64,000 bases of DNA from Verrucomicrobiia bacterium (lineage in GTDB: Bacteria > Verrucomicrobiota > Verrucomicrobiia > Opitutales > Cerasicoccaceae). Location: positions 1 to 64,000 of the forward strand of contig JAUIHT010000005.1 in NCBI GenBank assembly GCA_030432235.1, given 5' to 3'. Positions within the stretch are counted from its first letter, which is position 1. The number at the start of each line of letters is the position of its first letter. A program made the translations under genes and the position numbers. The notes below the pieces were generated by a model. It saw only the letters and a list, made by a program, of their open reading frames with translations. It was not told the DNA's origin and did no database searches. This document shows, piece by piece, positions 1 to 64,000 of this stretch.

Positions 1-494
1 TTATATTAAGCTGCTGCTTGTAGTTCGTTGGGTTGGCAGGTTGGTGAAGGGACAGCGCGGGTGATTGAGGCAATCAAGCTTGGGCTAGATGGGTCGAGGT
101 TCGTTAATTTCCCTTTGGGGTGAAGTCAAAAGAGCAGCGCTTGGAGATGGTGGTTGTAGCCCCGGGGGCGGCCTGCGATGATAACGCGTGCCTCCTGTTG
201 GAACAAGCAGCCGTCATCGCCGTGGCTTAACATCAGCCTGAAGCATTAGCAGAATGTCCGCTGACCAACGCATCTCGTGACTTTCATGCACAACTGCATT
301 CTGGAACACCGGACTAACAATACGAGCAGACTCATTCGCAAGTCGACCAGTCTCACTGATAGCGACTCCTAGTGCTATTTAGGGTTGACCCTAAATCAAC
401 GAAACCAGATAACCACAGCTTAGTTCAGTGTAATATCTGAATCAACAACAATAAGTTACAATCCTCCTCTCAATAAGTTTTTTTTATATATACC
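1..494. other. Intergenic region without a recognisable gene
   Basis: No convincing coding sequence was found on either strand. On the minus strand a stop-free stretch of about 53 codons lies near 234-392, but it matches nothing I recognise and could be a decayed gene end. The last 100 bases before sqdB are AT-rich and run into a T-tract, with no clear Shine-Dalgarno. A perfect 9-bp palindrome at 377-396 is listed separately. Confidence 0.5.
377..396. promoter_or_regulatory. Short perfect palindrome upstream of sqdB, possible operator
   Basis: ATTTAGGGT and ACCCTAAAT are separated by two bases, giving a 20-bp dyad about 100 bases before the sqdB start. The size and position suit a dimeric repressor site, but no regulator gene is adjacent. 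A chance palindrome cannot be excluded. Confidence 0.3.
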
Positions 495-1652
495 ATGAAA
501 GTAATTGTACTTGGCGGTGACGGCTTTTGCGGCTGGCCTACTTCATTGCATCTGTCTCAAAAAGGCCATGATGTCATTATCGTTGATAATCTGTCCCGCA
601 GGAAGATTGACGTTGAACTCGAAGTAGAAAGCTTGACCCCGATTCGTCCGATTGGGCAGCGATTAAAAGCATGGGAGGAGCTAACTGGTAAGAAAATACA
701 ATTCCACAACTTTACGGTAGGTCAGCATTACCATCGCCTTCTTACTCTTATCCAGGAAGAGAAGCCAGATGCTATCATACACTTTGCTGAACAGAGAGCT
801 GCTCCCTATTCCATGAAGTCGTCTAGCCACAAGCGCTACACGGTGAATAATAATTTGAATGCTACCAACGATGTTTTAGCGGCGATCGTGGAATCCGGGC
901 TTGATACACACCTCATTCACTTAGGAACGATGGGGGTGTATGGCTATGGAACTGCCGGCATGAAAATCCCAGAGGGCTACCTCAAGATTAAGGTCGATAC
1001 ATCAAACGGAGAGAGCAACCAAGAGATTTTGTACCCCGCAAACCCTGGTTCGATTTATCACATGACCAAGACGCAGGATCAGTTGTTCTTCTTCTACTAT
1101 AATAAGAATGACGGTACGCGCATTACCGATTTGCACCAAGGTATTGTGTGGGGTACCCAAACCGAAGAAACACAATTGGATGAGCGACTGATAAACCGAT
1201 TCGACTATGATGGCGACTATGGGACCGTTTTGAATCGATTCGTCATGCAAGCCGCGATTGGTTATCCTCTCACCGTTCATGGAACAGGAGGGCAAACTCG
1301 CGCATTCATTCATATTCAGGATACCTGCCGCTGTATCGAGCTTGCTCTCAATAACCCGCCGAAAAAGGGTGAGCGAGTCAACATCTTGAATCAGATGACT
1401 GAAACGCACCGCGTAAGAGAGCTAGCTGCAATGTTAGCCGAGATGACCGGTGCTCAAGTTACCAATTTAAAGAACCCAAGACATGAGGCTGATGAAAATG
1501 ATCTTCACGTCGCAAATGATCGTTTCCTTGGTCTTGGTTTGAGCCCGATTACGCTAAATGAGGGGCTTTTGAATGAGGTTAAGGAAATTGCCCAAAAATA
1601 TTCAGATCGCTGTGATCGGGAGAAGATACCATGTGTGTCCCTTTGGCGGTAA
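495..1652 (+). CDS. sqdB: UDP-sulfoquinovose synthase (SqdB/SQD1 family)
   Basis: This NAD-dependent extended-SDR enzyme of 385 residues makes UDP-sulfoquinovose from UDP-glucose and sulfite, the first dedicated step of sulfolipid (SQDG) synthesis. The Rossmann motif GGDGFCG lies at residues 7-13. The catalytic Thr lies in [10 protein letters not shown], and the Tyr-xxx-Lys pair in YHMTK. The phrases [13 protein letters not shown] and GIVWGTQT are characteristic of SQD1/SqdB rather than of generic epimerases. Length is normal for the family. The sugar-transferring partner (SqdX or SqdD) is not in the window and would lie to the left if clustered. The gene is visibly AT-richer than those after 2.4 kb, which suggests acquisition by transfer. 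The ATG lacks a clear ribosome binding site. Confidence 0.93.
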
Positions 1653-1682
1653 CTACAGTCATTCGGTCTTGGTCTATTCTTT

Positions 1683-1702
1683 GAGAGCCATTGCCGGCTC
1701 TC
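1683..1702. other. Stem-loop downstream of sqdB
   Basis: GAGAGCC and GGCTCTC pair around a 6-base loop 30 bases after the sqdB stop. There is no T-run on either side, so it is a weak terminator candidate only. Confidence 0.25.
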
Positions 1703-1855
1703 CAAGCCTGGGTCAGTTGAAGTAGGCAATATTTCCTGGTCTTTAAAAGATGAGAGGTTCCGGTATCGGGATCACGCTCAAGCTAGCAGGCGGGGCACAC
1801 TGAGTGTGCTCCCTGCAGCGGATTCGTACATGTTTTGTATGAAGTTTTCCATTGG

Positions 1856-2272
<417 letters not shown>

Positions 2273-2357
2273 TATCTCACTATTATATTGATTATATAAT
2301 TTTATATTTTCATTCGGTGGCAAGCTAGGAATTTACATATTGCTTTAGAATTCTCCC

Positions 2358-3662
2358 TTACACCGCCGCGAGCGCCTGGTCGAGATCGGCCTTCAAGTCT
2401 TCGAAGTTCTCGATGCCGATGGAGAGGCGGACGTAGTCGTCGCTGACGCCAGAGGTGGCTTGTTCCTCGGGGGTGAGCTGGGAGTGCGTCGTGGTGGCCG
2501 GATGGATGGCCAGGCTCTTGGCGTCGCCGATGTTGGCCAAATGGCTGAAGAGCTTGAGGGAGTCGATGAACTTCGCCCCGGCCGCTTTCCCGCCCTTGAT
2601 GCCGAAGCCCATGAGCGCGCCGAAGCCGCCCGTCAGGTACTTTTCCGCTGCCGCGTGATGCGGGTGATCGGGCAGGCCGACGTAGTTGACCCATTCAACC
2701 TTCTCGTGGCCCTTGAGGTACTCGGCGACCTTGAGGGCGTTCTCACTGTGGCGCTGCATGCGGAGCTCCAGCGTCTCAATGCCGAGCATGGTGTAGAATG
2801 CGTTCTGGGGGCTCTGGCAGGCACCCATGTCGCGGAGAAGCTGCAGGCGCAGCTTCATGGCGAATGCGATGTTCACGCCGCCGAAGGGCTCGAAGTTCTG
2901 AAAGACTGGGCCGTGCTCGAGGCCGTGGTAGCTCGGGTCCGGCTCGGTGAAGCCGGGGAAGCGTCCGCTGGCGACCCAGTCGAAGTTGCCGCCGTCGACC
3001 ACCATACCGCCGATGGCCACACCGTGGCCGCCGAGGAACTTCGTGGTGCTGTGGACGACGATGTTACAGCCGTGCTCGATGGGACGGCACAGGGCAGGGG
3101 AGAGCGCAGTGTTGTCAAGGATGAGCGGGATGCCCAGCTCCTTGCCGATGGCGGCGACCTCCGCGATGGGGAAGATGGTCATGCTGGGGTTACCGAGGGT
3201 CTCACCAAAGAACGCCTTGGTGTTCGGCTTGACGGCCTTGCGGAAGTTTTCCGGGTCGGTGCCGTCGATGAAGGTGATTTCGATGCCGAGCTTGGGCAGG
3301 GTGTGGTGGAAGAGGTTGTAAGTGCCGCCATAGAGCTGCGAGACGGAGACGAAGTGGTCCCCCGCGCCGCAGATGTTGAGAATGGAATTGCTGATGGCCG
3401 CTGAACCACTGGAGAAGGCCAATCCTGCCGTGCCGCCCTCAAGCGCAGCGACGCGCTTTTCCAGCACATCGTTGGTGGGGTTCATGATCCGGGTGTAGAT
3501 CATGCCGAGCTCTTTCAGGGCAAAGAGATTGGCCGCGTGCTCGGTGTCGCGAAAGACGTAGCTGGTCGTCTGGTGTATGGGGAAGGCGCGGGAGCCAAAG
3601 CTCGCATCAGGCTCCTGGCCGGCGTGAAGAGAAAGGGTTCCGATTCCGGGGGTGTTGCTCAT
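2358..3662 (-). CDS. metY: O-acetylhomoserine sulfhydrylase (PLP-dependent)
   Basis: This is a cytoplasmic Cys/Met-metabolism PLP enzyme of 434 residues. It replaces the acetyl group of O-acetylhomoserine with sulfide to give homocysteine. The fold-type I pattern is complete. The N-terminal LHAGQEPD and QTTSYVF are typical of the MetY branch. The PLP lysine is in HSTTKFLGGHG, and the C-terminal SIGIENFEDLKADL is also canonical. Length matches MetY (about 430) rather than the shorter cystathionine gamma-synthase. It is transcribed alone, away from the secreted-protein gene at 3921. I examined its leader for known SAM riboswitch consensus and found none that I could defend. Confidence 0.93.
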   Translation of the reverse strand: MSNTPGIGTLSLHAGQEPDASFGSRAFPIHQTTSYVFRDTEHAANLFALKELGMIYTRIMNPTNDVLEKRVAALEGGTAGLAFSSGSAAISNSILNICGAGDHFVSVSQLYGGTYNLFHHTLPKLGIEITFIDGTDPENFRKAVKPNTKAFFGETLGNPSMTIFPIAEVAAIGKELGIPLILDNTALSPALCRPIEHGCNIVVHSTTKFLGGHGVAIGGMVVDGGNFDWVASGRFPGFTEPDPSYHGLEHGPVFQNFEPFGGVNIAFAMKLRLQLLRDMGACQSPQNAFYTMLGIETLELRMQRHSENALKVAEYLKGHEKVEWVNYVGLPDHPHHAAAEKYLTGGFGALMGFGIKGGKAAGAKFIDSLKLFSHLANIGDAKSLAIHPATTTHSQLTPEEQATSGVSDDYVRLSIGIENFEDLKADLDQALAAV

Positions 3663-3920
3663 GCTCTAAACAGAAGCGAGGTCGGGCCTGCGATCAACCT
3701 CGTTTTGCGTCGTCTCGTGGTTTTACCTTCTTATCCGGGGCCGTCTCATCCGTAGAATTCTGGCCGGTTCGCGGGGCTTTTTGACCATGCGTTTTAAACG
3801 GATGCGCGAGCCCGGGCCTTTTTGCTCTAACGTAAAGAGTTGACCAAGAGGGGCTTTATGTTCATTTCTTAAATCTTCATTAAGACGTGCTTATGTAGGC
3901 ACGTGGAACCCAACCAAACT

Positions 3921-5249
3921 ATGAGTATACGTTCATTACCCAAGCTCGCGCTTCTCGGCGCTATCGTAATGTCAATGGCCCTGCCTGTGTCCACCTACGC
4001 GGCCTGGACCGAGGTCTCAATCCCCGGCGAAACCCAGCGCCCACAGGATATCATCTACTTTAACAGTCTCTTTGTGGCCGTTGGCTACGATGCCGAGATC
4101 ATCACGTCGCCCGATGGCGCCAACTGGACTTTGCGGTCGCTCCTGGTGAACCCGGTCGACCCGGAAAACCCCGAGTACCTGGCCGCCTTCCGTGCCGTGG
4201 CTTCCGATGGCAGCAAGCTCGTTGCGGTAGGTGACAACGGCCTCGTCGCCAGTTCAACCGATGGCACGACCTGGACAGTGACCCAGGAGCCCGTCGAAGG
4301 CGCCAATGGCTACGCGGATATCGCCTACGGCAATGGCGTCTTTGTCGTCACCAATTTCACCTCTTCGGTTCTGGTTTCCACGGATGGCGTGGAGTGGGTC
4401 GAGCACTCGGTTACCAATGACGGGACCGTGCGCAATATAGCTTTCCTGGAGGAAGAATTCGTCGCGATTCCCAGCTCAGGCGATACCGCTTATCTTTCCG
4501 AGAACGGCACCAGCTGGAATGGCATCACCTCAAACCTGTCGGGCTTTTATTTCATCGAAGCTTTCGCGTTTACCTTTGACGCTCTTTACGCCGGTGGTCG
4601 CGATCCCAGCGGTCCGGCGATTTCCTACGCTACCGATGAGAGCGGGTTTACCAGCGCCAACCTGGACAATCTCCCGGCCTCGGATGCCTTCATCTCCGGT
4701 TTTGCTTCGGACGGAAGCGTAGTGGCCGCCGTTGGTGGTCAGTATAGTGTGGCCACCTACCTCTATGTATCCAGTGACGGAACCAACTTTGGTCTGCAGG
4801 AGCCGGACTTTAGCAGTAGCTCCAACGGCATCATCTACGCGAACGGCCTTTGGGTTATTATCGGCGAGGGCTTTGCGGCCTACACCGACAGTCTCTCTGG
4901 TGGCGGCAGCACGCCTTATCTGGTGGACGGCGCTACCGACCTCGGCGGCGGCTGGTATGACACCTGGCTGGGCGATCTGAACATCAACAGTTGGCCCTGG
5001 GTCTACGCGGGCGTGGGCTGGTTCTACGCGGGTAATGCGGGCAACAGCAATGCCAGCAGCTGGTTCTTCTTTACCAATGCCCAACTGAACTGCTGGGTTT
5101 GGGCCTCCGAAAACAGCGCACAGTGGGTTTACTGCCAGCCGACTGGTCAGCCTTTGGGCTGGTGGTTTGTTGACGGAGACAGCGTCGAGGGCTTCACCTA
5201 TCTGTTCGGCCCCGATGGCGCCGTCATCGGCATCCAGGACGAATTCTAA
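3921..5249 (+). CDS. Secreted beta-propeller-like protein with Trp-rich C-terminal module (copy 1)
   Basis: The protein is exported: the ATG at 3921 begins a clean Sec signal peptide ending at TYAAW, so the in-frame GTG at 3903 is less likely. Residues of about 25-310 contain repeated blades of the form YFNSLFVAVGYDAEIITSPDG, in which a hydrophobic strand, a Gly, then SxDGxxW recur. This resembles sialidase or Ycf48-type propellers. After a Gly/Ser linker (about residue 325), a module of about 110 residues is packed with Trp, Tyr and Phe: SWPWVYAGVGWFY, then SWFFF, CWVWAS and WVYCQPTGQ. No enzymatic residues are evident. A near-identical module ends the next gene. A strong terminator follows. 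Likely surface or periplasmic binding; the function is unknown. Confidence 0.8.
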   Translation: MSIRSLPKLALLGAIVMSMALPVSTYAAWTEVSIPGETQRPQDIIYFNSLFVAVGYDAEIITSPDGANWTLRSLLVNPVDPENPEYLAAFRAVASDGSKLVAVGDNGLVASSTDGTTWTVTQEPVEGANGYADIAYGNGVFVVTNFTSSVLVSTDGVEWVEHSVTNDGTVRNIAFLEEEFVAIPSSGDTAYLSENGTSWNGITSNLSGFYFIEAFAFTFDALYAGGRDPSGPAISYATDESGFTSANLDNLPASDAFISGFASDGSVVAAVGGQYSVATYLYVSSDGTNFGLQEPDFSSSSNGIIYANGLWVIIGEGFAAYTDSLSGGGSTPYLVDGATDLGGGWYDTWLGDLNINSWPWVYAGVGWFYAGNAGNSNASSWFFFTNAQLNCWVWASENSAQWVYCQPTGQPLGWWFVDGDSVEGFTYLFGPDGAVIGIQDEF

Positions 5250-5274
5250 GTCGACCAATCCTTTCTGGAACAAG

Positions 5275-5309
5275 GCGCGCCCGGGGATTCCCGGGCGCGC
5301 GCTTTTTTC
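5275..5309 (+). terminator. Rho-independent terminator after secreted propeller copy 1
   Basis: A perfect 11-bp GC stem (GCGCGCCCGGG with CCCGGGCGCGC) and a 4-base loop are followed by TTTTTT, 26 bases after the stop codon. Confidence 0.92.
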
Positions 5310-5409
5310 AGCAAGTGAAAGAGGAGGCTAAGACATTAGCATATTTTTTCCCGAACTCTTTCATCCATTTCCTAAAGCTTAAGTATTTATGTTAACAATG
5401 ATCCACCGT

Positions 5410-6723
5410 ATGAAAATTAGCTCACTGATTATAATCGCCATGCTTGGGCTGGCCCTGAACGCCTCCGCCGCCTGGACTCAAGTCGCCCTGAATGGCGAGA
5501 CGAACCGGCCCCAAGACGTAACGTATTATAATGATCTCTATATCGCCGCTGGTTATGATGGCGAAATATTTACCTCCCCCGATGGGGCGGTCTGGACGGC
5601 TCAATCTCTCCCGGTAAACGAGGTGGACGGCTTTGTGCCTGGATTCCGCGGCATTGTCGCCAGTGACGATTTCGTTGTCGCCGTAGGAGACAATGGCCTG
5701 ATTGCTCGTTCGGCCAACGGCGTGGACTGGACCATTATCCAGCAGCCCGAGCTGAGCCTGCCCGGCTATCAATCGATAGCATACAACGGCACCGTTTTCG
5801 TAGCGGTTACCTATGGCAACGAGGCTTTCAGATCAAACACAGGGGCCAGCTGGACTGCGGAAACGGTCACCGAAGATGCGGTGTTTCTTGCCGGTATCGC
5901 ATACACCGGTAGCGCCTTTATCGCCATTCCCCAAAGCGGTAGCACTGCCTACAGCTCAGCGGATGGCAGTGAGTGGTCCTCCTTTGGCTCGAGCCTTTGG
6001 GCTTTTTCTTATATTACGAACGCACGCTTCGCAGGGGGCATGGTTTATGCCACGGGCGGTATCATTCAGGGCACGGATACGTCTCCGGCTCTGGCTTCGT
6101 CTGATGGCGCCTCTGTATTCTCCTATATAAACCTTTCCGAGGGAGAATTGTCCGGCCCCCTGATGGATATTGCCGAAGGCCCAGGAGGTGAAGTGGTTGC
6201 TGCCGGCGGTATATACCAAGAATCCACCACGCTGTTTACTTCAACCGATGGGGTGGGCTTTGCACAGGTCAACACCGACCTGACATCTTCTCCCAATGCC
6301 ATCGTATACGCAAACGGCCTCTGGGTTATCGTGGGTGAAGGTTATGCGGCCTATACCGACAGTCTCTCTGGCGGTGGCGGCAGCACGCCTTATCTCGTTG
6401 ACGGCGCCATCGACCTCGGCAACGGCTGGTATGACACCTGGTTGGGTGACCTGAACATCAACAGTTGGCCCTGGGTTTACGCGGGCGTTGGCTGGTTCTA
6501 CGCGGGTAATGCAGGCAACAGCAATGCCAGCAGCTGGTTCTTCTTTACCAATGCCCAGCTGAACTGCTGGGTCTGGGCCTCCGAAAACAGCGCACAGTGG
6601 GTTTACTGCCAGCCGACTGGTCAGCCTTTGGGCTGGTGGTTTGTTGACAGTGACAGCGTCGAGGGCTTCACCTATCTATTCGGCCCCGGTGGGGCCGTCA
6701 TCGGCATCGAGGACGAGTTTTAA
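5410..6723 (+). CDS. Secreted beta-propeller-like protein with Trp-rich C-terminal module (copy 2)
   Basis: This is a tandem paralogue of the preceding gene. The signal peptide starts at the ATG at 5410 (MKISSLIIIAMLGLALN, cleavage near ASA-AW); ATGs at 5389 and 5398 are also in frame. The propeller-like region is clearly homologous but diverged (AAWTQVALNGETNRPQD versus AAWTEVSIPGETQRPQD). The last 110 residues, and their DNA, are almost identical to copy 1. The contrast suggests gene conversion or strong constraint on the C-terminal module. It is a separate transcription unit with its own terminator. Function is unknown. Confidence 0.8.
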   Translation: MKISSLIIIAMLGLALNASAAWTQVALNGETNRPQDVTYYNDLYIAAGYDGEIFTSPDGAVWTAQSLPVNEVDGFVPGFRGIVASDDFVVAVGDNGLIARSANGVDWTIIQQPELSLPGYQSIAYNGTVFVAVTYGNEAFRSNTGASWTAETVTEDAVFLAGIAYTGSAFIAIPQSGSTAYSSADGSEWSSFGSSLWAFSYITNARFAGGMVYATGGIIQGTDTSPALASSDGASVFSYINLSEGELSGPLMDIAEGPGGEVVAAGGIYQESTTLFTSTDGVGFAQVNTDLTSSPNAIVYANGLWVIVGEGYAAYTDSLSGGGGSTPYLVDGAIDLGNGWYDTWLGDLNINSWPWVYAGVGWFYAGNAGNSNASSWFFFTNAQLNCWVWASENSAQWVYCQPTGQPLGWWFVDSDSVEGFTYLFGPGGAVIGIEDEF

Positions 6724-6747
6724 GCTGACCAATCCTTTCCAGAACAA

Positions 6748-6778
6748 AGCGCGCCGAGGTTTTCCCGGCGCGCTTTTT
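6748..6778 (+). terminator. Rho-independent terminator after secreted propeller copy 2
   Basis: The 9-bp stem AGCGCGCCG with CGGCGCGCT is followed by TTTTT, 25 bases after the stop. It is related in sequence to the terminator of copy 1, as expected for a duplicated gene. Confidence 0.9.
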
Positions 6779-6818
6779 GTTACAGTCGATTAACGGCTGG
6801 TCCGCATCTTGGGCGGGC

Positions 6819-7889
6819 TCAGACGAGGCACCCGGCTTTGTGCGCGGTTTCGTACAGGGCGAGAATGTTCGCCGTCGGGACATCCGTCTGCAGCACGTGG
6901 CTGGGGCAGACGATGTAGCCCTCAGGCCCCATGATCTGTATCATCTCCTCCACGTTTTGGGCCACCTGATCGGGGGTTCCTGTAGGCAGGAGGAACTGCG
7001 TGTCGATGCCGCCGTGCAGGCAGAGCCGGTCACCGAACTGCGCTTTGAGATTCCGGGGGTCCATGCCGGTAGCGGTTACCTGTAAGGGGTCGAGCAGGTC
7101 GATACCCAGGGCGATGAGCCGCTCAATCAACGGCGCCACCGCACCGCAGGAGTGGAACATGATTTTGACGTCATGCGAGTGCGCCATATCGATGATCTTC
7201 TTCAGGCGCAGTGCGAAATAGCGGTCGAACTGCACCGGATTGATCATCAAACGGTCCTGCATAGCCAGGTCATCGGCGATACGCAGGATGTCGATCTTTC
7301 CCTCCGCACAGGTCAGCATGCGGTCGTAGTAGGCGACGTAGAAATCCGTGAAGCGGTCCAGCAGGTAGTCCGCCATCTCCTCGTCGTCGAGAAGGTCCAT
7401 GAGCAGGTTATCCAAACTGCGCAGGAAGGACGGATGTTGCCAGATGCTCGCGCCGCTGGCCATGACGGCATAGTCCGACCACGCATCGAGGCGCGCACTG
7501 AAGTCACTGAAGTCAAACCAGTCCACCGAGGGCCAACGATGCTGCTCCAGCTCATCCACCGTCGTGCAATCGGCGAGGACAAACTCGCAGTAGCTGTCTT
7601 CCGGGCCGGTCGCGGTCTCCATAAGCTTGGTGCGCATACCCCAAAAGTTTTCCCGGACGCCATCCGCGCGCTCCGTGCTTTTCGGGATGGGCCCGCAGTA
7701 AACCGGGTCCACGACTCCGCGAAGGTCGACCATGTCGGAGTGGAAATACTCCAGCAACTCCTTGTGCTCGCGGACCCCTAACTCCTGCTTCAGCCGCTCC
7801 AGCACGAAAGCGTTGGCGGAAAAGTCCACCGGAATCCGGTCCGGGGTTTCACGGGCGATGGCGCAGAGGACACGTTCTTTGGAGTTCAT
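6819..7889 (-). CDS. Uroporphyrinogen decarboxylase (URO-D) family protein
   Basis: The protein has 356 residues with the family opening MNSKERVLCAIARETPDRIPV and a TIM-barrel-like sequence throughout. Features include GASIWQHPSFLR, a central DDLAMQDRLMINP, MFHSCGAVAPLIERL and LHGGIDTQFLLPTG, ending in a conserved segment with NILALYETA. HSCG and the Gly-rich LHGGID segment are typical of the methyltransferase-like branch of the family (MtaA/CmuA-related) rather than of HemE, whose N-terminal signature is absent. The substrate cannot be read from the sequence. It stands alone, with no corrinoid protein nearby. Confidence 0.8.
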   Translation of the reverse strand: MNSKERVLCAIARETPDRIPVDFSANAFVLERLKQELGVREHKELLEYFHSDMVDLRGVVDPVYCGPIPKSTERADGVRENFWGMRTKLMETATGPEDSYCEFVLADCTTVDELEQHRWPSVDWFDFSDFSARLDAWSDYAVMASGASIWQHPSFLRSLDNLLMDLLDDEEMADYLLDRFTDFYVAYYDRMLTCAEGKIDILRIADDLAMQDRLMINPVQFDRYFALRLKKIIDMAHSHDVKIMFHSCGAVAPLIERLIALGIDLLDPLQVTATGMDPRNLKAQFGDRLCLHGGIDTQFLLPTGTPDQVAQNVEEMIQIMGPEGYIVCPSHVLQTDVPTANILALYETAHKAGCLV

Positions 7890-8001
7890 GGGGCAATTAA
7901 TATATTACGTGGTATAATAACAACGACTCCAGAATACCGCAAGTGATTTTACCCCACTGGGAAAGCGTCAGCGGATCATATTAAGACATGTAATCAACAG
8001 C

Positions 8002-8026
8002 GCTCGCAGAACTTATGTCTGCGAGC
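8002..8026 (-). other. Stem-loop downstream of htpG
   Basis: GCTCGCAGA and TCTGCGAGC form a perfect 9-bp stem with a 7-base loop, 38 bases past the htpG stop. It lacks a U-run in the htpG direction, so termination is only possible, not established. Confidence 0.4.
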
Positions 8027-8063
8027 TTTGTCCAGTGCGGCCACGTACCGCGGGTTCAAGGCC

Positions 8064-9932
8064 TTACGCCTTCGTCACCTTCTCCAGCAGATCGTTGAGG
8101 CGGTTGACCATGCCGCGGGGCTCGTCGAGCAGGCCGGCGGCGAGGAGGGCGTTGTCGAGGAGCTGCTCGGCGACGAGACCGGCGACGTCCGCGTTGACGT
8201 CCTTCATCGCGGCGAGGTTCTTGATCAGCCCGTGGCGCGGGTTGATCTGCAGGTTGACCACGGCGGGCATCTCCTGCGGCTCTTGACCACTCTGGGCGGA
8301 CATCGCGGCCATCATGCGGCGCATGTGGGGCGTCATCATCTTGTCGGCGTTGAGCGCGACGACGGGGCTGCCCACGAGGCGCTTGCCCGCAGAGACTTCC
8401 TTCACTTTGTCACCCAAAGTCGTTTTCAAAAACTCGCAGAGGCCCTTGGTCGTTTCCTCGTCGAGGGGCTCGCCTTCGGCCTGGGTGTCGGGCTCGGGTA
8501 GCTCGAGGTCGTCCTGGTCGGCACTGACGAGCTGCTTCTCATGATACTGGCCGAGGTTGTTGAGGACAAAGTCGTCGATGGGCTCGCAGCAGAAAATCAC
8601 CTCGAGGCCGCGGGCCTTGAAGGCCTCCAGGTAGGGGCCGCTCTCGATGGCCTTGCGGTTGGGGCCGCTGATGAAGTAGATGTCCTTCTGGCCGTCCTTC
8701 ATGCGGTCGATGTAGCCCTGCAGGCCGGTGGTCTTGCCCGCCTCGGTCATGGACGACTCATAGCGGAGCAGGTTCGCCAAGCCCTCGCGATGAGCGAAGT
8801 CCGACGCGACACCTTCCTTGAGGAAACCGCCGAGTGTCTTCCAAATCTTGCCGTACTTTTCCTCGTCCTTCTTGGCGATGTCGGCGAGGTGCTTGATGAG
8901 GCGCTTGGTCAGCACCTGGCTGATCTTGGCGACGAGGGCGCTGTCCTGCATGGACTCGCGGGAGATATTTAATGGCAAATCCGCGCTGTCGACCACGCCC
9001 TTGAGGAAGCGCAACCACTCAGGGAAAAGCTTTTTCGGTTCCGGGTCGATGAGGACTTTACGACAATGTAATGCCACGCCGCATTCGATGCGGCCGAAGC
9101 CGGGGATCTCGGGGTTGTGGCCGGGCAGGTAGAGCAGGGCGTTGATGGCCAGCGGGGCGTCGGCGGAGAAATGCAGCCAGTCCAGCGGCTCGTCGGCGCT
9201 TTTGGCCACGAACTTGTAAAAGTCCTTGTACTCCTCCTCGGTGACCTCGTTCTTGGGTTTCAGCCAGATGGCCTGCGTGGTGTTGACGCGCGTGCCGTTG
9301 AGGTTGACCGGGAACTCCACGAAGCTGGAGTAGCGCTCGATGATGCCCTTGATGCGGCTCTCCTGCGCGAACTCCTTGTGCTCCTCCTTGAGCTTGATGA
9401 CAATCTTCGTGCCGCGGCGCTGGCCCTCGCTGGGCTCGATGACGTACTCGCCGGAGCCGTCGCAGGCCCACTTGAAGCCTTCGCCGCCGGGGTGCCAGGT
9501 GTGGGTGAAGACTTCCACGCTGTCAGCCACCATGAAGACCGAGTAGAAGCCCACGCCGAACTGCCCGATGAGGTTGTCGTTCATGCCGCCTTGCTCCTTG
9601 ATGGCGCTCAGGAAGGCCTTCGAGCCAGAGTGGGCGATGGTGCCGAGGTTCTCGACCAGCTCGTCGCGGGTCATGCCGATGCCGAAGTCCTGAATGGTCA
9701 AGGTGCCCGCGGTGTCGTCCGTGGTGACGTTGATTTCCAGCGGCAGGTTGTCATCGGCGATTTCCTTCTCGGTCAACTGCGTATGGCGCAGCTTCTCCAG
9801 CGCGTCGGAGGCGTTGCTGATGAGCTCGCGGACGAAGATCTCCTTGTCCGTGTAGAGCGAGTTGACGACGATATCGAGGACCTGCTTGACCTCGGCCTGG
9901 AAGGCATGCTTTTCGGGGGCTTGCGTGGACAT
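8064..9932 (-). CDS. htpG: Molecular chaperone HtpG (Hsp90)
   Basis: This is a cytosolic ATP-dependent dimeric chaperone of 622 residues, normal for bacterial Hsp90. The GHKL ATPase domain comes first, with the motifs FVRELISNASDALEKLR, IQDFGIGMTRDELV and GQFGVGFYSVFMV. The middle domain contains FISRES-type NISRESMQDS. The C-terminal dimerisation domain ends near VVNLQINPRHGLI. All ATP-binding motifs look intact. It is monocistronic, with an ATG start at 9932. Confidence 0.97.
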   Translation of the reverse strand: MSTQAPEKHAFQAEVKQVLDIVVNSLYTDKEIFVRELISNASDALEKLRHTQLTEKEIADDNLPLEINVTTDDTAGTLTIQDFGIGMTRDELVENLGTIAHSGSKAFLSAIKEQGGMNDNLIGQFGVGFYSVFMVADSVEVFTHTWHPGGEGFKWACDGSGEYVIEPSEGQRRGTKIVIKLKEEHKEFAQESRIKGIIERYSSFVEFPVNLNGTRVNTTQAIWLKPKNEVTEEEYKDFYKFVAKSADEPLDWLHFSADAPLAINALLYLPGHNPEIPGFGRIECGVALHCRKVLIDPEPKKLFPEWLRFLKGVVDSADLPLNISRESMQDSALVAKISQVLTKRLIKHLADIAKKDEEKYGKIWKTLGGFLKEGVASDFAHREGLANLLRYESSMTEAGKTTGLQGYIDRMKDGQKDIYFISGPNRKAIESGPYLEAFKARGLEVIFCCEPIDDFVLNNLGQYHEKQLVSADQDDLELPEPDTQAEGEPLDEETTKGLCEFLKTTLGDKVKEVSAGKRLVGSPVVALNADKMMTPHMRRMMAAMSAQSGQEPQEMPAVVNLQINPRHGLIKNLAAMKDVNADVAGLVAEQLLDNALLAAGLLDEPRGMVNRLNDLLEKVTKA

Positions 9933-10096
9933 GGGCGTTTATTTCAGATTTTAGATGTAAGATTTCAGATTGAAGAAGGAAGATTGGGTGCCGAACGCGT
10001 CAGCATTTGATCCAGCCGGGCAGACGAAGTCCCGTCCGGCTAAACGACCATTGCAAAACAACCCGGCGGGCAAGGGCAAGTAAAAGGGCACAGGGG

Positions 10097-10525
10097 TTAG
10101 GGACCAGGATCGACAGCCCTGAGAAAACCAATTACAATTAAAACAGCGGGGGGGATCATGTGGAAAAGTAATCGCACAAATTTTTCATTTTCCCACTTCT
10201 GCTGAAAGAGAGCGCAAGATAATCCTATCAGTAATATAGTGATGGATAGAAACATCCGAGGCATGATAAGAATTTTATTAATTCCCATTACCCAGAACCA
10301 AAGACATGGAAGCATGTAGACAGCCATTCCGACCCTTGACGATTTTTGCCAAAGTGACGAAAACAATAATGTAGCCGCGCCTAATAAATAGGCGGCACCA
10401 AACACCGCTAATGACTGACCATAAGAAGAGCGTTCACCAATTATTGCTCCATAATACCAATAGGACGCTACAGAAAAAGAAAACACTCCTGAGACTATGA
10501 TGCAGATGGCTCTGAGCTTTTTCAT
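10097..10525 (-). CDS. Small integral membrane protein, unknown function
   Basis: 142 residues form about four hydrophobic helices (IVSGVFSFSVASYWYYG, SLAVFGAAYLLGAATLL, MAVYMLPCLWFWVMG and a C-terminal pair). No known motif is present. The gene is clearly AT-richer than htpG beside it, suggesting a recent arrival. A degenerate palindrome-type repeat (about 10590-10640) lies just upstream. Confidence 0.6.
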   Translation of the reverse strand: MKKLRAICIIVSGVFSFSVASYWYYGAIIGERSSYGQSLAVFGAAYLLGAATLLFSSLWQKSSRVGMAVYMLPCLWFWVMGINKILIMPRMFLSITILLIGLSCALFQQKWENEKFVRLLFHMIPPAVLIVIGFLRAVDPGP

Positions 10526-10587
10526 TGTTGAAGCGTTTGCAGGAGAATTATTTAGAGCAACGCAAAATACAGCATAGCATATCTCCT

Positions 10588-10641
10588 CTTGATGTTTCGC
10601 CTCCGTGCTCTCTGTGCCTTCTCGGTGTACTCTGTGACCAG
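10588..10641. repeat. Degenerate tandem repeat unit (CTCTGTG type)
   Basis: Several imperfect copies of a unit like CTCCGTGCTCTCTGTGCCTT occur side by side. The style matches the intergenic repeats near 46.5 kb and 57.4 kb. No coding role is apparent. Confidence 0.4.
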
Positions 10642-10644
10642 CTT

Positions 10645-10819
10645 CTACGCCGCTATGGGTTCCTTTTCCTTTCGGTGCTGGATGGGGACGAGGCGGGGGA
10701 GGCTGGTCACGTACTCGCTGGTGCGGGGGAAGTGCGTGGGGACGGTCTGGCGGTACTGTTTGAGGAGCTGGTAGAGCCGGGCCTGGGTCACTTTGCGGGC
10801 ACCGATTGCCAGTTTGCGG
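10645..10819 (-). pseudogene. 3' remnant of an unidentified gene
   Basis: Read on the minus strand, 58 stop-free codons run from the end of the lipoprotein gene to a TAG at 10645. They encode a basic, protein-like sequence that includes VTQARLYQLLKQYRQ and SLPRLVPIQHRKEKEP. Codon usage looks like real coding DNA, but there is no start or upstream part, because that space is occupied by the 10820-12133 gene in another frame. I read it as the tail of a deleted gene. The family is unknown. Confidence 0.4.
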
Positions 10820-12133
10820 TCACTCGGGCTGGGCGAGGGTTTGCTCGTAGTAAAAGATATATTCGTTGTCAGGATAACCTTTTTTAAAGATTTCGAAAAG
10901 AGCGCGTGCCTGCGGCAGATAGCCCATCTCTATGGCATAGTCGAGGGCTGCCTCGTAAGCGTAGGCAGGCTCGTTGCTGTGGGCAAACAGATCGACGGTG
11001 GCAGACTCCTTGATTTGCTCTGGAGTGGAGGCGACGACCAGGGAGGCCAGGCAACCGAGGGCGTTGGGGTTGTCGGCCAGTCCCTCCAGCGCGACGGCAC
11101 GTGCTTCATCCAGGCGTCCCAACTCAAGGAGACAATCGGACTCCATCTCTAGAGCGTCGGAGTCCCGCCCGAGAACCTCACCGTGCTTCTTAAAAGCCGC
11201 GAGGGCCTCCTCGTAGTTCTCCAACGCGTAGAGGTTCAGCCCCATTTGATAGAAATGCATTGGGCTGTCATAGCCTCCAGCCTTGGCCGCTTTTAACTCC
11301 TCGATGCTGCCGTCGAAATCCCCCTCGCACTGTAGGCAGGAGGCATAAAGCATACTGGCGAATCGCTGGATGTCGGGTGGGAGCTGGTTCTTGCGTAGTT
11401 TGAGCAGGGGCCGCTTGAGTTTTACGATACTCGCCGGGTCGGTCATATCCACCGTATACAAGAGGGTGGATACCCGGACGACATCGGGCACCCAAGGATC
11501 CGATTCCTGGCCAAGGCCGTTTTTCAATACAAGGCCCATGAGAGTCATCATGCGTAAGCCGGCGCTCAGTTCTTCGAAGTCGTAAAAACGCCACCCGTCG
11601 TCGGTCCGAAAGAGCCACCAACGCCTTTGCGAGGTCACGCCCAGATCGTTGTCGTAGTGCCGCACGTAGACGATACGTTGGTTCCCGTCGATGGTATCGA
11701 CGCGCATGATGCGATGGTCGTCGAAGGCCATCATCTTTATTGACTGGTCAAAGCGTTGTAGCCCCTTCGCCATTCCCAGCTTGAAGCCCTGGCGCTGCAT
11801 ATCATTCAAGCCATCCAGATATCCTGCTGATTCCAATGAGCTCAGAATGGCCTCTGACGAGATCAACTCATAGATGTCCATCTTCTCGTCTGAGCGGGAA
11901 AGCTCGCCCATATGCTTGAAATAAGAGTTGAGCTCGCTCAACTCCTCCTCGGAGACGCCGGCAAGCCTGTCCGGCCCTGCCTGAGAAAAAACCTCCCGGG
12001 TGAGCGCCTGTGTCTGCTCGGGGGTGTCTTCCTGGAAGTTGACCACAGGCTTTTTTTCCTCGCTGCAACCGAGTAGCAGCAGGTTGAGGGAGATGAGTGT
12101 CAGCAGGACCGGGAGTGGCGTTTTGAAGGGCAT
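10820..12133 (-). CDS. Lipoprotein with tetratricopeptide repeats
   Basis: The ATG at 12133 starts a type II signal peptide ending in the lipobox LLLLGC (Cys at about residue 23), so the mature protein is probably anchored to a membrane facing the periplasm. The middle region has no recognised domain. The last 150 residues contain TPR-like helical pairs (ASCLQCEGDFDGSIEELKAA, MGLNLYALENYEEALAAFKK, LLELGRLDEARAVALEGL). TPRs mediate protein-protein contacts. The in-frame codon at 12181 would bury the signal peptide, so I rejected it. The binding partner is unknown. Confidence 0.8.
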   Translation of the reverse strand: MPFKTPLPVLLTLISLNLLLLGCSEEKKPVVNFQEDTPEQTQALTREVFSQAGPDRLAGVSEEELSELNSYFKHMGELSRSDEKMDIYELISSEAILSSLESAGYLDGLNDMQRQGFKLGMAKGLQRFDQSIKMMAFDDHRIMRVDTIDGNQRIVYVRHYDNDLGVTSQRRWWLFRTDDGWRFYDFEELSAGLRMMTLMGLVLKNGLGQESDPWVPDVVRVSTLLYTVDMTDPASIVKLKRPLLKLRKNQLPPDIQRFASMLYASCLQCEGDFDGSIEELKAAKAGGYDSPMHFYQMGLNLYALENYEEALAAFKKHGEVLGRDSDALEMESDCLLELGRLDEARAVALEGLADNPNALGCLASLVVASTPEQIKESATVDLFAHSNEPAYAYEAALDYAIEMGYLPQARALFEIFKKGYPDNEYIFYYEQTLAQPE

Positions 12134-12322
12134 GATCAATTTTCTTGGAGGGTTTGGAATGGCTTTAGAGCAGATAGCCATTCATACTGCGCCCTGCCAA
12201 TCCTTAATGTCTGATATGATGTCTGTTGGAGAAAGGTTGCCTATAAAGGATAGCGTTTGCGATGTAGAAGCGCACGCATGCCTCTGGAATAAGGATGCCT
12301 CATGGAGGTGTCTGCGGACGGC

Positions 12323-12604
12323 TTAAACCATGTAGTTCCAGATGCCTATCGCGACGGGAACCCACCAGAAGATGGCGGTGCCGTTCAGGATGGTCAGGAA
12401 TGCGGCCCTCTCGTCCTCGTGTCTCAGCTTTTCGTAGATGGCCAGAAAGAAGAGCATCAGGATGACAACACCACTGGATTCCACCAGCCAGCCATTGCTT
12501 GCCATGCCGCACCCGCTTGGCACCAAAACCGCGATGACCACAAGTTCTACCAGAGGCACCAGTATCAGTGTCGACCACTTCATCTCCTCTGGCAAAAGCC
12601 TCAT
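12323..12604 (-). CDS. Small three-helix membrane protein
   Basis: 93 residues with hydrophobic segments near LILVPLVELVVIAVLV, VVILMLFFLAIYEKL and AIFWWVPVAIGIW. The start could also be the GTG at 12619 or the ATG at 12583; a GAGGAG touches the latter, but too closely to act. No family is recognised. It sits between the TPR lipoprotein and the divergent ribF. Confidence 0.5.
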   Translation of the reverse strand: MRLLPEEMKWSTLILVPLVELVVIAVLVPSGCGMASNGWLVESSGVVILMLFFLAIYEKLRHEDERAAFLTILNGTAIFWWVPVAIGIWNYMV

Positions 12605-12703
12605 GTTTCTATTTATCACAAATAGAACATGGTCATCCCGGAGCGCTTATCTTTGGCGTTGTTTTTGAGGCGGATGGGGCTGTAGGGTGGCGTGTTTTCC
12701 AAG

Positions 12704-13645
12704 ATGAATTTCCCTGCGACTGTTGAGAGCCTGGATGGGCTGGAGTTGCCGAAGCGCCCGTTGCATCTGGCCATCGGGATGTTCGACGGCGTGCACCTGG
12801 GGCACCAGGCCGTGATCGAAGCGGCCATCCATGCGGCGCGTCGCATGCGCGGGATTTCCGGCGTGCTGACCTTCGACCCGCACCCGAGCCACCTTTTCCG
12901 CCCCGATAACCCCACGCGGCTGCTCATGCCACGCGCGGCCAAGGAGTCCATGCTGCGCTGGATGGGGGTCGGCCTGACCATCGTCCACCCCTTCGACCGC
13001 GCCTTCGCCGCCATCCCGGCGGAGGATTTTTTGTCGGTGCTCAAGAGCAAGCTGCCGACGCTACGGGCCATTTACGTGGGGGAAAACTTCCGCTTCGGCA
13101 AGGGGCGCCAGGGTGACGTGCCCGCGCTCATCGCTACGGCCAAGCCGCTGGGGCTGAGTGTGTTTAGCGTCGACCGCATCAAGGAGAACGGCGACCCCAT
13201 CAGCAGCACGCGCATCCGCGAGGAGCTTACCGCCGGGCGCATCGAGCAGGCCAACGCTCTTCTAGGGCAAACCTACCGCAGCACGGGAGCGGTCGCCGCG
13301 GGGCGCAAGCTCGGGCGGACGATTGGCTTCCCCACGGTCAACCTGCCGTGGTCGCCGGAGCTGCCGCCGCGCTTCGGGGTCTACGCGGTGCGGGCGCGTC
13401 ATGTGGGCGGCCCGACCTGGGTGCCGGGCGTGGCCAACTACGGTCTGCGCCCGACGGTGGAAAACGCCGCCAAGGAGCCCTTGCTGGAGGTGCATTTCCT
13501 GTCGCACTACGAGGCCAAGCCCGGCGATGCCATGGAGGTGCTCTGGGAAAGCTTCCTGCGGCCCGAGCAGAAATTCGACGGCCTCGACGCGCTCAAGGCG
13601 CAGATCGCCCAGGATCGCGACGCGGCCAAGGTGTACTTTGGATAA
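12704..13645 (+). CDS. ribF: Bifunctional riboflavin kinase / FAD synthetase RibF
   Basis: This cytosolic enzyme phosphorylates riboflavin to FMN and adenylylates FMN to FAD. The N-terminal FAD synthetase domain has GMFDGVHLGHQAVI (HxGH-type nucleotidyltransferase) and the later SSTRIREEL. The C-terminal riboflavin kinase domain (from about residue 180) has GRKLGRTIGFPTVNL and NYGLRPTVE. The length of 313 is standard. The ATG at 12704 is preferred over the GTG at 12692. A 74-bp palindromic repeat begins directly after the stop. Confidence 0.96.
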   Translation: MNFPATVESLDGLELPKRPLHLAIGMFDGVHLGHQAVIEAAIHAARRMRGISGVLTFDPHPSHLFRPDNPTRLLMPRAAKESMLRWMGVGLTIVHPFDRAFAAIPAEDFLSVLKSKLPTLRAIYVGENFRFGKGRQGDVPALIATAKPLGLSVFSVDRIKENGDPISSTRIREELTAGRIEQANALLGQTYRSTGAVAAGRKLGRTIGFPTVNLPWSPELPPRFGVYAVRARHVGGPTWVPGVANYGLRPTVENAAKEPLLEVHFLSHYEAKPGDAMEVLWESFLRPEQKFDGLDALKAQIAQDRDAAKVYFG

Positions 13646-13650
13646 TCTTG

Positions 13651-13724
13651 AGCCGCAGATTCACGCAGATGAAACGCAGATTTCTGTTTTTATTATCTGC
13701 GGAAATCTGCGTGAATCTGCGGCT
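13651..13724. repeat. Palindromic intergenic repeat, GCAGAT family (copy 1)
   Basis: A perfect 20-bp inverted repeat (13651-13670 with 13705-13724, core GCCGCAGATTCACGCAGAT) encloses further GCAGATT units. A related copy lies at 44366-44447. It could fold into a long hairpin between ribF and the next gene. Confidence 0.8.
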
Positions 13725-13732
13725 AAAATTTA

Positions 13733-14083
13733 GTGAGTGAGTTTAAATATAAACCACGCGATTGCGAGCTGTGCGGCACGCCTTTCCGGCCACGCCGGGA
13801 GGAGGAGCATTTTTGCTGCAAGGGCTGCGAGTTCGTCCACGGGCTGGTTGGTAGGGCTGGAGCCGCGCCTGCGAGAGTGGTGAAAAGAGGCTGGCTGGGT
13901 TCGCGGTGGGTCTGGGCCGCCGTGTTTTTTATCCTGGCCGGCTTCAATACGCTGATCGCCGAAGTGATCACGTTTACCGAGCCCCGTGTTAACGGACTGT
14001 TTCGCCTGCTGGCCTTGATGTTTGCGCTGCTGGCTATCAGTTGCCTAGCGTTCGCAGGCAAAGGGGGACGAAGCTCTCGCTAA
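13733..14083 (+). CDS. Small metal-binding membrane protein (P-type ATPase N-terminal-like)
   Basis: 116 residues, with a GTG start. The N-terminus carries CELCGTPFRP and FCCKGCEFVHGL, the Cys pattern of the metal-binding domain that precedes many copper-type P-type ATPases. Two hydrophobic helices follow (WVWAAVFFILAGFNTLI and LLALMFALLAISCLAF). The ATPase body is absent, so this is either a stand-alone metal-handling protein or a domain left from a larger gene. Its 3' end overlaps the convergent gene by 47 bases. The GCAGAT palindrome ends 8 bases before the start. Confidence 0.65.
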   Translation: MSEFKYKPRDCELCGTPFRPRREEEHFCCKGCEFVHGLVGRAGAAPARVVKRGWLGSRWVWAAVFFILAGFNTLIAEVITFTEPRVNGLFRLLALMFALLAISCLAFAGKGGRSSR

Positions 14084-15128
14084 GCTGGTCCAGCTCCTCG
14101 TAGGCGGTCAGGCTTTGCACCAGCTCGCCCGGGATGTCCTCGACGCCATTAGCCGCGCCGAGCAACGAACCGATCAAGGCGCCGCGGTTGCAGGTCTCGC
14201 CACCTAGGTTGGCGTTGGCCAGCAACGCGGCCTCGGTATCGCCTTGATACTTGAGTGCGAGGAAGAAGGCCAGCGGCACGGCGTCGTCGGTGTCGGAGCC
14301 GTTGCGCAGGTGCCGGAAGGCGACTTCTTCGTCGGACTGGTTCGTGATCCAGCGGCGGAAAGGATAGTTGACGTAAGGGTGGGGGTGGTTGCGGCGCTCG
14401 CGGTCGAGGATAGTTTCCTCCAGCGAATAGCCGTCAAAAAGCGCCCAGTGGATGCTGCAAATCAGCTCCGCCGTGCGGCCAAGAGAGGCACCGGCATGCG
14501 TCAGGCTGAAGCGTTGCTTCATGGACTTGGCGGCGGCGACGGGATTGTGCCAGTTCAGCCAGGCCAGCGGCAAAGAGAGCGCCAGTGCTCCGGTGCGGGT
14601 CGATGACTCGGCGCAGGACTCCAGGGCCTTGCCGCGGGCGTAGTTGGAGAAAAACTCGCGGTAGGCCGTGGGGATGTAGGTGTCGCTGTGCCTGCCGGGC
14701 GTCAGCATGAAATCGAGAAAATCGTCGCGGCAGTGCTCGTCGTTGAATTGGCCGTCCTCGGTGATACGCCTGATGAGCAGGGTGGCAAGCTGGGCCTCGA
14801 GCGCGTTGTCGCCGGCCTTCAGATGCTGGTGGAAGTGGGTGCCGGGCCGCTGCCAGTCCGCCTCGCGGCCATGGAGAATATTGTTTTTCTCATTGATGAC
14901 CTCGTAGCGGGTACGAAAGAGGCTGCTTTCAGGGTGGGGGAACTTGGGCGCGACCAGCTCGCCGATCCAGCCGTAGTCCTTGAAAAGCTGACGGTTGGTG
15001 GAATAACCGTGGCCGGGCACCCCGAGCGCGTCCCCCAGGAAATAGCCCCAAAACGCACCGTAGAGCCGGGAAATCAGGGCTTCGTCGGCGGAGGGAGGCA
15101 AGCGGGTTTCTTCGGTTGAGACGGCCAT
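14037..15128 (-). CDS. ADP-ribosylglycohydrolase family protein, metal site altered
   Basis: 363 residues of the DraG/ARH all-helical fold. Family landmarks are GAFWGYFLGDALGVPGHGY near the N-terminus, NGSDTDDAVPLAFFLAL, and a C-terminal segment ending GALIGSLLGAANG. In active members the last segment opens GGDTDT, with aspartates binding the two Mg ions. Here residues 309-315 read GGETCNR, so the metal site is degraded, and removal of ADP-ribose from proteins is uncertain. The protein may bind ADP-ribosyl groups or act on another substrate. No ADP-ribosyltransferase is nearby. Confidence 0.82.
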   Translation of the reverse strand: MAVSTEETRLPPSADEALISRLYGAFWGYFLGDALGVPGHGYSTNRQLFKDYGWIGELVAPKFPHPESSLFRTRYEVINEKNNILHGREADWQRPGTHFHQHLKAGDNALEAQLATLLIRRITEDGQFNDEHCRDDFLDFMLTPGRHSDTYIPTAYREFFSNYARGKALESCAESSTRTGALALSLPLAWLNWHNPVAAAKSMKQRFSLTHAGASLGRTAELICSIHWALFDGYSLEETILDRERRNHPHPYVNYPFRRWITNQSDEEVAFRHLRNGSDTDDAVPLAFFLALKYQGDTEAALLANANLGGETCNRGALIGSLLGAANGVEDIPGELVQSLTAYEELDQLSESFVPLCLRTLGN

Positions 15129-15412
15129 AGCGAAAAAGGGGTGTTAAACGGCCTTGTTTTGAACTGTCACACTGATGTTATGACGCCGCTTCGGGTCAAT
15201 CAAGTGGAAAAGAGCAGAAAAGTGAGCTACGTTTGATTGACGGCCTCCCGGTCACCGCCTCAGTGTCATGTATTTAGCTAACACCTAATCACCTTGTCTA
15301 GTTACACTTTCTTATCGATTTCGCGACCGGTGCACGGTGCGGCCAGGGATTTTTCGCGATACATGGTACCATCCATGATGCATGCTATGAGCCACGAAGC
15401 ACGGAGGTTTTT

Positions 15413-16783
15413 ATGGACGTAGCCGTCGTTACCGGTGCGTCCTCCAGCGCGGGCCTGTCCGTTGCACGCAAGCTCGTCGCCATGGGCTTGCGCGTTTATG
15501 GCCTGGATGCGGATTTCACTAATTGCTCCTGGGAGCATCCCGAGTTCCAGCGGGTCGAATGCGACCTCTTCCGGCAGGAAAAGGTCGCACTGGCCTGGAA
15601 GGAAATCGTGGGGCGCGACCCTGGAGTCTCCATCCTGGTCCACGCGGCCATGGCCAAGCTGGAAGGCGCGCTCGAAGCCGCCCACCCGGATGACATCCGC
15701 CGTGCGCTGGAGGCACGTCTGATGGGTCCGGCCCTGCTGACCCGTTACGCGCTGCCACGCCTGATTCGTATTCGCGGCAGCGTCTTTTTCGTCAATCGCC
15801 GCGGTGGCAACGCAGTCTCGGCAATGATCGAAGGCGGTATCGCGTCCCTCACCGACGGCCTCTACGCGGAGGTTCGGGACACGGGAGTAAAGGTCAGCCA
15901 AATTGCCATTGAGGCGAATACCGAGGCCGGTGACGACGAAGGCCGCCACACCCGGATCGACCCGGATGCGGTGGCCGAGGCGGTGGAGTCCGTCCTCCGC
16001 CTGCCCGCGCACAACAGCGTCACCCGGCTTATCCTGCGTCCGCAGGCCACCCGTGAGGAGCCATTTGCCGCCGCCTCGACGCCCTTGCTCCGTTGGGGGC
16101 CGGATGAGGTTCGTCTGCCTGAGCCGGAAAACTTTCCGGAGGAACCTGAGCCTATTTATACACCGGAACGCCGTCGCCCGGCGGACGCCCCGCCGCCGGA
16201 AGAGGACGACGACGAATTTGAAGACGAAGACGACGAGCTGGACCGGCTGCTCGAAGAGTCCCGTCAGCGGCTGCGAAACCAGGTTGATCGCCAGCGACAG
16301 TCTGATCGTGGACGTCAGCAGAACCAGCCTAGAGAGCGTCAACAGGGCCAGCAGTCGGGGGGAGAGTCCGGCGATGGTGAAGGTCGCAACAAAAAGAAAC
16401 GCCGCCGTGGACGTCGTCGGGGACGCAATCGTAACCGTGATCGCGAACCAGGCAACGCAAGCGGGGAGGGTGGCTCTCCTGAGCAGAAATCCGCTGACTC
16501 CAATCAGCCCAGGCATGAGCATGGGGAGCGACCTGCAAGGGAGTCCTCTTCGGCAGAAGCCGAGCATTCCAGGCCGCGGGAAACGTCACCTGAGCCAAAG
16601 CCGGAGCCCAAGCCCAAAGAGCAATCGGCACCCGATACCGAGTCTAAGCCCAAGAAAAAGGTCGCCAGGAAAGCGGCCAAAAAAGCCGTGAAGAAGGCCG
16701 CAAAAAAGGCAGTCAAAAAAGCGGCCAAGAAGGCGGTTAAAAAGACAGCTAATAAAGAGCCCCAGCCGGAAACGGAAAGTTGA
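15413..16783 (+). CDS. SDR-fold protein lacking catalytic residues, with acidic, Arg-rich and histone-H1-like tails
   Basis: Residues 1-210 form a short-chain dehydrogenase-like Rossmann domain with VTGASSSAG at 6-14. Where active SDRs have Tyr-xxx-Lys, the sequence is SAMIEGG (136-142), with Ser and Glu at the two catalytic positions, so dehydrogenase activity is unlikely. Residues of about 262-282 are strongly acidic, 283-345 Gln/Arg-rich with KKKRRRGRRRGRNRN, and the last 40 are repeats of AAKKAVKKAAKKAVKK, like histone H1 or HU tails. Such tails bind nucleic acid non-specifically. I infer a nucleoid- or RNA-associated protein built on an SDR scaffold. It is transcribed alone, 41 bases before the next secreted-protein gene. 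Confidence 0.75.
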   Translation: MDVAVVTGASSSAGLSVARKLVAMGLRVYGLDADFTNCSWEHPEFQRVECDLFRQEKVALAWKEIVGRDPGVSILVHAAMAKLEGALEAAHPDDIRRALEARLMGPALLTRYALPRLIRIRGSVFFVNRRGGNAVSAMIEGGIASLTDGLYAEVRDTGVKVSQIAIEANTEAGDDEGRHTRIDPDAVAEAVESVLRLPAHNSVTRLILRPQATREEPFAAASTPLLRWGPDEVRLPEPENFPEEPEPIYTPERRRPADAPPPEEDDDEFEDEDDELDRLLEESRQRLRNQVDRQRQSDRGRQQNQPRERQQGQQSGGESGDGEGRNKKKRRRGRRRGRNRNRDREPGNASGEGGSPEQKSADSNQPRHEHGERPARESSSAEAEHSRPRETSPEPKPEPKPKEQSAPDTESKPKKKVARKAAKKAVKKAAKKAVKKAAKKAVKKTANKEPQPETES

Positions 16784-16823
16784 CGCGGATACACTGTGTC
16801 CGATTTTATTGGCTTACAGCCAC

Positions 16824-17396
16824 ATGAAGCTATTTTTCCAACGTCATCTCTACAACCTATTAACCTTGGCTCTGGCGGGTGTGACCTACGCCTTGTGCCT
16901 CTTGATCTCCGCGCCAATCCCATCCAGCGCTCACGCTGATGCAGTTAACGAAATACAAGAGGCTCAAGCAGAGGAAAAAACACAGGTTCTGCCGGCTCCG
17001 AATAAGCCCACGCCGTACTACGTCACTTTGGCGGCTCAGAGTGCCCTGCAGGCCTACCCGAATGGAGTGTCGACTGGAGGAGGCTGGATATGGGCGCCCG
17101 CCTACGGCTTTCTTTATGTGGGAAATTGGCCCTGGGTGTACAATTTGGATGCGTCCTACTGGTACTATAACGAGGGGACCAGTTCTAACTTGTGGATGTA
17201 TGTTATTACGACGGTGGATGGTCGCTGGATGTACACGAACATTACTGTCTACCCTTGGGTTCACGATAGCGTAGCTCAAGAGTGGACGTACAAGTCTCCT
17301 ACACCACCTCTCCCAGTTGATGATCCTCAAGATGAAGGCGAGACGCCTGACGAAGAGATTATTTCCGATATCAACATCTCGCCCGCCGGGGGTTGA
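16824..17396 (+). CDS. Secreted or anchored protein with short Trp/Tyr-rich domain
   Basis: The ATG at 16824 opens MKLFFQRHLYNLL, and a long hydrophobic signal or anchor follows (LALAGVTYALCLLISAP). Residues of about 75-160 are aromatic-rich: GGWIWAPAYGFLYVGNWPWVYN, then YWYYN, NLWMY, RWMY and YPWVHD. The order LxxGNWPWVY then WFY/WYY matches the C-terminal module of the proteins at 3921, 5410 and 51548. I therefore treat it as a short family member without a propeller. The last 30 residues are acidic and Pro-rich. Function is unknown. Confidence 0.7.
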   Translation: MKLFFQRHLYNLLTLALAGVTYALCLLISAPIPSSAHADAVNEIQEAQAEEKTQVLPAPNKPTPYYVTLAAQSALQAYPNGVSTGGGWIWAPAYGFLYVGNWPWVYNLDASYWYYNEGTSSNLWMYVITTVDGRWMYTNITVYPWVHDSVAQEWTYKSPTPPLPVDDPQDEGETPDEEIISDINISPAGG

Positions 17397-17427
17397 GCTG
17401 CGGCTGCCCCAATTTCTCAAAGAAAAA

Positions 17428-17461
17428 ACCCCGCGACGGCGAACCGTGCGGGGTCTTTTTT
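17428..17461. terminator. Bidirectional Rho-independent terminator
   Basis: The stem ACCCCGC-ACGG pairs with CCGT-GCGGGGT around a CGAA loop. CTTTTTT follows on the plus strand, and a TTTTTT run follows on the minus strand. It sits between the convergent genes ending at 17396 and 17490 and can serve both. Confidence 0.9.
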
Positions 17462-17489
17462 AGGATAAAGAGTTAAGCCAGAGAGCCAC

Positions 17490-17927
17490 TCAGTCTTCGA
17501 AGCGGGTGCGACGATCGTCACGGAAGCTGCGACGACGATCCTGGCCGCCACCGCCTTCGCGATCACGGAAACCGCCGCCTCCTCCACGATTGAAACCGCC
17601 ACCGCCGCCGCGATTGAAACCGCCGCCACCGCCGCGATTGAAACCGCCACCGCCGCCACGATTGAAATCGCGCTTGGGGCGCTCCTCACGGGGACGCGCT
17701 TCATTCACTTTGAGGGGACGACCACCGAAGTCCGCGCCGTTGAGCGCGTCGATGGCAGCTTGTCCTGCAGTGTCGTCATCCATGGTCACGAAGGCAAAGC
17801 CCTTGGAACGGCCGGTCTCGTGATCCACGATTATCTTTACTTTGGCGACTTGTCCATATTCGCCGAATACCTCGGAAACGGTACTTTCGTCCGCTTCGTA
17901 AGGCAGGTTACCTACATAGATGTCCAT
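17490..17927 (-). CDS. Glycine-rich RRM RNA-binding protein
   Basis: 145 residues. An N-terminal RNA-recognition motif (residues 1-80) has RNP2 IYVGNL and RNP1 KGFAFVTM intact, as in small cold-regulated Rbp proteins of bacteria and plants. After KVNEARPREER comes an Arg/Gly tail with four copies of FNRGGGGG, encoded by a 24-bp tandem repeat at 17587, 17611, 17635 and 17659. It ends in a charged RRRSFRDDRRTRFED. It probably binds single-stranded RNA as a chaperone. The start is the ATG at 17927; upstream codons in the frame do not look coding. Confidence 0.93.
   Translation of the reverse strand: MDIYVGNLPYEADESTVSEVFGEYGQVAKVKIIVDHETGRSKGFAFVTMDDDTAGQAAIDALNGADFGGRPLKVNEARPREERPKRDFNRGGGGGFNRGGGGGFNRGGGGGFNRGGGGGFRDREGGGGQDRRRSFRDDRRTRFED
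17587..17668 (-). repeat. 24-bp tandem repeat encoding FNRGGGGG
   Basis: Four near-perfect units in phase with the reading frame of the RRM protein. Copy-number change would lengthen or shorten the glycine-rich tail by 8 residues. Confidence 0.85.
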
Positions 17928-18147
17928 TAGTCTTTTTATTGAAACAGGCGCCATGGTAGAAACGTACAGACGGGCCCATGGCGCATGAACCGACGGCTGG
18001 CTCTCTGAATTAGGCATCAGAAAAACAGTATTAAAATTTACTATTCCTGTCCGCCAAGCAACACAAATCTCAATGACTGGGCGGGAGTTGGGCATTTTGG
18101 GCTGGCCTGATGCACATAAAGCCTTCAAACAGGGGGCTCAATTATTG

Positions 18148-19407
18148 ATGGCCAGCAGTGATACCGATACCGAGGCTCTGAGTGAGCCTGCCGCCCCAGC
18201 ACCCGCCGCACCCCCAGGCGAGTCGGAAAAAAGCCCGATCCGGGACCTTGAGATTAAGGACGCCCAGATCATCTTCAACGCCGTCTGGGCGGATCTCGAA
18301 AACGAGTTCGGGAGGGAGAACCTGACTTTCCCGAGGGAGATTCTATGGCTCAACGGCGCGCCGGGTTCCGGTAAAGGCACCCACACCCGCACGGCCATGG
18401 AGTACCGGGACTTTACCGCCGGCCCCATCGTGGTCAGCGAGCTGCTGAAGAGCCCCGAGGCGCGCAAGCGCATTGATGCCGGTATGCTGGTGGGAGACCG
18501 TGAGGTGACGCACCTGGTCTTTTCCTCCCTGCTCGATCCGAAGTATGAGAGCGGCGTGGTGGTGGATGGTTATCCGCGCACCAAAGTCCAGGTGGAGTGT
18601 TTGAAGCTGCTCTACGCCAAGCTCAAGGAACTGCGCGCCGAGTACCTGAGCACGCTCCTGGCCGCGCGTTTCCCCAAACCTTATTTTCAGATTATCGTCC
18701 TCTTCATCGACGAGGCCGAGAGCGTCAAGCGTCAGATGATCCGTGGCCAGCGCGCCATGGAGCACAACGAGGAAGTGCGCCTCTCCGGTGTCGGCGAGCT
18801 GATGGAAATCCGCAAGACCGACCTCGAGGAAGAGGCCGCGCGCAACCGTTACCGCACCTTCAAGGACGTCACCTACGAATCCCTGAAGGACCTGCAGGAG
18901 GTTTTCCACTACCATTACGTCAACGCCTACGGCTCCATCGACGACGTGCGCCGCCGCATTATCAACGAGCTCAAGTATCAGAGCTCGCTGGAGCTGGAGC
19001 AGGCCACTTTCGACTGCCTGAGCCGCATCCCCGTGGCCAGCCGCATCATCCAGCACGCACGGCAGGAGCTGGTCCGCCGCCTCGATGACTATCAGGCTCA
19101 GGAGACCGACCTCTTCGACCGCGTGGTCACGATCGTGATGGAGAAATTCATGCCCATCGTCCAGCGGCATGCCATCAGTGGCTATGCCTTGGTCAACACC
19201 GAGGACCCGGTCTTCGACCATCCGCTGGCCTCGGCCATGCTCCTGGATATCTTTTCCGAACGCGGCTATCACGCCACGGTGGACGTGCAGCGCGAGGAAA
19301 TCCCCGAGAAAATAGATCCGAAGACTTTTAAGATCTATACACGGAATAAGAAAGTATTCCGGGTGCACGTACGCTTTTCCGGGTCGGAAATCCGTCGCGG
19401 CTATTAA
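18148..19407 (+). CDS. Adenylate-kinase-like NMP kinase with long C-terminal extension
   Basis: 419 residues from the ATG at 18148. A disordered Ala/Pro leader (1-30) precedes a P-loop at 70-78 (GAPGSGKGT), the NMP-binding segment [16 protein letters not shown], and VVVDGYPRT, all of adenylate kinase type. RQMIRGQRA supplies the usual arginines. Canonical enzymes stop near 215 residues; here an extra 150 or so follow ([18 protein letters not shown] to EIRRGY), with no motif I recognise. It probably phosphorylates a nucleoside monophosphate. The tail may regulate or oligomerise. Its stop abuts the convergent esterase stop with no spacing. Confidence 0.8.
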
Positions 19408-20118
19408 TCAGTCTCGTTTCTGCATGCCCAGCCAGATCCAGAGTTGCGGATCGTTGTAGGCACGGGACCAGGAGTTGTGTCCGACGCCTTCGTAGACGGT
19501 CAGCTTGACCTTCTCTCCGCCGGCTTCCTGGATGGCGTCTACCATGTTGGTGGTCTTTTCCAGAGTAACAGTCTTGTCGGCGTCGCCATGAAAAGCCCAT
19601 ACGGGCACGTCCTTGAGCTTGGCTGCTTGGTCGACCGGGCCACCGCCGCAGATGGGGGCGAGGGCGGCAAATTTCTGTGGGCGCGCCGTGCCCCAGGCCC
19701 ACGTGCCGAACCCACCCATGCTTAAGCCCGTCAGGTAAATGCGTTTGTCGTCCACCCGGTAGTCGCTTTCAATCTTGTCGAGCAACTGATCGAGGATGCC
19801 CGGATTCCACCACTGTTCTTTCGGGCATTGCGGCGCTACCACGATCATGGGCAACGGATCGCCTTTTTCGATACGTTTGGGCGGGCCCCACTTCTTGACC
19901 TGATTGAGATCGTCGCCGCGCTCCCCGGCGCCATGCAGGAAGATGAGCAACGGCCAGTCCTGATTACGGTCGTCATAGCCTTCCGGCAGATAAACCAGAT
20001 AACTGATGGCAGGCCAGGGGGCATTCGTCAGCTCGAGCGTATGCTCAGTGGAGAGAGCGTCGGCGCTTTCCGGCGTAGCCGTCAGGAGGGTAAAACAAAG
20101 CAGGGCATGAGAGATCAT
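19408..20118 (-). CDS. Secreted alpha/beta-hydrolase (esterase/dienelactone-hydrolase type)
   Basis: 236 residues with a short signal peptide (MISHALLCFTLLTATPESADA), so probably periplasmic. The nucleophile elbow GLSMGGFG, the acid in HGDADKTV and the histidine in GVGHNSWS complete a Ser-Asp-His triad. LIFLHGAGERGDD forms the oxyanion region. Such proteins act as carboxylesterases or peptidase-like enzymes in polysaccharide use; the substrate is unknown. The start codon lies inside a perfect 11-bp hairpin (20100-20125), between this gene and tpiA upstream. Confidence 0.88.
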   Translation of the reverse strand: MISHALLCFTLLTATPESADALSTEHTLELTNAPWPAISYLVYLPEGYDDRNQDWPLLIFLHGAGERGDDLNQVKKWGPPKRIEKGDPLPMIVVAPQCPKEQWWNPGILDQLLDKIESDYRVDDKRIYLTGLSMGGFGTWAWGTARPQKFAALAPICGGGPVDQAAKLKDVPVWAFHGDADKTVTLEKTTNMVDAIQEAGGEKVKLTVYEGVGHNSWSRAYNDPQLWIWLGMQKRD

Positions 20119-20125
20119 GCCCTGC
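20100..20125 (-). promoter_or_regulatory. Terminator-like hairpin containing the esterase start codon
   Basis: GCAGGGCATGA and TCATGCCCTGC form a perfect 11-bp stem with a 4-base loop. In the minus-strand transcript the stem is followed by CUUUGUUUUA, as in an intrinsic terminator, yet it contains the AUG at 20118. It could end pgk-tpiA transcription, or limit translation of the esterase by masking its start. Confidence 0.6.
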
Positions 20126-20193
20126 CGTGTAGACTAAAACGTTTTATCTGGCTAGGAAATTCATTCAACCCCTTGGGGCTTTATGAATCCTGC

Positions 20194-20982
20194 TCAGGCG
20201 GTGGCGCGGCTGGCCGCGAGCGCGGAGGAAACGAGCTTACCGAAGGATTTCGCATCGAGCGAAGCGCCGCCGATGAGGCCGCCGTCGATGTCCTTCATGG
20301 CGAGAAGCTCGTCCGCGTTGGCCGGTTTCATGGAGCCGCCGTAGAGGATGCGGATCTTCTTGGCCGTGGCTTCGCCGAAAAGCTGCACTAGGATGGAGCG
20401 AATTTCGCCATGGACCTCCTGCGCCATCTCCGGCGTAGCGGTCTTGCCCGTACCGATGGCCCAGATGGGCTCGTAGGCGATGACCACCTGGTCGGCCTTG
20501 TCCTTGGGCACGTCCTTGAGGCCTTCGTTGACCTGGCGGGAGACCACGCTGAGGGTGTGGCCGTCTTCGCGCTGTTCGAGCGTTTCGCCGACGCAGAGGA
20601 TAGGCTTGAGGTTGCTTTCCAATGCGGCCAGCACCTTCTGGTTGATGAAGGCGTCGCTTTCGCCGAAGTACTCGCGGCGTTCACTGTGGCCGAGAATAAC
20701 AAAGCTCACGTAAAGCGTACGCAGCATGGCGGCGGAGATTTCGCCGGTGTAGGCGCCTTCGGGCTCCGGGTGCATGTTTTGCGCGCCGAGGCTGATGTTG
20801 TTGACGCCTTCGAGGATTTCCGCGGCGGTTTCCAGACCGGTGAAGGGTGGGCAAACGGCCACACCGACTTCGGTCTGCTCACCGACCTCCTGGATGATGC
20901 CCTTGATAAGGTCGGCGCCATCCGAGGCGGTCTTGTTCATTTTCCAGTTACCCGCGATTAGGTATTTACGTACTTGTGCCAT
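20194..20982 (-). CDS. tpiA: Triosephosphate isomerase
   Basis: A TIM-barrel enzyme of 262 residues interconverting dihydroxyacetone phosphate and glyceraldehyde 3-phosphate. Catalytic Lys is in AGNWKMNKT, His in ILGHSERR, and Glu in AYEPIWAIGTGKTA. The phosphate loop LYGGSMKPANA is present. It lies 20 bases downstream of pgk on the same strand, so the two form a glycolytic operon. Confidence 0.98.
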   Translation of the reverse strand: MAQVRKYLIAGNWKMNKTASDGADLIKGIIQEVGEQTEVGVAVCPPFTGLETAAEILEGVNNISLGAQNMHPEPEGAYTGEISAAMLRTLYVSFVILGHSERREYFGESDAFINQKVLAALESNLKPILCVGETLEQREDGHTLSVVSRQVNEGLKDVPKDKADQVVIAYEPIWAIGTGKTATPEMAQEVHGEIRSILVQLFGEATAKKIRILYGGSMKPANADELLAMKDIDGGLIGGASLDAKSFGKLVSSALAASRATA

Positions 20983-21002
20983 AACAAAAAGGTGTAGGTG
21001 GA

Positions 21003-22202
21003 TTATTTGGTTTCGAGTGCGGCGACGCCGGGCAGGGTCTTCCCTTCGAGGAATTCCAGGCTGGCTCCGCCGCCGGTGCTGATGAAGCTGACTTTGTCCC
21101 CGTTGCCGCTCTTCTTCACGGCCTTGACGGAGTCCCCGCCGCCGATGATGGAGATGGCGTCGGACTGGGCGGCGGCATCGGCAATGGCAAAGGTGCCGCC
21201 GGCGCAGGCCTTGATTTCGAACACGCCCATGGGGCCGTTCCAGAGGATGGTCTTGGAACCGGCGACCTCGGCCTTGTAAAGCTCGATGGTCTTCGGGCCG
21301 ATGTCGACGCCTTCCCAGCCGTCGGGGATGTCACCCTCGACGATCTTGGTCTCGCCCACGGCGCCCGCGCCGAAGTCGAGCTTGTCGGTGATAAGATTGT
21401 CAATGGGCAGGAGGAATTTGACGCCTTTTTCCTTGGCCTTATCGAGAGCCTTCTTGGCTGTCTCGACGTGCTCGGGCTCGGAGAGGCTGTTGCCCACTTT
21501 CTTGCCGAGAGCGAGGGCAAAGGTGTAGGCCATGGCGCCGCCGATGAGCATGGCGTCGGCCTTGTCCAGCAGCGCGTCGATGACGGTAATCTTGTCGGAG
21601 ACCTTGGCGCCGCCGAGGATGACGACGAACGGACGCTCGGGGGTGGCAGTCTTGCTGCCGAGGTACTCCAGCTCCTTCTCGATAAGATAACCGGCGACCT
21701 TGGTGCCGACCAGGTGCGCGACGCCCTCAGTGGAGGCATGGGCGCGGTGAGCGGTGCCAAAGGCGTCGTTGACGTAGGCGTCGGCCACGGAGGCGAGCTC
21801 CTTGGCGAATTCCGGATCGTTCTTTTCCTCGCCCTTGTAGTAGCGAACGTTCTCCAGCAGGATGACGTCTCCATCGCTCATGGCGGCGACGGCTTCCTTA
21901 ACAGGCTCCCCGATGCAATCTTCGACGAACTTCACCGGCTGGCCGAGGCGGTCGGCCAAGGCAACGGCGACGGGCGCGAGCGTGTACTTCGGGTTCTTTT
22001 CACCCTTGGGACGGCCCAGGTGGCTGCAAAGGATGACCTTGGCGCCGTCCGCGACCAGCTTTTTGATGGTCGGCAGCGCACCCATGATGCGGGTGTCGTC
22101 CGAAATCTTGCCTTCGGCGTCGAAGGGCACGTTAAAGTCGCAGCGTACAAGCACGCGTTGACCGGAAAGCGAAACATCGTCGATGGTTTTTACGGTTGCC
22201 AT
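21003..22202 (-). CDS. pgk: Phosphoglycerate kinase
   Basis: 399 residues, normal for the family. It transfers the phosphate of 1,3-bisphosphoglycerate to ADP. The N-terminal domain has [12 protein letters not shown] and [10 protein letters not shown]; the nucleotide domain has [21 protein letters not shown] and [12 protein letters not shown]. It is the first gene of pgk-tpiA. Confidence 0.98.
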
Positions 22203-22308
22203 AGCAAGTGGCGATCATTCGCGATGACCCCTCTCTGACAAACAAAAAAAGCACGTCATATGCCCGCCTCTGTGCCAGTAGCGTAAAAAGCGTCAGTGAT
22301 AACCTGCG

Positions 22309-24036
22309 CTAATTCTCCTCGCCGGTATCGTAGAGGGGGAATTCGCAATGGAAGGCCGCACCCTTACAGTCCTCCCGGTTCTCGGCCCAGACGTGCCCGT
22401 GCATCTGGCTGACCAGCTTTTTGACAATGGCCAGTCCGAGCCCGGTGGAGGTCTCTTCGCCAGTGGGGCGGGCGCTGCCTTTGGAAAAACGCTGGAACAA
22501 CTTTTCCTGGTCTTTGGTGGTTAGGCCGGGGCCTTGGTCCAGCACGCTGCAGCGCACGGAATTGCGCTTTTCGGGAGAGGGGCGCAGACAGACCGTTACC
22601 CGGGTGCCGGGAGGCGTGTACTTGACCGCGTTGTTGACCAGATTGTCCAGCACTTCGAGCATCCGGCCCGCATCGGCGCAGACAATCGCCCCGGGCATTT
22701 CGTCGCGATAATCCAGCTCGATGTTCTTTTTCTTGGCCGGGTGCTGATTCAATTCGATGACATCCTTGAGCAACAGCGGCATCCGAATGCAGGCGTCGTT
22801 GACGGTAATGACGCCGGACTCGATGGCCTCGACGTTCAGTAGCTCGTTGACCAGCTCCAGCATGTTGTCGGCGGCTTCTTCGATGGTCTTGATGATATCC
22901 AGGTGGACCGGGTTGGTTTCCTCGGGCGCTTCTTTCATCTCATCCACGAGCAGATCGGCCAGGCCGCGGATGCTTCCAATGGGATTCTTGAGGTCGTGCG
23001 CAGCGATACTCAGGAACTCGCTTTTGCGCGCGGTGGCTTCCTCGGCCAATGCCAGGGCTTTGGCTTGCAGGGCCTGGGCGTTTTCGGCGACGCGACGTGC
23101 CTCGATTTCCTCGTGTCGGGCCTTGACCAGCTCTCTTTCGTAGCGTTTTCGCCGCTGTATTTGCCGTTGAAGGGTGACAATCCACAGGCCCGCCAGCGCA
23201 ACGACCACCAGGACGGCGATGCCCCAGCGGCCAAGCAGCATGAAGTTGACGTGCTCGTAGCGTACCGCAATCCAGTCTTCCTCGATTTTCGCCTGTTCTT
23301 CGGGACCGATGTCGGCCAGCACCTTGTCGATGATGGTGATGAGTACCGGGTCAGCGGAGGCCATGCGCAACTCCAGATGGGAGAACGGTCCCGGGCCGGC
23401 AATTTCGAGGTTCGAAAAATTCTCGCGACGTATCAAATAGGTGGCTTGCGCGAGGTTGCCGATGTGCGCGTCCGCTTCTCCCGTTGCCACCGCCGCCAGG
23501 GCATCGCGCCGGGTGGGGTAGGCTTTCAACTTAATATCAGGATACTGCTCATGCATGAGCTCGTCGGCATAGGAGCCGGCTTCTACGGCGATGGTTTTAT
23601 GGATCAGGCTACGAATCCCGGTAATGACGGTGTCGTCGCTACGCGTGACGATGACGTTGGCAAAGGATGAATAAGGCGTGCTGAAGTGGAGCGATTCCTG
23701 GCGCTGCGGTGTCCTGACAATGGCGGAAATCAGGTCAATTTCCCCGCTCTTTGCCTCTGCCAGAAGCTCGGCCCAGGGTTTGTCGTCCTCAAACTCGAAG
23801 CGGATGCCGGTTTGCTTGTTAATGAGCTGTAGATAGGCCGCTGCAAGGCCGCCGTACTTGCCGTCGCTGGCGATGAATTCGAAGGGGCGGAAGTCGCCGT
23901 CTACGCCCACGGTGACTACAGGATGGGCCTTGATCCATTGCTGCTCTTCCTCGGTGAAGACAGGCGCGCCATAGGTATGCATTCCCAATATGCCTAGCCA
24001 CAATCCCGCAAAAATAGTCCGTAACTTTCCAGCCAT
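22309..24036 (-). CDS. Hybrid sensor histidine kinase with periplasmic solute-binding domain
   Basis: 575 residues. A signal peptide or first anchor is followed by a bacterial extracellular solute-binding family 3 domain (about 33-260; VTVGVDGDFRPFEF, GEIDLISAIVRTPQR, AVATGEADAHIGNL). One transmembrane helix follows (268-288), then a coiled coil with Ala/Glu repeats. The HisKA domain has SIAAHDLKNPIGS (His347), and the HATPase domain has DNLVNNAVKYTPPG and GLGLAIVKKL. It should sense a small amino-acid-like ligand in the periplasm, as BvgS/EvgS-type sensors do. There is no cognate response regulator beside it, so it is an orphan. Confidence 0.93.
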   Translation of the reverse strand: MAGKLRTIFAGLWLGILGMHTYGAPVFTEEEQQWIKAHPVVTVGVDGDFRPFEFIASDGKYGGLAAAYLQLINKQTGIRFEFEDDKPWAELLAEAKSGEIDLISAIVRTPQRQESLHFSTPYSSFANVIVTRSDDTVITGIRSLIHKTIAVEAGSYADELMHEQYPDIKLKAYPTRRDALAAVATGEADAHIGNLAQATYLIRRENFSNLEIAGPGPFSHLELRMASADPVLITIIDKVLADIGPEEQAKIEEDWIAVRYEHVNFMLLGRWGIAVLVVVALAGLWIVTLQRQIQRRKRYERELVKARHEEIEARRVAENAQALQAKALALAEEATARKSEFLSIAAHDLKNPIGSIRGLADLLVDEMKEAPEETNPVHLDIIKTIEEAADNMLELVNELLNVEAIESGVITVNDACIRMPLLLKDVIELNQHPAKKKNIELDYRDEMPGAIVCADAGRMLEVLDNLVNNAVKYTPPGTRVTVCLRPSPEKRNSVRCSVLDQGPGLTTKDQEKLFQRFSKGSARPTGEETSTGLGLAIVKKLVSQMHGHVWAENREDCKGAAFHCEFPLYDTGEEN

Positions 24037-24085
24037 CCGAGGTTAACGTAATTCCGTCGTCACTATCGGCGAGAATGGGGTGAAC

Positions 24086-24982
24086 TCAAGTGTGATTGGG
24101 GTTTTGTCCTAATATTTCCACCGGCGTTTTTCCATCTTCGCGCAATTGGCGCAGGCTCAGGGTATCATGCCGCTTGGCCAGACGACGGCCCTCCTCGTCA
24201 CGAAGCAAGGGACAGTGGTAAAATGCGGGAGGGGTCGCATCCAGGCCACGATAGATAAGCAACTGCCGGGCGGTGGACTTCAGCAGGTCTTCACCGCGCA
24301 CGACCTCGGTGATGCCCATGGCGATGTCGTCGGCCACTACCGCCAGCTCGTAGGCCGGAACGCCATCGCGTCGCCAGACCAGGAAATCGCCGAAGTCATG
24401 ACCGGCGGTGTACGTCTGCTCGCCAAGGCGACCATCGGTGAAGCGAATCATTTCGCCGTCCGGCACGCGAAAGCGCCAGTTGACGCCACCGGGGGAATCG
24501 GCGTCACGCCCGGCTCCGGGCTCGGGACGCCACTTGAGAGGAAAAAGCGGCTCGACGGCTTCGTCCTCGGCGTGAGGGGCGTCGATACGTTCCCATAAGT
24601 CGAAACGCTCGGCAGCTTCGCGAAGCTCTTTGCGGGATTGCGGGCTGGGGTAGATGAGACCGGCGTCGCGGAGCTTTCTCCAGGCAGCCAGGTAGATGTC
24701 CATACGCTCGCTTTGACGGTAGGGTGCATGCGGGCCGCCGACATCCGGGCCCTCCTGCCAGTCCAGTTCGAGCCAGCGCAGGTCTTCCATGGCGGCCTCG
24801 GCGAACTCCGGCTTGCAGCGCTGCGGGTCGAGGTCCTCTTCGCGGTAGATGAGTGTCCCTTGACGTTCCTTGCAGCGGACGGCTGCGAGGCTAAAAGTCG
24901 CCGCGTGACCGAGATGCAGATAGCCCGTGGGCGTTGGCGCGATGCGACCGCGATAGGGTCTATGACCGGAATTCTCAGCCAA
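24086..24982 (-). CDS. gluQ: Glutamyl-Q tRNA(Asp) synthetase
   Basis: A 298-residue paralogue of the GluRS catalytic domain without an anticodon-binding domain, as in GluQRS. It activates glutamate and attaches it to queuosine at position 34 of tRNA-Asp. The HIGH-type motif is in PTPTGYLHLGHAATF, and the KMSKS equivalent is RLAKRHDTLSLRQ. The start is a TTG at 24982, seven bases downstream of the preceding stop. It belongs to a minus-strand run with 24989-25450 and nrdR. Confidence 0.92.
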   Translation of the reverse strand: MAENSGHRPYRGRIAPTPTGYLHLGHAATFSLAAVRCKERQGTLIYREEDLDPQRCKPEFAEAAMEDLRWLELDWQEGPDVGGPHAPYRQSERMDIYLAAWRKLRDAGLIYPSPQSRKELREAAERFDLWERIDAPHAEDEAVEPLFPLKWRPEPGAGRDADSPGGVNWRFRVPDGEMIRFTDGRLGEQTYTAGHDFGDFLVWRRDGVPAYELAVVADDIAMGITEVVRGEDLLKSTARQLLIYRGLDATPPAFYHCPLLRDEEGRRLAKRHDTLSLRQLREDGKTPVEILGQNPNHT

Positions 24983-24988
24983 GGTCCG

Positions 24989-25450
24989 CTAAATAAAAAT
25001 CACGTTCAGCCGGACGCCGAAAGGGCGCTCGCGGGCACAAAGGTCTTCCAGGTAATCGCGTGCGGCGGCGTATTCGCTTTCGCGGCGACGCGTCCAGCGA
25101 CGGCCCTGAGCAGCGACGGAATCGCGCAGGCCGCTGACCAGCAGCACGACATCCTGCCGGGGCTGGGCGGACTTCAAGGTTTCCAGCACACGCGAACGCA
25201 GCCAGAGCGGCTCGTGGGTCTCACCGGCGAGATCGCAGTGAAGCAGGCTGGCGGGGCGACGGCCTTGCCAGTGTAGCTTCAGCAGCTCCCGCGCACATTG
25301 GGTCAGGGATGCCAGACGGGAACCGCCGGAGAGGTTTTGAGCGGCAAAACGAATCGACCGGCGCAGCTCCTGAGTGAAGCCGCGCTCACTGCCCGCCAGC
25401 ATGGCCAGCAAGTTGTTGAGGGTGTAGACCTGGTCGACGGTGTTGGGCAT
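24989..25450 (-). CDS. Hypothetical protein between nrdR and gluQ
   Basis: 153 residues that I do not recognise. It is rich in Arg and Leu. It has a helical N-terminus (YTLNNLLAMLAGSERGFTQELR), a strand-like VVLLVSGLRDSVA, and a basic stretch RRWTRRRESEYAAARDYLE. There is no signal peptide or metal motif. It is tightly packed, 15 bases after nrdR and 6 before gluQ, so it is probably co-transcribed. A nucleic-acid-related role is only a guess from the charge. Confidence 0.65.
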   Translation of the reverse strand: MPNTVDQVYTLNNLLAMLAGSERGFTQELRRSIRFAAQNLSGGSRLASLTQCARELLKLHWQGRRPASLLHCDLAGETHEPLWLRSRVLETLKSAQPRQDVVLLVSGLRDSVAAQGRRWTRRRESEYAAARDYLEDLCARERPFGVRLNVIFI

Positions 25451-25465
25451 CAGTGGTTATGAAAC

Positions 25466-25921
25466 TTACCGGGTGCGCTTGAGTTGGCTGACCTCGCGGG
25501 CCAGCTCGTCGAAGTCGCGAAAGTCTTTGTAAACACTGGCGAAACGCACGTAGGCGATTTTGTCGATGCGCTTGAGGCCGTTCATGATGTATTCGCCGAT
25601 GGCCTTGCTGGGAATTTCGGTATCGAACTCCCGCTCGAGAGCATCGGTCACCTCGGCGATGAGCATCTCAATCTGCTCGGCCTGAATGGGGCGCTTCTCC
25701 GTGGCCTTGCGGATGCCGGAGAGCAGCTTGAGGCGGTCGAATTCCTCACGGCGGCCGTCGCGCTTGATGACGACCAGGCCTTCGCGGAGGATTTCCTCGA
25801 TGGTGGTAAACCGGTATTCGCAAGCCAGGCACTGGCGTCGGCGGCGAATGGAATGACTGGCCTTACCGGTGCGCGTGTCGAGCACCTTGGTATCGGGGTG
25901 GCCGCATTTAGGGCACTGCAT
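25466..25921 (-). CDS. nrdR: Transcriptional repressor NrdR
   Basis: 151 residues. An N-terminal zinc ribbon (MQCPKCGH to CLACEYRF) is followed by an ATP-cone domain ([20 protein letters not shown]). It represses ribonucleotide reductase genes by binding paired NrdR boxes when dATP is high. Length and motifs are canonical. No nrd gene is in the window. Confidence 0.97.
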
Positions 25922-25960
25922 GTTGGTATTGGATTAGGTGGGGGCGTGCCCGGATGTGGG

Positions 25961-26527
25961 CTAATTAAGAGATAAAAAGTTTTCGAGAATCTTCATGCCG
26001 CTGTCGGTGGCGTAAGACTCGGGATGGAACTGCACGCCGTAGACCGGCAGCTCGCGGTGGCGGAGGCCCATGATTTCGCCGGCGTCCGTCTCCGCGGTTA
26101 TTGCCAGCGAATCCGGCAGACTATCGCGCTCGACCACCAGCGAGTGGTAGCGCGTCGCCTCGAAGCCCTGGGGTAGCCCGGCGAAGATATCCGTGTCGCG
26201 ATGGCGGACCGGGGAGGTCTTGCCGTGCATAAGGCGGTCGGCCCGGATGACCTTGCCGCCGAAATACTGCCCGATGCACTGGTGCCCGAGGCAAACGCCT
26301 AGCAGCGGCACCTTGCCGGCGAAGGTTTCGATTATCTTCAGGCTGACTCCGGCCTCGTTGGGGGAGCAGGGACCGGGTGAGATGATGACGCGCTCCGGCT
26401 TCAGTTCCAATGCCTGCTCCGGCGTGATGGCATCGTTGCGGAAGACGCGCTGCTCCACCCCGAGCTGACCGAAGTACTGCACCAGGTTGTAGGTGAACGA
26501 ATCGAAGTTATCGATGACGAGGAGCAC
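25961..26527 (-). CDS. pabA: Aminodeoxychorismate/anthranilate synthase glutamine amidotransferase subunit
   Basis: 188 residues from the GTG at 26527, which aligns with the usual start before [18 protein letters not shown]. It is a class I GATase: the nucleophile Cys is in [13 protein letters not shown], and the His-x-Glu in [10 protein letters not shown]. It releases ammonia from glutamine for the PabB/TrpE partner, which is not in the window, so folate versus tryptophan use cannot be decided; PabA often serves both. Confidence 0.92.
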
Positions 26528-26597
26528 GGTGAAAATTTTGCTAAAATCTTGCACCAAGCCCTACAAATAGTCAAGCGCAATGCGCGAAACCCTATAT

Positions 26598-27086
26598 TTA
26601 GGAGTCTTTGCCGCCAAAACCGACCCGATCCGGGTCAATATGGAGATTATCCGCAGCGGATTCGCTGGGTGCGTAACCGGGGCGGTAATTCAGCGAAATC
26701 AGCTCATGGGTCAGGAAAACCGGGCGCCCAAGGGCATTGCGGGTAAAGGTCCAGCGATGGCGAAGGTCGGAAATGAGGTGCTCGTGACCGCCATCGCCCT
26801 TGCGACGTTTGGTGTCCCAGACCATCTGTGAGGTCAGGACCAGCGGCGGACCTTCGTCCTCGACCTGGAAGTTGTAGTACAGGTGTTGTTCGTCGAAAAA
26901 CATCTCCTTCATCGGGTGGTGCTCCTCCAGACCGGCGAGGCCCCGCAGGACGGTATCTCCGAAGCGGATGGTGAAATCCTCCCCCGCAACGAAATCGTAG
27001 ACCAGGCGCGGCGAAGCGTGGGCATCGAAGAGGGCGGCCCAATGGCGGATTAACTCACGGGCCTCAAAAAAGCTTACTGGTTGCAT
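26598..27086 (-). CDS. NTF2/SnoaL-like fold protein, unknown function
   Basis: 162 residues. The opening helix FFEARELIRHWAALFDAHA and a beta-rich remainder (DFTIRFGDTVLRGLAGLEEH, LYYNFQVEDEG) resemble the cone-shaped NTF2 fold used by isomerases and binding proteins. No catalytic residues can be assigned. The C-terminal 25 residues are polar and probably disordered. It is divergent from the phosphatase at 27179. Confidence 0.55.
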   Translation of the reverse strand: MQPVSFFEARELIRHWAALFDAHASPRLVYDFVAGEDFTIRFGDTVLRGLAGLEEHHPMKEMFFDEQHLYYNFQVEDEGPPLVLTSQMVWDTKRRKGDGGHEHLISDLRHRWTFTRNALGRPVFLTHELISLNYRPGYAPSESAADNLHIDPDRVGFGGKDS

Positions 27087-27178
27087 GATTCGGTTTTTAC
27101 ACGAGGCGGTGACGATCTGTCAGGGGAAAACAGCCTTTCAGTCTCGACCTGCCCGGCAAAGCAGCCAGCGTGGACGCC

Positions 27179-27637
27179 ATGACCCGTGACGCCGACCCGC
27201 GCATTCTGTTTCTTTGCACCGGTAATTACTATCGCAGCCGTTTTGCCCAGGCTATTTTCAACGACTTGGCGGCAAAGCGCGCTTTGCCCTGGCGCGCTTT
27301 TTCACGCGGCTTGTGGCTTCAGCCGTGGATCAATCACGGTACGCTTTCCGTTTACACCCAGCAGGAGCTGGAGCGGCGAGGTCTCCCGCTGGAGCTTGCC
27401 GGGGATATGCCCCGGGACCTGACCGAAGAGGACCTGCGGGGTGCCGAACGCGTCATTGCGCTGAAAGAGGCCGAGCATAGGCCCTTGATGCGCCGTGACT
27501 TTCCGGAATGGGAGGACAAGGTTACCTACTGGAAGGTACACGATCTCGACGCCGCCACGGCGGAAGAAGCCTTGCCGCAAATCGAGCAGTTGGTCGTGGC
27601 TCTGGTGGACGAGTTGTCCGCTGGTGAGGAGTCCTGA
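27179..27637 (+). CDS. Low-molecular-weight protein-tyrosine phosphatase family protein
   Basis: 152 residues from the ATG at 27179. The phosphate loop is CTGNYYRS, matching C-x5-R-S, directly after a hydrophobic strand (ILFLC) as in LMW-PTPs and arsenate reductases. The rest is shorter and less conserved than in Wzb-type enzymes, so the substrate (phosphotyrosine protein or another phosphomonoester) is uncertain. A hairpin follows within 10 bases. Confidence 0.82.
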   Translation: MTRDADPRILFLCTGNYYRSRFAQAIFNDLAAKRALPWRAFSRGLWLQPWINHGTLSVYTQQELERRGLPLELAGDMPRDLTEEDLRGAERVIALKEAEHRPLMRRDFPEWEDKVTYWKVHDLDAATAEEALPQIEQLVVALVDELSAGEES

Positions 27638-27646
27638 GATCAGAAG

Positions 27647-27670
27647 AGGCGACCCGTTGCCGGGCCGCCT
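27647..27670. other. GC hairpin next to CTAACTACTG motif (copy 1)
   Basis: AGGCG-CCCG pairs with CGGG-CGCCT around TTGC. Eight bases further lies CTAACTACTG, a 10-mer that also follows the hairpin at 48376-48400. It may end the phosphatase transcript or belong to a small minus-strand RNA; neither can be shown here. Confidence 0.4.
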
Positions 27671-27866
27671 CCCTGAACCTAACTACTGAACCTGTTTGCT
27701 ATTGCTAGCTCTGCTTGCTTGCACAGGTAAGAGCCCAGGGGCGCAAAGTTATTCCAAAAGGAACAAAAAATAGTTTTACGGGACATAAACCACCCAATCA
27801 ACCACCCGTGCGACATCAGGATAATGTGTTGACCGCACGCTATAAATCATGGAAAGACTCGTACCG

Positions 27867-28559
27867 ATGAATTACCCGTCACTCCGTAAATTCGCGGTCG
27901 CCCTCGGCGCCGCCACCCTGGTCTCTTTTGGGGCCCTTAACGCGCAGGATGAAGCAGCCGCACCCGACAGCACCACATTGCTGAAGGATTTCGGCTGGTT
28001 CATGAGCCAGCAAATCGGCCAGCTTGACCTGTCCGACGACGAAAAGGCAGCTTTCGTTTCTGGCATCCAGGCCGGTCTCGACGGCGAGCCCGGTCCGGAA
28101 AATGAGCAGGCAGCCATGATGAAGGTTCAGCAGTATCTGCAGGGCCGCATGATGGAAATTCAGGCGAAAAAGTCCGATGAATTTTATGCCGAGCTGGAAG
28201 CCAACCCCAATATCAAAAAGTCCGACAGCGGGCTTTACTATGAAATCATTGAGGAAGGCGAAGAAACCACTGCCGGCCCCGAAGATACCGTTAAGCTCAA
28301 CTACGAAGGCTCCCTGCCGGACGGCACCGTCTTCGACAGCTCCTTCCAGCGTGGCCAGCCGGCTACCTTCCCGGTTGCGGGCGTCGTGCCCGGCTTCGGT
28401 GAAGGCGTGCAGCTCGTTGGCGCGGGCGGCAAGGTGAAGCTCTACATCCCGCCTCAGCTCGGTTATGGTGAGCGTCCTCCTCCCGGCAGCCGCATCCCGC
28501 CGAACTCCGTGCTGATCTTCGACGTCGAGCTGCTCGAGGTCAATCCTGACGCCGAGTAA
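27867..28559 (+). CDS. FKBP-type peptidyl-prolyl isomerase, exported
   Basis: 230 residues. The ATG at 27867 starts a Sec signal peptide (MNYPSLRKFAVALGAATLV). GGAAAG nine bases upstream favours it over the ATG at 27849. A helical dimerisation region (about 30-110) precedes an FKBP domain with YEGSLPDGTVFDSSFQRG, GVVPGFGEGVQLVGAGGKV and IPPQLGYGERPPP. The layout is that of MIP/FkpA-type periplasmic foldases. A terminator follows. Confidence 0.94.
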   Translation: MNYPSLRKFAVALGAATLVSFGALNAQDEAAAPDSTTLLKDFGWFMSQQIGQLDLSDDEKAAFVSGIQAGLDGEPGPENEQAAMMKVQQYLQGRMMEIQAKKSDEFYAELEANPNIKKSDSGLYYEIIEEGEETTAGPEDTVKLNYEGSLPDGTVFDSSFQRGQPATFPVAGVVPGFGEGVQLVGAGGKVKLYIPPQLGYGERPPPGSRIPPNSVLIFDVELLEVNPDAE

Positions 28560-28579
28560 CCTGATCGGTTAACCTTTTC

Positions 28580-28615
28580 AGCCCCGCCCGGCCATCGTGC
28601 CCGGCGGGGCTTTTT
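28580..28615 (+). terminator. Rho-independent terminator after FKBP isomerase
   Basis: GCCCCGCC pairs with GGCGGGGC, with a short inner stem and loop, followed by TTTTT, 21 bases after the stop. Confidence 0.9.
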
Positions 28616-28684
28616 ATATGGCGAGGCTCATCCCTGGTAGGGCGCAACAAAGCGGGCCCCTCATTATCCTTTGCGGTCACGCAC

Positions 28685-29590
28685 TCACGCGACCGCGACT
28701 AGGCCGCTGCGGCCATCGATTTCGCCTAGGGAAATTTCCGCCGTGGGGATAGCCTCGGGCTTCTTTAGTCGAGCCTCGGCGAATGCGGACAGGTCGAAAA
28801 AGCCCGTGCCGGATTCCTTGGCGCGCCGCAGGAGGTCCTCGAACATGTCCGCGTAGCGCAGGCCCTCGATTTCGGCATGAATCGTATGGATGTGCGTCTC
28901 GCCGGATTGCAGCAGCGCCAGGTAATGGTCGTTAATGCGGTCCTCCGGGAACTCGGGGCGGCCCATAAGCTCGTCCAGAGTGGGCAGGGTGGTGGAAAGG
29001 TGCAGTGTACGAAACGTCTCACCCTCCCAGGCCGGGAAAAAAGCCACCGGGGTACTGCCGTCGCCGCGGGTGTCGCTGGCCCAGAGCAAGCCGGATTCGT
29101 CATAGATGCGCAGGCTGCGACCATTGCACTGCCAGCCGGGGGCGCCGGCGCAACGGGCGTCATCGCCGAAGATTCGGCAAAACTCTCCGCGCGCTTTCTT
29201 CATCTCGCTCCGGATGGCTTGAAGGTCCATGCGGTGGAGGTAGTCCTGCCACTGGAAGTGGTCCCAGCAGTGGATGCCGCAGGCGAATCCGGCGTCCCGC
29301 ACAGCGCGCATGGCCTCCGACTGGCGTTTGCCGATCTGCGGCGCGGGCAGGAGGGTGCCGTTGAGCAGGGTGCGCAGCCCGTAGTTGCCCGCCACATTGG
29401 TGCGGGTGACTTTTTTCAGGAAGCCGGGGCGAAATATCCGCCGGATGGCCTTGCCGGTGTTGTCCGGCCCAAGCGAGAAAAGAAACGTGGCCGGAACGCC
29501 TTGCCGCTGCAGGATTTCGACCAGGCGCGGCACGCCCTCGTGGGTGCCCCGGTCGGTGTCGACGTCGATCTTGATGCCCAGTTGACTCAT
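28685..29590 (-). CDS. Polysaccharide deacetylase, ArnD-like
   Basis: 301 residues of the NodB-homology superfamily. GIKIDVDTDRGTHEGVPRLV carries the Asp-Asp motif, GIHCWDHFQWQDY the histidine motif, and HTIHAEIEGL a late histidine. FSLGPDNTGKAIRRIFRPGF and the Gly/Leu segment before LLPAPQIG are close to ArnD, which deformylates an undecaprenyl-linked formamido-arabinose in lipid A modification. None of the other arn genes is in the window, so the exact substrate is open. Confidence 0.87.
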   Translation of the reverse strand: MSQLGIKIDVDTDRGTHEGVPRLVEILQRQGVPATFLFSLGPDNTGKAIRRIFRPGFLKKVTRTNVAGNYGLRTLLNGTLLPAPQIGKRQSEAMRAVRDAGFACGIHCWDHFQWQDYLHRMDLQAIRSEMKKARGEFCRIFGDDARCAGAPGWQCNGRSLRIYDESGLLWASDTRGDGSTPVAFFPAWEGETFRTLHLSTTLPTLDELMGRPEFPEDRINDHYLALLQSGETHIHTIHAEIEGLRYADMFEDLLRRAKESGTGFFDLSAFAEARLKKPEAIPTAEISLGEIDGRSGLVAVA

Positions 29591-29607
29591 GAAAAAATGA
29601 TTGTAAT

Positions 29608-29629
29608 ATAGTACTTAGTTCTATACTAT
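29608..29629 (+). promoter_or_regulatory. Inverted repeat upstream of toxin-antitoxin genes, probable operator
   Basis: ATAGTA and TACTAT are spaced by 10 bases in an AT-rich promoter-like stretch ending 15 bases before the toxin start. This is the expected place for autoregulation by the HTH antitoxin. Confidence 0.45.
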
Positions 29630-29644
29630 TGATGACGTTCCATA

Positions 29645-30010
29645 ATGGATATCTTTAAGAATAAATGGTTCGCCAAGTTCGCGGGCAAGGAAGGGATTAC
29701 GGATGAAATGTTGATTGAAGCGATTGAAAACGCTGAACACGGTTTGATAGATGCGGACTATGGAGGTGGCGTTATAAAACAGAGAATCGCAAGGGTAGGA
29801 GAAGGCAAATCAGGTGGATACCGCACTATCATTCTTTACCGCAAAACCGACAAGGCGTTTTTTGTCTATGGCTTTCCCAAAAACAAACAATCCAACATAA
29901 CCAAGCTGGAAGTAAGGGAATTTAAAGCGCTTGCTGAGATAACCTTGGCTTTGGACTCGGCGGCAATGGCGAAACTTATTGAGGAAAAAGTATTAATCAA
30001 AATTGGCTGA
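29645..30010 (+). CDS. RelE/HigB-like toxin (type II toxin-antitoxin)
   Basis: 121 residues. The core GGGVIKQRIARVGEGKSGGYRTIILYRKTDKAFFVYGF is that of the RelE-fold phage-derived/HigB group, which cleaves mRNA at ribosomes. Toxin-first order with an adjacent XRE antitoxin fits the HigBA layout. The pair is AT-richer than its neighbours and squeezed between arnD-like and sigma-54 regulator genes, suggesting horizontal acquisition. Confidence 0.85.
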   Translation: MDIFKNKWFAKFAGKEGITDEMLIEAIENAEHGLIDADYGGGVIKQRIARVGEGKSGGYRTIILYRKTDKAFFVYGFPKNKQSNITKLEVREFKALAEITLALDSAAMAKLIEEKVLIKIG

Positions 30011-30011
30011 C

Positions 30012-30335
30012 ATGAAAAAGGTGAAAACATATCGTAGTGATGCACTCGCGGCAATCCATCAGACAGCTTCCGACATGGCACAGGCTGGTGTCATCGAAAA
30101 GCAAACGATGCGTCGTTTTGACGAATCGTGTCTGACAGAAGTAAAAGCTTTCACCCCTCGAGAAATACGTCAGCTACGTGAAAGAGAGAAAGTCAGTCAG
30201 GCTGTGTTGGCCTATCATTTAAATGTGTCAAAAGATTCTATTAGCCAGTGGGAGAGAGGACAAAAGAAACCGGCTGGTCCTTCATTGAAATTGCTGTCTT
30301 TGGTTGAACGCAAAGGCCTTGAGATTATAGCTTGA
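30012..30335 (+). CDS. XRE-family antitoxin (HigA/MqsA-like)
   Basis: 107 residues from the ATG at 30012, one base after the toxin stop. The C-terminal half holds a helix-turn-helix (EIRQLREREKVSQAVLAYHLNVSKDSISQWERG). The N-terminal half is probably the toxin-neutralising part. It should repress its own operon through the dyad at 29608-29629. Confidence 0.88.
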   Translation: MKKVKTYRSDALAAIHQTASDMAQAGVIEKQTMRRFDESCLTEVKAFTPREIRQLREREKVSQAVLAYHLNVSKDSISQWERGQKKPAGPSLKLLSLVERKGLEIIA

Positions 30336-30339
30336 TCGC

Positions 30340-31740
30340 TCACCGACGGCCCTCCAGGCGGTAGCGGACCGCGTCCCGGGAAATGCCCAGCAGGCGGGCG
30401 GCGGCGGAGACGTTGTTGCCGGTCTGCTTGAGCGCGAGCAGGATGAGACGGCTGGTGGCCGCATCGAGTGAGAATTCACCCTCGGAGGGGAATTTCCAGT
30501 TCGGGTTGAGCCAGTCACCGGCGGCCCCGGTGGAGGTGTCGGGCGTCGTCGGAGTGTTGCCGGACAGTTCGGCGAAATCCAAGGCACCCCCGCCGCCGAG
30601 AACCAACGCGCGTTCCAGAACGTGAGCAAGCTCGCGGACGTTGCCGGGCCAACTGGCTGCCAGCAGGCGTTCTTTGCCTTCGGTGGAGATTTCCACATCG
30701 GGCAGCTTGTAGCGCCGCTTCAGACCGGCCAACAGGTGTTCGGCCAGAGCGACGACGTCCTCGCCGCGTTCGCGCAGAGGCGGCAGGCGTAATGTCAGCA
30801 AGTCGAGACGGTGATAAAGATCCTCGCGGAAGCTGCCGTCGTTGACCAACTCGCGCAGGTCGAGATTCGTTGCGGTGATGAGCCGCACGTTGACCGGGAT
30901 GCCCTTGTTACTGCCTACGCGCCGGATAACGCCGTCCTCGATGGCGGTCAGCACCTTGGCCTGCAGGGCAGGAGCCAGGCTGGGGATTTCGTCGAGGAAA
31001 AGGGTGCCGCCGTCAGCTGCCTCGAAGAGCCCGATGCGGTCCTTGCGGGCATCCGTGAAAGCGCCACGCTCATGGCCAAAGAGCTCCGACTCGGCCAGGC
31101 TTTCGGGGAGGGTGGAGCAGTTCAATTCCACCAGGGGTGCCTCGGCGCGTGGACCGTGCCGATGCAGCCAGCGGGCCAGGGTGGTTTTGCCCGTGCCGGT
31201 TTCACCCTCGATGAGAACAGGCGGTAAACGTTCGCTGAGGCGACGGTCGGCCTCGAGAATCCGGTCCATCTGATCACGAATCACACTCAGGCTGCCTCCA
31301 AAAAGAAGCTCGTCGTCACCCTGCGCGGACTCGCGCTGATGCTCTTCGCGACGGTTGCTCTGGCTGGAGCGACGGCAGCGGGCGAAAATGATCGGCAGTT
31401 CTCCCGGGTCGAAAGGCTTGGCCAGATAATCGCCGGCCCCAAGCTTCATCGCCTCCACCGCAGTCTCGACGCCGCCCTCGGCAGTCATCACGACCACGCT
31501 GGTGTTGGCCGAAAAAGCGCCTTCGCGCAGCAACTCGAGGCCGAGGCCATCGGGGAGATTGATGTCCAGCAGTGCAAAATCGAAGCTCAGCTCGGCCAGG
31601 GCGCGACGGGCCTCGGCCAGATTGCCGACACCGGTGACCTCCGCCCCGGCCTTTTCCAGGTAAGCCGTCAGGCGTTTACGCAGGATCAACTCGTCATCCA
31701 CGACGAGGATTTCGCGTCCCTGGAGGATGGGAGAGCTCAT
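30340..31740 (-). CDS. Sigma-54-dependent NtrC-type response regulator
   Basis: 466 residues: receiver domain (acidic pocket DD15-16, phosphoacceptor Asp59, Lys108), AAA+ domain (Walker A GETGTGKT at 179-186, Walker B GTLFLDE) and a Fis-type HTH at the C-terminus (GNNVSAAARLLGISRDAVRYRLE). The sigma-54 contact loop reads GAFTDA (226-231) instead of the usual GAFTGA, a variant that may still work. It overlaps the aldo/keto reductase gene by 4 bases (ATGA), so translation is coupled. No histidine kinase is adjacent. Confidence 0.94.
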   Translation of the reverse strand: MSSPILQGREILVVDDELILRKRLTAYLEKAGAEVTGVGNLAEARRALAELSFDFALLDINLPDGLGLELLREGAFSANTSVVVMTAEGGVETAVEAMKLGAGDYLAKPFDPGELPIIFARCRRSSQSNRREEHQRESAQGDDELLFGGSLSVIRDQMDRILEADRRLSERLPPVLIEGETGTGKTTLARWLHRHGPRAEAPLVELNCSTLPESLAESELFGHERGAFTDARKDRIGLFEAADGGTLFLDEIPSLAPALQAKVLTAIEDGVIRRVGSNKGIPVNVRLITATNLDLRELVNDGSFREDLYHRLDLLTLRLPPLRERGEDVVALAEHLLAGLKRRYKLPDVEISTEGKERLLAASWPGNVRELAHVLERALVLGGGGALDFAELSGNTPTTPDTSTGAAGDWLNPNWKFPSEGEFSLDAATSRLILLALKQTGNNVSAAARLLGISRDAVRYRLEGRR

Positions 31741-32726
31741 GCTTTTAGAATGGCATCGATTTGCGCCAATTCTTCGTCGCTAAATTCAGGTTGCTCGAGG
31801 GCCTTGAGATTTTCGTCCAGTTGCTTGGTGCTGCTGGCGCCGATGAGCAGGGTAGTGATCTCGGGCAGGCGCAGTATCCAGCTCAACGCCATCATGGCGA
31901 GGCTTTGGCCGCGCTTTTCCGCCAGCTCATGCAGGGCCTTGATTTGCGGGAGCCGTTGTTGCACCGCGGGCTCCTTGAGAAAGCCGTGGTCCTTGGCCGC
32001 GCGGGAGTCTTTGGGAATGCCGGCCAGGTAACGTCCGGTCAGCATGCCTTGCGCCAGCGGCGAGAAGGGGATGCAGCCGATGCCCTCGGCAGCCAGCACT
32101 TCAGTCAGGCCGTCCTCAATCCAGCGATTGAACATGTTGTAGACTGGCTGGTGGATCAGCAAAGGGGTGCCCATCTCGCGCAGCAGGCGCGCGGCTTCCA
32201 GGGTTTGCTCCGGGCTGTAATTGGAGATGCCGGCGTAGAGCGCTTTGCCGGAACGTACGGCGTGGGAGAGGGCGCCCATGGTTTCTTCCAGGGGCGTATC
32301 CGGGTCGAATCGGTGCGAGTAAAAGATGTCGACGTATTCCAGGCCCATGCGATGCAGGCTCTGGTCGAGGCTGCTGATGAGATATTTGCGTGAACCCCAT
32401 TCGCCGTACGGACCGTCCCACATGTGATAGCCGGCCTTGGTCGAGATGACCAGCTCATCGCGATAGCTCTTGAAGTCCCCGCTCAGGACTTTGCCGAAGT
32501 TTTCCTCCGCCGAGCCGGGAGGCGGCCCGTAGTTGTTGGCCAGATCGAAGTGCGTAATGCCGCGATCAAAGGCGTGCAGCAGGATTTCACGTGCGGTGGC
32601 GTAGTCGTCCACACCCCCGAAATTATGCCAGAGGCCCAGCGACAGGCGCGGCAACTTCAGGCCGGAACGCCCGCAACGGGCGTAGCTCATTTCTTTGTAG
32701 CGATTCGGGGCGGGTTGATAAGCCAT
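31737..32726 (-). CDS. Aldo/keto reductase (YghZ-like)
   Basis: 329 residues, NADPH-dependent TIM-barrel oxidoreductase. The catalytic tetrad is visible: Asp and Tyr in FDLANNYGPPPGSAEENFG, Lys in VISTKAGYHMW, and His in FYSHRFDPDTPLEETM. The Pro-rich N-terminus and the MWDGPYGEWGSRK segment match the L-glyceraldehyde-3-phosphate reductase (YghZ) branch. The start is the ATG at 32726. It is cotranscribed with the downstream response regulator. Confidence 0.93.
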   Translation of the reverse strand: MAYQPAPNRYKEMSYARCGRSGLKLPRLSLGLWHNFGGVDDYATAREILLHAFDRGITHFDLANNYGPPPGSAEENFGKVLSGDFKSYRDELVISTKAGYHMWDGPYGEWGSRKYLISSLDQSLHRMGLEYVDIFYSHRFDPDTPLEETMGALSHAVRSGKALYAGISNYSPEQTLEAARLLREMGTPLLIHQPVYNMFNRWIEDGLTEVLAAEGIGCIPFSPLAQGMLTGRYLAGIPKDSRAAKDHGFLKEPAVQQRLPQIKALHELAEKRGQSLAMMALSWILRLPEITTLLIGASSTKQLDENLKALEQPEFSDEELAQIDAILKA

Positions 32727-32812
32727 GGGGGAGAGATTGCATTTCCTTTGGCCCGCTTCCAAGCGTGAAAATTTTCCTGTATTTCAGGCTGAAATGGCCT
32801 AAAGTATTCCTA

Positions 32813-33271
32813 ATGCCGGTTGAGACATTACAGAGTCCCGAGCACGAGCCCGTGCGCCAGTTTTCCATTTTTGCCGATAACAAGGTCGGTCGTCTTAACG
32901 ATATTATCATGATGCTGGCCGCGAAGGACATCCACATCATGGCCATCTGCACGGTCGATACCACGGACAGTTCGATGATTCGTCTGATCGTGGACTACTG
33001 GGAGCAGGCCAAGGAACTCTTCGAGGAACACGGCTTTGCCTATTCGCTCAACGAGGTTATCGTCGCCGAAATTGCCACCGAGCGCCAGATTCGCGAGGTC
33101 ACCTGTGCGCTGGTGCAGGCCGAGATCAACATCCACTATGTCTATCCGATGCTGACGCGCCCGCGCTCGCTCTGCGGCCTGGTCATTCGACTGGAGGATA
33201 ACGATCTGGCCGCCGACGTCCTGCGGCAAAAGAGCATCAAGGTGCTCGACCATCGCGAAATCGCCCGCTGA
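32813..33271 (+). CDS. ACT-domain protein
   Basis: 152 residues starting at the ATG at 32813. It contains two ACT-like units: FSIFADNKVGRLNDIIMMLAAKDIHIMAI, and a second around VTCALVQAEINIHYVYPML. ACT domains bind amino acids and regulate enzymes, and stand-alone tandem ACT proteins of this size are common but mostly uncharacterised. It is divergent from the aldo/keto reductase, with 86 bases between starts. Confidence 0.82.
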   Translation: MPVETLQSPEHEPVRQFSIFADNKVGRLNDIIMMLAAKDIHIMAICTVDTTDSSMIRLIVDYWEQAKELFEEHGFAYSLNEVIVAEIATERQIREVTCALVQAEINIHYVYPMLTRPRSLCGLVIRLEDNDLAADVLRQKSIKVLDHREIAR

Positions 33272-33308
33272 TTTTTCTGGGGGCTACGCGCCGCAGACAC
33301 GCAGTGTG

Positions 33309-34427
33309 TCAGCGAGCAAAAAACGTGCGGATGGCCTCGACGACACGGTTCTGCTGTTCGTCGGTCATGGTGGGGAAAATGGGCAAATTGATGCACTGCT
33401 GTGAGGCGGCTTCGGATATGGGGAAATCGCCTTCCTTGTGACCAAGCTCCGCGTAGCATGGCTGCAGGTGCATCGGGCGCGGGTAGTGCCGGGAAAAACC
33501 GATGTTTTCCTTCTTCAGTTGCTCGCAGAGGGTCTCGGCCTCCGGGTGACGCACGGTGAAAAGATGGTAGACGCTCTCCGCGCCGTCGGCTTCCCAGGGT
33601 AGAAGCAGCGGTGTTTCCTTGAGCGTTTCCAGGTAGCGCCGGGCCAGGCGTTGGCGGGCGGCATTCCACTGCGCCAGGCTTTTCAGGTGGATGCGCAGGA
33701 CGGCGCCCTGGACGGCCTCCATGCGGTAGTTGTAGCCGACTTCGTCGTGGAAGTAGCGCCGGTGCGAGCCGTGGTTGCGCAGCGCGCGGCAACGGTCGGC
33801 CAGGGCGGCATCATTGGTCACCACCGCGCCGCCTTCACCGCAGGCAGGCAGGTTTTTGGTCGGGTAAAAGCTGAAGCAGGCCGCATCGCCCAAGGTGCCT
33901 GCACTTTGACCCCCGAGACGCGCCCCGTGGGCCTGGGCGGCATCTTCGATGAGGGCGATGCCGTGCTTTTTGCAAAGGGCGCCGAGGGCTTCCGTGTCGG
34001 CAGGATGCCCGTAGAGGTGCACCGCGATGACCGCCTTGGTCTTAGGCGTGATGGCTTTCTCGACCGCCTTGGGGTCGAGGCAGAAGGTGGCTTCGTCGAT
34101 CTCCGCAAAGACCGGCGTGGCCCCCACGTAGGAGGGCGCCCAGGCTGTGGCGGCAAAGGTATACGGCGGGATGATGACCTCGTCGCCGGGCCCGATATCG
34201 TACAGGCGCATGGTCAGGTGCAGCGCGCTGGTACCGCTGTTGACCGCCACGCAGTGCTCGGCTCCACAAAAGGCGGCGAACTCGGTCTCGAAGGCTTCGA
34301 CCTCCGGTCCGAGCACGTACACGCCGCTCTCCAGCACATTTGCGATGGCTTCTTTGACGGCCTCGCGATGCGGCTCTAGCTGCGCTTTGACATCCAGTGG
34401 TGGGACAAAGGGGGCTTCTTCAGGCAT
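33309..34427 (-). CDS. DegT/DnrJ/EryC1/StrS sugar aminotransferase
   Basis: 372 residues, PLP-dependent. The PLP lysine is in ACFSFYPTKNLPACGEGG. VNSGTSALHLTM, PPYTFAATAWA and IEDAAQAHGARL are the expected cofactor and substrate segments. It converts keto-sugar nucleotides to amino sugars for surface polysaccharide. The opening LDVKAQLEPHREAVKEAI is typical of the WecE/Per-like branch. There is no adjacent sugar-pathway gene to fix the product. Confidence 0.93.
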   Translation of the reverse strand: MPEEAPFVPPLDVKAQLEPHREAVKEAIANVLESGVYVLGPEVEAFETEFAAFCGAEHCVAVNSGTSALHLTMRLYDIGPGDEVIIPPYTFAATAWAPSYVGATPVFAEIDEATFCLDPKAVEKAITPKTKAVIAVHLYGHPADTEALGALCKKHGIALIEDAAQAHGARLGGQSAGTLGDAACFSFYPTKNLPACGEGGAVVTNDAALADRCRALRNHGSHRRYFHDEVGYNYRMEAVQGAVLRIHLKSLAQWNAARQRLARRYLETLKETPLLLPWEADGAESVYHLFTVRHPEAETLCEQLKKENIGFSRHYPRPMHLQPCYAELGHKEGDFPISEAASQQCINLPIFPTMTDEQQNRVVEAIRTFFAR

Positions 34428-34744
34428 ATTCGCCTAATTTCTCATCATGCGCTTGAGACAAGCAATGCTAAAGGCCACACGGGTTTAAACGGGGATATAC
34501 TAGTGTGCTGTTAGGTTAGTTACTTTGGAAAATTATTTTAGCCACAAAAAGGCACAAAACACACAAAACGGCCTCAGGGATAACGTGACTCTGGTTCTTG
34601 CGCTTTTTGTGCCTTTTCGTGGCTATTCAATTTAGCTAACATGATACTAGTTATTCGTTGTGCGAATTTCACGTGTACACGGCAGGATGGCCTTGCCTGG
34701 GCATAATCGAAATACTTCAATAAAGGTGTAAACCCTGCCATCCT
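34428..34744. other. Intergenic region with a palindromic repeat
   Basis: This 317-base gap between divergent genes holds the CACAAAA-type inverted repeat at 34540-34624 and otherwise AT-rich sequence, presumably with promoters for both sides. No small gene was found. Confidence 0.5.
34540..34624. repeat. Palindromic intergenic repeat, GGCACAAA type
   Basis: AGCCACAAAAAGGCACAAAA (34540-34559) is nearly the reverse complement of 34604-34624, which ends GTGCCTTTTCGTGGCT. The 44-base centre is unrelated. It resembles the CACGAAG repeat at 57389. Confidence 0.7.
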
Positions 34745-35308
34745 ATGAAAAAGTGTTCCGCATGCGGAAAACGCATCGCCCTTGGCGGCGAAGCTTTTGT
34801 CGACCAACTATACTGCAATGAGAAATGCCGTAAGGCCGGTTTGCTGGAGGCTTCGGAGCGCTACCTTTCCCATGACATCATCATGGAGCGTGTCATGGAC
34901 ATTCACCATGGGCCTTGCCCAATGTGCGGCAAGGAGGGGCCCAACGACGTGCAGTGGCACTACACGGTCTGGTCAGCCATCTTCGTCACCTCACACAAAG
35001 ATCAGCCCGACATCTGCTGTCGAGGCTGTGGCATAAAGAAGAAGTGGAGCGGGGTGCTCTTTAGCGGTACCTTGGGCTGGTGGGGATTTCCCTTCGGCCT
35101 TTTGCTGACACCGGCCCAGCTTGTGCGGAATTTCGTCAGCATGGCAAAATCGCCGGTTCATGGTAAGCCTTCACGAGAGCTCATGGACATGATTCGCATG
35201 GAAATGGGTGCGATGGCCCTGCTGGAGGCGGCCAATATGGCTAGGCAGGCGGCACAACCACCACCACTGGCGGCTGCGGTCCCTTCGCCCTTGGATCAGC
35301 GGGCCTAG
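34745..35308 (+). CDS. Zinc-ribbon protein with hydrophobic segment, unknown function
   Basis: 187 residues. Cys pairs in CSACGKR, YCNEKCRK, CPMCGKEG and CCRGCGIKKK suggest two treble-clef or ribbon zinc sites. A hydrophobic stretch follows (VLFSGTLGWWGFPFGLLL), then an Ala/Pro-rich tail. The arrangement resembles small zinc-ribbon membrane proteins of no known function. It has its own AT-rich upstream region with a palindromic repeat. Confidence 0.7.
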   Translation: MKKCSACGKRIALGGEAFVDQLYCNEKCRKAGLLEASERYLSHDIIMERVMDIHHGPCPMCGKEGPNDVQWHYTVWSAIFVTSHKDQPDICCRGCGIKKKWSGVLFSGTLGWWGFPFGLLLTPAQLVRNFVSMAKSPVHGKPSRELMDMIRMEMGAMALLEAANMARQAAQPPPLAAAVPSPLDQRA

Positions 35309-35414
35309 CGATGACAAATTCCGCGAAGTCAGTTTGCCACGACAGGTAGTGAGTTCTTTAGTGTCTGGGTCGACGCCGTAGCGTCTTCACTAACATGAAG
35401 CAGATCTGACTACC

Positions 35415-36449
35415 TTGGCCCGCGCACCCCTTATTCGCCTGACCCAAAGCGGCCTCTACTGTGAGGCGGGCGGGTTTTACATCGACCCATGGCGCGGGGT
35501 GGAGCGGGCGGTCATCACTCACGCGCACAGCGATCACGCGCGCCGGGGCAGCGAGGCGTACCTCTGCGCGCAGTCCGGAGTCGGTGTTTTGCGGCACCGC
35601 ATCGGGGCCGGGGCCAATATCCGGGGGCTGCCTTTTGGTGAGTCGTTCTCCATGAACGGAGTCAATGTCTCGCTGCATCCCGCAGGGCACATTCTTGGTT
35701 CGGCGCAGGTACGGGTCGAACATGCGGGCGAGGTCTTGGTGGTGTCCGGGGATTACAAAACCACGCCGGATGCGGCTTGCGAAACCTTCGAACCGGTGCC
35801 GTGCCACACCTTTATCACCGAGAGCACCTTCGCGCTGCCGCACTACCGTTGGCGGCCACCGGAAGAGGTGTTTGGTGAAATCGACGCCTGGTGGCGCGCC
35901 AATCAGCGCCAGGGCCGCACCAGCGTGCTGTTTGCCTATTCGCTGGGCAAGGCGCAGCGTGTACTGGCCGGGGTGGACGCCTCCATCGGCCCGATCGGGG
36001 TGCATGGCTCTGTAGAGCCCTTTTTGCCGCTCTATCGTGCCGAGGGCATCCGACTACCGGACGCGGTCAAGGTGACCCCGGAGTCGCTGCCTGACCTCAA
36101 AGGCAGGGGATTGGTGGTGACTCCCGGCTCGGTGCAAAACACCACCTGGCTGCAAAAGCTGGGGCCTTCCTCGTTGGCTTTTGCCTCGGGCTGGATGGCG
36201 GTCCGTGGCGCGCGGCGCAGGCAGGCGCTGGACCGCGGCTTCGTTCTGTCCGACCATGCGGACTGGGCGGGGCTGCTCGACGCCATCGAAGCCACCGGGG
36301 CCGGGCGCATCGGCGTCACGCATGGCTATTCCGACACCTTTGTGCGTTACCTACGCGAGGAGCGTGCCCTGGACGCCTTCGTCGTGCCGACACGCTTTTC
36401 CGGTGAAGCGGCGACGGCGAAGGACGAGGTGGAGGAGGGCGAGTCATGA
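35415..36449 (+). CDS. Ligase-associated metallo-beta-lactamase-fold exonuclease
   Basis: 344 residues, TTG start. The beta-CASP/MBL nuclease signature AVITHAHSDHARRGS binds two metals. SLHPAGHILGSAQVRVEH, the aspartate in VSGDYK and SDHADWAGL are further ligands. This family, annotated as ligase-associated DNA exonuclease, occurs beside ATP-dependent DNA ligases; here the stop overlaps the ligase start by 4 bases. A 3' processing role before sealing is inferred from that linkage. Confidence 0.9.
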   Translation: MARAPLIRLTQSGLYCEAGGFYIDPWRGVERAVITHAHSDHARRGSEAYLCAQSGVGVLRHRIGAGANIRGLPFGESFSMNGVNVSLHPAGHILGSAQVRVEHAGEVLVVSGDYKTTPDAACETFEPVPCHTFITESTFALPHYRWRPPEEVFGEIDAWWRANQRQGRTSVLFAYSLGKAQRVLAGVDASIGPIGVHGSVEPFLPLYRAEGIRLPDAVKVTPESLPDLKGRGLVVTPGSVQNTTWLQKLGPSSLAFASGWMAVRGARRRQALDRGFVLSDHADWAGLLDAIEATGAGRIGVTHGYSDTFVRYLREERALDAFVVPTRFSGEAATAKDEVEEGES

Positions 36450-38059
36450 AAGCTTTTTGCCGCCTGTTCAGCGTCCTCGACGAGTCGAACCGCACCAACG
36501 ACAAAATCGCGGCCATGCGGGACTATTTTGAAAGCACCCCGGCGGGGGCGGCATCGTGGGCCCTGTTTTTTCTCACCGGCAAGCGTCTGCCTGCACTGGT
36601 CAAGAGCAAGGCCCTGCGTGGTTGGGCGGCCCAGCTTTCCGGTTTGCCGGACTGGCTGGTGGACGAATCCTATGCGCAGGTGGGCGACCTGGCCGAGACC
36701 GTGGCGCTCATTCTGCCTGAGCCGGAGGACGCTCCCCTGGTCGCATTGCCCCTGGATGAGTTCATTCGAAACCATCTGCTGCCGTTGCGCGACTGGGATA
36801 CGCCGATGCAGTTCCCGTTTGTGCGGGAGGCCTGGGCAGGGCTCGATCAGCGCGGACGCTTCGTTTACAACAAGCTCATCACCGGTGCCTTTCGCGTGGG
36901 GGTAAGCCGACGGCTGGTCGTGCGCGCCCTGGCGGAGCTGGCCTCCGTGGAACCGGCTGTGATGGAGCATCGATTGATGGGCAACTGGCAGCCGTCCCCG
37001 GAGGCCTTTGCCCGGCTTTTATCCGAAGATGAAGGCGAAGCCAACCCCGCGCGGCCATACCCGTTTTATCTGGCTTCTCCGCTGGAGGGTGGGGCGGAGG
37101 CGCTTGGCGATATAGCCGATTGGCAAGCTGAGTGGAAGTGGGACGGCATACGCGCCCAGCTTATCCGGCGCTCCGGTCTGGTCATCCTTTGGTCGCGTGG
37201 CGAGGACATCGTCAGTGAACGTTTCCCGGAGATAACCCGGGAGGCTGCCCGGCTGCCGGAAGGCGCGGTGCTGGATGGCGAAATCCTCTGCTGGCGTGAT
37301 GATGCGCCGCTGCCTTTCAACGTCCTGCAGACCCGGATAGGGCGCAAAAAGCTTACGCCGAAGATACTCGAAGAGGCTCCGGCGGTGTTTCTCGCTTACG
37401 ACTGCCTGGAGGTAGAGGGACAGGATATCCGGGATTTGCCGCTCTCACGCCGCCGTGAGCTACTGGAGCTGCTCCTGCCGGAAGGTTACGCAGTCGATGC
37501 CGACCGTGCCATCCTGCTCGGTGAGCGGCTGCAAGCGGAAAGCTGGTCGGCGTTGGCCGAGCTGCGCGCACAGTCACGTTCGCGTGGCGTGGAAGGACTC
37601 ATGCTCAAGCGCCTCGCCTCGCCGTACCAGGCCGGGCGTGTCAAAGGAGATTGGTGGAAGTGGAAAATCGACCCTTTCTTCATCGACGCGGTCATGATTT
37701 ACGCCCAGGCAGGCCACGGTCGCCGCGCGGGGCTGCATACCGACTACACCTTTGCGGTCTGGGATGGAGAGGATTTGGTGCCCATTGCCAAGGCCTACAG
37801 TGGCCTGACCGACGAAGAAATCCGCCGTCTGGATAACTGGATCAAGCAACACACGCGCGAACGCCACGGTCCGGTGCGCATTGTCGAGCCGCAGCAGGTC
37901 TTCGAGCTCCATTTTGAAGGGCTGGCCAGAAGCACACGCCATCGTTCCGGTCTGGCCGTACGCTTTCCGCGCATCGCCCGTTGGCGCACGGACAAGCAGC
38001 CTCGTGAAGCCGACACCCTTGAAGGCGTTCAGGCGCTTTTAGAGCAGCCTCAACAATAA
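36446..38059 (+). CDS. ATP-dependent DNA ligase
   Basis: 537 residues. An N-terminal DNA-binding helical domain (about 1-200) precedes the adenylation domain with the active lysine in EWKWDGIRAQL, motif III LDGEILCW, motif IIIa VFLAYDCLE, motif IV GVEGLMLK and motif V WWKWK. The OB domain then ends with RHRSGLAVRFPRIARWR. It seals nicks using ATP, unlike the NAD-dependent LigA. With the preceding nuclease it forms the core of a repair operon that in other genomes also includes a Lhr-like helicase and a phosphoesterase; neither follows here. Confidence 0.95.
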   Translation: MKAFCRLFSVLDESNRTNDKIAAMRDYFESTPAGAASWALFFLTGKRLPALVKSKALRGWAAQLSGLPDWLVDESYAQVGDLAETVALILPEPEDAPLVALPLDEFIRNHLLPLRDWDTPMQFPFVREAWAGLDQRGRFVYNKLITGAFRVGVSRRLVVRALAELASVEPAVMEHRLMGNWQPSPEAFARLLSEDEGEANPARPYPFYLASPLEGGAEALGDIADWQAEWKWDGIRAQLIRRSGLVILWSRGEDIVSERFPEITREAARLPEGAVLDGEILCWRDDAPLPFNVLQTRIGRKKLTPKILEEAPAVFLAYDCLEVEGQDIRDLPLSRRRELLELLLPEGYAVDADRAILLGERLQAESWSALAELRAQSRSRGVEGLMLKRLASPYQAGRVKGDWWKWKIDPFFIDAVMIYAQAGHGRRAGLHTDYTFAVWDGEDLVPIAKAYSGLTDEEIRRLDNWIKQHTRERHGPVRIVEPQQVFELHFEGLARSTRHRSGLAVRFPRIARWRTDKQPREADTLEGVQALLEQPQQ

Positions 38060-38066
38060 CAACGTC

Positions 38067-38121
38067 TCAACTGCCGCCGACGGGGGCGTTCTCCTGGATC
38101 AGGGCGGTTTGCATCAGCCCG
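38067..38121. repeat. 55-bp direct repeat, left copy (displaced 3' end of the 39972-41432 gene)
   Basis: 54 of 55 bases match 39972-40026 in the same orientation. It reproduces the last 17 codons and stop of the gene at 39972-41432, starting exactly at the stop triplet. The copies bracket the AT-rich segment 38122-39971, as attachment-site repeats do. Confidence 0.9.
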
Positions 38122-39971
38122 CCATCTTGTTACTTACCAAATAGTCGCTTCAAGTTCTCCATCAGGCCACCATCGGCTTCCTTGATTGCGATATTTCTGC
38201 GGCCACGAGGATTGAAGTATGGCATTTGCTTTATACTTTTAAGGAACTCCGATTTGAGTCCGCCATCTATCAGATTGGGCCGGTTGGCGGTCAAATTGAA
38301 CCTTAAGGCGTCACCAAAGGCACGACCAAGGTGGAATCCCTGTACTTCTGGCGGGTAATTGAGCGTTTCCTCAATGATCGCCTCAAAAATCTCAGCGAAC
38401 TGACACATGAATGTACTGCTGAAGTCGTACATAGAAACACCTTCGAGCCCTATGTCCTTGAGATCCTCCATCAGCAAGGCCAGCACTACTTCTTTAGCCA
38501 TGGGGTCGTTACGACGGAACAAATCCGTACAGTACCAGACCAGATTGGGCATTAGGCTGATGGCCTCGGGCGTGTGACCGATTGAGATAGGAAGTAATGC
38601 CGAACTTTTTTTCCCGGAAATTGTTATGGGAATATCCAATCCGCAAAAATCATCTGAAAGGCGTACACCGGGAATGACACAGTTTTGATCAAAAACGATA
38701 TCCGCACCTTCATAATACATACCCAGAGAAAACCCGTAGAGGAATTTTTCCCGATCAGTCAGATTGCCTGAGTTGGCAACCCGTAGGATGTGCATGCCAA
38801 GACTTTTAAAGGACGGAGGTCGGCTGCTGATGGATGTGGTAGGCCGGATGGTGAACCATGCCGGCGACTGCGAGCCTGGAAGTGCAGCTACGGGTTTGTT
38901 CTCGATCTCAAGGTCGAAAGCCAATTCGAATTGTTTACCTCCATCTGTCACGAGAGACACGTGATTTCCCTTTAGTATTGGGGATGACAGGCAATAATAG
39001 GTAGCTTCTCCACCTTTGCCGCCGTACAAAAATTCCGGACCTTCGGTGACTGTGGGTGTCTCGACTGTGTTCTTTTCGCCATATAATTCTAGCTCTTCTT
39101 CGCTGTATGGAAATGCGAATGATGCGCACCAGAAAGAGAATCCATGAATACCGTACGCGTCGTCTTTGGCCAGAATTCTAAAGGTGTTATTGCCTTCTGT
39201 TACCGGTATACCGGTAAGCACATGGTCAAACGTCCCTTCAACAAGCGGTAGAAGCTGCTCAAGGTTATTCTTCGAGACTGGAACAACAGGAATGATCGCT
39301 GGAGGTTGACCGTCTTCAGCCCAAGAAAGGCTGATGTTCTCTAATGGATGTTGGCTTAGACTTGGTGAAGCAGATACAAGACTCCCTTTTAGCTCTATAT
39401 CACAAAGGTGCACATAGCTGTCCGCCGTTTTCCTTCTTACATTGGTGATGCCGAAAGACAGGATAGACAGTTCCGGACAGGGCAAGGAGCAGAAGACGGG
39501 TCCGGAGATGGGCGTGGTATTTCCATTATCAGTATATTCCAGAACTTGGATGACGGAGGGTGGCATATTTGGGGTAATTTCGCTTTTTTTCGTGTCAGGC
39601 GGTTGGCATTCTGCAATGACCGATAGGAGGAAGCAAAAAGAAATACTGCAGCCATGTCTTTGATAAAGAAAGACTCGTGCGGCAGCCATAGAACGAAAAA
39701 GCATGGTTACTGGAAAAGCTTACTAAATGTAAGTATTTATCCATGCTTTGGTCAACGCCACGTTGTTTCTCACAAGAAAAGCAGCTACACTTTAGAACAC
39801 GATAAGTGCCAGCAAAGTATTAGACCTGCGTTCAAACTCGGGCTTCAGACAGAACGAGTGTCAAAGAGGCATGCCAAATATCGAAATACGTTTAGTGCAC
39901 AATGTAACTGCATTTTCATCCAGATTCCGCACTATCTTACCCAATACCCTCCTTGCGCCAGTCCTACGGAA
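38122..39971. mobile_element. Putative inserted segment of about 1.85 kb with one large gene
   Basis: The segment is AT-richer than both flanks, is bounded by 55-bp direct repeats, and carries a single 524-residue gene plus 267 bases of non-coding sequence. The structure looks like integration at the 3' end of a gene with regeneration of that end. No integrase or transposase is inside. The mechanism is inferred; an old tandem duplication followed by replacement is an alternative. Confidence 0.5.
38130..39704 (-). CDS. Large hypothetical protein in the inserted segment
   Basis: 524 residues that I do not recognise. A hydrophobic N-terminal stretch (ISFCFLLSVIA followed by a Cys) suggests export, possibly a lipoprotein, though the lipobox is poor. 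The body alternates beta-rich parts (ITNVRRKTADSYVHLCDIEL, LDIPITISGKKSSALLPISIG) with a helical C-terminal third (FAEIFEAIIEETLNYPPEVQ, AFGDALRFNLTANRP). The composition, with more Ser, Asn and Ile, and the base usage differ from flanking genes, consistent with transfer. It has no obvious toxin, nuclease or transporter motif. Confidence 0.65.
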   Translation of the reverse strand: MLFRSMAAARVFLYQRHGCSISFCFLLSVIAECQPPDTKKSEITPNMPPSVIQVLEYTDNGNTTPISGPVFCSLPCPELSILSFGITNVRRKTADSYVHLCDIELKGSLVSASPSLSQHPLENISLSWAEDGQPPAIIPVVPVSKNNLEQLLPLVEGTFDHVLTGIPVTEGNNTFRILAKDDAYGIHGFSFWCASFAFPYSEEELELYGEKNTVETPTVTEGPEFLYGGKGGEATYYCLSSPILKGNHVSLVTDGGKQFELAFDLEIENKPVAALPGSQSPAWFTIRPTTSISSRPPSFKSLGMHILRVANSGNLTDREKFLYGFSLGMYYEGADIVFDQNCVIPGVRLSDDFCGLDIPITISGKKSSALLPISIGHTPEAISLMPNLVWYCTDLFRRNDPMAKEVVLALLMEDLKDIGLEGVSMYDFSSTFMCQFAEIFEAIIEETLNYPPEVQGFHLGRAFGDALRFNLTANRPNLIDGGLKSEFLKSIKQMPYFNPRGRRNIAIKEADGGLMENLKRLFGK

Positions 39972-40026
39972 TCAACTGCCGCCGACGGGGGCGTTTTCCT
40001 GGATCAGGGCGGTTTGCATCAGCCCG
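39972..40026. repeat. 55-bp direct repeat, right copy (3' end of the host gene)
   Basis: This is the functional copy containing the stop codon of the 39972-41432 gene; it pairs with 38067-38121 with one mismatch. Confidence 0.9.
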
Positions 40027-41432
40027 ACAGGCACACTCGAGGGCTGTGAGCTGATTAAGCTGACCGCCTGGATGTCGTAGGCGCTGCGACCCTGCCCGGC
40101 ACTGCCCAGCGGCGTCACCTTCCACAGGGCATTGGTGTGGCCCGTGGTGCTGTCCGGCTCGACATCGCCCTGGCCGAGAGCCAGCACGAGGAAGTCGTCG
40201 TCGGAGACGTTCAGGTTCTGACTGAGCAGAATGACCTTGGAAATCATCGAGGCCGCGCGGCTGTTGAAACCCTTGGCATCACCGACGTATTCGAAGGTGA
40301 AAACATAGGGTGTGCCGCTGGCGGAAACGCGTGCGAGGAAGTTATTGTTATCCTTGAGTTGCACAGCCAAACGCTTGGTTATCGAGGCGGGCGACACGGG
40401 CTGCTCGGCGACGCTCTCGGGCGCGGTGCTTTCGACTGGTGCTTCCTCTTTCACGGGGGCAGGAGCGGGTGTTTCACCTTCTGCCACCTCTGTGGGATGA
40501 GTGGTGTCCTTACTGGCAGGGGCGGCCTTGTTTTGAGCGGTTTCAGCCGGTTCGGCCTTGGGTACCATGGTGCGGACGGAGTCGTCCACGACCAGGGAGA
40601 TCAGCTCCGAAGCCACGACTATGTCGGATTTCAAATCGATGCCGCGGAGGGACAGCAACGCGCTTTCCATGCGAGAGTCGTAGACGATTTCGGCCAGGAC
40701 GAGAACGCTCTTGAAGTTGCGCAGGATGGGCTCCCGGTCAGGGAAGTCGATGTAGCTATGGCCTCCTTCCTGGACGAGTTTGAATTGAATCGCCTCGTCG
40801 TTGACGAAAGTGAAGCGATTGCCGTCCAGGCGGGCGATGATGCCCCGCAGCTCCTTGGTCAGGAGCGGATCGCTGAGGTAAATTGGATTCTTATCGGCCG
40901 TGTCGATAACGTAGGCCTGGTCCAGGTAAATTCGCGAGTAGCCCTGATTCCAAAGTTGGAAGAGCAGCTTCTCGGTGGTGGGCATCAAGCCGTCATCAAG
41001 AGTCGTGGCCGAGTACTCCATGGGGATGGTGACCGGCTCGTGCTTGACCACTTTGGTGCCCGCTTTTTCCTCTGCCGCCTTGGCACGGAGGCCATCGAGG
41101 ACCTTGTTGGCCTGTGCTATAGTGGCTTCCCCCAAGGCAACCTGCTCAGCGCCCGCTTTTTTGTCCTGAGCCACCTGCTCACTGCTACTGAGCATGGAGG
41201 GCGGGCGATTCATCAGCCGGGTGCCGGTTTCCACCTGCGACTGCCCAGCCTTCAGCTGTTCCTGCGCGCGTTCCCATTCCAGCGTCTCGGCAGTGCTCAG
41301 ATATCTTAACACCTGGCGATCACTGAGCGCAGGAAGCTCACTTTCCGCGGCCTTGCTGGGGGCTCCCTCCGCTGGCAGAAGAAAGATACAGACTAATAAT
41401 ACGATGATGGGGCACTTCGTGAAATAACGCAT
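39972..41432 (-). CDS. Secreted hypothetical protein with coiled-coil and Pro/Glu linker
   Basis: 486 residues. A signal peptide (CPIIVLLVCIFLLPAEG) is followed by a helical, Gln/Ala-rich segment (LEWERAQEQLKAGQSQVE and neighbours), a mixed domain with WNQGYSRIYLDQAYVID, a disordered linker rich in Pro, Glu and Ala (about 295-350), and a C-terminal domain (YVFTFEYVGDAKGF, ISKVILLSQNLNVSDDDFLVL). I recognise no family. Its last 17 codons are duplicated at 38067-38121, marking it as the probable insertion target. Confidence 0.75.
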   Translation of the reverse strand: MRYFTKCPIIVLLVCIFLLPAEGAPSKAAESELPALSDRQVLRYLSTAETLEWERAQEQLKAGQSQVETGTRLMNRPPSMLSSSEQVAQDKKAGAEQVALGEATIAQANKVLDGLRAKAAEEKAGTKVVKHEPVTIPMEYSATTLDDGLMPTTEKLLFQLWNQGYSRIYLDQAYVIDTADKNPIYLSDPLLTKELRGIIARLDGNRFTFVNDEAIQFKLVQEGGHSYIDFPDREPILRNFKSVLVLAEIVYDSRMESALLSLRGIDLKSDIVVASELISLVVDDSVRTMVPKAEPAETAQNKAAPASKDTTHPTEVAEGETPAPAPVKEEAPVESTAPESVAEQPVSPASITKRLAVQLKDNNNFLARVSASGTPYVFTFEYVGDAKGFNSRAASMISKVILLSQNLNVSDDDFLVLALGQGDVEPDSTTGHTNALWKVTPLGSAGQGRSAYDIQAVSLISSQPSSVPVGLMQTALIQENAPVGGS

Positions 41433-41575
41433 GTGTATTCAAAAAACGTTAATCCGATAAAGACCGGCAAGCCAAGTCTTTTGCGTTAGGCAATTTACTC
41501 TACCTTGTATATCACTTTACCTGTGATTTTGAGAGCTGATTGACAAATCTATTCTTCGTCGATTCAATCGTGTCA

Positions 41576-42142
41576 ATGTTTGAAGACACCGTTTACCTGA
41601 ATCGCGACTGTCCTGCAACCCTGATTCCTGCCGGCTATGAGGCCACTCTGGAAAAGGGATGCCCTGTGGTTATCAACCAGGCGCTGGGCAGCTCAGTTAC
41701 CGTAACGACCCCCACGGGGATGTTTCGCATCGCCCGGGAGCATTTTGACGCCCTCGGCGAGCAGATTCAGGCCGCTTTGGAGGAAAAACTGGCTGGCCAG
41801 GCCAACGACGACACCATCCTGCAGCAGCCATTCAGCGAGGATCAGGTCTGGCATGTGTTGCGCTCGTGTTTTGACCCCGAAATCCCGCTCAACATCGTCG
41901 ATTTGGGCCTGATTTACGACCTGGCCTCCACCAAGGCCGATTCCGGCAAGTACCAGGTAGACGTCAAGATGACCCTCACGGCGCAGGGATGCGGTATGGG
42001 GCCGACCATTGCCGCCGACGCCAAGGACAAGATCGAGACCCTGCCGGAGGTGGAGTTCGCCAACGTGCAAATCGTCTGGGACCCTGTCTGGAACCCCCAG
42101 ATGATCTCCGAAGAGGGCAAAAAAACGCTGGGGCTGGTCTAG
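41576..42142 (+). CDS. sufT: Iron-sulfur assembly protein SufT (MIP18/DUF59 family)
   Basis: 188 residues from the ATG at 41576. An N-terminal all-beta part (TLIPAGYEATLEKGCPVVIN) typical of SufT precedes the MIP18 domain with VLRSCFDPEIPLNIVDLGLIYDL and LTAQGCGMGPTIAADAK; the Cys and DPE are conserved. It helps mature Fe-S proteins. The rest of the suf operon is elsewhere. It converges on the CAAX protease gene with a 4-base overlap. Confidence 0.92.
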   Translation: MFEDTVYLNRDCPATLIPAGYEATLEKGCPVVINQALGSSVTVTTPTGMFRIAREHFDALGEQIQAALEEKLAGQANDDTILQQPFSEDQVWHVLRSCFDPEIPLNIVDLGLIYDLASTKADSGKYQVDVKMTLTAQGCGMGPTIAADAKDKIETLPEVEFANVQIVWDPVWNPQMISEEGKKTLGLV

Positions 42143-43164
42143 GCTCGTTTCCGAATAGCCAGAAAGATCACCAGCACGGTCAAAATCGCCAACGGCACCA
42201 TGCCGTCTACGATGCCGGCGCCGCCCCAGATTTCGCGGGCCTGGCTGCCGCCGTGGATTTGGAAATTCTTGCTATAAGCCAGCATTATAAAAACCGCGCC
42301 GGCGTGTAGACCCGCCGGGCTCATCAGCGAGCGGCTGCGGACGAACACGAGGCAGAGTAGGTTGCCAAACATGAAGAGGTTCAGGAAGGGCAGCCACTGG
42401 AAGCTTTTGAAGATGCCGAAAAGCGTCCAGAAGGCCATGCTCCAGCCCGCCTGCATATCCGCGGCAGTATTGGCATCGGCGAAAAGTGCGTCGGGGTGCT
42501 TGAAGTGTGCATAGGCGAAGAAGGCACTCGTCAGTACGATGGCCAGCACTGGTCGCGTGACGCTATAAAAGCAACGAAATATCACACCACGGAATAGCGT
42601 CTCTTCCAGGAAGCTGACCGCCACGCCACCCGCCAGTGCCCCCAGAAGAGCCCCGATGACCGAACCGGCGCTCAGTTCGGGTTTCAGGTTCGTCGGTGAG
42701 AAGCAGAGCTGCCCGATTACGATGATGCCGGCCAGCACGGCCCCGAAAGCGAAGTTGCGTCCAAACGTGGCCCAGTCCCTCTTTGCACAACCCAGGCCGA
42801 TCCGATGGAACCCCGCTACGATGGCGACAAGTGCAGCCTTTAGTTTACCTGCCGAAGGGATAAGGCGCCGGGCTTTGCTGTAGGGCAAAAAGCCACAGAC
42901 GGCGAAAAAGACCGGCAGGCAGAGCAGGGCAAAGAGTTCCCGTGCCCGATCAAAAAATTGCTCGAAGTCCTTTTCCTGTAAGTAGGTGGTGAATCCATTC
43001 GGCGATGCCTCGTGCCAGCCCTGCTGAGCCAGGAAAAGTGCCGGTCCGACGATGGCCCCGAAGATAATCGCTCCCACGTAAAAAACCGCCAGCCAGCTCA
43101 CGCCGCGCCAGGAGTATTGGTCCGGGCGCAGACCGAACAGCAGGAATGTGCGTTCACGCCGCAT
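42139..43164 (-). CDS. CPBP family intramembrane metalloprotease
   Basis: 341 residues with about eight hydrophobic helices. The Abi/CAAX-protease motifs are SFLEETLFRGVIFR (EExxxR), FFAYAHFKHPD (FxxxH) and a last helix containing GLHAGAVFI. Such proteases cleave prenylated or other substrates in the membrane; bacterial roles vary from signalling to bacteriocin immunity. It is the last of three coupled genes, its ATG overlapping the preceding stop. Confidence 0.9.
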   Translation of the reverse strand: MRRERTFLLFGLRPDQYSWRGVSWLAVFYVGAIIFGAIVGPALFLAQQGWHEASPNGFTTYLQEKDFEQFFDRARELFALLCLPVFFAVCGFLPYSKARRLIPSAGKLKAALVAIVAGFHRIGLGCAKRDWATFGRNFAFGAVLAGIIVIGQLCFSPTNLKPELSAGSVIGALLGALAGGVAVSFLEETLFRGVIFRCFYSVTRPVLAIVLTSAFFAYAHFKHPDALFADANTAADMQAGWSMAFWTLFGIFKSFQWLPFLNLFMFGNLLCLVFVRSRSLMSPAGLHAGAVFIMLAYSKNFQIHGGSQAREIWGGAGIVDGMVPLAILTVLVIFLAIRKRA

Positions 43165-43538
43165 TATGAAAAGTAATAGTTATAAATGTAATCCGTAAAG
43201 AGGAAGTAACTGATAGTCAGCAATATATAGCCTGCGATAAGGCCAACGAACATCGCAATACCTTTCCATTTTCTACTTTCGTAGAGGTAGGAGGGAAAAC
43301 TGATCCAAAAAAACACAAAAGTCTGATCCTCGGGGAAATATACGTTCTGTTTGACGGCATCACGGGATACCCAACAGGCAGCCGCATAATATAAACAGAT
43401 GGTATAGGCAAAATAGGTTGGGGCGATGTTAGATTGCGTATGTACGATAAGAGTGATGTCGGCTAAAAGGGAAACGGGTAGTAGCAGGATTACCCATGAT
43501 AAAGGGTTCAATATTACCTCCTGGATTTTGCTGCTCAT
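43164..43538 (-). CDS. Small membrane protein, middle gene of a coupled operon
   Basis: 124 residues, start ATG at 43538 inside the end of the methyltransferase gene (ATGA overlap). Hydrophobic segments lie around WVILLLPVSLLADITLIV, TYFAYTICLYYAAACW, FVFFWISFPSYLY and MFVGLIAGYILLTISYFLF. It is AT-richer than both operon neighbours. No family is recognised. Confidence 0.7.
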   Translation of the reverse strand: MSSKIQEVILNPLSWVILLLPVSLLADITLIVHTQSNIAPTYFAYTICLYYAAACWVSRDAVKQNVYFPEDQTFVFFWISFPSYLYESRKWKGIAMFVGLIAGYILLTISYFLFTDYIYNYYFS

Positions 43539-44353
43539 TGTTTCCTTAGCACAATCCAGAGGTTGTCGCTGGTGGGCAGGCGGTCCTGAAAGCGGAAGCG
43601 GGCCACGTCGTAGCCGCATTGTTTGGACAGGCGCGTGACTGACTCGGGCGTGAAGTAGTTGACGTGGTCGGGGAAACGAAAGCCGCACCATTCAGCGCCA
43701 CGCACCTGGCGGTTCAGGCTGCCGTAGTTCGGCACCTTGACGATGACGCAGCCACCGGGCTTGAGTATCCGGTGGAGCGCTTGCAGGAGCTTATCCGGTT
43801 GGGATTCGTGTTCGAGGAAGGCGCTCATGAGGACGCCGTCGAAGGAGTTTTCCTCAAACATCCCCGCGCCGTCCAGTGCGCTGGCCTGCACGACATGCCC
43901 ACCGCGCTTTTGAGCGCGTTCGTTGGCTTCCGCCGCCAGGGCTTTGGAAATCTCGATGCCGTGCGGGATGTGGTCACTCCCCGGCAGACGATCCAGTGTG
44001 CCTCCGCCGCCACAACCGATGTCCAGCACCTTGCCACCGGGGATGTGGACCTTGACCAGATCCATGAGCTTGTCGCGCTTGAGCACTTTTTGGCGGAAGC
44101 GTTTCCAGGCCGTACTGATGGCTTTGGCCGCCGGGCGCTTCTCCTTGCGGCGTTCTTCTTCCTTGGCGGAGGTCTTTTCCCAGGCGAAATCCTCCTCCAG
44201 CGCCTCGTAGGCGGGCGGGTTTTCCAGATAGACGAAACCGCAGCCGGCGCATTGCTTCAACACCCAAGGCGCCTGCGAGTAGGGCAGGGGTGACTCGGCG
44301 GCGTTGTCCCGGCCGCAAACCGCACACATGCGATGACTGTCTGGTGAACTCAT
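43535..44353 (-). CDS. Class I SAM-dependent methyltransferase with N-terminal zinc ribbon-like Cys
   Basis: 272 residues. CAVCGRDN and QCAGCGFVYLE form a ribbon at the N-terminus. The Rossmann SAM motif is GGKVLDIGCGGGGTLDRL; later LMSAFLEHESQPDKLLQAL and LKPGGCVIVKVPN are typical of the UbiE/sugar-lipid-type Methyltransf_11/23 group with this ribbon. The context of membrane proteins and the LPS-type gene upstream hints at envelope glycan or lipid modification. Confidence 0.88.
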   Translation of the reverse strand: MSSPDSHRMCAVCGRDNAAESPLPYSQAPWVLKQCAGCGFVYLENPPAYEALEEDFAWEKTSAKEEERRKEKRPAAKAISTAWKRFRQKVLKRDKLMDLVKVHIPGGKVLDIGCGGGGTLDRLPGSDHIPHGIEISKALAAEANERAQKRGGHVVQASALDGAGMFEENSFDGVLMSAFLEHESQPDKLLQALHRILKPGGCVIVKVPNYGSLNRQVRGAEWCGFRFPDHVNYFTPESVTRLSKQCGYDVARFRFQDRLPTSDNLWIVLRKQ

Positions 44354-44365
44354 TATTATTGGTTG

Positions 44366-44447
44366 GCCGCCGATTTACGCAGATGAAACGCAGATTTTGA
44401 AGTTTTCCTTTTAGAATAATCTGCGGAAATCGGCGTTAATCTGCGGC
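44366..44447. repeat. Palindromic intergenic repeat, GCAGAT family (copy 2)
   Basis: GCCGCCGATTTACGCAGAT on the left mirrors ATCTGCGGAAATCGGCG and ATCTGCGGC on the right. It is related to 13651-13724. Its right arm supplies the last codons and stop of the acyltransferase/GT9 gene ending at 44436. Confidence 0.8.
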
Positions 44448-46370
44448 TAAAATCGTATTTATAGCTTCAGTGACCATCGGCACGGTGACGCCGGTGATGT
44501 CCGCGCCGCCGGTTTTGGGGCAGCCGGGTGGCTGGACGATGGCGTGGGGGGCATCGAAGATGGGCCCGGTGCGTACGGGGTTGGTCGGCCCAAAGACAGC
44601 CACCAGGGGTACGCCGAGCATATTGGCCAGGTGCATGCCACCGGTGTCGTTGCAGACGATAGCCGCGCACTGCGTCAGCTCGCCGGCAAACTCCAGCAGG
44701 CCGGTCTTGCCGGTGCGGTTGACAACACGCTCCGCCGGGAAACCGTCCGCGACTTGATTGCAGATGTCCACATCGCGGGGAGTGCCGAAAAGCACAAAGC
44801 GCTTGTCCGGCAGCGCCTCAATCAGCTCCCGCCAGCGCTGGGTGGGCCAGCGCTTTTCCGGGGCGTTCTCCGTGGCGCAAATCAAACCTATTTCAGATGT
44901 GGATAAAGTGTTTTGGGAGCTATTGTCACCAGTGGCGTCTCCATTGAAATCTGAAATCACAAATTTAAAATCTGAAATCCCTTCTTCGAGGCCGAAGCGC
45001 TGAAAGAACTTTTCCCACAAGTGAGTCTGGTGGATTTTGGACTCCTTCAGGGCCAGCGGCATTTGCCAGACGTGGGTGAGCAGCTTGCGCGGCTTGCCGG
45101 GGCGCTCGATGCCAAAGCGTTGCGGGGCTGCGATGGCCTTGGCCTCCAGGTCGGCGCGGGTGGAGTTGGTGAAAAGGATTTGCGTGTCGGGGTAGTCGTA
45201 GGCGAGATCCTTGAAGAAGTTGAAATAGCCCGTCTCGCCTTTGTCCGGTAGCGCGATGACACGCTCCGCCAGCCCGAGCTTGTTCAACAGCGGCACGAAG
45301 TGCTTGCGGGCCAACAAGGTGATTTCCGCGTCGGGACGCCCTTTGCGCAACGCCCGGATGAGCGGCACGGCCATGACGACGTCCCCAAGCCAGTTGGGCA
45401 TGCGCAGCCAGAAACGGGTTTTACGTGGCAGCTCGCTCCAGCCGAAGTACCGCATGGTCTCAGGGAGCGCATTACGGCGGGATTGCAGGCGCAGGCGACG
45501 ATCGGGGTGGTCCTGATGACGCCAGCGGTTGTGCAGCCATAGCCAGGTGGCGCAGACGGCTTCGTCGTCGCGGAGTTTGTTCTCGAGCCATTGGTTGGCG
45601 GCGAAGACGACGTCCTTCGACGAAGGTGGCCGCTCGAACTCGTCGACCTTGACGACACCGCGCCAGAAGCCCGTGCGCTGGGTGTAGATGACGCCCACGC
45701 GGCCCTGAAATTTCTCCACCAGTAGGCCGGGCAACTCGGTGGCCGAGACCACGCGGCCGAAGAAGGTGGTGAGGATGCCGCGGTCGCCGGCGTTTTGGTC
45801 GAAAAGCACGGCGACGACGCCTTTTTGCCGCAGGATGTCCTGGGCACGGTGGAAACCGGCTTTGCGCGAGAGCAGCTCCATGCCCCAGCGCTGGCGGGTG
45901 TCGAGCACCCACTGGTCGATCGCCTTCTGTTTGAGGGGCCGATAAATCGCGGCGGTGTGCGGGGAGTCCTGGCCGATGAGCATGGGCAGCAGCGTGAGCG
46001 CCTCCATCAGTGCGACGTGCGGCACGAGCACGACGGCGGGTTGGCGCGTCTCGTTATTCTCGGAAATCTTGCCCAGCAGCTCCGGGTCGATGGTGAAGCG
46101 CTTTTGCAGGAAGTCCTTCTTCAGGAACGGCGAGGCCAGGACGAACAGGGCCATCTCAGCCAAGCGACGGCAGCTCTCCCGTGCGGTGGCTTCGCGCCAG
46201 TCACGGGTGCGGTCAGGAAAGCAGTGGTGAAAATTGGCCAGGAGGGTGCGGCGGCGCTTGCCCGGCAAGTAGAACAGAATGTCGCCAAAGAGCCGGCTCA
46301 GCCCCGCCAGCCCGGATTCAGGCAAAGCCGCGATGCCGCGCCCAAGCAGTTTGATGAGGAAAAGTGCCAC
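44436..46370 (-). CDS. Fusion of LpxL-type acyltransferase and heptosyltransferase (GT9)
   Basis: 644 residues, GTG start. Residues of about 1-300 are a lauroyl/myristoyl acyltransferase domain: FHHCFPDRTRDWREATAR and the catalytic His118-x4-Glu123 in VPHVALMEAL, plus VVAVLFDQNAGDRG. Residues of about 325-644 are a family 9 glycosyltransferase: WLRMPNWLGDVVMAVPLIRA and, near the end, CNDTGGMHLANMLGVPLVAVFGPTNP. The two would act on lipid A acylation and LPS inner-core heptose addition at the inner membrane. A single polypeptide for both is unusual. The final residues and stop come from a repeat element. Confidence 0.93.
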   Translation of the reverse strand: MALFLIKLLGRGIAALPESGLAGLSRLFGDILFYLPGKRRRTLLANFHHCFPDRTRDWREATARESCRRLAEMALFVLASPFLKKDFLQKRFTIDPELLGKISENNETRQPAVVLVPHVALMEALTLLPMLIGQDSPHTAAIYRPLKQKAIDQWVLDTRQRWGMELLSRKAGFHRAQDILRQKGVVAVLFDQNAGDRGILTTFFGRVVSATELPGLLVEKFQGRVGVIYTQRTGFWRGVVKVDEFERPPSSKDVVFAANQWLENKLRDDEAVCATWLWLHNRWRHQDHPDRRLRLQSRRNALPETMRYFGWSELPRKTRFWLRMPNWLGDVVMAVPLIRALRKGRPDAEITLLARKHFVPLLNKLGLAERVIALPDKGETGYFNFFKDLAYDYPDTQILFTNSTRADLEAKAIAAPQRFGIERPGKPRKLLTHVWQMPLALKESKIHQTHLWEKFFQRFGLEEGISDFKFVISDFNGDATGDNSSQNTLSTSEIGLICATENAPEKRWPTQRWRELIEALPDKRFVLFGTPRDVDICNQVADGFPAERVVNRTGKTGLLEFAGELTQCAAIVCNDTGGMHLANMLGVPLVAVFGPTNPVRTGPIFDAPHAIVQPPGCPKTGGADITGVTVPMVTEAINTILAAD

Positions 46371-46468
46371 CGTTAAAGCGGCTTATTAGGCAGAGCCCGC
46401 ACGCCCTTGGCAAGCGCTTGGTTTTTGCTTCTCGCAGACCATAGGTACCACGATTTTATCTCGCTCGG

Positions 46469-46490
46469 AGGCGCAGAGACGCGGAGAGTT
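46469..46490. repeat. Degenerate repeat arm left of AT-rich gene
   Basis: AGGCGCAGAGACGCGGAGAG resembles the reverse complement of the arm at 46848-46866. The two flank the small gene at 46497-46838. Confidence 0.45.
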
Positions 46491-46496
46491 CACGCT

Positions 46497-46838
46497 ATGG
46501 AAACCGTCTTGGATGCACATTACTGGATTTTGCAATTTATCTATCCCGTGGTTAATTTGGTGTTCATCGTCTACTCCCTTAGAGCAATTAGGGAAGGCGT
46601 TTACAAAAAACAGTTTACACTCGTTTTGGTGTCGTGCATCGCAACCTTACTTGTTGCAATGCTGCGGTTTGGATTGAAATTGAATCGCGAATTGGAATTG
46701 AACCTGATTTCAAGAGATTTCGCTCCGATAGTCTTTATTACTGACGGATTTTTGGAATATACTTTTATTGTACTAAATACGATAGGCTTTGTCTGGCTCG
46801 TTCGCGCATTGATGCGTGATAAGCAATCCGCAGCCTGA
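46497..46838 (+). CDS. Small AT-rich membrane protein, unknown function
   Basis: 113 residues from the ATG at 46497. Three hydrophobic helices (WILQFIYPVVNLVFIVYSL, LVLVSCIATLLVAMLRFGL, YTFIVLNTIGFVWLVRAL) and no motif. Base composition differs sharply from the GC-rich genes on both sides. Inverted degenerate repeats flank it, so it may be a transferred cassette. Confidence 0.65.
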   Translation: METVLDAHYWILQFIYPVVNLVFIVYSLRAIREGVYKKQFTLVLVSCIATLLVAMLRFGLKLNRELELNLISRDFAPIVFITDGFLEYTFIVLNTIGFVWLVRALMRDKQSAA

Positions 46839-46847
46839 CTCGGTTCC

Positions 46848-46866
46848 ACTCTGCGTCTCCGCGAGA
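46848..46866. repeat. Degenerate repeat arm right of AT-rich gene
   Basis: ACTCTGCGTCTCCGCGAG is an imperfect inverted partner of 46469-46490. Confidence 0.45.
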
Positions 46867-46881
46867 TATCCCTGTTTTTCC

Positions 46882-48225
46882 TCAGGAGGCGACGAGAGAC
46901 TGGCTACCCGGGAAGGTCTCGGAGCTGTCCGGGTTTTGCAGGCCGGCGATGGCGAAGGGCGTGACGGCATCGAGCAGACGCGCCGGGATGGCCCCGCGCA
47001 CCAGAACGCCGTCGTCGCGGACTTCCCGGCTGGAGATGGCCCCGGCCTCGTGGAGCTTGTTGATCAAATCGTAACGCTCGTGCGGAATGAGCAGGGCCAG
47101 GTGACGCCCCTGGGCTTCGAGCATTTCCTCGCACTTGTCGAACAGAGTTTCCAGCCCCTTGCCGGTCTTGGCACTGATGAATAGCGCGTCGGGGTGGTCG
47201 GCCCGCAGCATGGCCAGGCGGTTGGGGTCGTCGATTTGGTCGACCTTGTTGTAAACCGTCAGGATGTCCTTCTTATCCGCGCCGAGCTCGGCCAGCACCT
47301 GCATGGTCGTGGCGTGGTGGGCCTGGGCATCGGGGCTCGAGGCATCGACCAGATGGATGAGGAAGGTGGAGACCAGAGCCTCCTCAAGCGTCGCTTTAAA
47401 AGCTTCGACCAGGCGGTGGGGCAGGCGGCGGATGAAGCCCACGGTATCGGTCAGCAGGAGCGTCTGTCCGGAGGGCAGGGTGGCGCGCCGGGTGCTCGGG
47501 TCGAGGGTGGCGAACAGCTTGTCCTCGGCCAGCACTTCGCTGCCGCAGAGGCGATTCAACAGGGAGGACTTGCCCGCGTTGGTGTAGCCGACGATGGCCG
47601 CGCTGGGCAGGGGCACTTTCATGCGGCGCTTGCGCTGGACCTCGCGGTGTTTGACGACCTGCACGAGCTCGCGCTTGAGCTTGGAGATGCGCGTGCGGAT
47701 CATGCGCTGGTCGAGCTCGAGCTGTGTTTCCCCGGCGTCACGCTGCAGCGCGCCACCGCCGCGTTGGCGGTCAAGGTGAGTCCAGGCCCGCTTCATGCGG
47801 GGCAGCTCGTACTCCAGGCGGGCCAGCTCAACCTGCAGCGAGGCCTCCCGGGTGGCAGCCCGGCTGTTGAAGATGTCGAGAATGACCTCCTGCCGGTCAA
47901 TAATGAGCAGCTTGCTGTCGGCAGCGCGATCCCAGTTGCGCTGCTGGGCGGGCGAGAGAGGCTCGTCGAAGATGATCGAATCGGCCCCGAGTCGTTTGGC
48001 CTCGTCGATGATTTCGTAGGCCTTGCCCTTACCGAAGAGCATGGCGGCCTCGCGCTTGCGCAGCTTGACCTGGCGTTTGCCGACTACGCCCACGCCCAGG
48101 TTTGCCACCAGTTCCTCCAGTTCGACCAGCAGGGCCTCGGCCTCCGCGCTGGGTGTCTCCTGTGTCTCCACGCCAATAAGCAAGGCGCGGTTGATCATGG
48201 GATTGAGATCAGCCGTATCCTGCAT
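46882..48225 (-). CDS. hflX: Ribosome-associated GTPase HflX
   Basis: 447 residues. The N-terminal HflX domain (IIFDEPLSPAQQRNWD and LLIIDRQEVILDIFNSRA) is followed by RRMKVPLPSAAIVGYTNAGKSSLLNRL with G1, and G3 DTVGFIRRLPH. The fold and order are canonical. HflX splits stalled or 100S ribosomes and binds the 50S subunit. It is monocistronic, with a long structured region upstream. Confidence 0.96.
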   Translation of the reverse strand: MQDTADLNPMINRALLIGVETQETPSAEAEALLVELEELVANLGVGVVGKRQVKLRKREAAMLFGKGKAYEIIDEAKRLGADSIIFDEPLSPAQQRNWDRAADSKLLIIDRQEVILDIFNSRAATREASLQVELARLEYELPRMKRAWTHLDRQRGGGALQRDAGETQLELDQRMIRTRISKLKRELVQVVKHREVQRKRRMKVPLPSAAIVGYTNAGKSSLLNRLCGSEVLAEDKLFATLDPSTRRATLPSGQTLLLTDTVGFIRRLPHRLVEAFKATLEEALVSTFLIHLVDASSPDAQAHHATTMQVLAELGADKKDILTVYNKVDQIDDPNRLAMLRADHPDALFISAKTGKGLETLFDKCEEMLEAQGRHLALLIPHERYDLINKLHEAGAISSREVRDDGVLVRGAIPARLLDAVTPFAIAGLQNPDSSETFPGSQSLVAS

Positions 48226-48375
48226 TCAGACCTTTTCTACAAATTTTGTCATTAGGCATAAAATACGCTCTTTGGCCGTCCAGATCAACACTGTTTGCGA
48301 TGGGCCACGATAACACGGGCCTCACTTAGACTGTGCAGCTACTGACTGCCAACTGTTACGAGGGGAAATAGCAAA

Positions 48376-48400
48376 GGCCCTCGCCACATCGGCGAGGGCC
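48376..48400. other. GC hairpin next to CTAACTACTG motif (copy 2)
   Basis: GGCCCTCGCC and GGCGAGGGCC pair around ACATC. On the minus strand TTTGCTATTT follows, terminator-like. The CTAACTACTG at 48418-48427 is shared with the hairpin region at 27647-27688. Confidence 0.55.
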
Positions 48401-48594
48401 CCACTGCTATACTGCTACTAACTACTGCTACTGCTACGATGGGTTGGCCTTTTCAGGCCAGACGTCCTAGCGACGTCGTATATATAGACTATACCAAAAT
48501 CGGAATTGTTTCATCCTCCGTAACAATTTTTTTTGAAAATATTTTTTGGGATTTGGTTTCCGATTTTACTCCCGGGGAGTTCCCATCACGCCCA

Positions 48595-48631
48595 CAAAAA
48601 AGCTCCCGTGCCGGAGGGCAACGGGAGCTTT
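48595..48631 (-). terminator. Rho-independent terminator of ppdK
   Basis: AAAGCTCCCGT and ACGGGAGCTTT form an 11-bp stem; on the minus strand a run of T residues follows, 28 bases past the ppdK stop. Confidence 0.9.
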
Positions 48632-48658
48632 GAAATGCTTGATTGGCTGAGCTGAACC

Positions 48659-51391
<2,733 letters not shown>

Positions 51392-51547
51392 CCTGAGTTG
51401 TTGGATTTTTGGGTTTCTTAAGGTCACCCCGGCAACGGCGAGTCATCGGGGCAAAGCGGGATAGCAAAGATCGTTGCGCCTTTTTGTCAATGGGCAAAAA
51501 CGCACTACACTCACACCTTTTCCCGCTTCTGCTCGGGAATAGGTGGT

Positions 51548-52939
51548 CTAAGCATCCTGACCGACTATCACAGTCTGGCCGTCTTCACTGAAGAAGTAAA
51601 AAGCGCCGCTTTCCGGATCGAGGTTGTATTCGTAGTACCACCAGCCGGGTTCGGCTTGGCCTGTGGGCTGCCCGTAGTACCAATTTTCATTGTCGAGGGA
51701 GCTCCACAGCCAGCAGTCCAGAACGGGGTGTTCGAAGAAAAACCAACTGCCGGTATTGGCGTTGCCTGCGAATCCCCCGTAGAACCAACCGAGGTCCCCT
51801 TGAAAGGCCCAGGGCCAAGAGCGTACAAAAACCACTCCCAGCCAGGAAGCATACCAGTCCTGACCAAGCGGCGTGGCGCCTTCGACGAGGTAGGGGCGGG
51901 TGAGGGTGGCCATGTAGCCGTTGGTCACGGAACTGTCAGGCAGGATATAGATGCCGATGACGCTCCACTCGTAAACGGAGTTGCCGGAGGTCACTTCGGC
52001 TTCCTCCTCGTCCGTGTAGGGGTAGGCGATAAGCGTCCAGGCTGCATCCCCGAAGCCGCCCTCGGTCACGCGGGGCACGGTGGCGAAAAAGGCGTTGTTT
52101 TGCTCACTGCCGACACCGATCCAGTCGCCGGTGAGGTTATAGCCGCCGTTGCCGTCGGTGGTAATGCCATTGAAGTGCGTCACCGCAACCCAGGCGGGGT
52201 TGTCGGCGTAGATATAAGTGCGCCAGTTGGAGGCCGTTTGAGTCTCTGAGTTCCAGTCGACCAGGTAGGCCTCACTGAGGCCTTCGTTGCCCACCATGCT
52301 GACACCGCCCGCAATGGTGTAGTCCGAGCCGCCGTTATGCCAGATGCCGTAGGCGGTGATGCTGACGGCGCCCTCGCGGGTCAGCTCCGTGTAAGTATCT
52401 TCCTCGATGTCGTAGATGAAGGCGCGACCGGTCGCCAGGTCGGTGTCGAAGTTACCTACGATCAATTCACCGTGGGTACTGTGCGCGATGGTATCGAGTA
52501 CGGTTTCGCCTTCCTCCACCGGGGGCAGGAGGGTGGCCCAGGTGCCGGTGGCGTTGGCGGGCCCTTCGTAGAAGAGGCCGAGGTCGTACTCGCCATTCTC
52601 TTCCGTCTTGTAGCTGCCGACCAGACGCATGATTCCCCCATCGAGGACATTAGGTCCGTAAAAAGCCGTGCTGGTAACCGTGACGCCGCTGGAGCTGGGA
52701 AAATCCAGTGTGGTCCAGGAGAAGCCATTATCAAACTCCCGATAGAGAGTACCCAGGGTGTTCGATAAGCCGGGCGGCGTGTAGACACCGGTCATGATGA
52801 TGCCGCCTTCGTTATTGCCTCGGATGCCGGTTAGAAAGGTCGAGCCCCCTTCATCGGAGAAATTCAGTGTTTCGTATTGCGTCTCCGCTGTTGCCAGCAA
52901 AGGAAGAAGGAGGAGGGAGAGAGCGAGATGTTTTTTCAT
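51548..52939 (-). CDS. Secreted protein with Trp-rich C-terminal module (distant member)
   Basis: 463 residues with a signal peptide (MKKHLALSLLLLPLLATAETQ). The first 345 residues are beta-rich, with repeated Gly-aromatic strands (GGSTFLTGIRGNNEGGIIMTG, FNGITTDGNGGYNLTGDW) that suggest a propeller. Then YLVEGATPLGQDWYASWLG begins the same aromatic module as at 4905 and 6378: SWPWAFQGDLGWFYGGFAGNA, SWFFFEHPVLDCWLWSS and YYGQPTGQAEPGWWYYE. It is only moderately similar, so the module is shared among diverged proteins. Function is unknown. Confidence 0.75.
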   Translation of the reverse strand: MKKHLALSLLLLPLLATAETQYETLNFSDEGGSTFLTGIRGNNEGGIIMTGVYTPPGLSNTLGTLYREFDNGFSWTTLDFPSSSGVTVTSTAFYGPNVLDGGIMRLVGSYKTEENGEYDLGLFYEGPANATGTWATLLPPVEEGETVLDTIAHSTHGELIVGNFDTDLATGRAFIYDIEEDTYTELTREGAVSITAYGIWHNGGSDYTIAGGVSMVGNEGLSEAYLVDWNSETQTASNWRTYIYADNPAWVAVTHFNGITTDGNGGYNLTGDWIGVGSEQNNAFFATVPRVTEGGFGDAAWTLIAYPYTDEEEAEVTSGNSVYEWSVIGIYILPDSSVTNGYMATLTRPYLVEGATPLGQDWYASWLGVVFVRSWPWAFQGDLGWFYGGFAGNANTGSWFFFEHPVLDCWLWSSLDNENWYYGQPTGQAEPGWWYYEYNLDPESGAFYFFSEDGQTVIVGQDA

Positions 52940-53042
52940 TAGGTAAAAATGTGACTAATCCAATAGTAGTCAATGGGGATTAACCATGGACCTTTGGCTT
53001 TGTTACAGCCTTGCCAAAGAAAATCTGCGGTGTAGCCTTACC

Positions 53043-54197
53043 ATGCACATGAATTGGTATCGTCATTCTCTATTTATCGTTCTGTCTCTGCTCTCTGTCG
53101 TGCTGGTCCGCGCGGAGGAGGAGGCGACCCCCGTCCGGCTCGGGGCCGTGTTTAACCTCACCGGGGAATTGGCGGTATTGGACCAGACCTCGTTGCAGGG
53201 TGCGCAGTTGGCGGCCAAGCACGCCAGCGCCATGGGACAGCCCGTCGAGCTGGTCCTGATCAACGGTGAGTCCGACGCCGGGCTCATCAAGGAAAAGGTG
53301 ACGGCGTTTTTCGAGGAGCACCCGGACTCGCCGGCCATCCTGGGTATCTCCGGGTCGGACCTGGCGCGGGCGGCAGGGCAGGCTGCTGCCGGGCAGGAGC
53401 GCACCTACCTGACCTCGGGTGCGACTTCACCCAAGCTGCCCGACGATGTGCCGGTGTACCTTTACCTGGCCTGCTTCGGCGATAACGTGCAGGCGGCCGC
53501 TGCGGCTCAGTGGGCCTACGAGAATCAGGGCGCGCGCAAGGTGGCAGTGGTCTACAATCCCGATCATACCTACACACGACTGCTGCACCAATATTTCCAG
53601 GAAGCCTTTAAAAAGCATGGCGGTGAAATCGTGTCCGTAACGCCCATCGTGGCGGAGACCTACGGCATCGATACCGACAGCATTGCGGAGGCCGATCTCA
53701 TCTTCCTCGCTAGTGAGGCCACGAACGGCACGGTCAAGGCGGTACGAACTCTCCGCGAAGCAGGTTTCACGCAACCGATCCTTGGCGGCGACGGCTATGA
53801 CACGCCTTCGGTCTGGGCCAAGAACGCCGACACCGGCGGTGACATTTATTACACCACCCACGCTTATATCGCACCCGACAACCCGAACCCCGTGGTGAAG
53901 GCGTTTTACCAGGCTTACGTCCTGGAGTTCAACGGCCTCAAACCCGACAGTTTCTCCGCTCTCGGTTATGATGCCACCGGTATGCTGGTCGACGCGGTCA
54001 AGCGGGCCGGCAGCACCGACTCGGTGGCCGTGCGTGAAGCCCTCGGCCAAACCAAGGATTATCCCGGGGTAACCGGCACGATTACCTATGTCGGCGGTAG
54101 CCACATCCCGCTCAAGCCCGTGGCCATCCTCGCGGTCAATGACGGCCAGGTCTCCTTCGTCGAGGAAGTCCTGCCCAAGCAAGTGCCTAAACCGTGA
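53043..54197 (+). CDS. Branched-chain amino acid-type ABC transporter substrate-binding protein
   Basis: 384 residues. A signal peptide (WYRHSLFIVLSLLSVVLVRAE) precedes a periplasmic-binding fold type I domain: VRLGAVFNLTGELAVLDQ, LVLINGESDAG, ILGISGSDLARAAGQ, ILGGDGYDTPSVW and SALGYDATGMLVDAVKRA, as in LivJ-like proteins. It delivers an amino acid or small amide to a permease. No permease or ATPase gene is adjacent, so it is an orphan receptor or its transporter lies elsewhere. Confidence 0.92.
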   Translation: MHMNWYRHSLFIVLSLLSVVLVRAEEEATPVRLGAVFNLTGELAVLDQTSLQGAQLAAKHASAMGQPVELVLINGESDAGLIKEKVTAFFEEHPDSPAILGISGSDLARAAGQAAAGQERTYLTSGATSPKLPDDVPVYLYLACFGDNVQAAAAAQWAYENQGARKVAVVYNPDHTYTRLLHQYFQEAFKKHGGEIVSVTPIVAETYGIDTDSIAEADLIFLASEATNGTVKAVRTLREAGFTQPILGGDGYDTPSVWAKNADTGGDIYYTTHAYIAPDNPNPVVKAFYQAYVLEFNGLKPDSFSALGYDATGMLVDAVKRAGSTDSVAVREALGQTKDYPGVTGTITYVGGSHIPLKPVAILAVNDGQVSFVEEVLPKQVPKP

Positions 54198-54217
54198 GGC
54201 TTTAGACTCATATGAAA

Positions 54218-54946
54218 TCAGGCTTGGTCTTTTGCTTTCAGCAATTGATCCAGTTTCTTCTCAAGGCGGTTCAAGCGTTCTTCAAGCTTCTGCTCCTCCT
54301 TCTCTGCATCGTCTTCGACCATATAGGCCGCGATAGCAGCCGTAAATGTTCCAAATAGGCCGACTCCTACCCCCATCAAGACTGCTGCGATTATACGCCC
54401 CTCAGAAGTGACGGGATAGCGGTCTCCGTAGCCAACCGTTGTCATGGTGGTTAGAGCCCACCAAAAACCGTCTTCCAACGAGACGATGTTTGCCCCTTCA
54501 ACTCGCTTTTCTGCTGAGGTAATAGCGATAGAAGCGAATATAAGCGTTAGTACGGAGAAAATCCCAACAACGGTCAAAGAGCCAGTCGAGCGCTTCTTGA
54601 AAAGGATGCCAGATAGAATCCTGAAGCTTCTAAATGCCCGTAGCAGTCGAAAGACCCGAAATACGCGTGCCCAACGAAGCCATGGCAGCATTGGAATAGA
54701 CGCAATCAAATCAACCCAACCCCATTTCCAGAAACGCAACTTATTCTCGGCCTTGTAAAACCGCCAAAAGACATCGGCTAGGAAAACGAGGCAGACGAAG
54801 AAATCGATCCATCTCAAAACTTGTATGGTCGATTGCGAAAACGAGAACACCACCTCCACGGCCATCTGCCCGAGTATGTAGACTGAGAGGAGTAGCAATA
54901 TCCACTCGAAGGTCGACAGCTTGCCATTGGGCTTTTCCGATTTCAT
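54218..54946 (-). CDS. Voltage-gated-type potassium channel subunit
   Basis: 242 residues with six hydrophobic helices. The S4-like helix RVFRVFRLLRAFRSFRIL has an Arg every third position. The selectivity filter TTMTTVGYGDRYP follows the pore helix. After S6 an acidic/basic coiled coil (EEQKLEERLNRLEKKLDQLLKA) can tetramerise the channel. It should conduct K+ across the inner membrane. It diverges from the TerB-like gene. Confidence 0.93.
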   Translation of the reverse strand: MKSEKPNGKLSTFEWILLLLSVYILGQMAVEVVFSFSQSTIQVLRWIDFFVCLVFLADVFWRFYKAENKLRFWKWGWVDLIASIPMLPWLRWARVFRVFRLLRAFRSFRILSGILFKKRSTGSLTVVGIFSVLTLIFASIAITSAEKRVEGANIVSLEDGFWWALTTMTTVGYGDRYPVTSEGRIIAAVLMGVGVGLFGTFTAAIAAYMVEDDAEKEEQKLEERLNRLEKKLDQLLKAKDQA

Positions 54947-55046
54947 ATTAGCAGATGTACGCCAATTATTTTTGGCTATTTTTCGTGTTGATGTCCGAAA
55001 AGCAAGCGGTCAACCTTTAAGTAGTCACGCAACCTGTTACCTCGCC

Positions 55047-56297
55047 ATGATTACTGATCCAATCCCTTTTATGGCAAACATTGCCTTGATTGCACATGCA
55101 GATGGAAAGCTTTCTCCGTCTGAACTTGGTCAACTCGAAGCTATAAGAGCGGATTTCAAGTTTAAGAAAGGTGATTTTAATAAAGCAATTTCACTTGTTG
55201 AAAAGGAGCAGCATAAGCTCACAAATGTAGGTACGTTTGCAGACCAAGTGAAAAACCTAGAGCTTATGCTACGTGTGGCATATGCCGATGATGATTTGGA
55301 CGATTCTGAAACAGAACTCGTTACTTCATTTTGTGAGAAGATAGGCATCACACAGGAACAACTAGATCGAGTTTGCGACGAGGTTATCAACACTCTGAAA
55401 TCCCAAGATCAGCTTTGCCCTGCATGTGGTGCATCATCTGAAGCGAATGCCAAATTCTGCTCTAAGTGTGGCGCTCCTCTTTCCGCAGAAGAGGAGGCTG
55501 TAAAGCTAGAATTCGAAATTCCTTTGTCGGGTATCTCCATTGAGTTTGCAGATTCAACTGCTACTTCATTCCATAAAGCGTTACAAATCGCTAAAGCAGC
55601 AGATTCGTATGAGACATGCCAGAAGAGTAAGAAAACGTGGCATCTGGCCCATTATGATTCTGGTAGTATATCTGAAGCCTTGCCTTTGGCTGAAGCGCTT
55701 AGCGGTATTCGAAATCGTGCAGTACATCAAAACGGTGTAGAAGTTCCATGGGATGAAATCTTTGGCTTCGCATGGTGTGCTTCACGTCGAAGTAGCGCCT
55801 ATAACCCGATAGAGTACTGTTTTGGGAAAGATGAGAATCGAATAAACCCGTGGGGATGCAAGCAAGCCCGCTTGGACTGGACCCAGTGGGCAGACTGGTT
55901 CTCATATGGGAGTTGGCAAAAAGCCGGTATGCTAGGGGGAAAAGTGGTATGGGTCTTTGATAAGGCTCGAATCATGCATGAAGTGAGGACGAATTTACAT
56001 CAATATAGATTCTGTCCTCACATTATCCAGGGGTTGCCTGAAGCAGTTGTTAAGCATCTTCCTGACTCAATCACAGTAGAAAAGAACGCAGATTGGGAGT
56101 TCGATAAAAATTACGAACAAACGCCGGGTTCGATCAAGGTGACTATCAAAGAGAAGTCAGATGGCTTTACCTACTCTGACGATTTTTGGAGCGATGGTGT
56201 GCGTCCTGTCGGATTAGATGCCCTTCGTAAAATTATGTCCGCCGCGCTATCTGAAATCGGTGTCGGTGCTGTGAACAGCACTGCTCTACTCACTTAA
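55047..56297 (+). CDS. TerB-like protein with zinc ribbon, unknown C-terminal domain
   Basis: 416 residues from the ATG at 55047. The N-terminal helical domain (FMANIALIAHADGKLSPSEL and RVAYADDDLDDSETELVTSF) has the acidic repeats of the TerB/DjlA-N family, which may bind metal. A double-Cys ribbon CPACGASSEANAKFCSKCGAPL lies at about 130-150. The last 250 residues (IPLSGISIEFADSTATSFHKAL to the end) match nothing I know and contain several Trp and Cys residues. It is AT-rich with an unusual codon choice. It diverges from the K+ channel. Confidence 0.75.
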   Translation: MITDPIPFMANIALIAHADGKLSPSELGQLEAIRADFKFKKGDFNKAISLVEKEQHKLTNVGTFADQVKNLELMLRVAYADDDLDDSETELVTSFCEKIGITQEQLDRVCDEVINTLKSQDQLCPACGASSEANAKFCSKCGAPLSAEEEAVKLEFEIPLSGISIEFADSTATSFHKALQIAKAADSYETCQKSKKTWHLAHYDSGSISEALPLAEALSGIRNRAVHQNGVEVPWDEIFGFAWCASRRSSAYNPIEYCFGKDENRINPWGCKQARLDWTQWADWFSYGSWQKAGMLGGKVVWVFDKARIMHEVRTNLHQYRFCPHIIQGLPEAVVKHLPDSITVEKNADWEFDKNYEQTPGSIKVTIKEKSDGFTYSDDFWSDGVRPVGLDALRKIMSAALSEIGVGAVNSTALLT

Positions 56298-56440
56298 AAT
56301 TTACTAAGCATGCAGTATTCTGAAAAAGCCCTTCTCAGATATGGTATCTAGCTTCATATACCAATTTAGTGTATGAGATTTGTATGTGTACTTTGCCCCA
56401 AAGCACAGGTGCTTGATTTTCAATTTTATACAAATCGTAC

Positions 56441-56525
56441 TGGTGCTCAGGGAGGGACTCGAACCCTCACGCCTCGCGGCACTGCCACCTGAAGACAGCG
56501 TGTCTGCCAATTTCACCACCTGAGC
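56441..56525 (-). tRNA. tRNA-Leu (anticodon CAG)
   Basis: The acceptor stem GCTCAGG pairs with CCTGAGC, with an encoded A-CCA 3' end. The anticodon loop is CTTCAGGT, giving CAG, and there is a long variable arm (GCCGCGAGGC). The T-arm GGGTTCGAGTCCC is canonical. The variable arm makes it class II, as expected for leucine. Confidence 0.96.
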
Positions 56526-56612
56526 ATCGTGGAAAGCGAAGAAAAGAATACCATGCCCCCCATGGTGGCAAGCAGAAAAGCGACGCTTGTGTGGCTAAAC
56601 CTTTTTCTGCTT

Positions 56613-57368
56613 CTAAACGATGGCCTCCCAGGCGGCTTGCAAGGTGGCGGCATGGCAGGCCACGCGTTGCTCCAGGGGCTGGCTGCTGGGGGTTTCCATG
56701 GTATAGGCACGGCGGGAGCCCTGCTTCATCAGGTAGATGGACTCCGGCCACTCCGGCAGCTCGGGGGCATGGCCCCGAAAGGATATTAAGCCGCCCCGTG
56801 CGGGCAGTCCCTCGATAATGGGGTCGGGGTGGAGCGGGAAATGTCCGGCGGCGGTTTTCAGGATGACGTCGGCGAGGGATTTTACGTCCAGCGGGCACTG
56901 TTCGTAGAGATAGTAGCCCGGCGCTTCCCAGTCCTCGTGCAGCAGAAAAACGGCGTCGAAGGCATTGCCGCCGTGGGCCGCGAGCCAGTCGAGTTGGGCA
57001 CGCACCTGCGGAGTTTGCGGGTCGTGGTAGTCGCGGTTGGGGTCGCGGCCATCGGGATTCTCACGGCGATTGGCCGCAAGGTTGTCCGGGCTTATCATAG
57101 GGAAGAGCGCCCATTCGAAGGCTGGCGGAAAGGCGCCTTCGCGCAGTAGTTTTTGGATGGCCAGCGGGCCGGCGGGCTCGTCCCCGTGCATGCCCGCGCC
57201 GACCAGGATGCGCGGTGCACCTTCAAGGGAAGCTTTGCGCCGCAAAGCCAATAGCGGCCAGTCGCCGGGCAGTGGCAGCTCGTCGACCTGAAAACCTTGC
57301 GCGATGGCGTGCTGCTTCAGCAGTGCCTGGGTTGGACCAACGTCGAGAATATTTCCGGTGTACGGCAT
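56613..57368 (-). CDS. M14-like carboxypeptidase / succinylglutamate desuccinylase family
   Basis: 251 residues. Metal ligands His and Glu are in GAGMHGDEPAGPLAI, followed by ALFPMISPDNLAANRRENPDGRDPNRDY as in zinc M14 peptidases, with the substrate Arg/Asn segment. A later His (FLLHEDWEAPGYY) is the third ligand. AstE-like enzymes and peptidoglycan-active carboxypeptidases share this pattern; the substrate cannot be told. No signal peptide, so cytosolic. Confidence 0.85.
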   Translation of the reverse strand: MPYTGNILDVGPTQALLKQHAIAQGFQVDELPLPGDWPLLALRRKASLEGAPRILVGAGMHGDEPAGPLAIQKLLREGAFPPAFEWALFPMISPDNLAANRRENPDGRDPNRDYHDPQTPQVRAQLDWLAAHGGNAFDAVFLLHEDWEAPGYYLYEQCPLDVKSLADVILKTAAGHFPLHPDPIIEGLPARGGLISFRGHAPELPEWPESIYLMKQGSRRAYTMETPSSQPLEQRVACHAATLQAAWEAIV

Positions 57369-57388
57369 CTATAATAGGAAGTTTTAAA

Positions 57389-57445
57389 CCACGAAGAGCA
57401 CGAAGTTCACGAAGGCAACTAGGCAACGAAATTGTCTCTTCGTGA
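57389..57445. repeat. Degenerate palindromic repeat, CACGAAG type
   Basis: CCACGAAGAGCACGAAGTTC with further CACGAAG, and an inverted CTTCGTG at 57438-57444, in an 80-base gap. The style resembles 34540-34624. Confidence 0.55.
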
Positions 57446-57450
57446 CGGAA

Positions 57451-59154
57451 TTACGCCTGGGGCAGGCTGACGCGGAAGGTCGTGCCGCTGGCGTCTGACT
57501 TGACGAGCTTGATTTTACCGTGGTGGCTTTTGACGATCTGCTTGCTGATGGACAGGCCGAGGCCGGAACCGCCCTTCGCGCCGGTAAGGAAGGACTCGAA
57601 GATGCGCTCCTGCATTTCCTTGGGGATGCCGCAGCCGGTGTCGCTGATGGTGAACTCGGCGCGGCGTTGCCCGTCCTTTTCCACGCCTTGGAGGTTGATG
57701 CGGATGACACCGCCGTCGGGCATGGCGTGCAGGGAGTTGAGCACCAGGTTGAGCACCACCTGCTGAATTTGTCCCTTGTGCGCATCGATGACGAGGTCGC
57801 CATTGGGCGGGGTGTAGACGAGGTGGACTTCGCTTTGCTCGAGCTTCAGGCGCACCAGCAGAAGCGTTTCCTCGACGAGGCGGTTCAGGCTGTAGCGGGC
57901 GTGCATCTCGGTGCGGCTCTTTCCGAAGTTGAGCACGCGACCGACGATTTCCTCGAGGTGGTTGAGCTTTTCCCCGATGACCTCGGCGTCCTGCGCGCGC
58001 GGATCGCCTTGGGGGTACTCCAGGTCGAGGGAGTCGAAGAGGAGCTTGATTACGGTGAGCGGATTGCGGATCTCGTGGGCAATCTCTGCCGCCAGCAGAC
58101 CAAGCGTGGTGAGGCGTTCGTTCTTGCGCAGGCTCTCCTCGCTGGAGAAGACGCGCGCGTACAGGCGGCTGTTCTCAATCGCCACGGCGCCGAGCGAGGC
58201 GAGGGTGGCGAAGACGCGCTTCTCGTCGTTGTTGAAGCGGTGCACGGTGTCGGTGTAGGCGTTCAGCACGCCGATGACTTCGTCCTCGAAAACGATGGGA
58301 GTGGAGAGCAGGGATGCCAGGCCCTCGCTCTGGGTCAGGTCGATAAAGTGGTGTTCCTCAGTACGCGGCAGGTTGAGCACGGACACCTGCTTCTTGCGGC
58401 TGATGGCCACCCCGACCGAGCTTTCCTCAACCTTCAAATCCTCGTCGTATTCCCCGCGATTCTTGACGCCGGCCAGCGAGCGCAGCTTGAGCGATTTGCC
58501 GTCGGGATTGAGCAGGAAGATGGCGCAGATGCGGCAGTTCATCAGTGTGCGTGCGCGCTCCGTGATGGCGTCGAGCACCCCTTGCAGGTCTCGCCGGGAT
58601 ACCAACTGCTGGCCGATGGTGACCAGCGTCTGGAGCTGCCCGGCCTTTTCCTTGAGTTGGTTGAAAAGCCATAGGCGACTGACCACACGCGTCGCCTCAG
58701 CCGTCAACAGCGTGAGGAGCTTGAGGTCGCTTTCGCTAAAGGCCGCGGTCTGCTCGCTGTCGACGTTGACCACCCCGATGGCCATGCCCTCGAGCATCAT
58801 CGGCACGGCCATTTCCGAGCGAACGCTGTCCTTGACCGTGATGTAGTGCGGGTCCTCGCGGACATCCTCGATGCGGATGGGCTTGCCCAACAGCGCGGCG
58901 CGGCCGGTCACGCCCTGGCCGAGGGCGAGCTCCAGCCCTTCGATGCGCACAGGCAGGCCCTCGTAGACCTCGATCTCGAGCCGGTTGGTGTCCGGGTTGA
59001 TGAGTGCGACGGAGGCGCTGGTGGCGCGCAGCACGTGGACGATTTCCTCCAGGATGAGGCCCAGAGCCTCGTGCGGGTCTTCCGTCTGGCCGACGATACT
59101 GCTAATGCGGTACAGCGAATCGATGATCCCGCTTTCCTCTTGGACAGCTTCCAT
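57451..59154 (-). CDS. Soluble histidine kinase with two GAF domains
   Basis: 567 residues from the ATG at 59154. The first GAF domain (SLYRISSIVGQTEDPHEALGL onward) and second GAF domain (LVTIGQQLVSRRDLQGVLDAI) are followed by a HisKA domain with the phosphoacceptor in LLAAEIAHEIRNPLTV (His360) and a HATPase domain with GSGLGLSISKQIV. No transmembrane helix, so it senses a cytosolic signal. It lies 100 bases after glnD on the same strand. A link to nitrogen sensing is inferred from that position only. Confidence 0.92.
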   Translation of the reverse strand: MEAVQEESGIIDSLYRISSIVGQTEDPHEALGLILEEIVHVLRATSASVALINPDTNRLEIEVYEGLPVRIEGLELALGQGVTGRAALLGKPIRIEDVREDPHYITVKDSVRSEMAVPMMLEGMAIGVVNVDSEQTAAFSESDLKLLTLLTAEATRVVSRLWLFNQLKEKAGQLQTLVTIGQQLVSRRDLQGVLDAITERARTLMNCRICAIFLLNPDGKSLKLRSLAGVKNRGEYDEDLKVEESSVGVAISRKKQVSVLNLPRTEEHHFIDLTQSEGLASLLSTPIVFEDEVIGVLNAYTDTVHRFNNDEKRVFATLASLGAVAIENSRLYARVFSSEESLRKNERLTTLGLLAAEIAHEIRNPLTVIKLLFDSLDLEYPQGDPRAQDAEVIGEKLNHLEEIVGRVLNFGKSRTEMHARYSLNRLVEETLLLVRLKLEQSEVHLVYTPPNGDLVIDAHKGQIQQVVLNLVLNSLHAMPDGGVIRINLQGVEKDGQRRAEFTISDTGCGIPKEMQERIFESFLTGAKGGSGLGLSISKQIVKSHHGKIKLVKSDASGTTFRVSLPQA

Positions 59155-59255
59155 GCCTGCAATAAGCGGGAAACGCGCCAAAAGCGCAAAGCGATTTTTA
59201 ATCGTTCCCCTGAAGGGGCTCTTCGCTTCCAGCCTGGATTACGTCGTCGTCCCGA

Positions 59256-62111
59256 TTACCCGGCGGCGAGCATCTTCTCGTCAGCGATGATGCCGGAAAG
59301 GGACTCGCGAAGGGTTAACAGGTCCTCGGTGTCCTGGCTGTGATCGTCGATCTTCTCGATGTAAAAGGTGTCGAGAGCGACACCGCGCTCGGTGGCGATG
59401 CGCGCGAAGGAGATGTCATAGCCGTGGTCAAAAATGGACTTGGCCAACTGGTAGAGCAGACCGATGTGGTCGTTTGTTTGCACTTCGACGATCGTCCGGC
59501 GCAGGGACAGCTCGTGATAGACCTCGACCGAGGGTGGGATGGGTGCCTGCAGGCGGGTGTCACGCGTGAGCAGGAGTGACTTCTCGTGCTTGCGTGCCTG
59601 CGCCTTGATGTCGGGCATGAGGTCCTTGTTCTTGAGCAGGGCCTCGTCGAGCAGGGCCTTGAAGATACCCTCGGCCTTTTTGTCGTCCACTACGCCACCA
59701 CCGGGCTTGACGATGTAGAAGGTGTCGATGGTGATGTGGTCGTTACGCGAAATCGCCTTGGTGCTGAGGATGTTGACCCCCGCGACGGTCAGCGCTCCGG
59801 CCAGCTTGTAGAAAAGCCCGGCTCGGTCCCAGGTGACGACGTTGACGACGGTGAGGTCCTCGTCAGGGTCGTCCCTCCAATCCACCACCGGCACGAGCGA
59901 GCCGACGGAGTCAGACTCGGAAATGGTCACCAGCAATTCGTTGATCATCCGCAGGTGCAGGATGATTTCCTCGGTGCTGTTGTGGATAAAGTAGCGCTCG
60001 GGCAGCAGATTGAAATGGGCCTCAATTTGATCGGCCGGGATATCCGTCAGCTTCTTCTCGATGATGTCTCGGTAAATCATGGCAATGCGATCCTGGTGCT
60101 TACGGTCAAGGGCCTCACGGTCCTCATCGAGCACTTCGAGGGTATTGGCAAATAGACGTTGATGTAGGGCATCTTTATAACTGTTCCAGAGACCTTCGGA
60201 TGTGCCGCGTGTGTCGCAATAGGTGAACACGTAGAGGTAGCGTAGCATCTCCGCATCCCCCACGCGCTTGGCTAGAGCGGCGACCGTCCTCGGGTCGTCC
60301 ACATCATAGCGTTGCCAGAATCGTGCCATTTCTAAATGATTTTCAATAATCCATAGAATTTCTTTGCGCTGGTGACTGTCGATGCCCCAACGGCGCAAAA
60401 TAGGCTCGCTCATGTCGGCGCCTTCCTTCGCGTGGCCTTTGATACCGTGAGCCTTGCCGATGTCATGAAGCAGGAGCATCAGGTAGAGCCGGGGCGGGTC
60501 GGCGGTCGCGCGTAGCGCCTGTCGGTAGGTTTGATCACTGGGAGCGGATCCGGTAATGATGCGGTCCAGCACCCTGATGGTCAGCAGGGTGTGAATATCG
60601 GCGGTGTAGCGGTGGTAAAACTCATGCTGCACGAGGCAGTTCAAGCCGCCAAACTCAGGCAGGACGCGCGTCAGGATACCGAGCTCGTGCATGGGCTGGA
60701 GGGCCTGGTAGACGTGTCCGCGGTCCTGCAGGATAGCCAGAAAACTGCGCCGCCCGGCATCGCTGTAGGCGATTTTCGGGGTCAGGAGCTTGGCGGACTC
60801 CATGATGAGGATGCGCAGCTCCAGCTCCAGTTCCACACTGAACTGCTGGACATAGCGGAAGACGCGGATAAGCCGGATGGGCTCACGTTTGAAGACGCCC
60901 CGCTCCTCGTAACCGATTTTGCCGTCGGAAATAATAAAGCCGTCGTGGTGGCGCTGCAGGTCCCGCCGACGGGAGGCAATGACGGCCTTGAAGGGGATGC
61001 GGGTGCTGCCGGTGAGGCTGGCCAGGGCCAGGCGCTGCTCCAGGTGCTTGGAGGCGATGAAAATAGCCTGCGCGTGCCGGTAATAGTCACGCATGAAGAC
61101 CTCGACGCGCTGGAAGATATCCCGCTGACGGTAGCCGAGGGCCCAGGCGATCTTGGGCTGCTTTTCGATGTCCAGGAGGTCACTGGGGCGGCTGCTCTGG
61201 AAGTGCAGCTCGATCCGCACGGAGAGCAGGAAGTCGTAGGCGCGCTCCAGCGCTTTGCGGTCGGCCTCGCTCAAGTATCCGCGGCGGCAGAGCTGCTCCA
61301 GGCTGGCCACGCCGAGCTTTACCTGAGCCATCCAGAGGATGTTCTGGTAGTCCCGCAGGCCGCCGACGCCGTTCTTGATGTCCGGCTCCTGCACGAAGAC
61401 GGTACCGCCGTACTTCTGCCGTCGGCTCGTTTGGTCGGTCAGGCGTCCCTTGATGTAGGGGCCGGGGTTTTCGCGCTTGAGGAAGCGCTGGAAGGCCTTG
61501 CAGAAGGTCTGGAAAACCGCTTCCGAGCCGGTGATGAGCCGCGACTCCATCATCGCGTTTTTCGACTGGTCTTCGACTTTGGCCTCCTCGACGGCTTCCT
61601 CGACCGTACGGGTGGAGTAGCCGACCTTCAGGCTCAGGTCCCACATCGGGTAGAGGATCTCGTTGACCAGGCATTCCTGCAACTCCTTGACCATCTTGAT
61701 CTTCTTGGCCCGCTTGGGGAACAGGAACATCAGGTCGACATCACTGAAGGGGCAGACTTCCTCGCGGCCGTACCCGCCCAGGGCGACCAGCGCGACCTCG
61801 CAGGGCAGTGGACCGTGCTGGCGGAAGTATGTCTGCAGCGCGAACTGGAACAATTTGTCCAGAAGCACATCCAGCATGACGGACCGCGCCTTGGCCACGC
61901 GGATGCCGCCGTCGCCCTTGCGATGGTAGCGCATGAGCATTTCGCGCTCGAGGCGCATGTAGTCCTTGAGCGCCTTCAGGCGGTCCGCCGCGGTGGCGTC
62001 GAAGGGGAAATGCAGCCGCTTCTCGGCATGTTGCCGGATACGTCGGAAGAGCGGATCTGCTTGGGTTAAGGTCAAGATAGGTAAGGTGTTAAGCCGTGCT
62101 GCAATTTGCAA
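59256..62111 (-). CDS. glnD: [Protein-PII] uridylyltransferase / uridylyl-removing enzyme
   Basis: 951 residues. It modifies and demodifies PII with UMP according to glutamine level. The nucleotidyltransferase domain has VALGGYGREEVCPFSDVDLMF. The HD hydrolase domain has LYLMLLLHDIGKAHGIKGHA, and two C-terminal ACT domains (around VTWDRAGLFYKLAGAL and TNDHIGLLYQLAKSI) sense glutamine. The start is a TTG at 62111; no in-frame ATG precedes a late MRLEREM, and AGGAGG lies about 20 bases upstream. All domain motifs are intact. Confidence 0.95.
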   Translation of the reverse strand: MQIAARLNTLPILTLTQADPLFRRIRQHAEKRLHFPFDATAADRLKALKDYMRLEREMLMRYHRKGDGGIRVAKARSVMLDVLLDKLFQFALQTYFRQHGPLPCEVALVALGGYGREEVCPFSDVDLMFLFPKRAKKIKMVKELQECLVNEILYPMWDLSLKVGYSTRTVEEAVEEAKVEDQSKNAMMESRLITGSEAVFQTFCKAFQRFLKRENPGPYIKGRLTDQTSRRQKYGGTVFVQEPDIKNGVGGLRDYQNILWMAQVKLGVASLEQLCRRGYLSEADRKALERAYDFLLSVRIELHFQSSRPSDLLDIEKQPKIAWALGYRQRDIFQRVEVFMRDYYRHAQAIFIASKHLEQRLALASLTGSTRIPFKAVIASRRRDLQRHHDGFIISDGKIGYEERGVFKREPIRLIRVFRYVQQFSVELELELRILIMESAKLLTPKIAYSDAGRRSFLAILQDRGHVYQALQPMHELGILTRVLPEFGGLNCLVQHEFYHRYTADIHTLLTIRVLDRIITGSAPSDQTYRQALRATADPPRLYLMLLLHDIGKAHGIKGHAKEGADMSEPILRRWGIDSHQRKEILWIIENHLEMARFWQRYDVDDPRTVAALAKRVGDAEMLRYLYVFTYCDTRGTSEGLWNSYKDALHQRLFANTLEVLDEDREALDRKHQDRIAMIYRDIIEKKLTDIPADQIEAHFNLLPERYFIHNSTEEIILHLRMINELLVTISESDSVGSLVPVVDWRDDPDEDLTVVNVVTWDRAGLFYKLAGALTVAGVNILSTKAISRNDHITIDTFYIVKPGGGVVDDKKAEGIFKALLDEALLKNKDLMPDIKAQARKHEKSLLLTRDTRLQAPIPPSVEVYHELSLRRTIVEVQTNDHIGLLYQLAKSIFDHGYDISFARIATERGVALDTFYIEKIDDHSQDTEDLLTLRESLSGIIADEKMLAAG

Positions 62112-62468
62112 CCGGAATAGGGGCCAAACCCTCCTCTAAAGACGGTTAAATACTGCTTTGTCAAAGAACTATTGCCGGATACCCAGGGAACCTTGCGATA
62201 AGCCGTACTCGTTTAAGGTCAAAAGACCCCGGCCGGGCGCTCATGGGCCGGGCCGGTTCCGCAGGAATTTCGCCGGGACCTGATGGTGTCCGGACAATGG
62301 CTGTTTTCCGCTAGGGCGGTCGTGAAAAATGGCTGATCATGCGCTGATTATATCACGGAATACGAGGTTGTCAATAGTTACGCTGGCTCGGTTGGATCGT
62401 TTGAGTTGGTTGGGTGTGTTGGGCGCTTACAGATTGAAATCCGCATGGGCACAACCTAGGTTAGGTGC
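62112..62468. other. Intergenic region with GC-rich stem-loops
   Basis: 357 bases between divergent glnD and the next gene. A GC-rich part (about 62220-62330) contains complementary GGCCGGGC/GGGCCGGGCC-type stretches and may be structured, followed by an AT-rich promoter-like stretch. No ORF or known RNA (SRP, RNase P, 6S, tmRNA) consensus could be recognised. Confidence 0.4.
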
Positions 62469-63287
62469 ATGCGTTGTCTCGTTTTCATAGTCCTGCTTTG
62501 GCCTGCACTGGCCTTCACTGCCGGGGTCAATCGAGGAGACACTGAGGCGCAAGTAGAGCAGGCCCTGGGCAAGCCGGAGTCCGTGCTGGATGCCGGCGTG
62601 AAGAAAATCCTCTTCTACGAGACGACGAAAATCACCCTGAAAAACGGCGTGGTCATCAAGGTCGAAGCTATTAAACCTTCGGGGCAAAAACCTGACTCGC
62701 CTGCGTCAGACAAGACCGCCAGCGTCCGGTCTGATGCACCTTCGGCCAAAGCTAAAAGCCGCCCGGTCGCGCCTCTAAATGTTGGCCTGCCAACCCTGCA
62801 CTCGGCTTATCTGGGTGGCGGCTACACCATAGAGCTTGAGGCCCCGAATAATTTTGGGCCTTTTAAGAAGACGATGGGTGGGCGCGATTTTCCCATTCAG
62901 TACATGTCCAGGGGCTTTGACGACAAGCTCATGCTCACCGCCGCATCTATCGATCATGGGAACAACGCAGACCTTAGCGCCCACGATCTGGTCAAACTTG
63001 CGATGGTTTCCAGCCAGAAAGCCTACGAACCCTTCAAACTTGAGTTTCAGCAGACGCGAATGATTCAGGGGCAACCGGTAGCGTACTACGGCTACGAGGG
63101 CGTCCTGCGGGGCGAGCACGGCGACCAGGGCGGCATGCGGCGTCTGCTTGGCCTCGTGGTCAAGGTCAGAGGCGGCTTCCTCACCGTCAGCATTGAGGGG
63201 CCCGCGCCGGAAATGCGAAGTATTCAGCCAGCTCTCGAGGCTGCGATCCTGAGCCTGGAAATTGAGGACTCCGGTTCCGGAGGGTGA
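62469..63287 (+). CDS. Exported hypothetical protein
   Basis: 272 residues with a signal peptide (MRCLVFIVLLWPALAFTAG). Residues 22-62 (VNRGDTEAQVEQALGKPESVL, then KNGVVIKV) look like the small BamE/SmpA-type fold found in periplasmic proteins. A Pro/Ser/Lys-rich linker (about 67-100) precedes a C-terminal domain of about 160 residues (GGYTIELEAPNNF to LEAAILSLEIED) that I do not recognise. It is a single-gene unit followed by a repeat-rich gap. Confidence 0.65.
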   Translation: MRCLVFIVLLWPALAFTAGVNRGDTEAQVEQALGKPESVLDAGVKKILFYETTKITLKNGVVIKVEAIKPSGQKPDSPASDKTASVRSDAPSAKAKSRPVAPLNVGLPTLHSAYLGGGYTIELEAPNNFGPFKKTMGGRDFPIQYMSRGFDDKLMLTAASIDHGNNADLSAHDLVKLAMVSSQKAYEPFKLEFQQTRMIQGQPVAYYGYEGVLRGEHGDQGGMRRLLGLVVKVRGGFLTVSIEGPAPEMRSIQPALEAAILSLEIEDSGSGG

Positions 63288-63721
63288 GGCGAGCCGAAAA
63301 CCGAAACACGGTATTCGCGCGCTTTTATAAAAGTATTTTGCAGGCCAACGGCCTGATCCAACGTAGCCTGGGGCAACGCCCTAGGATTGAGAGAGGTAAC
63401 AGACTCGCAGGCTGAAGGTCTGCCACAAACGTACCGCATAGTTGGAGCAGGCCTTCAGCCTGCTATAATTGTTCATCAGCCCACCAGGGGCGTTGCCCCT
63501 GGCTACGGTGGATAAGGCTTTCAGCCTTGATGATGGTACACTGAACCAGCCAGATAACGGCTACGACTTTATGTAAACTGCTCTAGCCACTTCCCCTTTA
63601 TCTTCCTCTACAATCGATCAGTAGCGGAGTAAGAGTAAGAGTAAGAGAAAGAGGGGGAGGTCTTTGGACGCTTTTTGCTTTTCGCTTTCCGCTTTTTGCT
63701 TTTGGCTCTCTCGTTTTTCCC
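63288..63721. other. Repeat-rich intergenic region upstream of valS
   Basis: 434 bases containing a small hairpin (63341-63355), the nested palindrome 63363-63506, another hairpin (AAGGCT/AGCCTT near 63513-63527), a (GTAAGA)3 run near 63630, and a pyrimidine-rich GCTTTTTGCTTTTCGCTTTC run near 63670-63710. No gene was found. The valS promoter is presumably in the last 120 bases. Confidence 0.6.
63363..63506. repeat. Nested inverted repeats forming a composite palindrome
   Basis: The outer arms GTAGCCTGGGGCAACGCC... (63363-63385) and 63484-63506 match at 20 of 23 positions in inverted orientation. The inner arms GCAGGCTGAAGGTCTGC (63407-63423) and GCAGGCCTTCAGCCTGC (63447-63463) match at 16 of 17. 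Together they can fold as one long stem. Confidence 0.85.
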
Positions 63722-64000
63722 ATGTCCGAAATTTCAAAGTCCTACGAGCCCGCCGAGGTCGAGAACCAGTGGTACCAGCGCTGGCTGGAGGCCGGTTGCT
63801 TCCGTGGCGAGGCCGACCCATCCAAGGAGCCGTTCTGCATCACCATTCCGCCGCCCAATGTGACGGGCGTGCTGCACATGGGGCACCTCCTGAACAACAC
63901 CATTCAGGACCTCTACACCCGCCGCGCGCGCCAGCAGGGCAAGGCCGCCGTCTGGGTGCCCGGCACCGACCACGCCGGCATCGCTACCCAGAGCCGCGTC
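63722..64000 (+). CDS. valS: Valyl-tRNA synthetase, N-terminal part (runs off the window)
   Basis: The first 93 codons of a class I synthetase. [18 protein letters not shown], then the HIGH region [21 protein letters not shown] and [13 protein letters not shown] are diagnostic of ValRS. The rest lies beyond 64000. The start is the ATG at 63722. Confidence 0.96.

Follow-up and report, generated by a model that had tools for sequence, protein, structure and literature searches.

Proteins in which a folded N-terminal part carries a disordered, Lys/Ala-rich tail resembling histone H1 are known from Pseudomonas, where the tails of AlgP (AlgR3) and PhaF bind DNA or are thought to do so (accessible part of PMC9239181). 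The protein encoded at 15413-16783 of the window (the whole 64,000-nucleotide stretch that was analysed) has the same general layout. By description, AlgP and PhaF combine KPAA repeats with a helical N-terminal part, whereas the window protein combines KKAx repeats with an SDR, and its acidic and Arg-rich section is absent from the descriptions of AlgP and PhaF in the text available (PMC9239181). Lys-rich repeats are also a point of likeness with chlamydial Hc2 (PF07382), as far as the accessible text of PMC2848022 goes.

For the folded part, the systems to compare are the classical SDRs (PF00106; the nearest NCBIfam models are PRK08219 and PRK07326), which are alike in fold, in the order of elements and in the T-G-A of the cofactor loop. 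The window protein differs from them by the replacement of the catalytic Tyr and Lys and by a 239-residue tail, and its NCBIfam scores lie far under the cut-offs (for PRK08219, 69.5 where 218 is required). Tic62 also extends an SDR core with a long disordered repeat tail; its ligand is ferredoxin-NADP reductase, and the tail is not known to bind a polyanion. Hc2, to our knowledge, has no SDR part, and SDR5C1 keeps its active site and is not known to carry such a tail. The likeness of human SDR5C1 (HSD17B10) lies elsewhere: needed by mitochondrial RNase P apart from its enzymatic activity, it is an SDR working non-catalytically in a nucleic-acid machine (PMC10602865, in the part accessible).

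The preliminary description of this DNA had seen in the protein a would-be nucleotide-sensing scaffold with a nucleic-acid-binding tail, and so a new kind of chromatin or RNA factor. This was too strong, because the AlgP and PhaF tails (PMC9239181) and SDR5C1 (PMC10602865) are already known from the accessible parts of these sources. A limited search of the open-access literature found no description of a dead SDR with an H1-like tail as a conserved family. As far as searched, non-catalytic SDRs and H1-like tails are each known and their combination as a conserved family is apparently new. The family is a well-sampled example in which selection has maintained an enzyme fold despite the loss of its catalytic pair and the gain of a disordered polycationic tail.

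An SDR core and its tail

The gene (15413..16783, + strand) is a single open frame of 456 amino acids that starts with ATG, five bases behind a Shine-Dalgarno-like GGAGG read in the sequence (15403..15407, + strand). Its translation and homologue matches define a pseudo-SDR with a disordered tail. The SDR (Rossmann) domain occupies residues 1-217 (15413..16063, + strand) according to Pfam, AlphaFold2 and PDB fold matches. Pfam adh_short matches residues 3-165 (E 6.7e-11, above the cut-off) and the AlphaFold2 model of the domain (217 residues, 26 alignment rows) reaches a pLDDT of 89.2 and a pTM of 0.87. Compared with solved structures, the modelled core fits 3rkr_A, an ordinary SDR, with a Z of 27.8 and an rmsd of 1.8 over 202 residues, and Foldseek places another ordinary SDR, 2jah (clavulanic acid dehydrogenase), first by E-value. 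The core is a classical SDR fold with the SDR order of elements. In the full-length AlphaFold2 model (pLDDT 68, pTM 0.49) residues 1-210 form a confident core, but pLDDT drops to 51 at 171-180.

What this core lacks is the catalytic pair. Where YxxxK stood, PDB and member alignments place S136-A-M-I-E140 (15818..15832, + strand). Ser136 and Glu140 had been proposed to stand in for the catalytic Tyr and Lys; the PDB alignment to 2jah agrees, and the two residues fall in the same columns when aligned with 14 SDRs that have an intact Tyr/Lys pair. We aligned 59 distinct tailed members, drawn from the part of the 81 matching genomes that was read and leaving out L037, a member of G151 without the N-terminal part. 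None of the 59 has both Tyr and Lys: each is absent from 58, L058 having Tyr only and L085 Lys only. The former Tyr column holds N, G, A, S, T, P, F, L or D, and the former Lys column E, A, D, Q, T, L, S or N. Six further members include four complete ones that are dead and tailed (tails of 211-263 residues), one with a dead site whose sequence breaks off ahead of the tail and one whose sequence breaks off ahead of the active site. Tyr and Lys are present in all 14 control SDRs (L071, L100 and 12 ordinary ones), which have no such tail and extend 9-70 residues past position 225. Thus the co-occurrence of Tyr/Lys loss with the tail, for which the preliminary description had looked to a survey of homologues, is borne out in these two sets. 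The outcome it named as refuting, homologues with an intact Tyr-xxx-Lys and variable tails, was not encountered, the intact relatives found being tail-less.

The dinucleotide-binding loop, TGASSSAG (residues 7-14; 15431..15454, + strand), is conserved in part across the 59 members: T7 is kept in 57/59, G8 and A9 in 59/59 each and G14 in 46/59. A Ser replaces the middle Gly of TGxxxGxG, which is absent from the window protein and kept in 13/59 tailed members. The NNAG motif and the catalytic Ser and Asn are relaxed across tailed members, and the conserved core positions include R111, L114, L117, L150 and R155 (helices E and F) together with G122, G158 and P210.

Behind the core, all on the + strand, lies a linker (about residues 229-262; 16097..16198), delimited by alignments and with a mean pLDDT of 64-78 for residues 231-260. 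Its motif, LPxxxxFPEEPEPIxTPxRxRPxDAPPP, is common to the window protein and its closest relatives in the alignments. An acidic block read from the translation (about residues 263-299; 16199..16309) leads into a helix, which the full-length model places at 270-299 within the acidic region. Then come an Arg-rich block, NKKKRRRGRRRGRNRNRDRE (residues 326-345; 16388..16447; translation), and H1-like Lys/Ala repeats (residues 412-444; 16646..16744; translation and alignment), both disordered in the AlphaFold2 model. The translation thus contains the acidic block as well as the RRRGRRRGRNRNRDR block and the KKAVKKAAKKAVKK end that were first described. The C-terminal half, said at the time to be disordered, is so for nearly all of 302-456 (pLDDT below 50 nearly throughout) and is not so for the helix at 270-299 or for residues 231-260, which AlphaFold2 models with middling confidence.

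Four members cut by a sequence end were excluded from the tail counts. In the 55 members complete at the 3' end, the tail measures 104-515 residues (median 291). Its last 60 residues are net positive in 54/55 (median charge +18), and the net charge of the whole tail is zero or negative in 7/55; in L098 (G528) the tail is short and does not end in a basic stretch. An H1-like Lys/Ala block, defined as 18 or more K/A in 30, occurs in 32/55 complete members and is missing in 23/55. The AKKAVKK-type, H1-like end is real in the window protein, where the translation contains it and the model leaves it disordered, and does not extend to the family as a whole. Pfam HC2 (histone H1-like nucleoprotein) matches 2/17 members, at best with 8.2e-7, and PF07382 gave no match to the window protein at E <= 1. 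At the DNA level the tail is not one long clean repeat (tandem-repeat scores 30-93, matches 69-90%).

Two other ideas about the tail were set aside. A generic tail of the organism was rejected because its own genome, searched with the tail, returned the protein itself alone among 68 scored candidates (E <= 1), although others might be masked by composition bias, and because none of the six window frames contains a second Lys/Ala tail. An AT-hook switch was considered for the RGRPPK/RGRPSK-type ends of L102 and L103; yet [RK]GRP occurs 5 times in the 59 tails against a shuffled expectation of 2.4, and we make no claim. As a side observation, L010 (G046) and L032 (G225) have tails that are 95% identical and SDR domains that are 84% identical, and L031 (G384) and L032 have SDR domains that are 95% identical and tails that are 58% identical. 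Because tail and SDR identities disagree among these three genomes, tails seem to have been exchanged by recombination between these members.

Distribution and history of the family

A first survey gave a match in 17/54 genomes, the window's own included (E <= 1e-10). At E <= 1e-33 the family profile matches 81/372 genomes and 29/100 genera of the order (records titled Opitutales/Puniceicoccales); one of the 81, G439, has the intact tail-less form only. Across 384 genomes of the class, family matches of at least 148.9 bits all lie within the same order, the intact relative on G029 contig 147 scoring 144 bits and the best SDR from another order 107.6 bits. A single-sequence search of named genomes found no relative.

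In a tree of 55 rows (IQ-TREE, LG+C20), which is unrooted, has some long branches and drew a program warning of long-branch joins, the 41 tailed rows form one clan with a support of 100/97. The opposite side holds 12 ordinary SDRs and two intact SPL-linked SDRs. These two, tail-less with YxxxK and lying beside an SPL-like gene, are the nearest intact relatives found (L071:2149-2889, - strand; L100:1319-2095, + strand). Because the tailed rows form one clan, the loss of Tyr and Lys and the tail probably go back to a single ancestral state and did not arise together many times over. Within the limits of the tree, the simplest history would be a single loss of catalysis and a single gain of a tail, kept long. 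The Tyr without Lys in L058 hints that Lys may have been lost first.

Pairwise NG86 comparisons, in pairs that share sequences and so are not independent and with several dS above 1.5, give a dN/dS of 0.025-0.166 for the SDR part (10/12 pairs with dS estimable). For the tail, where repeat alignments are uncertain, the values are 0.10-0.44 in 9/12 pairs. In the measured pairs, purifying selection thus acts on the SDR core; the window gene and its nearest relative (64% identity) are too diverged for an estimate. A frameshift joining two genes, the other refuting outcome named at the start, was not seen: there is one intact frame, and fused homologues occur in many genomes. We reject a pseudogene or frameshift fusion, because 55 distinct complete members all retain the fusion of core and tail and because of this selection on the core in the measured pairs.

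An SPL-like partner gene

An SPL-like (spore-photoproduct-lyase-like) match is also present in 17/81 family genomes, and in 14 of those 17 the family gene lies directly 3' of the SPL-like radical SAM gene on the same strand. By match coordinates, 12 of the 14 pairs overlap by exactly 7 bases, with the family ATG inside the end of the SPL-like gene, and the gaps in the other two are 20 and 598. Twelve of the 14 linked family genes are complete, dead and tailed; in G457 the site is dead and the sequence breaks off ahead of the tail, and in G426 it breaks off ahead of the active site. In G029 and G439 an intact tail-less SDR stands behind the SPL-like gene, with gaps of 17 and 26. G029 has a dead tailed copy as well, on another contig, and in G020 the SPL-like gene and the family gene are on separate contigs. 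With such intact relatives, free of a tail, next to a partner gene of this type, it becomes possible to test in which order the changes arose.

No SPL-like match was found at E <= 1e-40 in 64/81 family genomes, the window's included, and the family is without a match in 45 of the 62 genomes that have an SPL-like one. Where a strong SPL-like locus lacks the SDR, a different gene comes next in the 17 cases read, and by likeness it is miaB-like in 8. At E <= 1e-70 the 384 genomes of the class contain 8 SPL-like matches, all in the same order and none outside it.

Six SPL-like genes, divergent members of the SPL family of radical SAM genes, are located at L052:7820-8857, L059:8061-9080, L063:10111-11142, L064:9672-10682, L065:7291-8367 and L066:10134-11327. 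Pfam SPL matches the partner above its cut-off in 4/4 tested (E 3.5e-17 to 3.8e-21), and the score is below the cut-off of NCBIfam TIGR04070 in 4/4 tested partner proteins. The CxxxCxxC radical SAM motif is found in 6/6 SPL-like proteins. The H-atom donor of SPL is a Cys (C140/C141; PMC5368176, in the part accessible). Alignment to Geobacillus SPL shows no Cys in the corresponding segment of 5/6 SPL-like proteins, L064 having one. With the donor missing from these five, it is doubtful that the genes encode true spore-photoproduct lyases, and the partner may carry out a reaction different from spore photoproduct repair.

The operon often opens with a nucleosidase-like gene (PNP_UDP_1 by Pfam in the one tested, by likeness in the others), whose product could recycle 5'-deoxyadenosine. 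In several relatives the wider locus includes miaB and genes for guanylate kinase and a HAD phosphatase, of which a single example apiece was tested with Pfam, and also recA, which was recognised by eye and occurs in 6/20 neighbourhoods. In G020, the tailed SDR gene is followed after 75 bp by an SMC gene (L058:4690-8385, - strand). ClpX-, McsA- and McsB-like proteins, recognised by eye, are encoded near another tailed SDR gene, on the opposite strand (L057:11692-14857, + strand). A defence system was also considered and rejected: PADLOC gave no match for the window protein, the intact L071 SDR or the L052 SPL-like gene.

What the tail may bind

To explain these observations we propose, tentatively, that this conserved Opitutales/Puniceicoccales family is a former SDR turned into an oligomeric non-catalytic scaffold, with a tail that binds a polyanion, most likely chromosomal DNA. 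By comparison with other SDRs, the core would oligomerise through its conserved helices E and F, and the T-G-A loop might still hold a dinucleotide. The acidic helix would serve as a spacer or a protein contact, and the Arg-rich and Lys/Ala ends would bind the polyanion. Such an oligomer could act as a multivalent nucleoid-associated tether, as thought for the AlgP and PhaF tails. We envision that the scaffold first served an enzyme of the same operon and later acted without it, as it would in the window's genome.

DNA is our preferred candidate for the ligand of the tail, RNA or another polyanion being possible. We prefer it because the tail most often ends in an H1-like stretch, a feature of AlgP and PhaF too, because recA, SPL-family and (in one genome) SMC genes adjoin, and because the HC2 nucleoprotein model matches some members. 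Several findings count against a DNA scaffold: the SPL-like partner mostly has no H-donor Cys and so may not act on DNA; most family genomes have no SPL-like match; the H1-like block is missing from 23 complete tails and the tail charge is not positive in seven; and miaB, a tRNA-modification gene, adjoins the locus in several relatives. For Verrucomicrobiota, the family supplies a concrete candidate for a nucleoid- or RNA-associated protein of an unstudied kind.

RNA-binding proteins can carry RGR-rich blocks, and RNA is the main rival to DNA as the ligand. The dead SDR core and its RGR-rich tail might hold tRNA or mRNA, much as SDR5C1 offers a precedent in mitochondrial RNase P (PMC10602865, accessible part). 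The window protein has an Arg-rich RGR block, the locus abuts a tRNA-modification radical SAM gene, miaB, in several relatives, and about 0.7 kb past the 3' end of the gene the window encodes a protein with an RRM (Pfam RRM_1) and a GGGGFNRGGG-repeat tail (17490-18128, - strand). We nevertheless consider an RNA scaffold rather unlikely, since the gene overlapped in the 14 SPL-linked cases is SPL-like and not miaB, the commonest tail end is H1-like (32/55) and not RGG-type, and the RRM gene of the window is in no gene cluster common with the regions of 19 relatives. With an SPL-like gene immediately 5' and in the same orientation in 14 family and two intact cases, and with the 7-base overlap in 12/14, the protein could also be solely an accessory subunit of the SPL-like enzyme, its core binding the enzyme and its tail delivering it to a nucleic-acid substrate, with unlinked copies serving other partners. 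This is unlikely in view of the 64/81 family genomes, the window's among them, without an SPL-like match, of the 45/62 SPL-like genomes without the family, and of the 17 strong loci at which another gene follows, miaB-like in 8.

That the protein is still an enzyme, using other residues or acting on a substrate that needs no Tyr and Lys, with the tail merely localising it, would accord with the purifying selection on the core, the conserved T-G-A loop and the Tyr of one member and the Lys of another. But both catalytic columns vary freely with no substituted pair, and the catalytic Ser and Asn vary too, which makes residual catalysis very doubtful. Equally improbable is a granule or polyphosphate tether of the AlgP/PhaF kind, with the core docked on a granule or enzyme and the tail on the nucleoid or polyphosphate. 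AlgP and PhaF do join H1-like KPAA tails to an unrelated N-terminal part and affect the positioning of polyphosphate or PHA granules (PMC9239181, accessible text), but nothing in our data points to granules.

A bolder form of the preferred DNA-scaffold reading would have a counterpart in kind in the CtBP-type dehydrogenase co-repressors. The protein would then be a nucleoid protein derived from a dehydrogenase and, by retaining NAD(P) binding, would couple cellular redox state to chromosome packing or DNA repair, with forerunner-like tail-less forms extant. We regard this as improbable. If the core does still bind NAD(P), it would directly link redox state and nucleic-acid organisation in bacteria.

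Two other neighbours complete the picture of the window around this gene. An ADP-ribosylglycohydrolase-family protein (Pfam) is encoded divergently at 14037-15128 (- strand), and its gene is in no gene cluster common with the relatives' regions. On the other side, 18073-19407 (+ strand) encodes a 444-residue protein with an adenylate-kinase-like domain (Pfam ADK, 94-184) and a long further C-terminal part.
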